A stretch of DNA of 34,113 nt from Acidobacteriota bacterium. GTDB lineage: Bacteria > Acidobacteriota > UBA4820 > DSQY01. Location of the stretch: assembly GCA_021787565.1 (NCBI GenBank), contig JAJYLT010000037.1:1-34113 (forward strand), given 5' to 3'. Positions 1 to 34,113 of this stretch are shown here, piece after piece. The notes below the pieces were generated by a model. The model saw nothing but the letters and a program-made list of their open reading frames with translations. It searched no databases and had not been told where the DNA came from. The position numbers and the translations under genes were made by a program. Numbering within the stretch: position 1 is the first letter of the stretch; each line of letters starts with the position of its first letter.

Positions 1-31
1 CCACCAACCAACTTCGCTCTCTCGTGCTCAT
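1..31 (-). CDS. N-terminus of a leftward gene, probably the transposase (partial)
   Basis: On the minus strand an ATG at 31-29 opens the frame MSTRERSWLV and runs off the window. It is preceded by GGAGGAG nine bases upstream, a strong Shine-Dalgarno site. A short N-terminus rich in Arg and Glu right next to an IS-type end fits the start of a transposase, but ten residues cannot identify a family. Confidence 0.45.
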   Translation of the reverse strand, partial: MSTRERSWLV

Positions 32-126
32 CCGTAGTGTCTCCTCCACGGTGGCTCCTTCCACCACCAGTTTGAGGGGACATTTCTATCGAGCCCAAGA
101 GGGGACATTATCAAAGAGTCACGACA
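1..126. mobile_element. End of an insertion sequence, body off the left edge
   Basis: The motif GGGGACATT occurs twice in direct orientation (76-84 and 101-109), followed by TCAAAGAGTCACGACA ending near 126. I recall such GGGGACATT-repeat ends from transposase-associated elements in other GC-rich bacteria. Just inside this end a leftward reading frame starts with a good ribosome site (see 1-31). The family cannot be fixed because the transposase body is outside the window. The outer boundary at about 126 is inferred from the end of the repeat pattern, and no target duplication can be tested with one end only. Confidence 0.55.
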
Positions 127-362
127 GTAGGAGCCCAGTCTATTGACTCACCCATTCGCCGGGCCTAAGATACACACACCGTCCCGGGCCTCCCGGCAGT
201 CCCGCCGAGCGCCCGTGGAGAACACGGAGAGACGTCCTCAGGTGCGTGTCGCTGCCCCACAGCCCTCAGGACCACCCGGAAATGAACCCGAAGCGCCCCT
301 CGGCCTCTCGCACTGCCCATCCGCCAGCCGTCGGCGGCCCGATAGAGGCAGTGCCCTCGTGT
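127..362. other. Intergenic stretch between IS end and tatA, no gene seen
   Basis: No open frame here has a credible ribosome site or protein-like composition; those present are arginine- and proline-rich GC-frame shadows. The promoter for the TatA gene should lie here, but no convincing -35/-10 pair stands out. Confidence 0.4.
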
Positions 363-380
363 GCCAGCCGCTAGGCTGGC
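363..380 (+). promoter_or_regulatory. Perfect hairpin just upstream of the tatA ribosome site
   Basis: GCCAGCC (363-369), loop GCTA, GGCTGGC (374-380) is a perfect 7-bp stem. It ends one base before the GGGAG ribosome site of the TatA gene, so in RNA it would sit against the initiation region. It has no U-tract and is therefore not an intrinsic terminator. An operator or a translation-modulating stem are both possible. Confidence 0.4.
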
Positions 381-393
381 GCGGGAGATTCGT

Positions 394-696
394 ATGCCCC
401 TCGCCCTAGCCTTCATCGATTCGCCCGAACAGCTCCTCGTCATCCTCGCGATCCTCCTGCTCATCTTCGGCCCGTCCAAGCTGCCCCAGCTCGGCGCCTC
501 CATGGGCAAGACCATCAAGGCCTTCCGCGAGAGCGCCAAGGAAGTGGCCGCCGAGACAGGCGCCCCCGCGCAGGCTACGGCGCAGGCGGCGCAGCAGGCG
601 ACCGTCGCGGGCCCTTCGGTGCCCTGCCCAAAGTGCGGTACCGCCGCCGCGGCCGACGCACAGTTCTGCACGCGCTGTGGCGCCAAGATCGCCTGA
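394..696 (+). CDS. tatA: TatA/TatE-family translocase subunit with C-terminal zinc ribbon
   Basis: A 100-residue protein. Residues about 10-25 are a short hydrophobic membrane helix, followed by the family hallmark FGPSKLPQLGASMGK (25-39) and an amphipathic helix ending in FRESAKE. TatA subunits oligomerise in the inner membrane to form the conduit for folded twin-arginine substrates. After an Ala/Gln-rich linker (55-73) comes a zinc-ribbon motif, CPKC at 78-81 and CTRC at 92-95, which ordinary TatA proteins lack. The start is ATG 394, six bases after GGGAG; an in-frame GTG at 361 would only add residues that pass through the hairpin. No tatB or tatC is adjacent, so the partner genes are elsewhere. 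The role of the ribbon is unknown; it may bind a partner or substrate at the cytoplasmic face. Confidence 0.88.
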   Translation: MPLALAFIDSPEQLLVILAILLLIFGPSKLPQLGASMGKTIKAFRESAKEVAAETGAPAQATAQAAQQATVAGPSVPCPKCGTAAAADAQFCTRCGAKIA

Positions 697-818
697 GAAC
701 AGGCCTGCCGACCTCGGTCATTCCGAAAGGCGCCCCCGGCGGGCACTCTCGCCAACAGGTAGTCCGCTCCGTGATCCTATCTGATGCCTCAGGCTTACCC
801 TTGCTTCGGGCGCAGCCC

Positions 819-971
819 CCCCAAATTCCGCGATGGAATTGCACTCGTAGGAGCGCCGCCCCCGGCGCGACGGACCGTACGCGGGCACCGCATCCTGGTC
901 GCAGGGTCACCCGGTTCGCGGCGAGGCGCCGCTCCTACGCAGGCGTTGAGCCGCTATCGCGGAATTTGGGG
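819..971 (+). repeat. REPIN-like dispersed palindromic element, copy 1
   Basis: The ends are inverted: CCCCAAATTCCGCGAT and ATCGCGGAATTTGGGG. Inside are two converging REP-like units, each with the head GTAGGAG followed by a hairpin: GCGCCG-CCCC-CGGCGC on the left, and on the right (read on the minus strand) GCGGCG-CCT-CGCCGC. The two units are separated by a non-palindromic centre. The same sequence recurs at 11824, 16941 and 25278. It has no coding capacity, so it depends on an enzyme elsewhere; RAYT (REP-associated tyrosine transposase) is the known mobiliser of such doublets. It lies between tatA and the tRNA promoter. Confidence 0.9.
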
Positions 972-999
972 CCCCCAGGGCATGGGGCCCCCAGGGCAG

Positions 1000-1028
1000 T
1001 TGACGTCGGAGCCTCAAACGCATACAAT
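1000..1028 (+). promoter_or_regulatory. Sigma-70-type promoter of the tRNA gene
   Basis: TTGACG (1000-1005), 17-bp spacer, TACAAT (1023-1028). Five of six bases match consensus in each box. The tRNA begins 11 bp after the -10 box, leaving almost no leader. Confidence 0.75.
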
Positions 1029-1039
1029 ACCAGGACTGG

Positions 1040-1115
1040 GCCGACGTAGCTCAGCTGGTAGAGCAGTTGATTCGTAATCATCAGGTCGCCAGTTCGATTC
1101 TGGCCGTCGGCTCCA
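1040..1115 (+). tRNA. tRNA-Thr (anticodon CGU), CCA encoded
   Basis: The cloverleaf can be drawn in full: acceptor GCCGACG/CGTCGGC, D arm GCTC...GAGC, anticodon stem GTTGA/TCATC around loop TTCGTAA, T arm GCCAG-TTCGATT-CTGGC, then discriminator T and templated CCA (1113-1115). Loop positions 34-36 are CGT, which reads ACG (Thr). The second anticodon-stem pair is a T-T mismatch. Total length is 76 nt. Confidence 0.93.
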
Positions 1116-1133
1116 GAAAATCAAGGACTTACG

Positions 1134-1160
1134 AGGCCGCCGAATGGCGGCTTTCGTGTT
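1134..1160 (+). terminator. Intrinsic terminator after the tRNA
   Basis: AGGCCGCC, loop GAAT, GGCGGCTT form an 8-bp stem (one G-U pair) followed by TTTCGTGTT. It starts 18 bases after the tRNA CCA end. Confidence 0.65.
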
Positions 1161-1278
1161 GCGTCACACGTGCGTCCCACCGTGAGGGGGAATCGAGGGG
1201 TTCGGCGAGGGGGGAAAAGAAGAGGCCGATGGATACCGCGAGCCCCGGCGCCCTCCCTGGCGGTGCTCGGCGAGCCTC

Positions 1279-3441
1279 CTAGTTCTTGGCGCCGGGCAGC
1301 GGCTGGTAGGTCATGCCCAGGGCGTGGAAGAGGAAGGCGTAGACGTCGGTCTCCTGGCCGATGCGCTGGGTGAGCGAGAGGTCGATGCCGTGACCGCTGC
1401 GGCTGCTCGTGCGCAGGAGGATGGGAGTCTTGGCCGCGTTGGCGGCCTGGAGTCGCGCCACCATCTTGCGCGACTGCATGGGATCCACGCGGGGGTCATT
1501 GGCTCCCGTGAGGAACAGGCAGGCCGGGTAGGCCGTGCCGTCCTTCACGCGGTAGTAAGGCGAGTAGGCGTAGAGCGCCTTGAAGTCGGCCTCGTTCTTC
1601 ACCGTGCCGAACTCGGTGACGTTGAAGGAGCCGTTGGGGCTCAGCTCCACGCGGAGCATGTCGTAGATGCCCACGAAGCTCACGACGGCCTTGAAGAGGC
1701 TGGGATGCTGGGTCAGCTCGGCGCCCATGAGGAGGCCGCCGTTGCTGCCGCCCTCGATGGCGAGCTTCCGGGAGCTGGTGTACTTCCTGGCGATGAGCGC
1801 CTCGGCGCAGGCGGCGAAGTCGTCGAAGACGTTCTGCTTCTTCGTGAGCATGCCGGCCTGGTGCCAAGCCTCGCCAAACTCGCCGCCGCCTCGCATGCTG
1901 GCCTCGGCCCACACGCCGCCCTGCTCGATCCAGAGGCGGGTGAGGGGGGAGAAGCGGGGAGTCATGGCAATGCCGAAGCCGCCGTAACCCGTGAGCAGGG
2001 TGGGATTCTGGCCATTCAACCGCGTCCCCTTCCGCATGAGGATGGTCAGGGGCACGCGCGTGCCGTCCTTCGAGACGGCGTCGGTGCGGATCACCTCGGT
2101 GTCCGAGAAATCGGCCGGCGAGGTCTCCCGCAGGGCCGTCTCGGTCAACTTGCCCGTGGCTGGCGCGTAGCGGTACCAGGTGGGGGGTGTCACGTAGCTC
2201 TGGTCGCGGAAGCAGAGGTCGCCTCCCACGGCGAGCATCTCGCCCACGGCGCTCACGGGCGGAGCGGCCACCTCGCCGAGGGTCTTGCCCTCCAGGTTGT
2301 AAACGCGGATCGTGGAGGGACCGCCCACCATCTCGTTCACGAAGAGGCGCTCGCCCACGGGCGTGAAGGATTCCACCACCGCGGCCTTGGACTCGGGCAC
2401 CACGACCTTTGCCTGGGCGAGCACGGGTTCGGCGCACGAGAGCGAGAGCACCTGGCCCATGGGCGCCCCCTTCAACGAGAGAAGGTAGAGCGTGTCGTGG
2501 GGGCCGAACTCCGCCGCCGTGATCTTGTCCGCGAAGGCCGCTACCTGTTTCCAGCCGCCCGACGGCCCAAGGAGGTAAAAGGCGAACTGGCCGCCGTCCC
2601 CGTTGGCCACCGTTGCGAGGAGGTATCTGCCGTCCTCGCTGCTCTTCAGAGTCGTCTCGGCGATGCGCGACCAGCCTTTGCCTACGGCGTAGGCGTCCTT
2701 CTCCGTGGGGGTGCCGAGCTTGTGGAAGTAGACCTCCTGGTAGAAGTTGAGGTCCTGGGGCGGTCGCTCCTTGCCGCGCGGGTAGCGGGTGTAGTAGAAG
2801 CCGCTGCCGTCTTTGTTCCACGCGAGGCCGCCCCCGGCCGTTCCCTCGTTCACCCGTGTAATGGGCTCGTAGAGCTCCTTGCCCGTTGCCGCGTCGTAGA
2901 CGTGTACGGTCCCGTCCTCGCTCCCGCCCATCGAGAGGGAGACGGCCACGAGCTTGGCGTCGGGCGACGGGACGTACCAGTCGATGGCCGTGATGCCCCG
3001 CGGGTCGATGGCGTTGGGGTCCACCACGGACTTGGCGGCGGGATCGTCGAGCGATTTGAGCGTGACGAGGAGGGGCTGCTGCTTCGGGGGTTGCCGCTTC
3101 ATGGCGAAGAGGACCCCGTGCACCTCGCGCAGGTCGAAATAGCTGGGCGAGGCGCCGCCGAGGAGATCAGCCAGCCGGCCCTGAATCTCGGCCCTGTAGG
3201 GGAGTGCGTCCAGGAACTTCGCCGCGCAGGCGGTCTGGGCTTCGCTCCAGGCCCTCACGGCGGGGTCCGCCCAGTTCTCCAGCCAGCGGTAGTCTTCCGT
3301 CACCTTCACTCCAAAGAAGGTGGAGGTGACGGGCTTCTTGGACGTGGGCGGCGGGCATTGCGCCGCGCCTGCGGCGGCCAGCGCGGCGGGAGCCATGCAG
3401 GCCAGCAGGAGTGAGGCGACCGTGGAAGAAAGGTACTTCAT
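1279..3441 (-). CDS. Secreted prolyl oligopeptidase, family S9A
   Basis: A serine peptidase of 720 residues that cuts short peptides after proline. The N-terminus (about 1-25, MKYLSSTVASLLLACMAPAA) is a signal peptide, placing it in the periplasm or outside. The N-terminal third opens with the family pattern TEDYRWLEN and continues as the seven-bladed propeller that gates access. The C-terminal alpha/beta-hydrolase domain carries the triad: Ser in GGSNGGL (about residue 565), Asp in GANDPRVDP (about 648) and His in RSGHGID (about 684). TGYGGFGI and MRGGGEFGE are also typical. Length is normal for the family. Start ATG 3441 follows GGGAGAG; the frame is open further upstream, but that part overlaps the preceding gene out of frame. 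It begins 46 bp after the diguanylate cyclase gene stops and is probably co-transcribed with it. Confidence 0.93.
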   Translation of the reverse strand: MKYLSSTVASLLLACMAPAALAAAGAAQCPPPTSKKPVTSTFFGVKVTEDYRWLENWADPAVRAWSEAQTACAAKFLDALPYRAEIQGRLADLLGGASPSYFDLREVHGVLFAMKRQPPKQQPLLVTLKSLDDPAAKSVVDPNAIDPRGITAIDWYVPSPDAKLVAVSLSMGGSEDGTVHVYDAATGKELYEPITRVNEGTAGGGLAWNKDGSGFYYTRYPRGKERPPQDLNFYQEVYFHKLGTPTEKDAYAVGKGWSRIAETTLKSSEDGRYLLATVANGDGGQFAFYLLGPSGGWKQVAAFADKITAAEFGPHDTLYLLSLKGAPMGQVLSLSCAEPVLAQAKVVVPESKAAVVESFTPVGERLFVNEMVGGPSTIRVYNLEGKTLGEVAAPPVSAVGEMLAVGGDLCFRDQSYVTPPTWYRYAPATGKLTETALRETSPADFSDTEVIRTDAVSKDGTRVPLTILMRKGTRLNGQNPTLLTGYGGFGIAMTPRFSPLTRLWIEQGGVWAEASMRGGGEFGEAWHQAGMLTKKQNVFDDFAACAEALIARKYTSSRKLAIEGGSNGGLLMGAELTQHPSLFKAVVSFVGIYDMLRVELSPNGSFNVTEFGTVKNEADFKALYAYSPYYRVKDGTAYPACLFLTGANDPRVDPMQSRKMVARLQAANAAKTPILLRTSSRSGHGIDLSLTQRIGQETDVYAFLFHALGMTYQPLPGAKN

Positions 3442-3487
3442 GAAAGGCTCTCCCTGATCAGCGGCCGCCTCCGGGCCCGCGGCGTTT

Positions 3488-6451
3488 TCACGTGATGTCC
3501 GCTGAGCGCACGCGGTTGCGGCCCTCGCGCTTGGCGCGGTAGAGAGCGGCGTCGGCGGCCGCCACGAGCTCTTCCGGCCTGGTTTGGTTCCGCAGTCCGG
3601 TGATGGCCACGCCGACGCTGATGGTGACGCAAGGCGAGATGCTCGAGACTCCGGTGGGGATGGCCAGGGCCTCGACGCGGGCGCGCAGGCGCTCGGCGAC
3701 GTCGGCCGCGCCGGACAAATCGTGGGCGGGCAGAATGGCCACGAACTCCTCCCCGCCGTATCTCGCCAGAAGATCGCCGGCGCGTTGGAGCGCACCCGCC
3801 ATGGCCTCGGCCACCTGTTTGAGGCAGAGGTCACCCTTCTGGTGACCGTAGGCGTCGTTGTACGGCTTGAAGTGATCGATGTCGGCCATGAGGAGCGCCA
3901 GGGGAGCGCCCGTGCGCGCGGCGCGGCGCCACTCCACGTCGAGCATCTCCTCGAAACGGCGCCGGTTGGCCACGCCGGTGAGGTCGTCGCGGTTGGAGAG
4001 TTCCTTGAGTTGAGCATTGGCCGATTCGAGCTGTCGGCCTCGGTCCACCAGGGTCTCGTTGACCTTGGCGAGCTGCGAGGTTCGCTCCTCCACGAGGCGG
4101 GTCAGGGCCGCCTCGCGCCGCGCCGCGGCCTTGAGCCTCAGCGCGACCGCGCCGTACACGACGGCTCCGGCGAAAAGGACGCACAGCAGCACGAACCACC
4201 ACGTTTGGTAGAAGTAGGGAAGCCGTTCAAACGCGAAGGTGTCGCCCTTCTCGTTCCAAAAGCCGTCGTTGTTGCAGGCGATCACCTGGAAGACGTAGCG
4301 GCCTGGAGGCAGCCCGGTGTAGACCGCCTCGCGGTGGGTGCCCGCGCGGATCCAGTCGCCGTCGTACCCGATGAGGCGGTACCGGAAGCGCTCCTTCTCG
4401 GGCGCCACGAGGCTGAGCGCCGTGTAGAGAAATTCGACGCGGTGCCTGCCGGGCGCCAACTGCAGGCCGCTCTTGAGGGGAACGGAGCGGCCGTCCACCA
4501 GCATCTGCTCGATCACCACCGGCGGCGGCTTCCTGTTCAGGCGGATCGCCCTGGGATCGAGCACCGCCAGTCCCCGGACCGTGGGGAAGCAGAGCCATCC
4601 CCCGCGGGTACGGCACCCGGCGGGCTGCTCGCCCCCGTTGCATTCGCTGCTTCCCATGCCATCCGAACGGCCGTAGGCATCGCAGTGGACCTGGGCGGCC
4701 CTGCCGTCGGCCACGGCGTCGAGCTCGCTCTTGAGGGCGCTGAAGACCCCCTTGTTGCAGCTCATCCAGAGTCGTCCGGCGCCGTCGTCCAGGATCACGA
4801 AGACGGTGTTGTTGAAGAGGCCCTGCCGGCGGGTGATGCTGGCGAAGCGGCCATTCCGTAGGCGGCTAAGCCCCTCGGTGGTGCCGATCCACAGGGTTCC
4901 GTCCGCGTCCTGGTGGAGGGAGAGCACGCTATCGCTGGCCAAGCCCTGCCGGGTTGTGTAGGCGGTGAATTTGCCATCCTTGTAGAAGTCCAGCCCTCCC
5001 ATGTCCGTGCCCATCCAGATGCCCCCACCGCGATCTTCGAGGAGGCAGTCCACTGACTGGCCGGAGAGTCCGTCCTTCTTCTCCAGAAGATCGGCCTGGC
5101 CATGCCGGATGCGAAAGACGCCGTTGGCGCAGCCGACCCACAGGGTTCCCGCGCGGTCCCGGAGCATGCAGGTGAAGCCCGTGTTGGCCAGCAATCGGTC
5201 CTTGGGGAGCAGGCGCGTGACGTGCCCGTCCTTCCATCGAACGATGCCGCCCGCGTCGAGCGCCAGCAGGATGGAGCCGTCCGGGTCCTCCATCAGGGTG
5301 TCCACCGTGTCGCTCGGCAGCCCCTGCGCCTTGGTCAGGTTCGTGACGCCCGTCTGACTCCACCGGGAGGCCCCGCCCCCGTCGGTTCCCATCCACAGGC
5401 TCCCATCCTTTGCCTGGAGGACGTTCAGGACCATGTCGTTCAGGAGCCCGTTGGCCTTGGCGAGCGTGAAGAATTTGTCGTCCCTGAATCGGTTGAGGCC
5501 GTCCGCCGTGCCCACCCAGAGGTTCCCCTCCCTGTCCTCCAGGATCGAGAGGATCTGGCCGCTCGAGAGACCGTTCTTAGAGCCGTACGACTCGAACCTC
5601 CCCTGGCGGTAACGGCAGAGTCCGTTCTTGGTGCCGATCCAGAGGCTTCCCTCCTTCGGTATGTCGAGCAGCGCATTGACCGTGTCGTGAGGCAACCCAT
5701 CCTTCGTCGTGTAGGGCCTGACGGAATCGTCCGGGGCGATGTGAAAGAGCCCCCGGAAGCTCCCTACCCAGACGCCGCCTTGGCCGTCGCCCGCGAGGGC
5801 GTAGTACCAGTTCCGCTCCTTCACCGGCAGGGGGAAGGCCGACAGACGGCCCGATCGCCACCTCGCCAGGCCGTGGTTGGTGCCGATCCAGACCGTGCCG
5901 TCAGGAGCCTCGTAGGTGGCGTAAACAACGTTTCCCGGCAGGCCGTCGGTGGTGGTGTAGGCACGCACCGACGAACCGTCGAGGAGGACGAGGCCCCGGT
6001 TGTCGGTGCCGAGCCACAGCCGACGCTTCTTGTCCTCCATGACCGACATGAACCGGTAGCCCTGCAGGGGGCGCACTCGTTCGGGAAAGCTGATGGTCCC
6101 ACCGCTCATTCTTAAGAGCCCGCCGCTGTCCAGGCAGACCCACAGCCCCCCGTCGGGATCCTTGCACAGCGCCACCACGTCGCTCCCAGGCAGGCCCGGA
6201 GTCTTCTCACGGTCGTAGACGGCGAAGCGCACTCCGTCGAAACGGACCAGCCCCTCCTGCGTGCCGAGCCAGATGTAGCCGCGATCGGACTGCACCATGG
6301 CCTGGACGGAGTTCTGGGGAAGGCCGTCCTTCTCGCGCCAGACGTGATGGCCGTATTGGAGGATGAGCTTGGTCGGGTCGAGGGCGCTGAATGGCAAGCA
6401 CAAGCCAACGGCGCATGCCATAACGACCGCGAGTACTGCGTGCTTTCGCAC
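3488..6451 (-). CDS. Membrane diguanylate cyclase with periplasmic two-component-regulator propeller
   Basis: A 987-residue sensor enzyme making cyclic di-GMP from two GTP. A signal peptide (about 1-23) is followed by some fourteen propeller repeats with signatures such as LWIGTKNGL, LWVGTADGL and VWIGTNHGL, forming a large periplasmic ligand-binding propeller. Then come a Y_Y_Y-type beta domain (about 675-740), one membrane helix (TWWFVLLCVLFAGAVVYGAV, about 750-770), a coiled coil and a GGDEF domain. The active motif is GGEEF (about residue 900), DIDHFKPYND is intact, and RAGD five residues before GGEEF matches the inhibitory I-site, so product inhibition is expected. Start is GTG 6451 after AGGAG. 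A promoter candidate lies at 6526-6555. The sensed ligand is unknown; the co-oriented peptidase downstream hints at peptides or another polymer breakdown product. Confidence 0.93.
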   Translation of the reverse strand: MRKHAVLAVVMACAVGLCLPFSALDPTKLILQYGHHVWREKDGLPQNSVQAMVQSDRGYIWLGTQEGLVRFDGVRFAVYDREKTPGLPGSDVVALCKDPDGGLWVCLDSGGLLRMSGGTISFPERVRPLQGYRFMSVMEDKKRRLWLGTDNRGLVLLDGSSVRAYTTTDGLPGNVVYATYEAPDGTVWIGTNHGLARWRSGRLSAFPLPVKERNWYYALAGDGQGGVWVGSFRGLFHIAPDDSVRPYTTKDGLPHDTVNALLDIPKEGSLWIGTKNGLCRYRQGRFESYGSKNGLSSGQILSILEDREGNLWVGTADGLNRFRDDKFFTLAKANGLLNDMVLNVLQAKDGSLWMGTDGGGASRWSQTGVTNLTKAQGLPSDTVDTLMEDPDGSILLALDAGGIVRWKDGHVTRLLPKDRLLANTGFTCMLRDRAGTLWVGCANGVFRIRHGQADLLEKKDGLSGQSVDCLLEDRGGGIWMGTDMGGLDFYKDGKFTAYTTRQGLASDSVLSLHQDADGTLWIGTTEGLSRLRNGRFASITRRQGLFNNTVFVILDDGAGRLWMSCNKGVFSALKSELDAVADGRAAQVHCDAYGRSDGMGSSECNGGEQPAGCRTRGGWLCFPTVRGLAVLDPRAIRLNRKPPPVVIEQMLVDGRSVPLKSGLQLAPGRHRVEFLYTALSLVAPEKERFRYRLIGYDGDWIRAGTHREAVYTGLPPGRYVFQVIACNNDGFWNEKGDTFAFERLPYFYQTWWFVLLCVLFAGAVVYGAVALRLKAAARREAALTRLVEERTSQLAKVNETLVDRGRQLESANAQLKELSNRDDLTGVANRRRFEEMLDVEWRRAARTGAPLALLMADIDHFKPYNDAYGHQKGDLCLKQVAEAMAGALQRAGDLLARYGGEEFVAILPAHDLSGAADVAERLRARVEALAIPTGVSSISPCVTISVGVAITGLRNQTRPEELVAAADAALYRAKREGRNRVRSADIT

Positions 6452-6525
6452 GGCGTTCTCCTAATCCCCCTAGCCCCCAATGAAATACGTTCTAGACGGC
6501 CGCCTCAGGGGCGCGGCTCCTTCGT

Positions 6526-6555
6526 AGTGTAAGCTTTTCGCATGCGGGACCGCAA
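6526..6555 (-). promoter_or_regulatory. Promoter candidate for the diguanylate cyclase gene
   Basis: On the minus strand TTGCGG (6555-6550), an 18-bp spacer and TACACT (6531-6526). The leader to the GTG start is about 70 nt. The -35 box directly adjoins a 16-bp tandem duplication. Confidence 0.45.
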
Positions 6556-6587
6556 GCGGGCGGGAGCGTTCGCGGGCGGGAGCGTTC
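6556..6587. repeat. Tandem duplication of a 16-bp unit
   Basis: GCGGGCGGGAGCGTTC occurs twice without a gap (6556-6571 and 6572-6587). It sits directly upstream of the predicted -35 box of the diguanylate cyclase promoter, so it could be a duplicated activator site or simple slippage. Confidence 0.6.
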
Positions 6588-6680
6588 GAGGGGGCACCGG
6601 ACGAGGCGAGAGGAAAGGGGGCGGAGTCATGAGAGAAAAGGGACAAGGGACGAGGGAGCGGTGTTCTGACGGGAGTCATC

Positions 6681-6761
6681 GGGGAGAGCCTGCGTCTTCA
6701 TCGGCGCGGCGATGAGCAACGCTCCGCCGCCGGCGCCGCGCATGAATCGCTCCCCGATGCG
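6681..6761 (-). pseudogene. Degenerate second copy of the asd 3' end
   Basis: The minus strand reads MRGAGGGALLIAAPMKTQAL, which lines up with IRGAAGGTLLIAEVMKAQGL at the C-terminus of the intact asd gene about 135 bp upstream. The DNA also matches, for example GGCGATGAGCAACG in both. There is no matching upstream coding sequence and the frame runs on without the asd stop. It is a relic of a partial tandem duplication, or of recombination that replaced the gene and left the old tail behind. Confidence 0.65.
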
Positions 6762-6798
6762 GGCCCCGGCCGGCCCCTCTGCCTCGCGGCTAAGCGGA

Positions 6799-6813
6799 GG
6801 GCATGGGATGCCC
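6799..6813 (-). terminator. Hairpin directly after the asd stop codon
   Basis: GGGCAT, loop CCC, ATGCCC forms a perfect 6-bp stem starting at the base after the TAA stop of asd. The following bases are not T-rich, so this may protect a 3' end or assist Rho rather than act as an intrinsic terminator. Confidence 0.35.
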
Positions 6814-7863
6814 TTAGAGGAGACCCTGCGCTTTCATGACTTCGGCGATGAGCAACGTTCCGCCGGCCGCGCCGCGGATGGTGTTGTGAACGAGGGCGGC
6901 GTATCGGAGGCCGAGGATGGGGCAGGGCTGGAGGCGGCCGACGGTGACGGCCATGCCCCCGGAGCGGTCGCGATCCAAGAGGGGCTGGGGGCGGGCGAAC
7001 CCCTCTTCCAGGACGATGGGCCGTTCGGGGGCGGAGGGAAGGCCCCTGCCGGCGAGAGGGGAGCGGTAGCTCGCGAAGGCGCGGCGGACCTCCTCGATGT
7101 CGGCCTGCCGCTCCAGCTCCACGGAGACGGAGAGCAGGTGGCCGTCGCGCACGGGAACGCGGTTGCACTGCGCGCCGAGCGGCAGCTCGGCGGGGCGAAC
7201 GGAGCCGCCCTCGATCCGGCCGAAGATCTTGGCGGGCTCGGCGCGGAGCTTGGCCTCCTCCCCGGCGATCTCCGGTAGCACGTTGTCCAGAGCCTCCAGG
7301 GAGGCGACGCCCGGATGCCCGGCGCCGGAGAGGGCCTGCAGCGTCGTGACCAAGACCCTCCGCAGGCCGAAGGCCCGGCGCAGCGGCTCCAGCGAGAGGC
7401 AGAGGCCGATGGTGGAGCAGTTGGGGTTGGCGGCAACGGCACCGCCGTATCGGGCTCTCTGCGAGGCGAGGAGGGCCAAGTGGTCGGCGTTCACCTCGGG
7501 GATCACGAGGGGCACCTCTGGGTCCATGCGCAGGGCGCTCGCGTTGCTGATCACCGCGAAGCCGGCGGCGCGGAAGGCGAGTTCTGCCTCGGAAGCCGTG
7601 GCGGCGTCGAGCGCGGAGAAGGCGAAGGCGGCCTCGATCCCACCGGGGTCAAGCGGCCGCACCCGCATGCCCGCGGCGCCCTCGGGCACGCCCCCCGGCA
7701 GAAGCCAGCGCACCGCCTCGCCGTAGGGCTTGCCGGCCGAGCGATCGGAGGCCACGAGGGCGGAGAGCTCGAACCACGGATGGCCTTGCAGGAGTTGGAC
7801 GAACCGCTGGCCCACCATGCCCGTGGCGCCCAGCAGCGCCACCTTCAGCCGCCGATCAGCCAT
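6814..7863 (-). CDS. asd: Aspartate-semialdehyde dehydrogenase
   Basis: Reduces aspartyl phosphate to aspartate semialdehyde with NADPH, the second step of the aspartate family pathway. It has 349 residues. The N-terminal nucleotide-binding loop is GATGMVG (12-18), the catalytic Cys149 lies in NPNCSTIGL, and the substrate-side segment VRDGHLLSVSVE carries the expected base His. The C-terminus HNTIRGAAGGTLLIAE is the archaeal/fungal-like branch rather than the E. coli type. The ATG (7863) overlaps the lysC stop by 8 bp, so it is translationally coupled and is the last gene of the SAM-controlled operon. A decayed copy of its 3' end lies just downstream. Confidence 0.95.
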   Translation of the reverse strand: MADRRLKVALLGATGMVGQRFVQLLQGHPWFELSALVASDRSAGKPYGEAVRWLLPGGVPEGAAGMRVRPLDPGGIEAAFAFSALDAATASEAELAFRAAGFAVISNASALRMDPEVPLVIPEVNADHLALLASQRARYGGAVAANPNCSTIGLCLSLEPLRRAFGLRRVLVTTLQALSGAGHPGVASLEALDNVLPEIAGEEAKLRAEPAKIFGRIEGGSVRPAELPLGAQCNRVPVRDGHLLSVSVELERQADIEEVRRAFASYRSPLAGRGLPSAPERPIVLEEGFARPQPLLDRDRSGGMAVTVGRLQPCPILGLRYAALVHNTIRGAAGGTLLIAEVMKAQGLL

Positions 7864-9250
7864 GGGCGGCCTCCTTCTCGACGGCGGCCTCGGCGGCCTG
7901 TTCGAAGAATCGCCGGTGGAGCGAGCGCACCGCCGAGGCCAGGTCCGATTCGGCGATGACGAAGCCCAGGGCGACCTCCGATCCTCCCTGCGAGATGAGG
8001 GAGACGGGCACCTCTCCGAGGGCGTCGAAGACCTGGCCGGCGAGCCCGGGGTGCCCTCTGAGCCCTTCCCCCACTACGCAGACCATGGCCTGTGCCTCCC
8101 GGATGCTGACGGAGCCCAGCTTCGACAGCTCACGCAGGGCCCCTTGCAGGGCGGAACAGCCCTGGAATGCCAAGGCTACGGAGACCTCGGAGGTGGCGAG
8201 GGCGTCAGGGACGACGCCGTGCCGGTCCAGAATCTCGAAGAGGCGGGCCAGGAAGCCATGGGCCTTGAACATCCGTGCCGAGACGAGGTGCACGAGGGTC
8301 ACTCCTTCCTTGTAGGCGATGCTGCGCACCGGGCGCCCGTCCCTCGGGGCTTCGGCGAGGATGACCGTGCCGCTGCCGGCGGCGCGCCTCGTGTTGAGCA
8401 CGCGCACGGGAATGCCGCGCTCCACCGCCGGGGCCAGCGTCTTGGGATGAAGGACGCGGGCGCCGAAGAAGGCCAGCTCCGCCGCCTCGCGGAAGCTCAT
8501 GACGGGGATGTTCCTGGCCTCCGGGACGAGCGAGGGGTCGGCCGTCATGACCCCGTCCACGTCGGTCCAGATCTCGATCTCCTCGGCCCCGAGGGAGGCG
8601 CCTATCAGGGAGGCGGTGTAGTCCGAGCCCCCCCGGCCCAGGGTGGTGGCCGCGCCCGAGAGGTCCCGGGCGATGAACCCCTGCGTCACGGGCACGAGGC
8701 GGCGGGCCAGCAGGGGGGCGAAGGCCTCGCGACAGCGGTGCCCCGTCTCCTCGATCAGGGGTTCGGCTCCTCCGTGGGAGGTTTCGGTCACCACCAGCTC
8801 GCGGACGTCCACCCAGACCGCGGGAAGCCCCCGCGAGGCCAGGGCCGCCGATACCAGTCGGCTGGAGAACAGTTCGCCGAAGTGGAGCAGCCGGTCCTCC
8901 ACCGCCGGGGAGAACTCTTCCACCGCGGCGAGCCCTCCCACCAGACGCTCGATGGAGGCGAAGTCGCGCTCGAAGTGGGTGAGCAGAGACCGCCGTTCCT
9001 GGGCCGACTCCACCAGTTCTTCGGCCAGCCCGGCGTGGAGGAGGCGCAGATCGCGCAGGACCTGGAGGCCGTAATCGAGGCGCCCCGAGGCGGCGACGCG
9101 GCCGATGGCCTCCAACGCGTCCGTGGTGTGGCCCACGGCGGAGACCACGAGCAGGAGCGGATCGGAGGCCCTGCTCCGGGTGATGTCGGCCAGGCGGAGG
9201 ATGGCCTCCGCGTCGCCCACCGAGGTGCCGCCGAACTTCAGGACGCGCAT
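7856..9250 (-). CDS. lysC: Aspartate kinase, monofunctional, with C-terminal ACT domains
   Basis: Phosphorylates aspartate, the committed step toward Lys, Thr and Met. It has 464 residues. The kinase start KFGGTSVG (5-12), [11 protein letters not shown] and [12 protein letters not shown] are the nucleotide and substrate motifs. The C-terminal ~150 residues hold two ACT-type regulatory domains; [15 protein letters not shown] and ATSEVSVAL match the lysine-sensitive AKIII type, so lysine feedback is likely though not visible from sequence alone. The ATG at 9250 overlaps the metX stop by 13 bp, and the stop overlaps asd. Presence in a SAM-riboswitch operon suggests this isozyme is dedicated to, or shared with, methionine synthesis. 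Confidence 0.95.
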
Positions 9251-10371
9251 GGCGAGAGCCCTTTGCCGAGGAAGGCCGCGAGCATGAGGTCGAGCGCGGC
9301 GGTCTCCACGAGGAAGGCGTCGTGGCCGAACCGAGAGGTCAGCTCGGCGTAGGAGGCTTTCACGCCCAGGGTCCTGAGCCCCTCGGCGGTGGTGCGGAGG
9401 GCGCCCGGCGCGAAGAGCACGTCCGAGTCGATGCCGACGACCAGCACCTGCGCGCGGATTGCCGCCATGGCCTCCTCCGGGGAGGAGAAACCGGCGGAGG
9501 CGTCGTGCAGATCCATCGTGCGGGTGAGGGCCACGTAGCTTCGCGCGTCGAAGCGCCGCACGAGTTTCTCGCCCTGGTAGCCGAGGTAACGCTCCACCTG
9601 AAAGGGGTTGAAGGCTGAAAGGCGCGCCTGCGCCGCTGGATCCAAGCGCTCGCGTCCGAAGCGCTCCTCGAAGAGGGGCTCGCTCCGGTAGGAGACCATG
9701 GCGATGGCGCGGGCCAGGGCCAGTCCCCGTTCGGGGCCGTTCCCCTCGTAGCGCCCCTGGTGCCAGGCGGGATCCAGCTCGATAGCGCGGCGGCCCACGC
9801 CGTTGAGCGCGATGGACCAGGTCGTGGCCCGGAAGGGTCCGGCGATGGGGACGGCGGCGGCCACGAAGTCGGGGTATTGGACGGCCCACTGCCAGGCCAG
9901 CATGGCGCCCAGGGAGCCGCCCAGCACGAGCGCCAGGCGGCGCACGCCGAGGTGGTCCAGGAGGGCCTTGAAGGCCCGGACCGCATCCCGAGTGGTCACG
10001 ACGGGGAAGGAAGCCCCGTAAGGCTCGCCCGTCTCCGGATCAGCGCTGCCTGGCCCCGTGGAGCCGTAGCAGCCGCCGGGGATGTTGGCGCAGATCAGGA
10101 AATGCCGGGAGGGGTCCAGGGCCCGGCCCGGCCCGATGAGCCCCTCCCACCAGCCTGGCTCGTCCCGTGGGCCGTGGGAGGCGACGTGGGGACCTCCGGT
10201 CAGGGCGTGGCACAAAAAGACGCCGTTGTCACCGGCCTCGTTCAGAGCTCCCCAGGTCTCGTAGGAGAGGGTCAGGTCGCTCAGGAAGCCTCCGCCTTCG
10301 AGCCCAAAGGGTCCGGGAAGGAGGTAGAGCTTCTGGGAGCGGGGATCGGGAAGCTGGGCGGGCTGGCTCAT
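9238..10371 (-). CDS. metX: Homoserine O-acetyltransferase
   Basis: Acetylates homoserine with acetyl-CoA to activate it for sulfur transfer. It is a 377-residue alpha/beta hydrolase fold protein. The family pattern YETWGALN (38-45), CHALTGGPH (54-62) and the nucleophile Ser153 in GGSLGAM are present. The Asp of the triad lies in GIDSDVLF and the His in RFGHDAF near the C-terminus. Some MetX homologues use succinyl-CoA, and sequence inspection cannot fully exclude that. Start ATG 10371 forms an ATGA overlap with the stop of metY, and the 3' end overlaps lysC by 13 bp. Confidence 0.94.
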   Translation of the reverse strand: MSQPAQLPDPRSQKLYLLPGPFGLEGGGFLSDLTLSYETWGALNEAGDNGVFLCHALTGGPHVASHGPRDEPGWWEGLIGPGRALDPSRHFLICANIPGGCYGSTGPGSADPETGEPYGASFPVVTTRDAVRAFKALLDHLGVRRLALVLGGSLGAMLAWQWAVQYPDFVAAAVPIAGPFRATTWSIALNGVGRRAIELDPAWHQGRYEGNGPERGLALARAIAMVSYRSEPLFEERFGRERLDPAAQARLSAFNPFQVERYLGYQGEKLVRRFDARSYVALTRTMDLHDASAGFSSPEEAMAAIRAQVLVVGIDSDVLFAPGALRTTAEGLRTLGVKASYAELTSRFGHDAFLVETAALDLMLAAFLGKGLSPCAS

Positions 10372-11648
10372 GCCTTCTCCAGGGCCTGAGCGAGGTCCGC
10401 CAGGAGGTCGTCGATGTGTTCCAGGCCGACGGAGAGGCGCACCAGGTCGGGGGTAATGCCACCCTCCCGCTGGTCCTCCTCGCTGAGCTGGGAGTGGGTC
10501 GTGCTGGCCGGATGGATGGCCAGGCTCTTGGCGTCGCCCACGTTCGCGAGGTGTGAGAAGAGCGCGAGGCCGTCGATGAAGCGCCCGCCCGCTTCGGCGC
10601 CGCCGCGCACCCCGAAGACCACCATGCCCCCGAAGCCGCCGCTCAGCACGCGGAGCGCCGTCGCGTGGGCGGGATCTTCCTCCAGCCCCGGGTAGCGCAC
10701 CCAGGTCACCTTTGGGTGGGCCTTGAGAAAGCGGGCCACGGAGAGGGCGTTCTGGCAGTGGCGCTCCATCCGCAGGGGCAGCGTTTCGAGGCCCTGGAGG
10801 GCGTACCAGGCGTTGTCCGGGTTCAGGCAGGCGCCGAGGTTGCGCAGGGGAACCGTGCGGGCGCGCACGGTGAACGCGATGGAGGAGAGCGGCCCCAGGT
10901 CGTGGGCGAAGCGCAGGCCGTGATAGCTCGGCTCGGGCTCGTTGTAGAGCGCGAACCGGGCGTTCGTCCAGTCGAACCGTCCCGAGTCCACGATGATCCC
11001 GCCGATGAACGTGCCGTGGCCGCCGATCCACTTGGTGAGCGAGTGGACCACGATGTCGGCGCCCTGCTCGATGGGCCGGCAGAGGTAGGGGGTGGCGAAG
11101 GTGTTGTCCACGATGAGCGGGAGGCCGTGAGCCCTGGCGACGCCGGCCACGGCGCGGATGTCCACGACGTCGAGGGCCGGGTTCCCGACGGTCTCCACGA
11201 AGAGGGCCCGGGTTTTAGGCGTGATGGCGCCCGCGAAGCTGGAGGGATCGAGGGGGTCCACGAAGCGGGTGCGGATGCCGAACTGGGGGAGGATGTCGTG
11301 GAACTGGGTGTAGGTGCCGCCGTAGAGGTTGGAGGCCGAGACGATCTCGTCCCCCGATCGGGCGAGGTTCACGACCGCGGTGAAGATGGCGGCCGTCCCC
11401 GAGCTGACGGCGAGCGCGGCGGCGCCGCCCTCGAGTTCGGCCATGCGCTTTTCGAGCACGTCGTGCGTGGGGTTCTGGAGGCGCGTGTAGATGTTGCCCA
11501 GCTCCTTGAGCGCGAAGAGGTCGGCCGCGTGCCTCGTGCTCTTGAAGACGTAGCTGCTGGTGCGGTGGATGGGGAGAGCGCGGGCGCCGGTCTCGTCGAT
11601 GGGCTGTCCCGCGTGAAGGCAGAGGGTTTCGAAGCGGAAGTCCGCCAT
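10368..11648 (-). CDS. metY: O-acetylhomoserine sulfhydrylase (aminocarboxypropyltransferase)
   Basis: A PLP enzyme joining O-acetylhomoserine and sulfide to give homocysteine. It has 426 residues. ETLCLHAGQ (7-15), [20 protein letters not shown] and SSGTAA (82-87) are family hallmarks. The cofactor lysine is Lys206 in [11 protein letters not shown], and Asp181 in DNTFATPYL contacts the PLP ring. Start ATG 11648 is chosen because GGGAGG lies seven bases upstream; an in-frame ATG at 11717 would begin inside the riboswitch and translate through the terminator stem, so it is rejected. It is the first gene of the operon, directly controlled by the upstream SAM-II riboswitch. Confidence 0.95.
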
Positions 11649-11670
11649 GGTGTCCTCCCGACAAGGGGCA

Positions 11671-11708
11671 AAAACAAGAAAACCCGCCTCGGCCGAAGCC
11701 GGACGGGT
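11671..11708 (-). terminator. Riboswitch-linked intrinsic terminator in the metY leader
   Basis: On the minus strand ACCCG-TC-CGGC, tetraloop TTCG, GCCG-AGG-CGGGT forms a strong stem followed by TTTTCTTGTTTTT. It lies between the SAM-II aptamer and the metY ribosome site, where an attenuator belongs. Its 5' arm, with the three bases before it (GCGACCCG), can instead pair with CGGGCGC of the aptamer P1 3' strand (one bulged A), giving a plausible antiterminator. Confidence 0.8.
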
Positions 11709-11713
11709 CGCGT

Positions 11714-11770
11714 CCATGCTTTAGCCGCATTTCTTAAGCGCCCGCAAGCTATGGTTCAAATCGGCGCCCG
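11714..11770 (-). promoter_or_regulatory. SAM-II riboswitch upstream of metY-metX-lysC-asd
   Basis: Read on the minus strand, the leader shows the SAM-II order of conserved blocks: GGCGCC, GATTTGAACC, TAGCTTGC, GGCGC, AAATG, GGCTAAAGC. P1 is GCGCC with GGCGC; the conserved GATTT loop strand and the 3' GCTAAA segment are those of the known H-type pseudoknot aptamer. SAM-II is best known upstream of metA, metX and metY genes, which agrees with the genes here. SAM binding should stabilise P1 and the pseudoknot and lower expression. Confidence 0.92.
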
Positions 11771-11782
11771 AAGCAAGGCGAG

Positions 11783-11811
11783 AATCTAGCACCCGGCCCG
11801 GGCGCTGTCAA
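11783..11811 (-). promoter_or_regulatory. Consensus sigma-70 promoter of the methionine operon
   Basis: On the minus strand TTGACA (11811-11806), a 17-bp spacer and TAGATT (11788-11783). Transcription would start a few bases before the SAM-II aptamer. The -35 box is 12 bp from REPIN copy 2. Confidence 0.85.
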
Positions 11812-11823
11812 GAGGGACAATGA

Positions 11824-11975
11824 CCCCAAATTCCGCGATGGAATTGCACTCGTAGGAGCGCCGCCCCCGGCGCGACGGACCGTACGCGGGCACCGCATCC
11901 TGGTCACAGGGTCACCCGGTTCGCGGCGAGGCGCCGCTCCTACGCAGGCGTTGAGCCGCTATCGCGGAATTGGGG
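11824..11975 (+). repeat. REPIN-like dispersed palindromic element, copy 2
   Basis: Nearly identical to the copy at 819-971 and in the same orientation, with one base missing in the right end (GGAATTGGGG). It fills the gap between the divergent methionine operon promoter and the gene at 12125. Confidence 0.9.
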
Positions 11976-12124
11976 ATGAGGCGTAAGACGTGGGACGGGA
12001 GGCGGTGCAGTTTGGGGCGGACGCCGGAGAATCCCGCCGGTCGAGAACCTTTGGAGACTGCGCATCGTTGGAGATAAAGTGACCAGGACCGAAGGTCTAT
12101 GTCTCCTTTGGGGGAGGAGGTGCC

Positions 12125-12871
12125 ATGAAGACGGGGTCGAAGGTGGCGGTGGGCGTCCTGGCGGCGCTCGTGATGCTGTGCGCGGCGTCGGGCGTGGCCC
12201 TCTTCGTGAGCGGCGCGGGGCAGAAGATCCGGGGCTTCGCGACGGGTTTGGTGCAGGTCGCCGGAGAGGCCAAGGGGCTGGAGGCGCTCAGCCGGGAGCA
12301 CCCCTTCTCGCCCCCCGCGAACGGCGAGGTGAGTGAGGCGCGGCTGGAGGCCTACATCAGGGTCTGCCAGGAGTTGAAGCCGGAGTCCGACAAATACGAG
12401 ACGTGGTTTCGAGCCCACGAGCACCAGGGCAGGGGACAGGGGAACTTCGGAGAGGCCGGGGAGGCGGTAGGCCTGGTGGGGCAAGTCATGAAGGCCATGG
12501 CCACGGCCCTGGAGTCGCAGTCCATGGGGCCGCAGGAGTTCCACTGGATCCGGCGCGCGATGCGGAAGGCTCAGCGCGATACCGCGGGGCGGCACGGATC
12601 GGCGCTGGAGCGCGAGATGCTCGATGCTCTGCAGCGGGCGGCCATCGCTCCGGGCCTCGACGGCGGAACGCGCAAGAAGCTGGAGCGCGAGATCCAGTCC
12701 TTCCGGAAGCGAATCTCCGAGGCGAGCCAGCCGCTCACGGTCAATGACGAGCTCTATCTCAAGTACGCCGGCCAGCTCGCGGCCTGCGAACTGGGCGAGG
12801 AGACGCTCTCGCTGGTGGGCGGGTTCGAGGGCGGTCCGCGCGGCGAGAGGCGCGCCGGCGTCGAGCATTGA
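12125..12871 (+). CDS. Unrecognised exported or membrane-anchored protein
   Basis: I do not recognise this 248-residue protein. Residues about 7-30 (VAVGVLAALVMLCAASGVAL) are a signal peptide or single membrane anchor. The rest is soluble, rich in Glu, Arg, Ala and Gln, and looks alpha-helical, for example RRAMRKAQRDTAGRHGSALE and LEREIQSFRKRISEA, so a helical bundle or coiled coil outside the membrane is likely. Start ATG 12125 follows GGGGGAGGAGG. The next gene in the same direction begins 119 bp later after its own possible promoter. A long frame on the opposite strand is rejected because it lacks a ribosome site. Confidence 0.75.
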   Translation: MKTGSKVAVGVLAALVMLCAASGVALFVSGAGQKIRGFATGLVQVAGEAKGLEALSREHPFSPPANGEVSEARLEAYIRVCQELKPESDKYETWFRAHEHQGRGQGNFGEAGEAVGLVGQVMKAMATALESQSMGPQEFHWIRRAMRKAQRDTAGRHGSALEREMLDALQRAAIAPGLDGGTRKKLEREIQSFRKRISEASQPLTVNDELYLKYAGQLAACELGEETLSLVGGFEGGPRGERRAGVEH

Positions 12872-12932
12872 AGAACACCGTGAAGCCGTATGGCTCGCGA
12901 ATCGGGGGCTTTTGTTGAAGCCTCTTGGGAGC

Positions 12933-12961
12933 TATAACAGGGTGCGGGGCGCGCGCCCCGC
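12933..12961 (+). promoter_or_regulatory. Possible -10 box and GC hairpin in the leader of the propeller gene
   Basis: TATAAC (12933-12938) resembles a -10 box, but the -35 match is weak (TTTTGT with a 17-bp gap). Directly after it GCGGGGC-GCGC-GCCCCGC (12944-12961) is a perfect 7-bp stem, ending 19 bases before the AAGGAG ribosome site. It could be a leader stem or an operator. Confidence 0.35.
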
Positions 12962-12990
12962 GCAACGACTCATTCGATAAGGAGACGGGC

Positions 12991-14079
12991 ATGGCGAAGA
13001 AGCGGCTCTTGAAGGGCACGGGGCTCACGCTGGCGTTGGGAATGTTCGTGATCGCTGCGGGGGCCGCCGCGCCGCCGACGCACGTGAAGGTTCCACCTCC
13101 GGCCCAGAAAGAGGCACCGGCGTCCGCGGGGCGCACCGTCGTGGAGATCCCCGGGGGGGGCTCGGGCGGCGTCCGCTTCGACGACCTGCAGTACTCCTCC
13201 GTTCTCGGCAAGGTCCTCCTCCCGGCAGGGAAGACGGGGGACCTCGATCTGGTGGCCCCCGACACCCTCGCCGTGACTCCCATTTCCGGGTTCAGCACGG
13301 GTTCCACCGGGAAGCACCGCTGGGGAGAGGGCACGACCTCCGCGGACGAGGGGGCAGGCTTCCTCTTCGCCAGCGACCGGACGAGCCGGACCGTGAAGGT
13401 CATCGACCCGGCCTCCAGAAAGATCGTGGCCAGCGCTCCCGTCGCCTCGGGTCCGGACTACGTGCGCTTTGTGGCCCCCACGCGCGAGATCTGGGTGACC
13501 GAACCCGGCGCCGAACAGATCGAGATCTTCCGCCTCCCGGAGGGCCCCGCGCCCGTGCCCGTGCACGAGGCCGTCATCTCCGTCCCTGGAGGCCCCGAAT
13601 CGCTCGTCATCGACGCCCAACGTGGCCTGGCCTACACCAACCTGTGGAAGGATGAGACCCTCGCCATCGACCTGCACAAAAGGACCATCGTGTCGAGGTG
13701 GCCCAACGGCTGTGAGGGCTCCAGGGGGCTCGCCCTGGATGCGGCGGACGGCTGGCTCTTCGTGGGGTGCGCGGAGGGAGGCGCCTCGGTCCTTGACTTG
13801 GCCAACGGCGGAAAGGTGCTGGACCGCCTGAAGGCGGGTGAGGGCGTGGACATCATCGCCTACGATCCGGCCCTCCGCCACCTGTACGTGCCCGGAGCGC
13901 GCAGCGCCACCCTCTCCATCCTGGGAGTCTCGGCGACCGGGAAGCTCTCCCTCCTGGGCATCTTCCCGACGGAGAAGGGCTGCCACGGGGTGGCCGCCGT
14001 GGGAGGGAAGGCCTTCGTCCCCGATCCCAGGGGAGGCCGGCTCCTGGTCATTGCGGACCCCTACCCGCCGGCCAAGTAA
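12991..14079 (+). CDS. Secreted YncE/YVTN-type beta-propeller protein
   Basis: A 362-residue exported protein. A signal peptide covers about 1-26 (LTLALGMFVIAAGAAA) and is followed by a Pro/Ala-rich linker. The body consists of propeller blades of the YncE kind: LFASDRTSRTVKVIDPASRK, IWVTEPGAEQIEIFRLPEG, LAYTNLWKDETLAIDLHKRT, LFVGCAEGGASVLDLANGG and LYVPGARSATLSILGVS. Such proteins are usually non-enzymatic binding or structural propellers in the periplasm; the ligand is unknown. Start ATG 12991 is set by AAGGAG eight bases upstream; an earlier in-frame start lacks a ribosome site. A second, unrelated propeller occurs in the diguanylate cyclase. Confidence 0.82.
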   Translation: MAKKRLLKGTGLTLALGMFVIAAGAAAPPTHVKVPPPAQKEAPASAGRTVVEIPGGGSGGVRFDDLQYSSVLGKVLLPAGKTGDLDLVAPDTLAVTPISGFSTGSTGKHRWGEGTTSADEGAGFLFASDRTSRTVKVIDPASRKIVASAPVASGPDYVRFVAPTREIWVTEPGAEQIEIFRLPEGPAPVPVHEAVISVPGGPESLVIDAQRGLAYTNLWKDETLAIDLHKRTIVSRWPNGCEGSRGLALDAADGWLFVGCAEGGASVLDLANGGKVLDRLKAGEGVDIIAYDPALRHLYVPGARSATLSILGVSATGKLSLLGIFPTEKGCHGVAAVGGKAFVPDPRGGRLLVIADPYPPAK

Positions 14080-14219
14080 ATTCCCTCGGCGGGACCGGAG
14101 CCGATCGCGACGGCGAGCTCCTTCAACGATGCCGGGTGGACGAGGATCGTGCTCGTGAGCGCCCCCCACAGCCGCTCGTTGGCGAAGCGGACGGCGGCGT
14201 CGATGAAGCAGGGCGCGTC
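14061..14219 (-). pseudogene. Aldehyde dehydrogenase family fragment
   Basis: The minus strand encodes a 52-residue frame ending in TAG that includes FIDAAVRFANERLWGALTS and TILVHPASLKELAVAIGSG. The NERLWG...LVHP pattern is what I know from a C-terminal part of aldehyde-dehydrogenase-family proteins. It has no start codon or catalytic region. It begins one base after the lipase coding frame ends and runs into the 3' end of the convergent propeller gene, so it is a relic left by deletion. Confidence 0.6.
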
Positions 14220-15090
14220 AGGCCTGGTGGCGGCGTGGGCCGTCCTGGATGTGCTGCGCCAGCCATTCCTCGACCCGGTCGAAAACGCGCTGGCGCTCGG
14301 GCTCGTTGAACATCTCGTGGTAGAAGCCGTCCCACCAGACGAACTGGAGGTGCTGCGGCGGGGCGGCCACGGCCCAGCGCCGCGTGGCCTCGGGGTCCAC
14401 GAGGCGGTCGGCGCCCGACTGCATGAGGAGCATGGGGGTCCGCAGCGCCGGCGCCTGAGCGCGGGCCTCCGCGGCGGCGCCCATGGTGGCGGTGAACCAG
14501 CGCGCCGACACCTTGCTGGACACGAGGGGATCGGCCACGTAGGCGTCCACGACCGCCTTGTCGTGGGAGAGGGCGCCGGTGTCGAGGCCGCTTGGAATCA
14601 GGAGGCCCGGCGCGATCTTGGACAGAAGGCCGGCGGCCATCCGGGTCGCCCGCGAAGGTGCGGCGCTCGGGTGCGGGGCGAGGAGGGGCGATGAGACCAC
14701 GGCGCCCGCCACCTCGTCGGGCTTCGCCAGGACGGCGCGGATGGTGATGAGGCCGCCCATGGAGTGGCCCACCAGGAAGCAGGGGAGGGTCCGGTGCCGG
14801 GCGCGGACCAGGGACAGGGCGGCGTGCAGGTCCGCGAGGTAGTCGTCGAAGCTCTGGACGTGGACGCGCCTGCCCTGGCTGGAACCGTGGCCGCGTAGGT
14901 CGAAAGCGTAGCAGGCGAAGCCCCGCTCCGCGAAATGTCCGGCCGTCCTCTGGTAGCGCCCGGAATGCTCGGCCAGCCCGTGGACGAAGAGCAGCGACGC
15001 GCGCGGCGCTTCCGGCACCCACGCGCGCCAGGCCAGCGCGGGAGCGTCACCCGTCTGCAGGGTGCCCGAGAGAGTCTGAACGCGGGTCAT
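14218..15090 (-). CDS. Monoacylglycerol lipase-like alpha/beta hydrolase
   Basis: A 290-residue serine hydrolase, the usual size. LLFVHGLAEHSGRY is the oxyanion-hole segment of the monoacylglycerol lipase/lysophospholipase group (Hydrolase_4). The nucleophile Ser lies in GHSMGG (about residue 110), the acid in SGADRLVDP and the His in GFYHEMFNE. FDLRGHGSSQGRR is also diagnostic. There is no signal peptide, so it is cytoplasmic. Start ATG 15090 follows GGAGGGGAGGG. Neighbouring glycerol kinase on the same strand suggests glycerol released from monoglycerides is phosphorylated next; that link is inference. Its stop abuts an aldehyde dehydrogenase fragment, so the native C-terminus may have been changed slightly. 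Confidence 0.88.
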   Translation of the reverse strand: MTRVQTLSGTLQTGDAPALAWRAWVPEAPRASLLFVHGLAEHSGRYQRTAGHFAERGFACYAFDLRGHGSSQGRRVHVQSFDDYLADLHAALSLVRARHRTLPCFLVGHSMGGLITIRAVLAKPDEVAGAVVSSPLLAPHPSAAPSRATRMAAGLLSKIAPGLLIPSGLDTGALSHDKAVVDAYVADPLVSSKVSARWFTATMGAAAEARAQAPALRTPMLLMQSGADRLVDPEATRRWAVAAPPQHLQFVWWDGFYHEMFNEPERQRVFDRVEEWLAQHIQDGPRRHQA

Positions 15091-15116
15091 GGCGGTTCCC
15101 TCCCCTCCGGTGGGGT

Positions 15117-15341
15117 TCATGCGCGGCGGAGGCTGAAGGCGACCCCGGTCAGGGCGCCGAAGGCCGCGCCGAGGGCGGCCCCGATGGCCCCGTGGTGCAG
15201 CGCCACGCCCATGGCCGTCCCAATGCCAATCCCGATGGCCAGCCACAGGCCTTGGAACCCAGCCCTTCTAAACCTCCTCAACCGCTCAATACCCCACTTC
15301 CTCTCTTGCCCAATCGCCCAATCGCCCAATCGCTTAATCAC
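15117..15341 (-). CDS. Possible small glycine-zipper membrane protein
   Basis: The minus strand encodes a hydrophobic segment LAIGIGIGTAMGVALHHGAI followed by GAALGAAFGALTGVAFSLRRA, two helices with GxxxG spacing. Short proteins of this look are common and of unknown function. The start is unresolved: the listed GTG lies inside the octamer-repeat array, no good ribosome site is visible there, and the credible part is only about 15117-15250. It ends 26 bp before the lipase start. It could also be a degraded gene. Confidence 0.4.
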   Translation of the reverse strand: MIKRLGDWAIGQERKWGIERLRRFRRAGFQGLWLAIGIGIGTAMGVALHHGAIGAALGAAFGALTGVAFSLRRA

Positions 15342-15360
15342 TCAATAGCCTAATCACCAA
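15281..15360. repeat. Octamer tandem array A (AATCGCCC type)
   Basis: Degenerate tandem copies of an 8-bp unit read CCAATCGC, CCAATCGC, TTAATCAC, TCAATAGC, CTAATCAC. The same unit recurs in two arrays on the other side of glpK. It lies just beyond the glpK stop codon. Confidence 0.75.
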
Positions 15361-15386
15361 TCCCCTCTCCTCGCCCAACCTCCCAC

Positions 15387-16874
15387 TCACCGCGTCCTGG
15401 CCTGTCTCACCGCTCTCGTCCAGCCTTCGTAGAGCGAGGCGCGGGTGGTGGGCCTCATGGCGGGCAGAAAGGTCCTCTCGCTTTTGCGCGCCTGGATCAG
15501 CTCGCCGGGCCCCTCCCAGAACCCCACGGCGAGGCCGGCCAGGAAGGCGGCGCCGGCGGCCGTCGTCTCTACCAGGGCGGGGCGCTCCACGGGCACCCCG
15601 AGGATGTCGGCCTGGAACTGCATGAGAAGGTCGTTGGCCGCCGCCCCGCCGTCCACCCTCAGTTCGCGGATGGGGATTCCCGAATCCGTATTCATCACCT
15701 CGACCACGTCGCGCGTCTGGTAGGCCATGCTCTCCAGCGTGGCGCGGATGACGTGGGCCCGGCTGGCCCCGCGCGTGAGCCCCACCAGGGCCCCGCGGGC
15801 CTCCATGTCCCAGTAGGGCGCGCCGAGGCCCGTGAAGGCGGGGACCATGTAGAGCCCGCCCGCGTCGGGAACGGTGCGCGCCAGCGCCTCCGTCTCGGCG
15901 GCGCTGGCGATGATGCCCAGCCCATCCCGCAGCCACTGGATGGCGGCGCCCGCCGTGAAGACCGAGCCCTCCAACGCGTAGGCGGGCTCTCCCGTGGGTC
16001 CGCAGCAGAGGGTGGTGAGGAGGCCGCCCGGGCTGATGGGGTGGTGGCTGCCCATGTTCATCAGAAGGAAACAGCCCGTCCCGTAAGTATTCTTGGCCTG
16101 ACCGGGTTCCCAGCAGTGCTGGCCGTAGAGGGCGGCCTGCTGGTCACCCGCCACGCCGGCGAGGGGGACCCCGCCCGGCAGGCCATCGGAAGGCGCCGTC
16201 TCGCCGAAGAGGCCCGAGGAGGGCTTCACCTCCGGGAGCATGGCCGGGGGCACGCCCATGAGTTGGCAGAGACCCGCGTCCCAACGGAGGGCGTGAATGT
16301 CGTACAGAAGGGTGCGCGAGGCGTTGGTGGGATCGGTGGCGTGGACCCGGCCGCCGGTGAGCTTCCAGATCAGCCATGAGTCCACGGTTCCGAAGAGGAG
16401 CTCGCCGTTCCGCGCCGGCGCCTCGAGCTCGGGCCTGGCCTCCAGGATCCAGCGGATCTTGGTTCCCGAGAAGTAGGCGTCGAGCAGGAGGCCGGTCTTG
16501 CGGCGCACCTCGGGCTCGTGGCCCTCCGCGCGCAGGCGGTCGCAGACGGGGGCGTTCTGGCGGCTCTGCCAGACCACGGCGGGGTGGACCGGCTGGCCCG
16601 AGCGGCGGTCCCACAGGACGGTGGTCTCGCGCTGGTTGGTGATGCCGATGGCCCTCAGCTCGGACGGCGCCAGCCCGGCGGCCCGCACGGCCTGCACCAT
16701 CACGCGGCGGCTCGTGTCCCAGATCTCCTCGGCGTCCTGCTCCACCCAGCCGGGGCGCGGGAAGCGGTTCGCGATCTCCGCGTAGGCGCGCCCCAGGATG
16801 GTCCCCTCGTGGGAGAAGACCAGGGCCGTGCTCCCCGTCGTGCCCTGATCGATCGCCAGCACCGCCTGGGTCAA
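15387..16874 (-). CDS. glpK: Glycerol kinase
   Basis: ATP-dependent phosphorylation of glycerol to sn-glycerol 3-phosphate; cytoplasmic; FGGY family. It has 495 residues, the standard length. Visible motifs are AIDQGTTGSTALVF at the N-terminus (phosphate 1), NQRETTVLWDRRSGQPV (glycerol-binding region), GVAGDQQAALYGQ, NTYGTGCFLLMN and the C-terminal signature VDGGAAANDLLMQFQADIL. The start is TTG 16874, placed by GGGAGG six bases upstream and by family length; an ATG at 16946 would add an unlikely tail overlapping the REPIN. A promoter candidate is at 16898-16927. No facilitator gene or glpD is adjacent; the lipase-like gene downstream may supply glycerol. Confidence 0.95.
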   Translation of the reverse strand: MTQAVLAIDQGTTGSTALVFSHEGTILGRAYAEIANRFPRPGWVEQDAEEIWDTSRRVMVQAVRAAGLAPSELRAIGITNQRETTVLWDRRSGQPVHPAVVWQSRQNAPVCDRLRAEGHEPEVRRKTGLLLDAYFSGTKIRWILEARPELEAPARNGELLFGTVDSWLIWKLTGGRVHATDPTNASRTLLYDIHALRWDAGLCQLMGVPPAMLPEVKPSSGLFGETAPSDGLPGGVPLAGVAGDQQAALYGQHCWEPGQAKNTYGTGCFLLMNMGSHHPISPGGLLTTLCCGPTGEPAYALEGSVFTAGAAIQWLRDGLGIIASAAETEALARTVPDAGGLYMVPAFTGLGAPYWDMEARGALVGLTRGASRAHVIRATLESMAYQTRDVVEVMNTDSGIPIRELRVDGGAAANDLLMQFQADILGVPVERPALVETTAAGAAFLAGLAVGFWEGPGELIQARKSERTFLPAMRPTTRASLYEGWTRAVRQARTR

Positions 16875-16897
16875 GGTCCGCCTCCCGGTCTCGTCCG

Positions 16898-16927
16898 AGG
16901 ATACCCCGGCGCGCGGGGAGGCTTCAA
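16898..16927 (-). promoter_or_regulatory. Promoter candidate of glpK
   Basis: On the minus strand TTGAAG (16927-16922), an 18-bp spacer and TATCCT (16903-16898), four of six matches in each box. It lies 23 bp before the TTG start and 13 bp from REPIN copy 3. Confidence 0.45.
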
Positions 16928-16940
16928 TGGAGCCGGGGAA

Positions 16941-17092
16941 CCCCAATTCCGCGATAGCGGCTCAACGCCTGCGTAGGAGCGGCGCCTCGCCGCGAACCGG
17001 GTGACCCTGCGACCAGGATGCGGTGCCCGCGTACAGTCCGTCGCGCCGGGGGCGGCGCTCCTACGAGTGCAATTCCATCGCGGAATTTGGGG
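16941..17092 (-). repeat. REPIN-like dispersed palindromic element, copy 3
   Basis: Inverted relative to copies 1 and 2. It carries both GTAGGAG-headed hairpins and both inverted ends, with AATTCC lacking one A on the left side. It lies between the divergent glpK gene and the permease gene. Confidence 0.9.
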
Positions 17093-17157
17093 GGAAGCGA
17101 GACGCGAGATGAAAGGGGAGATGTGAGGCGCGATGAGGATGGGCGCTTGCCTGCGAT

Positions 17158-17232
17158 TTGGCGAGAAGCGATTAGGCTAGAAGCGATTAAGCGAGAAGCG
17201 ATTAAGCGATTGAGGGAGAAGCGATTAAGCAA
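17158..17232. repeat. Octamer tandem array B, reverse orientation
   Basis: Units read GCGATTAA, GCGAGAA, GCGATTAG and so on, the complement of the unit in arrays A and C. Together with array C it can fold into a long imperfect hairpin. Confidence 0.7.
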
Positions 17233-17254
17233 GGATAGGATTTCCAGGCCAGTA

Positions 17255-17390
17255 GCCTAATCGCCCAATCGCCCAATCGCCCAATCGCTCAATCGCCCAA
17301 TCGCCCAATCGCTTAATCGCCTAATCGCCTAATAGCCCAATCGCTTAATCGCTCAATCGCCCAATAGCCTAATCTCCCAATCTCCCCGTG
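17255..17390. repeat. Octamer tandem array C (AATCGCCC type)
   Basis: About seventeen consecutive copies of an 8-bp unit, mostly CCAATCGC with variants TTAATCGC, CTAATCGC and CTAATAGC. A unit of 8 cannot keep a reading frame, so it is not coding. It lies about 120 bp upstream of the permease gene. Confidence 0.8.
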
Positions 17391-17437
17391 CCTCAGAGTC
17401 TTCGTGGTAACCCCGTCTCCCCGCGCGACGGGGTCTC

Positions 17438-17466
17438 TTCTCGCCGGAACCAAGCTCGGATAGAAT
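17438..17466 (+). promoter_or_regulatory. Weak promoter candidate of the permease gene
   Basis: TTCTCG (17438-17443), a 17-bp spacer and TAGAAT (17461-17466). The -10 box is good (5/6), the -35 box poor (3/6). It lies 42 bp before the ATG. Confidence 0.35.
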
Positions 17467-17508
17467 GCGCCTCAACCGGAGTGCCGGCCTTGAGAAAGGA
17501 GACGACGC

Positions 17509-19095
17509 ATGGGTCGTCAGATCTGGACCACCAAGCCGTTGAGCCTGATCCACGAGGAGATGAAGGGGGAGAACCGGCTGCGCCGGGTCCTCGGCCCCGT
17601 CCAGCTCAGCAGCCTGGGCGTGGGCGCGATCATCGGCACCGGGATCTTCGTGCTCACCGGCCAGGCCGCGCACGACAAGGCGGGCCCCGCGATCATCCTC
17701 TCCTTCGTGGTCTCGGGCATCGCGTGCATCTTCGCGGCCCTGTGCTACGCCGAATTCGCCTCCATGGCCCCCGTGGCCGGCTCCGCCTACACCTATGCCT
17801 ACACCACGCTGGGCGAGCTGATGGCGTGGATCATCGGGTGGGACCTCGTGCTAGAGTACACGGTCACCTCGGCCACCGTGGCCCACGGCTGGTCCCACTA
17901 CTTCCAGGACTTCCTGAGCATCCTGGGCATCCGCGTTCCCCACGCCTGGGGCTTCGCGCCCTTCGACTACAACCCCGCCACGGGCCACTTCTTCACGACG
18001 GGGGCCTTCGTGGACCTGCCCGCGGTGCTGATCGCGCTGGTGGTGACGGCGGTCCTGGTCAAGGGGATCCGGGAGAGCGCGGGGTTGAACACGGGGATCG
18101 TGATCCTCAAGCTGGCCATCGTCCTGCTGGTGATCGTCCTGGGCTCCTTCTACATCAATCCGGCCAACTGGCACCCCTTCGCTCCCTACGGCTACTCGGG
18201 GCTGAGCTTCTTCGGCGAAACGCTGCTGGGCAAGACGGACGCGGGAGGCAACCCGCTCGGGATGCTCGCGGGGGCCGCCATCATCTTCTTCGCCTACATC
18301 GGCTTCGACTCGCTCTCCACGCACGCCGAGGAGGCGAAGAACCCGCAGAGGGACGTGCCCGTCGGGATCATCACCTCGCTCGTCCTCTGCACCGTCCTGT
18401 ACATCGCCGTCTCGGCCGTGCTCACGGGCATGGTGCCCTACAACAAGATCAACATCGACGCCCCCATCTCCGACGCCTTTCGCCAGGTGGGGTTGCCGTG
18501 GGCCCAGTTCGTGGTCTCGCTGGGGGCCCTGGCGGGGATCACCTCGGTGCTCCTCGTGATGATGCTGAGCCAGCCGCGCGTATTGCTGGCCATGGCGCGG
18601 GACGGCCTGCTGCCCGAGAGCTTCTTCGGGGCCGTGCACCCCCGTTTCCGGACCCCGTGGAAGTCCACCATCCTCACCGGCTGCGTGGTGGCCACGGCGG
18701 CCGCCCTCCTGCCCCTGCGCATCCTCGCGGAGCTCACCAACATCGGCACGCTCCTGGCCTTCGTGATCGTGTGCGGGGCGGTGCTCATCATGCGCATCCG
18801 GCACCCCGAGACTCCCAGGCCCTTCCGGGCGCCCCTGGGGCTGGCCACGCCGATCCTCGGCATCCTGCTCTGCCTGATGCTCATGTTCTCGCTGCCCGTG
18901 GAGAACTGGTGGCGGCTCATCATCTGGCTCGTCGTGGGTCTGCTGATCTACGTTGGCTATGGCCGGCACCACAGCGTGGTGGCCCGCCTCATGCGCGAGG
19001 GCAAGGAGGTACAGCCGGCGTGGGAGGGGTCGGAGGTGCAGCCCGTCGCGGTCATCGCGGACCCGCCTTCCCCCAGAACGAAGAGAAAGCGATAG
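17509..19095 (+). CDS. APC-superfamily amino acid permease (cationic amino acid transporter type)
   Basis: An inner-membrane amino acid transporter of 528 residues with about twelve to fourteen hydrophobic helices. The first helix contains the APC signature GVGAIIGTGIFVLTG (about 37-51), followed by CYAEFASMAPVAGSAYTYAY, where substrate and proton or sodium coupling is organised. FFAYIGFDSLSTHAEEAKNP is the helix 6 region typical of the CAT/YfnA group. The N-terminus MGRQIWTTKPL also suits that group. Substrate cannot be named; broad or cationic amino acids are usual. Start ATG 17509 follows AAAGGAG. It is oriented away from glpK. The stop precedes PPK2 by 150 bp. Confidence 0.92.
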   Translation: MGRQIWTTKPLSLIHEEMKGENRLRRVLGPVQLSSLGVGAIIGTGIFVLTGQAAHDKAGPAIILSFVVSGIACIFAALCYAEFASMAPVAGSAYTYAYTTLGELMAWIIGWDLVLEYTVTSATVAHGWSHYFQDFLSILGIRVPHAWGFAPFDYNPATGHFFTTGAFVDLPAVLIALVVTAVLVKGIRESAGLNTGIVILKLAIVLLVIVLGSFYINPANWHPFAPYGYSGLSFFGETLLGKTDAGGNPLGMLAGAAIIFFAYIGFDSLSTHAEEAKNPQRDVPVGIITSLVLCTVLYIAVSAVLTGMVPYNKINIDAPISDAFRQVGLPWAQFVVSLGALAGITSVLLVMMLSQPRVLLAMARDGLLPESFFGAVHPRFRTPWKSTILTGCVVATAAALLPLRILAELTNIGTLLAFVIVCGAVLIMRIRHPETPRPFRAPLGLATPILGILLCLMLMFSLPVENWWRLIIWLVVGLLIYVGYGRHHSVVARLMREGKEVQPAWEGSEVQPVAVIADPPSPRTKRKR

Positions 19096-19187
19096 AGTGG
19101 GCTGTTAAGGCGGACCGCCGTGCGGAACCAGCCCGAGGCCGCTCTGGGTGCACAGATGGGCCTGTGGCACAATGGCGGTGGCCGAGA

Positions 19188-19209
19188 GGCGCGCCCCGGT
19201 CGGCGCGCC
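19188..19209 (+). promoter_or_regulatory. Perfect GC hairpin in the leader of the PPK2 gene
   Basis: GGCGCGCC (19188-19195), loop CCGGTC, GGCGCGCC (19202-19209). The half-site is itself a palindrome, so the same bases could form one hairpin or two DNA operator sites. There is no U-tract. It ends 36 bp before the PPK2 start codon. Confidence 0.4.
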
Positions 19210-19245
19210 GCGTGAAGCTCCGTGAAGACGAGCGTGGAGGTGCCG

Positions 19246-20130
19246 ATGAGCGATGACCTGTTCCGCTACGCGAAGCCCTTCCGGGTGACGGACGGCAAGG
19301 GGTTTCGCCTCAAGAGCGTGGACCCGGGCGAGACCCTGGGGCTCGAGTCCAAGAAGCGCGCGGAGAAGCTGCTCGCCGAGGGCATCGCCCGGATGGTGGA
19401 CCAGCAGGAGAAGCTCTACGCCCAGGACCGCTGGGCGGTGCTTCTCGTCTTTCAGGCCATGGACGCGGCGGGCAAGGACGGCGCCATCAAGCACGTCATG
19501 TCGGGCGTGAACCCCCAGGGCTGCCAGGTCCACTCGTTCAAAGCCCCCTCCGCCGAGGAGCTGGACCACGACTACCTGTGGCGTGCCAGCACGCGCCTGC
19601 CGGAGCGCGGGCGCATCGGCATCTTCAACCGCTCCTACTACGAGGAGGTGCTGGTGGTGCGGGTCCACCCGCCCATCCTGGCGAGCCAGAGGCTTCCGCC
19701 CGCCCTGGTCACCAAGGACATCTGGAAGCACCGCTACGAGGACATCAACGCCTTCGAGCACTACCTGAGCCGCAACGGGGTGGCCATCCGGAAGTTCTTC
19801 CTGCATCTGTCGAAGGAGGAGCAGAAACGGCGCTTCCTGGAACGGCTGGAGGAGCCCGAGAAGAACTGGAAGTTCTCCAGCGCCGACGCCAAGGAGCGCG
19901 CGCGCTGGGACGACTACGCGGAGGCGTACGAGCAGATGATCCGCTACACGAGTTCCGAGGAGGCTCCCTGGTACGTCGTGCCGGCCGACCACAAGTGGTT
20001 CAGCCGCCTGGCGGTGGCGGCGGCCGTGGTGGAGACGCTGGAGTCGCTCAAGCTCGCCTTCCCCAAGGTGGACGGGGCCCGCAAGAAGGAGCTCGAAGCC
20101 GCCAGGACGGTGCTGGAGGGGGAGAGCTGA
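19246..20130 (+). CDS. ppk2: Polyphosphate kinase 2 family phosphotransferase
   Basis: Transfers phosphate between polyphosphate and nucleotides in the cytoplasm. It has 294 residues, one PPK2 domain. The Walker A-type loop MDAAGKDG is at 72-79, followed by IKHVMSGVNPQGCQVHSFK and the lid-side FNRSYYEEVLVVRVHP (127-142). AGKDG with HVMSGVNPQG resembles the class III group, which phosphorylates both NMP and NDP, but class assignment by eye is tentative. Start ATG 19246 is set by GGAGG six bases upstream. It lies downstream of an amino acid permease and upstream of a RluA-like gene, with gaps of 150 and 106 bp; no functional link is obvious. Confidence 0.92.
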   Translation: MSDDLFRYAKPFRVTDGKGFRLKSVDPGETLGLESKKRAEKLLAEGIARMVDQQEKLYAQDRWAVLLVFQAMDAAGKDGAIKHVMSGVNPQGCQVHSFKAPSAEELDHDYLWRASTRLPERGRIGIFNRSYYEEVLVVRVHPPILASQRLPPALVTKDIWKHRYEDINAFEHYLSRNGVAIRKFFLHLSKEEQKRRFLERLEEPEKNWKFSSADAKERARWDDYAEAYEQMIRYTSSEEAPWYVVPADHKWFSRLAVAAAVVETLESLKLAFPKVDGARKKELEAARTVLEGES

Positions 20131-20236
20131 GGGCCGCCGGACCGAAGGGCGGGGGAGGCGGAAGCGAGGCGGTGATGCGCCGGGGAGGCGCGGGGCTGCC
20201 TCGCGGGAGCGAGCGGCGTTCCTGCCCGGAGGGACG

Positions 20237-21154
20237 GTGAACGAGGGCTACACCTACTCCGAGAGGATCGGGGGAGCGTTCGCGGGCCGTGCGCTGCTGG
20301 CACACCTCTCCTCCCGCTTCGGCCATTCGTCCGAAGCCCAGTGGCGGGAGCGCATCGAAGGGGGAGCGGTGCGGGTGGACGGCGCCCGGGCGCGGGCCGA
20401 TGACCTGCTGCGGCCGGGGCAGGTGGTGGCATGGATGCGGCCGCCGTGGACGGAGCCGCCGGCGCCCCTGACCTACGCGGTGCTGGCTGAGGATTCGCAC
20501 CTGGTGGCGGTGGCCAAGCCCTCGGGCCTGCCCACGCTCCCGGGAGGGGGATTCCTGCAGAACACGCTCCTGGCGCTGGTGCGCCGGCGCTACCCGGAAG
20601 CCTCGCCGCTGCACCGGCTGGGGCGCGGGACCTCGGGCGTGGTGCTGCTGGCCAGGAGCAGCGAGGCGGCCGGGGCGGTGGCGAAGGCCTGGCGAGAGCA
20701 CCGCATCCTCAAGATCTACCGGGCGCTTGTGGAGGGTGAACCGGCGCGCGACGCCTTCGCCGTGACGTGTCCCATCGGGCCGGTGCCCCACCCGAGGCTC
20801 ACGTGGGTGCACGCGGTCTGCGCGCCGGGCAAGGCCGCCAGGAGCGAGGTGCGGGTGCTGGAACGCAGGGGCGCCGCGAGTCTGGTGGAGGTCCGGATCG
20901 AGACGGGCCGCCCGCACCAGATCCGGATCCACATGGCGGCCTGCGGCCATCCCCTGGCGGGAGATCCCCTCTATGCCCCGGGAGGAGGCCTGCGCGACGG
21001 GGGCAGCGCCCTTCCCGGCGACGTGGGCTACCGCCTGCACGCGAAGAGGCTCTGCTACACCCATCCCGCCACGGACGAGCCGGTTGTCGTCGAATGCCTG
21101 CCGCCGAGGGTGCTGAGGACGAGCGCCGAGCTGTCACAAGAGCAGAAGGGGTGA
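20237..21154 (+). CDS. RluA-family pseudouridine synthase-like protein lacking the usual catalytic Asp
   Basis: A 305-residue protein. The N-terminal part (about 17-68) looks like an S4 RNA-binding domain (GGAVRVDGARARADDLLRPG). The catalytic domain has VAVAKPSGLPTLPGG, KIYRALVEGEP and ETGRPHQIRIHMAACGHPLAGDPLY, all typical of the RluA group that isomerises uridine in rRNA or tRNA. However, the active-site loop reads HRLGRGTSG (126-134) instead of HRLDRxTSG, so the catalytic Asp is Gly129. I recall similar loops in some plant organelle homologues, unverified. Either another residue substitutes, or the protein only binds RNA. Start is GTG 20237 after GGAGGG. It ends convergent with the chalcone-isomerase-like gene. 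Confidence 0.88.
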   Translation: MNEGYTYSERIGGAFAGRALLAHLSSRFGHSSEAQWRERIEGGAVRVDGARARADDLLRPGQVVAWMRPPWTEPPAPLTYAVLAEDSHLVAVAKPSGLPTLPGGGFLQNTLLALVRRRYPEASPLHRLGRGTSGVVLLARSSEAAGAVAKAWREHRILKIYRALVEGEPARDAFAVTCPIGPVPHPRLTWVHAVCAPGKAARSEVRVLERRGAASLVEVRIETGRPHQIRIHMAACGHPLAGDPLYAPGGGLRDGGSALPGDVGYRLHAKRLCYTHPATDEPVVVECLPPRVLRTSAELSQEQKG

Positions 21155-21160
21155 CCCCGG

Positions 21161-21202
21161 AAAAACGAAAGCGGGAGGAGGCCTACCGGGCCGCCCTCCC
21201 GC
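21161..21202 (-). terminator. Intrinsic terminator of the chalcone-isomerase-like gene
   Basis: On the minus strand GCGGGAGGG pairs with CCTCCCGC around a GC-rich loop that can pair further (GGCCCGGTAGGCC), followed by TTTCGTTTTT. It sits 29 bp beyond the stop codon, in the gap between convergent genes. On the plus strand the stem lacks a U-tract. Confidence 0.75.
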
Positions 21203-21231
21203 CTGGGTTCTGCCGAATCACCGGTCGAGGC

Positions 21232-21801
21232 TCACTTGCCCAGCAGCCCCTCCTTGATCTCCTTGTTGGGCGGGTTGGGGCCCAGCCAGATGGCGAAGAG
21301 GGCGCGGGCGAAGTCGGCGCCTTCGATCACGCCCATCTCCTGGCCCTTGATCTCCACCTTCGTCCCCGTCCCGGGCACGTAGGTCAGCACGGCCACGTCT
21401 CCCGTCTTCATGTCGGACCAGTACCCGTTGAAGGTGTCCAGGCGCGCCTTGAGCGCCGCCATCTCGCCGGGCGAGTTCTTCTGGAAGCCCTCGGTCCAGC
21501 CCTCCACCAGTTTGTCCTTGCCCACGTCCTTGTACAGAAAGTGCATCACGATCTGTTTCGGCTCGTCGGCCTTGAGAATGGCCTCCGGGTTCGAGGAGCG
21601 GGCGGGCAGGTAGAGGCCCGCCACGTAGACCTTGATCCCGATGAAGGCGACCTTCTTGATGCGGACCCCCATGCCGTTCAGCGCGAGCGTGGACGGGCCC
21701 ACGGTCACCTGGTCCGGCATGGTGACCCCTTGCAGCTCCTTCGCGTAGACCAATCCTCCGAGCAACATCAACGCCAACACCACCACCCCGATCCGACGCA
21801 T
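21232..21801 (-). CDS. Secreted chalcone-isomerase-like protein
   Basis: A 189-residue protein with a signal peptide (about 1-20, VVVLALMLLGGLVYA). The mature part has the bacterial CHI-like layout: an opening strand region with LALNGMGVRIKKVAFIGIKVY followed by VAGLYLPARSSNPEAIL, then VMHFLYKDVGKDKLVEGWTE and a C-terminal FARALFAIWLGPNPPNKEIK. The phrase K-V-A-F-I-G-I-K-V-Y-V-A-G-L-Y-L is the family hallmark. Bacterial members are exported, generally not shown to act on flavonoids, and are thought to bind fatty acids or other small hydrophobic ligands. Start ATG 21801 follows GAGGAGGG. It has its own promoter and terminator, so it is a single-gene unit. Confidence 0.88.
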   Translation of the reverse strand: MRRIGVVVLALMLLGGLVYAKELQGVTMPDQVTVGPSTLALNGMGVRIKKVAFIGIKVYVAGLYLPARSSNPEAILKADEPKQIVMHFLYKDVGKDKLVEGWTEGFQKNSPGEMAALKARLDTFNGYWSDMKTGDVAVLTYVPGTGTKVEIKGQEMGVIEGADFARALFAIWLGPNPPNKEIKEGLLGK

Positions 21802-21842
21802 GGCACCCTCCTCTGGCCCCGAAATAGAAAGGCTCTAGGGAC

Positions 21843-21871
21843 AAGATACAGCGAAAAGGACGTACGCTCAA
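21843..21871 (-). promoter_or_regulatory. Promoter of the chalcone-isomerase-like gene
   Basis: On the minus strand TTGAGC (21871-21866), a 17-bp spacer and TATCTT (21848-21843), four of six matches in each. The ATG follows 41 bp further on. Confidence 0.55.
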
Positions 21872-21894
21872 CGGGCGATTGCACGGGGAAGCTC

Positions 21895-22053
21895 GTGATC
21901 GGGGGAGCGGGAATCACCCACAGCCGTCGTCCCTCGGCCGGGGCGTCATCCGAGGGCCTCTCCAAGTGGCGGCCCGCCCACGACGAGGCCCGCTTCCAGC
22001 GCGTCTGGGCCGAGGTCTACGCCCCCAGGGACGCGTATGAGATGAACCCGTAG
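21895..22053 (+). CDS. Possible small protein or gene remnant
   Basis: A GTG-started frame of 52 codons with GGGGAAG seven bases upstream. Its C-terminal half (KWRPAHDEARFQRVWAEVY) has normal protein-like composition, unlike surrounding shadow frames, but no family is recognised. It could be the 3' tail of a lost gene. The region after it is a non-coding tandem repeat. Confidence 0.25.
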   Translation: MIGGAGITHSRRPSAGASSEGLSKWRPAHDEARFQRVWAEVYAPRDAYEMNP

Positions 22054-22056
22054 GAG

Positions 22057-22336
22057 GGTGAGTAGGTGAGTAGGTGATGAGGGCGAGGGGCGGCCTTCGA
22101 AGGCGGCGGGGGGACGGGGAAAGGGAAAGAGCTCACCACGGAGACCACGGGGGGCACGGAGGAAGAAGGGTGAGTAGGTGATGAGGTGAGTAGGTGATGA
22201 GGGCGCGGGGGGGCCTTCGAAGGCGGCGGGGGGACAGGGAAGGGAAAGAGCTCACCACGGAGACCACGGGGGGCACGGAGGAAGAAGGGTGAGTAGGTGA
22301 TGAGGTGATGAGGGCGAGGGAGGCCTTCGAAGGCGG
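22057..22336. repeat. Tandem repeat of about 120 bp, 2.3 copies
   Basis: The segment from GGTGAGTAGGTGA through CTCACCACGGAGACCACGG to GGAAGAAGG occurs twice with a period of 120 bp (one base shorter in places), and a third copy is cut off after about 40 bp. Each unit contains the perfect 12-bp palindrome GCCTTCGAAGGC (22093, 22213, 22323). No coding frame persists through it. Confidence 0.85.
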
Positions 22337-22395
22337 CTCGTTGAATGGCCCTTCTTCATCCGTTCACCCTTTTGCCGGTTCACCTCTTTGCCCGC

Positions 22396-22420
22396 GTAGG
22401 AGCGCTCTACGGAGCGCGAC
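22396..22420 (+). repeat. Single REP-like hairpin, family 2
   Basis: The head GTAGGAG is followed by GCGCT-CTACGG-AGCGC and CGAC (the head's last G is part of the stem). It has the same head-plus-hairpin layout as the REPIN halves but a different stem. Confidence 0.6.
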
Positions 22421-22589
22421 CCGCCGTATGCCCCCATCCACCGGCTGAGTGCGACCGGAAGACGGGAGGCCGGGAAAAGGGAAGGCCGACCCGCGGCCCC
22501 CGTCGTCATTTCCGCCCCGGGACGGCAGCCGGCGCGGGAATCCAGCCGCACATGCCTGGCTCCACGGTATTTGGGATCAACCCACCGTT

Positions 22590-22614
22590 GTGGGAGCGAT
22601 CGCCCGATCGCGAT
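22590..22614 (+). repeat. Single REP-like hairpin, family 3
   Basis: GTGGGAG is followed by GCGATCG-CC-CGATCGC (sharing one G) and GATG. The head differs by one base from GTAGGAG. Confidence 0.55.
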
Positions 22615-22618
22615 GCTT

Positions 22619-22682
22619 CGAAGGACATCTCTCCCTCTTCGGGAGAGACAGGCGCCCTCGCCTGTCGCGGCTTACGAAGGAC
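22619..22682. repeat. Double hairpin flanked by an 8-bp direct repeat
   Basis: CGAAGGAC occurs at 22619-22626 and 22675-22682. Between them are two adjacent perfect hairpins: TCTCTCCC-TCTTC-GGGAGAGA (22628-22648) and ACAGGCG-CCCT-CGCCTGT (22648-22665). The flanking direct repeat looks like a target duplication of a very small non-autonomous element. Confidence 0.45.
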
Positions 22683-22853
22683 TGGCCTCGGATGGCCGTC
22701 TAATGTATTGGCAGCCTCGCGGCCAACACGAGGTCCCTCTCAACGTTTCGCGCGTCTCGCCGGTAATATAGGGATAGGGGGGCCGGGCGGTCGCTCCTGA
22801 GCGTGACGGATGGTCTTGCCGGCACAGAGCCGGCCCGACCCGGAGAGCAGCAC

Positions 22854-23432
22854 ATGGACGAACCTGTGCCACAGCGCCAGGCCGAATGGCCAGAGTTGAT
22901 CCGCAGGGCACAGGAAGGAGACCGGGGCGCGCTCGAAGAGATCATCGCGGCCCACGAGAGCAAGGTGCTCCACGTCTCCTGGAAGATGCTGTTCGACCCG
23001 GACGATGCGCGCGATGCGGCCCAGGAGGTGTTCATGAGGCTCGTCAAATACCTCCCCAGCCTGGACAGGGAGCGAAGCCTGACGGGCTGGTTCTACCGGA
23101 CCACGGTGAACGTCTGCCTGGACATGGAGAGGCGCCGCCGGCGATGGGCGTGGCTTCCTTTTCAAGAGGAGGACGAGACCGCGGGCCGGTTCGCGGACCC
23201 GGCCTCCCTCCTCCTGGAGGAGCGCGTCGCCCTTTCGGAGGAAATCGACCGCGCGGTACGCGGACTGAAACAGTTGCCGGCGAAGGAGCGCGCGGTCCTC
23301 GTCCTGCGGGATGTGGAGGGGCTGGAGACCCAGGAGGTGGCCCGCATCCTGGGCTCCTCGGAAACCACGGTCCGCTCCCAGGCGAGCCGTGCGCGCGTCC
23401 ATCTGAAGAGGATTCTGGAGCAGGAACGATGA
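22854..23432 (+). CDS. ECF-type RNA polymerase sigma factor
   Basis: A 192-residue sigma factor of the extracytoplasmic-function group with regions 2 and 4 only. Region 2 spans about 12-95 (LIRRAQEGDRGALEEII, DPDDARDAAQEVFMRLVKYL, LTGWFYRTTVNVCLDMERRR). Region 4 spans about 128-185 (LKQLPAKERAVLVLRDVEGL, EVARILGSSETTVRSQASRA), the helix-turn-helix that reads the -35 element. Start ATG 22854 follows GGAGAG; an in-frame GTG at 22803 has no better site. Its stop overlaps the next ATG (ATGA), so it is coupled to its anti-sigma factor. It should direct polymerase to envelope-stress or surface genes once released; autoregulation is usual in such pairs. Confidence 0.93.
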   Translation: MDEPVPQRQAEWPELIRRAQEGDRGALEEIIAAHESKVLHVSWKMLFDPDDARDAAQEVFMRLVKYLPSLDRERSLTGWFYRTTVNVCLDMERRRRRWAWLPFQEEDETAGRFADPASLLLEERVALSEEIDRAVRGLKQLPAKERAVLVLRDVEGLETQEVARILGSSETTVRSQASRARVHLKRILEQER

Positions 23433-24058
23433 CCTGCCGCGGCAGAGAAGAAGATCTCGCGCGATACGTGGCCGGCGAGCTGGACGAGGCGGCCTGCGAG
23501 GGGATCCGCGCGCACCTCGCCCGATGCCCCCGGTGCAGGGCTTCGGAACGGGCTCTCAGGCGCAACGCCTCCGCCTTGAAGGCGCTGGGGGGCGTCGCGC
23601 TGCCCGCCGAGTGGGAGGAACGCTTCCACCGGCAAGTGGCCGGGCATCTCCTCTCTCCTCCGCAGGCGGGCCGTCCCATCCGCAGTCAGTCCCGCGCCCG
23701 AGCGGCCGTCCTCACAGCCCTGGCCGCCTGCCTGATTCTGGCGCTCGTGGCGGGGACGGCTTGGCTGCTGACGCGCGAGCCCTCGTCCCCGGGCCGGGCC
23801 GAAAGGCCCTCGCCCTCTCGTGTTGCCCGTTCGTCACCCGCTCCGGGCCCGACGGCAGAACCTCCGCGCGCGGCGCCCGGCACTCAGCGGGAGACCTCCG
23901 CTTCTCGGCCAGCGATCGAGCGGCCCGCGCCGCGTCCTCTCACCCTTGCCCAAAACCGTCCCCCGAGCCATGGCCCCCCAAGAAAGAAGGAAGCCCTGGT
24001 CATCCGGCTGCAGACCGATGACCCGACCGTGATCGTGTATTGGCAGTTCAACAACTGA
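23429..24058 (+). CDS. Membrane anti-sigma factor with zinc-finger domain
   Basis: A 209-residue single-pass protein. The N-terminal cytoplasmic domain has the ZAS/zf-HC2 pattern HLARCPRC (His29, Cys33, Cys36) that binds zinc and holds the sigma factor. A membrane helix lies at about 93-114 (AVLTALAACLILALVAGTAW). The periplasmic part is a long Pro/Ser/Arg-rich linker (about 118-190) that ends in the ordered-looking tail LVIRLQTDDPTVIVYWQFNN. The start overlaps the sigma stop by 4 bp. The tail may be the signal-sensing or partner-binding element; the gene immediately downstream, an exported secretin-like protein, is the obvious candidate partner. Confidence 0.88.
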   Translation: MTCRGREEDLARYVAGELDEAACEGIRAHLARCPRCRASERALRRNASALKALGGVALPAEWEERFHRQVAGHLLSPPQAGRPIRSQSRARAAVLTALAACLILALVAGTAWLLTREPSSPGRAERPSPSRVARSSPAPGPTAEPPRAAPGTQRETSASRPAIERPAPRPLTLAQNRPPSHGPPRKKEALVIRLQTDDPTVIVYWQFNN

Positions 24059-24069
24059 GGAGGTGATTC

Positions 24070-24870
24070 ATGCGATTGCGCACCCTGTTCCCGCACGTTC
24101 TTCTCGGCTGTGTCCTTCTGATGGCGGCGCCGAGCCTGACTCGCGTGGCAGCGCAGGAGGACCACGAGGCAGCTTCTCCCAAGACGGCCCGAGAAAACAT
24201 CAATGCGACCGCTCTCTTCTCCATCAAATACGTCGATGTGATGGACGTCGCCAAGGTCCTGGACGGCTTTAGGCAGCAGATTGGCGGCTCCGTGCAGCCC
24301 AACGAGAAGCTCAAGGTCATCGCGGTGAGCGGGCCCACCGTGCTGGTCGAGGCCTGCAGGGAAGCGGTCCGCCGGTTGGATGTCCCCCCTCAACCGACTC
24401 CCGATCTCAACCTGACCTTCTACCTCTTGAGCGCGTCCAAGCACCCCGCGGACTCGGGCCCGATTCCGGCGGACCTCCAGGCGGCCGTGAACCAGATGAA
24501 GAAGCTGGCCTCCCTCCAGGGCTTCCGCCTGCTGGACACGTCCACCATCCGCGTGCAGGAGGGGAGGGGCGCCCAGGTGACCGGCAACATCCCGCCCCTG
24601 GCCGCGGACATGGAGCAGATTCCCTACATCCTGTCCTTCGCCAGCGCCGACCGCATCGGATCGCAGGGGTCGGGCCGCATAAGGCTGCGAGGGCTCTCCC
24701 TGAAGGCCGCCGTGAGCCTGCGGGACCAGAAGAGCGCCTCCGTCTCCACGTGCGGGCTCAATACGGACGTGGAATTCGGCGACAAGCAGGTGGCCGTTGT
24801 CGGCACCACCGGCATCCAGGGCACCAACGACGCCCTCCTTCTCGTGGTCATGGCCCACCACGCACAGTAG
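24070..24870 (+). CDS. Exported secretin-like protein with N-domain fold
   Basis: A 266-residue protein with a signal peptide (about 1-28, VLLGCVLLMAAPSLTRVAA). Residues about 45-105 (INATALFSIKYVDVMDVAKV, LKVIAVSGPTVLVEACREAV, RRLDVP) show the pattern of secretin N1-type (NolW/KH-like) domains: strand, helix, strand ending in VRRLD. The C-terminal part has the phrase FGDKQVAVVGTTGIQGTNDA, reminiscent of the secretin beta-domain edge, but the length is far too short for a pore. It is probably a periplasmic binding protein derived from the secretin family. It starts 11 bp after the anti-sigma stop with AGGAGG, so it belongs to the same operon. Confidence 0.72.
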   Translation: MRLRTLFPHVLLGCVLLMAAPSLTRVAAQEDHEAASPKTARENINATALFSIKYVDVMDVAKVLDGFRQQIGGSVQPNEKLKVIAVSGPTVLVEACREAVRRLDVPPQPTPDLNLTFYLLSASKHPADSGPIPADLQAAVNQMKKLASLQGFRLLDTSTIRVQEGRGAQVTGNIPPLAADMEQIPYILSFASADRIGSQGSGRIRLRGLSLKAAVSLRDQKSASVSTCGLNTDVEFGDKQVAVVGTTGIQGTNDALLLVVMAHHAQ

Positions 24871-24879
24871 GTTCCTCGA

Positions 24880-25097
24880 CTATACAGCGCGACGGAAGTC
24901 CGGCGCGCTGTATGCGGGTGGGGGTCCGGGGGAGGCGCCGCTGCGCCTCTCCCGGTAGGGCCCGCGGGGAGGGCTCAGCCCTTGCGCTGCCCGCAGGGCC
25001 GCACTCGCAAGGGGTGGGGCCTTCCCCGCGAATACAGAGCGGCATACTCCCCAAGCCCCACCACCTTATGCGCCTTCACTTATGCCGCTCTGTATAG
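24880..25097. mobile_element. MITE-like palindromic element
   Basis: The element is bounded by CTATACAGCGCG (24880) and CGCTCTGTATAG (ending 25097), inverted copies of each other. Each end also forms its own hairpin: ATACAGCGCG with CGCGCTGTAT (24882-24913), and a perfect 15-bp stem ATACAGAGCGGCATA with TATGCCGCTCTGTAT (25032-25046 and 25081-25095). The middle contains further stems (GGAGGCGC with GCGCCTC; CCTTGCG with CGCAAGG). It has no reading frame and no clear target duplication. The left hairpin may also end transcription of the operon before it. Confidence 0.6.
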
Positions 25098-25277
25098 CGG
25101 CTCCCCCCAGCCCCGCGCCGCCCGGGTCCCATCCCCCCGGCGAGCGTGTTGAACTCATCGATCACCTTCTGGGCCGTGGTCTGGAGCGGGTCGCTCTGGG
25201 CGTGGGCCGCCATGGAGGCCATGCCCAGGGTGAAGGCCGAGGCGAGGGTCCTGGGGTTCAAGATGAGAACGTTGTGC
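25076..25277 (-). pseudogene. Possible remnant of a small secreted-protein gene
   Basis: The minus strand reads LNPRTLASAFTLGMASMAAH-AQSDPLQTTAQKVIDEFNTLAGG, which looks like a signal peptide with an AHA cleavage site followed by a helix. It is squeezed between two mobile-type elements: its upstream side runs into REPIN copy 4 and its last residues (SRYTERHK) come from the palindromic element. No ribosome site or ATG precedes it. It is probably a truncated gene; the family is not recognised. Confidence 0.3.
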
Positions 25278-25428
25278 CCCCAATTCCGCGATAGCGGCTC
25301 AACGCCTGCGTAGGAGCGGCGCCTCGCCGCGAACCGGGTGGCCCTGCGACCAGGATGCGGTGCCCGCGTACGGTCCGTCGCGCCGGGGGCGGCGCTCCTA
25401 CGAGTGCGATTCCATCGCGGAATTTGGG
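25278..25428 (-). repeat. REPIN-like dispersed palindromic element, copy 4
   Basis: Same orientation as copy 3. Two small differences from the other copies are visible: GGTGGCCC in the centre where the others have GGTGACCC, and GTGCGATTCC for GTGCAATTCC. It lies 13 bp upstream of the -35 box for the giant gene. Confidence 0.9.
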
Positions 25429-25441
25429 TTGTGTACGGTAT

Positions 25442-25470
25442 TTGACAATATGGGGCCATGGTGATACAGT
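25442..25470 (+). promoter_or_regulatory. Consensus promoter of the giant surface-protein gene
   Basis: TTGACA (25442-25447), a 17-bp spacer and TACAGT (25465-25470). The resulting leader is about 255 nt, long enough for control elements. Confidence 0.8.
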
Positions 25471-25532
25471 AAACCGTATCCGCATCGGGCGAGTGACATC
25501 GAGATCTGTTTCATTGAGGGAAAGGGAGCAAA

Positions 25533-25604
25533 ATGGGACGGCTGTCTGCGCGGCAGCCGTGTTTCGCGGAGGGGGAGCTTCGTGGGGCGGTGATTCCAAG
25601 CTAG
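25533..25604 (+). CDS. Possible leader peptide upstream of the giant gene
   Basis: A 23-codon frame (MGRLSARQPCFAEGELRGAV, then IPS and stop) starts four bases after GGGAG in the long leader. Its first codons overlap a stem (ACGGCTG 25538-25544 with CAGCCGT 25554-25560). It may be a translated leader, or coincidence; no homologue is recognised. Confidence 0.25.
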   Translation: MGRLSARQPCFAEGELRGAVIPS

Positions 25605-25732
25605 CAAATCCAAAGACTGCGGTGTGGCTTAGGACTGGCCGGGACGTGATGTTACCGGCGCACACTCTTTCTGTCCAACACTCTTGAGCCTTACCGCTTC
25701 GCCCTCAACCGGGTGCGCTCATGGGGGGAGTG

Positions 25733-28700
25733 ATGTCTGAACTCATTTCGGCGCGTCGAATGGAACCCGATTCGAACGTTGACTTCTTTGTCCGCGCACG
25801 TTGTCGGAGACGCGCCTTTGAAATGGCCGCCCGATGGACCTCGATCGGGTGGTGCATAGGTGTCTTCACATTCCTGTCTATCAGCGTCACCGTGGGAGCC
25901 GGAGCGCAACAGCCCCCCGCCGAGTGGGTCTCCGGGCAAGTTCTGATCAGCGGAGCGAGCGTCACGGTGGATCCAGCCTACCAGGCCGTTCCGTTGAACA
26001 CCGGAACGGTTGTGAACACCCATTACGGGAGCGGGCAGGGGACACCGCCCGAGGGATATACGATCCTCGGTGAGTTGACGGGTCCGGCTTATAACAGTCC
26101 GCAGGAGCTCGTCTGCGTTCCGAACCAGCCCTTGCAGATCCCGCCGCTGCCGGTCGCGGGCACCTACTATATTCAGAACATCCGTCTCATGGACGGGGCC
26201 ACGCAGCTCGCCCTGGCGCAGCCATCGCAGGTGCAGATCGACGCCACCAACGTCGTGATCAGCCAAGTGACCTCCCGGCCCATGACCGATGAGGAGATTC
26301 AAGAGAGCGGGATCGTCCTCAACGCCAGCGATTACAAGGCCTACCGATTTACGGTGGGCTTGGGGCTCACCTCCGGCAACGTCAACCTCGACTTCCCGGT
26401 TCTCTTCTCCGCAACCGATCCCACAAGGCCACCCATCGTTCTGAGCAAGCTCCAGGTGCCCGGCCCGCCTCCCCTGCCCAACGTTCTGCCCTCCGGTCCG
26501 GGCAACCTGCCCGACGAGCTTGGCAATATCGACCTAGAGCCCATCGTCCTCAAGCCCGAAAACCTGGATTTCGACCTGGATATCCCCGGCTTGAACCTGT
26601 CGGGCCTGCTCGTCTTCCCGAACCGCATCACTTTTCTGAACCAGTTCTTCGTAGTGGCTATCCTGCTGCAGAACGGCGCGCCCCAGGGGAGCGTTCTCAA
26701 ACTCGACCAGATGACGGCGACGATCCAGTTCCCGAATGGCAGTCAGTTCGTCCTGAAGAGTACGAACCCTCCGATGGCCGGCGGGGCAGTGCCGGTCATG
26801 AACCCGGGGCCGGACGGTCAGCTTGGAACGGGTGACGACATCCCAGTCCTGACCGCCGGGATGCAGGGTCAGGGGGAGTTCGACGTGACGACGCCCCTGG
26901 CGGGGACCTACACCGTGACGATCGATTTTCACGGGACGCTCTCGGGGCTGCCGACGGGGACGCCGATTCCTGTATCGGGGCATGCCTCGGGCGTCGTTGT
27001 CGTGCGGGATCCAACCTTCCACGTGACCTTTGCCCACCCCTCCGTTGTTCGCCAGAACGAGCAGTACACCTTGAAGGTCACGGTCTCGAACACCTCCACG
27101 GTGGACGCGAACGACGTGAGTCTGGCCCTCCCGTCAAGCCAAATCTCGGGTGCGGCCCTCCTAAGTGGCCAGCCTTCGACCATTTCTCTTGGCACGCTCC
27201 ATGCCGGCGACAGCGCGACGGCGAGCTTCCAGCTCGTAGCCTTCAAGACGGGCGAAGTCACCACGACGTCGGTTTCGGGAACGGGCGGCACGAGCGGGAC
27301 GATCCAGCTCTTTACGGGAGTCGGGGATGCCGGTATCCCGTTGTCTCCGGACACGCTGGTTCTTCCGGACGTCGTGAACGAGCAGATCCCGGCTGATCTC
27401 GTCAACGCCTCCTTGGACTTCTTGGGCTTGGGCTGGAGCCTGGCGACGGCGCCGCCGAGCGAGAGGCCCGCCAATCTCGTGCCCGTCTCGGAAGGACAGG
27501 TTCGGCTACGAGCCGCCGAATTGTCAGAAATCGCCCACTTCTTGAAGGTCAACCAGTCGCCGCAGTATTCGGTTGCGAGCGCGGTGAGCGAACTGGCCCT
27601 TCGCTGGCTGGGCAACGAGACGGCCGATCAGGGTTTCGACGGCCTGAGACGATTGCCGGACGACACGTCGGGTCCTTCCAAGGGGGAGGTCCTGGCTCAG
27701 GTCATCGGCGGCCACCTCGTGACGGCGGGCCAGAAGGTGCTCGCGGCCCATTCCGCCTTCGCGCAGGCGACCCGGTACATGAATCCGAACTTTTCTGCCG
27801 CTCTCGATCCCACGGCAGCCGCCGTGGCTCCGAAGTTCTGGCTGGAGGGCGGACAGGGCAGACGCCTCGGGGACTCCGAGACTTCGGGTGTGGTTCGGGA
27901 CGTACCGTGGGGCGAGAGCTATCCCTTCGGGGCGGGCCGTCTTCTCGCGGTCGGGAAACTGGCTGGGGATGAATCCTTTACCCTCCACATCGAGGGCCAG
28001 GGGGACGGGACCGTCGATTTGTCCGTCTTCGCACCCCTGACCGGAGGCCCTACGCTGGTTACGTTCCAGGGGATCGAAGTTCATGCGGGATCTCAGGCCA
28101 AGGTGGTTTTCCAGCCCAATTCATCGTCGTTGGTTCTCCAGAACGACCCGACGGGCACGGGCACGTTCACGACCGTCGCCCCCAGCTCCTCGTCCCCCGT
28201 CGTCCTTCAGCCGCCGGTTGCCCTGGGCGCCATCCAGGACCTCCTGGCCGACCAGACCGGCCGGGCTGTTTCGGTGCTCTTCAGCCGCCCCGTCGACAAA
28301 ACGTCCGCGGAAACGCTGGCGAACTACGCCATGGACACCCGACAGCTCGTGGGTGTGTATCTTCAGCCGGACGGAAGGGTTGTCGTCCTCCGCGCTCTTT
28401 CGGCGGTTTCGCCCCTCGTGTCCAACACGGTCACGGTGCAGGGCGTGGAAGGGGAGGGCGACCTCACGCCCATGCCGGCCTCCCAGACACTTCCCGTGGT
28501 CACTTTTCTCACGGGTCCGTCGGGGACGGTGCACGGCACGGTCTACGGAGATGACGGGCTTCCGCTCGCGAACGCGGAGGTGAACCTGTGGGAGAATGAC
28601 CCAGACACGATTAGCGGGGTGTTGGTCGAGCACCGCACGGCCCAGACGACGACCGACGGGAACGGGCAGTTCTTCCTGGACTACGTCCGGGCGCGGGGAA

Positions 28701-31700
28701 CGCCATTCAGCGTTGAAGCGACTGACCCGACCAACGGCCATATGGCCAAGGTCACGGCCATGGTGACCTTCGACCGTCAAGACCTCGTCCTTTCCCTGTT
28801 CATGCGGGCCCGCGGGAGCGTGCGAGGCCAGGTCCTCATGCCGAACGGGACGCCGGCGGTGGGAGCGACGGTTCAAGCCACGGAGCTCACGACGGGCGAG
28901 AGCGGCCAGGCCCAAACCGACTACAACGGCCTCTATGAAATCGACAAGCTGCCTGTTGGGACGATCAGCATCGAGGCCGTCGGCGGCCAGGGGTTCGCCT
29001 CGGGCACGTGCCGGATCGGCCACGCGGGTGACGTGGCGACCGTGAACTTGACCTTGGGGACCCTCCCGGTCGGGTCAGTTCAAGGAATCGTCCACCTGAG
29101 TTCCAGCGATCCCGCCTCCGGCTACGTGGCCGGATTGTCGGGGCCCGTCACGACGTCCCTCTTCTGCGGGCTGGACGGATCGTTCCTGGCCGGGGGGCTG
29201 GTCCCAGGCGCGTATACGCTGACGATCTACGAGCCGGTTACTTTCATAAAGAGGTACTCACAGCAGGTCACGGTGGTCGGCGGGCAGACGACGGACGCCG
29301 GCGTGATCGTGCTGCCCGACCAGCCCGAAGGCGGAACGGGTACGATCACGGGCCACGTCTACCTCCCGAACGGTTCGGCCGTCGCGGGCGCGACCGTGTA
29401 CGCTACGAGTGGTACGAGCGGCGAAATCGGCCCCGTTGTGACCGATTCCTCAGGGACCTACACGCTGCCCAGCGTGCCTCTCGGAAACTGGTTCGTTACG
29501 GGCTACGACCCCACGACGCGGCGCGTTGCCACGAGCCAGACCTCGATCGCCTTCAACGGCCAGAGCGTGGGTGCCGACCTGTACCTTTCAGCGCTGGGCA
29601 CCATCACGGGTACGGTCTATCAGTACGACTCGAACGGCAACCCCGTCCACGCCAACACGGGCGTGACCGTCCTCCTGGGCGATCAGAGCACGTTGACCGA
29701 CGCCAACGGTCAGTATGTCTTCACGAACGTTCCGGCGGGCGGATACGGTCTCATTGCGGGAATCGGCCTCGGAGGAGACGACCCGCCGCTCGATCTGGGC
29801 AAGGGGAGCGCTCAGATCACCTTCGACGGTCAGAGCGTTACGGCCAACATCCAGATGTACGGGCGCGGCGATGTCCGCGTGCACGTGCTGATCAAAGGTG
29901 AGAACGGCCAACCCGACCAGCCCGTCGCCGCGCTGGTGAACATGTTCAAGGCCAAGTTCAATTCCGATTACTCGCTGGGCACCGAGGTCGAATCCCAGTA
30001 CAGCGACGCGACGACCGGCGAGGCCCTCTTCAGCCATTTGATCGGAGCCGGCTTTCATGTGACGGCCACCAACGGTCTCAACGGCGCCGGGAGTCTCGGC
30101 GGGCGGGTCCGAGCGGGCGTGACCACCGACGTGACCGTCTACCTGCAGCCGACCGGCGAGGTCATGGGCATGGTCTATGAACCCGACGGGCTTACGCCGG
30201 TTCCTTATGCACTCGTGACCTTGCAGATACAGGGTCTGCCAGACCGTTCCATCGCGGCGGACGCGACCGGCCACTATGATTTCGACCTCGTCTCCCAGGG
30301 GTACGTCAAAGTCGTGGTCCAGGACACGGCCACGGGCAAGCAGGGCTATGCCCAAGGCCTCCTGTCGAGCAGCACGGTCCCTCTCAACCTGGACGTGAGG
30401 CTTCTCGGAACGGGCCGTGTCGTGGGTATCGCGACCGAGCTGGATGCTCAAGGACAAGTCATTCCGGCCGTGAACGCGCGGGTCACGCTGAACGGCTCCG
30501 CCCCGCTCTCGGATCACCAGATCACCACCGACCTCCTGGGGCAGTTCAGCTTCGATGACATCGAGGAGGGGACCTACGGAGTGCAGGTGGTCGATCCCTA
30601 CCATCCTTTCCCGCTGGCCGGGCGGTCGAGCGTCACGGTTGTCAAGGACCAGACGGCCCAGGTGAACGTGGCCCTGAGCAGCTACGGTACGGTCACGGGC
30701 ACGCTGACCATGCCGGACGGGTCCACGCCGGTATCGGGCGTCCAGGTAGTCCTCTCGACGCAGGCCGACTCGACGCAGGTGATGGGCTTCTCCGTCACCG
30801 ACTCCTCGGGCGCCTTCAGCTTCACCTACGTGCCGGTCCAGCAGCCCTTCAGACTGGACGCTCTGGACGTAAGGACGGGCCGGAGCGCCACGGGTTCGGG
30901 CGAGCTGAGCACCCCCAACCAGGTGGCCACCGTAAACCTGGTCCTGGCGGCGATCGGGACCATCCAGGGGACCGTCTGGAACCATGCGCAGAGCCAGACC
31001 ATTGCGAATCCGCAGGTCTCGACGGTGATCCCCGGGGTGTCCGGCATGATCTCAACCACGGGGGACGCCCAGGGCCAGTACGCGTTCCCCGGACTTCCCC
31101 AAGGGACATACAATGTCAGCGCCGTGGACCCCACGAACGGTGCCAGGGCCAGCGGTCAGGGCGCGATCACCACGGAAGGCCAGGATTTTGTCCTCGATCT
31201 CATCATGCCCGCGTTCAGGTCGGTGACGGGCACGGTGACCCGCTCCGACGGAGCGACGCCGGTGCCGGGAGCGGTCGTAACGCTCGACCGGAGTCACCAG
31301 CAGGCCGCCGATGCAAACGGCGCCTTCTCCTTCACCGGCGTGACGCTGGGCTCGTACGACGTCATGGCCGCCGATCCCCTGAGCCTGGACGGCGGGAAGG
31401 TGCACATCGGCGTCACGACCGACGGTGAGGTGGTTCAAGCGCCGGTTCGTTTTGTCGGTCTCGGTACCGTCCAGGGGGCCGTGAAGGATGCCAGCGGCAA
31501 CCCCGTCGAAGGGTTCAGCGTGAGACTGTCCGACCAAAACGACTACAGCGGTACCGACTCGGCCGGTCCAATCGGAACCCCCGCCGACGGAAGCTACGAA
31601 TTCCAGAGCCAACATGTGGGGCATATCACCGTCACGGCCGTGGCACCCGTGGGTTCAGGAGACACGCGCCGGGGTACGGCGCAGGGGGATCTTTCGAGCG

Positions 31701-34113
31701 ATGGCGGGACGCTTGCTCTGGACATCGCGCTGAGCGCCTCGGGATCGGTGAGCGGGAAAGTCGTGGACGGACAGGGAGCGGCGGTCTCAGGCGCCCAGGT
31801 ACAACTCACGTTTACCAGCCCGCCGAGCACCTGGTATGCCGGGACCGATACGGCAGGCAGTTTCCGTTTCCCCGTACTACCCATGGGCACCTTCACCGTC
31901 TTCATCACCGCCCCCACCGGAGGCCATGCGCGGTCTGGAGGAACACTGAGCAGCGATGGCCAGAACCTCGATCTGGGGGCGATCACTCTTAACACAGCCG
32001 TCCCCGTTGTCACCTCCGAAGCACCCGCGGACGGTGCGGTCGGCGTGGCCGTGAACGTCGCGCCCACGGCCATCTTCAACGAAGCCATCGATCCTGCGTC
32101 GGTTACCCACTCCACGGTCAAGCTCACGAACGCCGACTCCGGCCAGGAGGTGAGCAGCACGCTGGCTGTGAGCGCCGACGGCCTGACCGTCACCCTGACG
32201 CCGGACCAGCCTCTGGCCTCGCTCACCCACTACTCCTTCACCGTGGGGCCGGGCGTCCTCGACCTCAGCGGCAATGCGATGGCTTCCGCGGTCACCGTTC
32301 ACTTTCAAACGCTCGACAACGTACCGCCCAGCGTCACGACGACCTTCCCCGCCGACGGCGCGGTACAGGTCCCGGCCGGGACCTATCCCTTCGTTCAGTT
32401 CAGCGAGGACATCGACACCAACTCGGTGGCCCAGGGTATCTATACGATTTCCTCGGACGGGACGTCCGTCCAGGGCACGGTGAGCCAGCCGGAATCGAAC
32501 AATATCCTCTTTTCGCCTACGGCCGGCCTTGCCTTGAACGCGATCTACACGGTCAGCGTCTCCGGCTTCAAGGACCTCTCCGGCAACGTCATGTTGCCCT
32601 TCACGAGCACCTTCACGACCCAGGACACGATCCCGCCGGCGGTCGCCGCCAGCGTTTCGGCGTCCGCGGTTCTTCCTGGCGGGGTGGTCACGATCTCGGC
32701 CACCGCCTCGGACAACCTCGGGCTCGACCGGGTGGAGTTCTACGCCGATTCGGTGCTGATCGGAACGAGTCACGCGGCGCCTTTCCAGGTGACTTACACG
32801 GCGCCAAACCAGCCGGGAACGGTCCAGATCATGGCGACTGCCTACGACAAGGCCGGCAACACCGCCAGCGACAGCAAGACCTTGACCGTGAACGCCGACA
32901 CGAGCGCGCCCGTCGTGACGGTGAGTTCCCCTCAAGCGGGGGCCGAGTTCATGAACGGCTCCACGATCACCATGCAGGCCACCGCCACCGACGACGTGGG
33001 GGTGGTGTCGGTGGAATTCCGCCTGGAGGACACGGCCGGATCGCTCATCTGGAACCAGATGGTCACCTCGCCGCCCTACCAAGCGTCCTATCCCGTTAGC
33101 GGCCTGACGGCCAACGTGGACCGCAACGTGGTCGTCAAGGCTTCGGACCAGGCGGGCAACGTCGGCCAGGGTGGACCGGTTCTCATCCACCTCGTCTACA
33201 ACCACGATCCGGTCGTGACGGTGACCTCGCCTTCTGCTGGCGGTTCGGCCATCGCGGGCGGCAGGCTCCATCTGGAAGTAACGGCGTCCGATCCGGATGG
33301 CCCCCTGAGCGAGGTGGATTTCTTCATCAACGGCTCGCTGGTGCATGCCTTCAACACGCCGCCGGTTGCCCCGCCCTTCGCCTTCGACTACGCCGTCACC
33401 GATCCAGTAGGCACGACGCTGGCCTTCACGGCGCGCGCGGTGGGGGACAAGGGCGACACGACAACGAGCGACCCCGTCACGGTCACGGTCGTGAACGATC
33501 CCGGCACCACCGTGGTGGGAACCGTGGTCGACGCCCAGGGGACCGGCGTGTCCGGGGCCACCGTCAGCATCGACGGCTACACCCCCTCCGCCACCACCAG
33601 CGCCGGCGGCACCTTCAGTCTCGATGGCGTGCCCACGACAAACGGCTCGCTAACACTTCGGGCCACCTACATCCAGTCGGGGGTCACTTACACGACATCG
33701 AAGAGCGGCGTTGTTCCTGTCGTCGCCGGCACCACGCAGGTGGGAACCCTGACCCTCTTCAACCTGAATGATACGAGTGCAGTCGATGGCACCTTGCCTC
33801 TCGATGCCAGTGGAAGCGCCTTCCGCGTGTCGCGCCGCGGCGCGAACTTCGCCGTGGTGGCCACCACGGCCACGACCGCCTCGCACAACCATGTCTACGT
33901 GGTGGACGTGAGTAACCCCAGCCTCCCAGTGAAGCTGAGCGAATGGACCGATACCTCGACGATTCATGACGTGAAGGTGTGGGGGAACTACGTCTACGTA
34001 GCGGACGACGGGCTGACGATCCTGCAGGTGGAAGCGAACGGGAGCCTGACGCAGGTGGGCCAGGTTGCGGCGGGCGCGTTCCCCTGTTGTTTGAATTCTG
34101 GTTATCCAAACGT
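25733..34113 (+). CDS. Giant exported multidomain repeat protein (3' end beyond the window)
   Basis: One open frame of 2,793 codons runs to the right edge with no stop. A basic N-region (RARCRRRAFEMAARW) and hydrophobic core (SIGWCIGVFTFLSISVTVGA, about 39-58) ending at AGAQQ form a signal peptide. About 70-900 is mostly unrecognised, with a CARDB/Ig-like stretch near 425-530. About 928-2085 holds thirteen carboxypeptidase-regulatory-like (CarboxypepD_reg) repeats, each starting like GTVTGTL, GTIQGTV or GSVSGKV. Then two SbsA-type Big_5 Ig-like domains (2085-2300), two or three further Ig/cadherin-like domains (2300-2590), a fourteenth regulatory-like repeat (2593-2670) and the start of an LVIVD propeller (HVYVVDVSNPSLP, YVYVADDGLTILQV, from about 2720). 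Probably a surface or extracellular adhesive scaffold. The start may be ATG 25733 or in-frame ATG 25721; neither has an ideally spaced ribosome site. Confidence 0.88.
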   Translation, partial: MSELISARRMEPDSNVDFFVRARCRRRAFEMAARWTSIGWCIGVFTFLSISVTVGAGAQQPPAEWVSGQVLISGASVTVDPAYQAVPLNTGTVVNTHYGSGQGTPPEGYTILGELTGPAYNSPQELVCVPNQPLQIPPLPVAGTYYIQNIRLMDGATQLALAQPSQVQIDATNVVISQVTSRPMTDEEIQESGIVLNASDYKAYRFTVGLGLTSGNVNLDFPVLFSATDPTRPPIVLSKLQVPGPPPLPNVLPSGPGNLPDELGNIDLEPIVLKPENLDFDLDIPGLNLSGLLVFPNRITFLNQFFVVAILLQNGAPQGSVLKLDQMTATIQFPNGSQFVLKSTNPPMAGGAVPVMNPGPDGQLGTGDDIPVLTAGMQGQGEFDVTTPLAGTYTVTIDFHGTLSGLPTGTPIPVSGHASGVVVVRDPTFHVTFAHPSVVRQNEQYTLKVTVSNTSTVDANDVSLALPSSQISGAALLSGQPSTISLGTLHAGDSATASFQLVAFKTGEVTTTSVSGTGGTSGTIQLFTGVGDAGIPLSPDTLVLPDVVNEQIPADLVNASLDFLGLGWSLATAPPSERPANLVPVSEGQVRLRAAELSEIAHFLKVNQSPQYSVASAVSELALRWLGNETADQGFDGLRRLPDDTSGPSKGEVLAQVIGGHLVTAGQKVLAAHSAFAQATRYMNPNFSAALDPTAAAVAPKFWLEGGQGRRLGDSETSGVVRDVPWGESYPFGAGRLLAVGKLAGDESFTLHIEGQGDGTVDLSVFAPLTGGPTLVTFQGIEVHAGSQAKVVFQPNSSSLVLQNDPTGTGTFTTVAPSSSSPVVLQPPVALGAIQDLLADQTGRAVSVLFSRPVDKTSAETLANYAMDTRQLVGVYLQPDGRVVVLRALSAVSPLVSNTVTVQGVEGEGDLTPMPASQTLPVVTFLTGPSGTVHGTVYGDDGLPLANAEVNLWENDPDTISGVLVEHRTAQTTTDGNGQFFLDYVRARGTPFSVEATDPTNGHMAKVTAMVTFDRQDLVLSLFMRARGSVRGQVLMPNGTPAVGATVQATELTTGESGQAQTDYNGLYEIDKLPVGTISIEAVGGQGFASGTCRIGHAGDVATVNLTLGTLPVGSVQGIVHLSSSDPASGYVAGLSGPVTTSLFCGLDGSFLAGGLVPGAYTLTIYEPVTFIKRYSQQVTVVGGQTTDAGVIVLPDQPEGGTGTITGHVYLPNGSAVAGATVYATSGTSGEIGPVVTDSSGTYTLPSVPLGNWFVTGYDPTTRRVATSQTSIAFNGQSVGADLYLSALGTITGTVYQYDSNGNPVHANTGVTVLLGDQSTLTDANGQYVFTNVPAGGYGLIAGIGLGGDDPPLDLGKGSAQITFDGQSVTANIQMYGRGDVRVHVLIKGENGQPDQPVAALVNMFKAKFNSDYSLGTEVESQYSDATTGEALFSHLIGAGFHVTATNGLNGAGSLGGRVRAGVTTDVTVYLQPTGEVMGMVYEPDGLTPVPYALVTLQIQGLPDRSIAADATGHYDFDLVSQGYVKVVVQDTATGKQGYAQGLLSSSTVPLNLDVRLLGTGRVVGIATELDAQGQVIPAVNARVTLNGSAPLSDHQITTDLLGQFSFDDIEEGTYGVQVVDPYHPFPLAGRSSVTVVKDQTAQVNVALSSYGTVTGTLTMPDGSTPVSGVQVVLSTQADSTQVMGFSVTDSSGAFSFTYVPVQQPFRLDALDVRTGRSATGSGELSTPNQVATVNLVLAAIGTIQGTVWNHAQSQTIANPQVSTVIPGVSGMISTTGDAQGQYAFPGLPQGTYNVSAVDPTNGARASGQGAITTEGQDFVLDLIMPAFRSVTGTVTRSDGATPVPGAVVTLDRSHQQAADANGAFSFTGVTLGSYDVMAADPLSLDGGKVHIGVTTDGEVVQAPVRFVGLGTVQGAVKDASGNPVEGFSVRLSDQNDYSGTDSAGPIGTPADGSYEFQSQHVGHITVTAVAPVGSGDTRRGTAQGDLSSDGGTLALDIALSASGSVSGKVVDGQGAAVSGAQVQLTFTSPPSTWYAGTDTAGSFRFPVLPMGTFTVFITAPTGGHARSGGTLSSDGQNLDLGAITLNTAVPVVTSEAPADGAVGVAVNVAPTAIFNEAIDPASVTHSTVKLTNADSGQEVSSTLAVSADGLTVTLTPDQPLASLTHYSFTVGPGVLDLSGNAMASAVTVHFQTLDNVPPSVTTTFPADGAVQVPAGTYPFVQFSEDIDTNSVAQGIYTISSDGTSVQGTVSQPESNNILFSPTAGLALNAIYTVSVSGFKDLSGNVMLPFTSTFTTQDTIPPAVAASVSASAVLPGGVVTISATASDNLGLDRVEFYADSVLIGTSHAAPFQVTYTAPNQPGTVQIMATAYDKAGNTASDSKTLTVNADTSAPVVTVSSPQAGAEFMNGSTITMQATATDDVGVVSVEFRLEDTAGSLIWNQMVTSPPYQASYPVSGLTANVDRNVVVKASDQAGNVGQGGPVLIHLVYNHDPVVTVTSPSAGGSAIAGGRLHLEVTASDPDGPLSEVDFFINGSLVHAFNTPPVAPPFAFDYAVTDPVGTTLAFTARAVGDKGDTTTSDPVTVTVVNDPGTTVVGTVVDAQGTGVSGATVSIDGYTPSATTSAGGTFSLDGVPTTNGSLTLRATYIQSGVTYTTSKSGVVPVVAGTTQVGTLTLFNLNDTSAVDGTLPLDASGSAFRVSRRGANFAVVATTATTASHNHVYVVDVSNPSLPVKLSEWTDTSTIHDVKVWGNYVYVADDGLTILQVEANGSLTQVGQVAAGAFPCCLNSGYPN

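Follow-up and report, generated by a model that had tools for sequence, protein, structure and literature searches.

We have good confidence that the methionine operon metY-metX-aspartokinase, located in the 34,113-nucleotide stretch of DNA that was analyzed (the window), is regulated by a SAM-II riboswitch that controls transcription attenuation as an OFF switch. The computed support for this assignment comprises the aptamer, its covarying P1 and P2 helices, a promoter, a terminator, and a non-random, recurring complementarity between the aptamer core and the terminator arm (core:arm). The role of antiterminator seems to be taken by the strand of the aptamer that carries its binding core. From established SAM-II behavior we infer that SAM is bound, that the choice between folds is made kinetically, and in which direction the switch works. 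A preliminary description of this DNA had also proposed that SAM turns transcription off by attenuation; that assignment is well supported, and its switching direction would follow by analogy with the same known elements.

Organization of the metY leader

The leader of the operon extends from 11811 to 11648 on the minus strand and contains, in order, a promoter-like site, the SAM-II aptamer, a terminator hairpin with its U-tract, a Shine-Dalgarno sequence, and the ATG at 11648 (Table 1). The consensus promoter of the preliminary description was recovered as TTGACA-17-TAGATT with an extended -10 TG (one found versus 0.1 expected), with a predicted transcription start at ∼11776. A matching hexamer pair is present just 5′ of P1 in 10 of the 12 scored leaders, the window included, and the spacers are unrelated outside the genus. 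The leader thus has the SAM-II features of a promoter a few bases 5′ of P1 and methionine/SAM genes downstream. The strong terminator noted earlier was also confirmed; the hairpin, followed by UUUUCUUGUUUUU, is placed between the aptamer and the metY start codon, and an equivalent hairpin and U-tract occur in the leaders of relatives. The folding energy of the whole leader was not unusual when compared to shuffles (z -1.19) and for this reason was not counted as evidence.

The MetY proteins that matched best in the named collection were from mixed phyla, and no alphaproteobacterium was recognized among their titles. Another ATG, at 11717, falls within the P2 3′ strand, shares the metY reading frame, and would provide a 23-codon extension spanning the terminator. 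This codon was rejected as the metY start, as it is not conserved in relatives outside the genus.

Table 1 Features of the metY leader and operon in the window
Feature	Positions	Strand	Basis
Promoter-like site: -35 TTGACA (11811-11806), 17-bp spacer, extended -10 TG-C-TAGATT (11788-11783)	11783-11811	minus	Motif scan
P1 5′ strand GGGCGCC	11763-11769	minus	RF00521 alignment, nested folds
P2 pseudoknot 5′ strand CCAU-A-GC	11748-11754	minus	P2 covariation
P1 3′ strand GGCGCUU	11736-11742	minus	RF00521 alignment, nested folds, covariation
P2 pseudoknot 3′ strand GCAUGG, directly 3′ of the conserved GCUAAA	11714-11719	minus	Covariation
Putative antiterminator 5′ strand (aptamer core plus P2 3′ strand), CGGCUAAAGCAUGGACG	11711-11727	minus	Nested folds, shuffle test, recurrence
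Putative antiterminator 3′ strand (most of the terminator 5′ arm, loop, inner 3′ arm), CGUCCGGCUUCGGCCG	11690-11705	minus	Best core partner, folds, shuffles
Intrinsic terminator hairpin, GACCCGUCCGGC-UUCG-GCCG-A-GGCGGGUU	11681-11709	minus	-21.0 kcal/mol
U-tract, UUUUCUUGUUUUU, 3′ of the terminator hairpin	11670-11682	minus	Read from sequence
Shine-Dalgarno GGGAGGA for metY (ATG 11648), well 3′ of the aptamer and terminator	11653-11659	minus	By eye
metY, O-acetylhomoserine sulfhydrylase, 426 aa	10368-11648	minus	TIGR01326, E 7.5e-189
metX, homoserine O-acetyltransferase (start approximate)	9238-10392	minus	NF001209 above its cut-off, E 7.6e-123
Aspartate kinase (start approximate)	7856-9250	minus	TIGR00657 above its cut-off, E 2.4e-99

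Identity and covariation of the aptamer

The Rfam SAM-II model (RF00521, SAM_alpha) matched the leader over its full length at 11777-11698 of the minus strand, with E values of 0.007 for 301 bases and 0.019 for the genome. The score of 21.6 bits did not reach the gathering cut-off of 36, which is the curators' score threshold and not a structural feature. The Rfam check suggested in the preliminary description thus gave a full-length match at a sub-threshold score. When RF00521 searches were carried out at a limit of E 10, matches were obtained in 14 of 14 control genomes. The low score of the window aptamer arises from a P1 that is rich in GC and from a linker before GCUAAA that differs; P1 and the loop 5′ of GCUAAA deviate from the Rfam consensus. 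The core letters GAUUUG, GCUUGC, and GCUAAA are intact when compared with that consensus and are nearly invariant among 12 aptamers. A second model (R2), built from seven aptamers that are all outside the family of the window, was used to search the 3.47-Mb genome, and the leader was the sole significant place (E 3.5e-13; next best, 7.6). The proposed SAM-II aptamer is therefore weak by Rfam but unique in the genome by R2, and we conclude that the element is very likely a real SAM-II aptamer, with SAM sensing predicted from its sequence. A possible second SAM-II copy, the next RF00521 match in the genome (G000:C33), was without P1 by eye and was absent among the weak R1 and R2 matches; it was rejected as a chance match.

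The architecture of a single stem, P1, and a pseudoknot, P2, is backed by covariation across a set of 12 distinct aptamers. All pairs of P1 were kept (100%), two of them doubly changed, and 95% of the cells in the main P2 helix were paired, with three pairs changed on both sides. For P1 and P2 together, 93% of cells were paired and 20 cells were doubly changed versus 6.3 in shuffles, with none of 500 shuffles reaching 20; the signal collapsed when the pairing partners were slid as a control. The R1 aptamer was present in 7 of 9 genomes of the window's family, where it is flanked by a promoter and a U-tracted terminator. The family aptamers are upstream of metY-like genes in several genomes, and those of other lineages precede metH and metK (assigned from N-termini by eye). 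The RF00521 cut-off was passed by four relatives (G003, G004, G054, and G110).

A proposed antiterminator formed by the aptamer core

Pairing of 11727-11711 with 11705-11690 would create a 15-bp core:arm hairpin. Its bases are common to P2 (GCAUGG) and to the terminator arm, so the hairpin is mutually exclusive with both of these structures, as befits an antiterminator. Folding of the growing transcript was calculated with nested (pseudoknot-free) minimum-energy and ensemble methods, which are thermodynamic and not kinetic. The core:arm hairpin was the minimum-energy structure at transcript lengths of 86-92 nt, with P1 intact; at 86-90 nt the 3′ arm of the terminator is not yet out. The terminator dominated the folds at 94 nt and beyond, as expected of a kinetic switch, yet this behavior is no proof of one.

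The core:arm duplex of the window has an energy of -23.6 kcal/mol (p = 0.0005 versus dinucleotide shuffles of the arm). The combined p value was ∼1e-11 over 11 units and ∼1e-9 for the eight more divergent units, using hand-drawn arm windows; these combined values overstate the evidence because the units are related. Three single units (G004a, G302a, and G379) missed p < 0.1 in the dinucleotide test. Swapping the terminators between units worsened the core:arm energy, with p = 0.0001 for 15 units and 0.03 and 0.02 for two subsets. When all 68194 16-mers from the two strands of the window were compared, only 9 equaled the arm as a partner of the core, and these consist of seven that overlap the core's antisense and two that are the arm; thus, aside from its own antisense, the core strand finds its best partner in the whole window in the terminator arm. 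The hairpin can be formed by 13 of 13 examined units of this type, and its helices changed in step among units (e.g., CGGC/GCCG versus CAGC/GCUG). The pairing was not seen in G035, G059, G051, and G020, which are SAM-II units of the phylum at a greater distance.

According to the model that we favor, RNA polymerase would start near 11776 and P1 would be made first. When SAM is scarce, P2 would be weak and the strand CGGCUAAAGCAUGGACG would be free to capture the emerging terminator 5′ arm in the 15-bp hairpin; with its arm captured, the terminator would not form in time and metY would be transcribed. When SAM is abundant, the P2 pseudoknot and the GCUAAA core would be locked and the antiterminator strand occupied, allowing the terminator at 11709-11681 to fold and the transcript to be released.

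Alternative modes of action

We also considered that the SAM-II aptamer acts on translation, with the hairpin serving as a constitutive, partly leaky terminator in the manner of S. meliloti metA. The ATG at 11717 is positioned for such control, being in the P2 3′ strand and in the metY frame, and the terminator separates the two starts; the same arrangement has been published for S. meliloti metA (PMC9373788). However, no Shine-Dalgarno sequence is found 5′ of 11717, and this ATG is missing in G002, G005, G007, G008, and the first unit of G004. Given, in addition, that the MetY start at 11648 has its own GGGAGGA outside the aptamer and that the complementarity of the terminator arm to the core is specific, translational control is quite unlikely.

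A different antiterminator had been put forward for the same riboswitch in the preliminary description, in which the P1 3′ strand CGGGCGC pairs with GCG-A-CCCG (GCGACCCG); SAM must then act by stabilizing P1. These strands do pair by their letters, as seven pairs and one bulge can be drawn and the letters are identical in G001 and G007, but its energy was no better than that obtained with dinucleotide-shuffled terminator arms (p = 0.42; combined p over 11 units, 0.67). It was also not selective, with 2160 of 68210 window 8-mers (∼3%) pairing as well with the P1 3′ strand. The probability of the pairing was at most 0.11 at any length of the growing transcript, and enforcing it on the 90-nt transcript raised the energy by 4.1 kcal/mol relative to the fold with P1 and the core:arm hairpin. 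Moreover, P1 reportedly forms whether or not SAM is present, and P2 is SAM-dependent (PMC10907184), a behavior that fits the core:arm model and does not fit one based on the P1 strand. The P1-strand antiterminator was rejected from the shuffles, the growing-transcript folds, and the count of 8-mer partners, and we regard it as very improbable. A SAM-II-like aptamer with a changed ligand or lost function, as might be suspected from the score below the Rfam cut-off and the deviations in P1 and the loop before GCUAAA, is extremely unlikely because GAUUUG, GCUUGC, and GCUAAA are all preserved, the covariation of P1 and P2 extends over several lineages, and the aptamers precede metY in the window's family and metH and metK (by N-termini) elsewhere.

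SAM-II units in other leaders

Two SAM-II units in series are found in G004, G008, G054, G302, and G110; the window has a single unit. The second unit of L119 (G004) carries an insertion of a few dozen bases 5′ of GCUAAA, and its core:arm complementarity is kept (p = 0.0005). In the tandem of L126 (G110), the first unit is accompanied by a terminator and the second, at ∼1619 on the minus strand, ends in AAAAGGAGG; the latter probably acts on translation because AAAAGGAGG is a few bases 5′ of an ATG. SAM-II units are situated upstream of a MoxR-like AAA+ ATPase gene in L150 1-4868 (G014; PF07728), L124 (G302), and L126 (G110). Next on the same strand in G014 are an ORF that may encode a metallopeptidase/VWA protein and another that resembles MetK (by eye), and this MoxR-like/metallopeptidase/MetK-like gene set is unexpected for a SAM-II riboswitch. 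Tandem SAM-II matches in L011 (G059) and L017 (G020), with terminators after the units that were read, are 5′ of a gene for a PLP-dependent enzyme resembling threonine synthase (PF00291 for L011), an enzyme that competes with methionine synthesis at a branch point.

Comparison with known systems

Terminators associated with SAM-II aptamers have been known since 2005 (PMC1273637), metY is the core SAM_alpha target (PMC4239095), and 44 examples of tandem SAM-II elements have been catalogued (PMC9481103); each of these aspects is already published. The earlier remark that SAM-II elements are best known for translation control does not agree with the literature, in which termination was called the prevalent SAM-II mechanism in alpha- and beta-Proteobacteria in 2007 (PMC2258182) and S. 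meliloti metZ is a transcriptional SAM-II leader (PMC9373788). As of 2007, experiments had reportedly yet to establish how these aptamers drive termination (PMC2258182), and the study that covered S. meliloti metA failed to predict a riboswitch-driven antiterminator for it (PMC9373788).

In Sinorhizobium metZ (L156), the P2 3′ strand GGCCGG pairs with the terminator arm CCGGUC (p = 0.02), and on the basis of this shared pairing the window works like a known kind of element. Pairing of the core:arm type was also seen for Shinella metZ (p = 0.05) and for the Rhizobium metA leader (L153), where a candidate antiterminator joins the aptamer core UCGCUA to the terminator arm GGUAGCGA (p = 0.03); for S. 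meliloti metA it was not significant (p = 0.34). Such a pairing may already be drawn for metZ in Figure S1 of PMC9373788. It is an evenly balanced question whether, in many transcriptional SAM-II riboswitches within and outside the Alphaproteobacteria, the P2 3′ strand, often together with the GCUAAA pocket letters, is itself the antiterminator, perhaps extending to metA leaders such as that of Rhizobium. Ligand binding and antitermination would in that case compete for the same bases. The window provides a concrete, testable base-pairing model for SAM-II-driven termination and extends transcriptional SAM-II control to a lineage that the Rfam model misses at its cut-off; it also shows that a model tailored to the lineage can recover SAM-II elements that score below the threshold in GC-rich genomes.

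The window's metY leader and S. meliloti metZ share a promoter just 5′ of P1, an H-type pseudoknot aptamer, a terminator directly 3′ of P2 whose 5′ arm is complementary to the P2 3′ strand, and a methionine gene downstream. The metY leader differs in its GC-rich P1 and the linker before GCUAAA, in a longer predicted antiterminator (15 bp) that includes the GCUAAA core, and in its lineage, whose best-matching MetY proteins are not alphaproteobacterial. The known tandem SAM-II and SAM-II/SAM-V pairs resemble the relatives with two units, whereas the window has one. The metXZ element of beta-Proteobacteria, compared by its description, likewise is a leader RNA that precedes methionine genes and for which, besides a terminator, an antiterminator has been proposed, but it has six conserved regions without an assigned ligand (PMC4239095). 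We conclude that the metY leader element is ordinary in kind, and that what is new is a member in its lineage and a corrected switch model.
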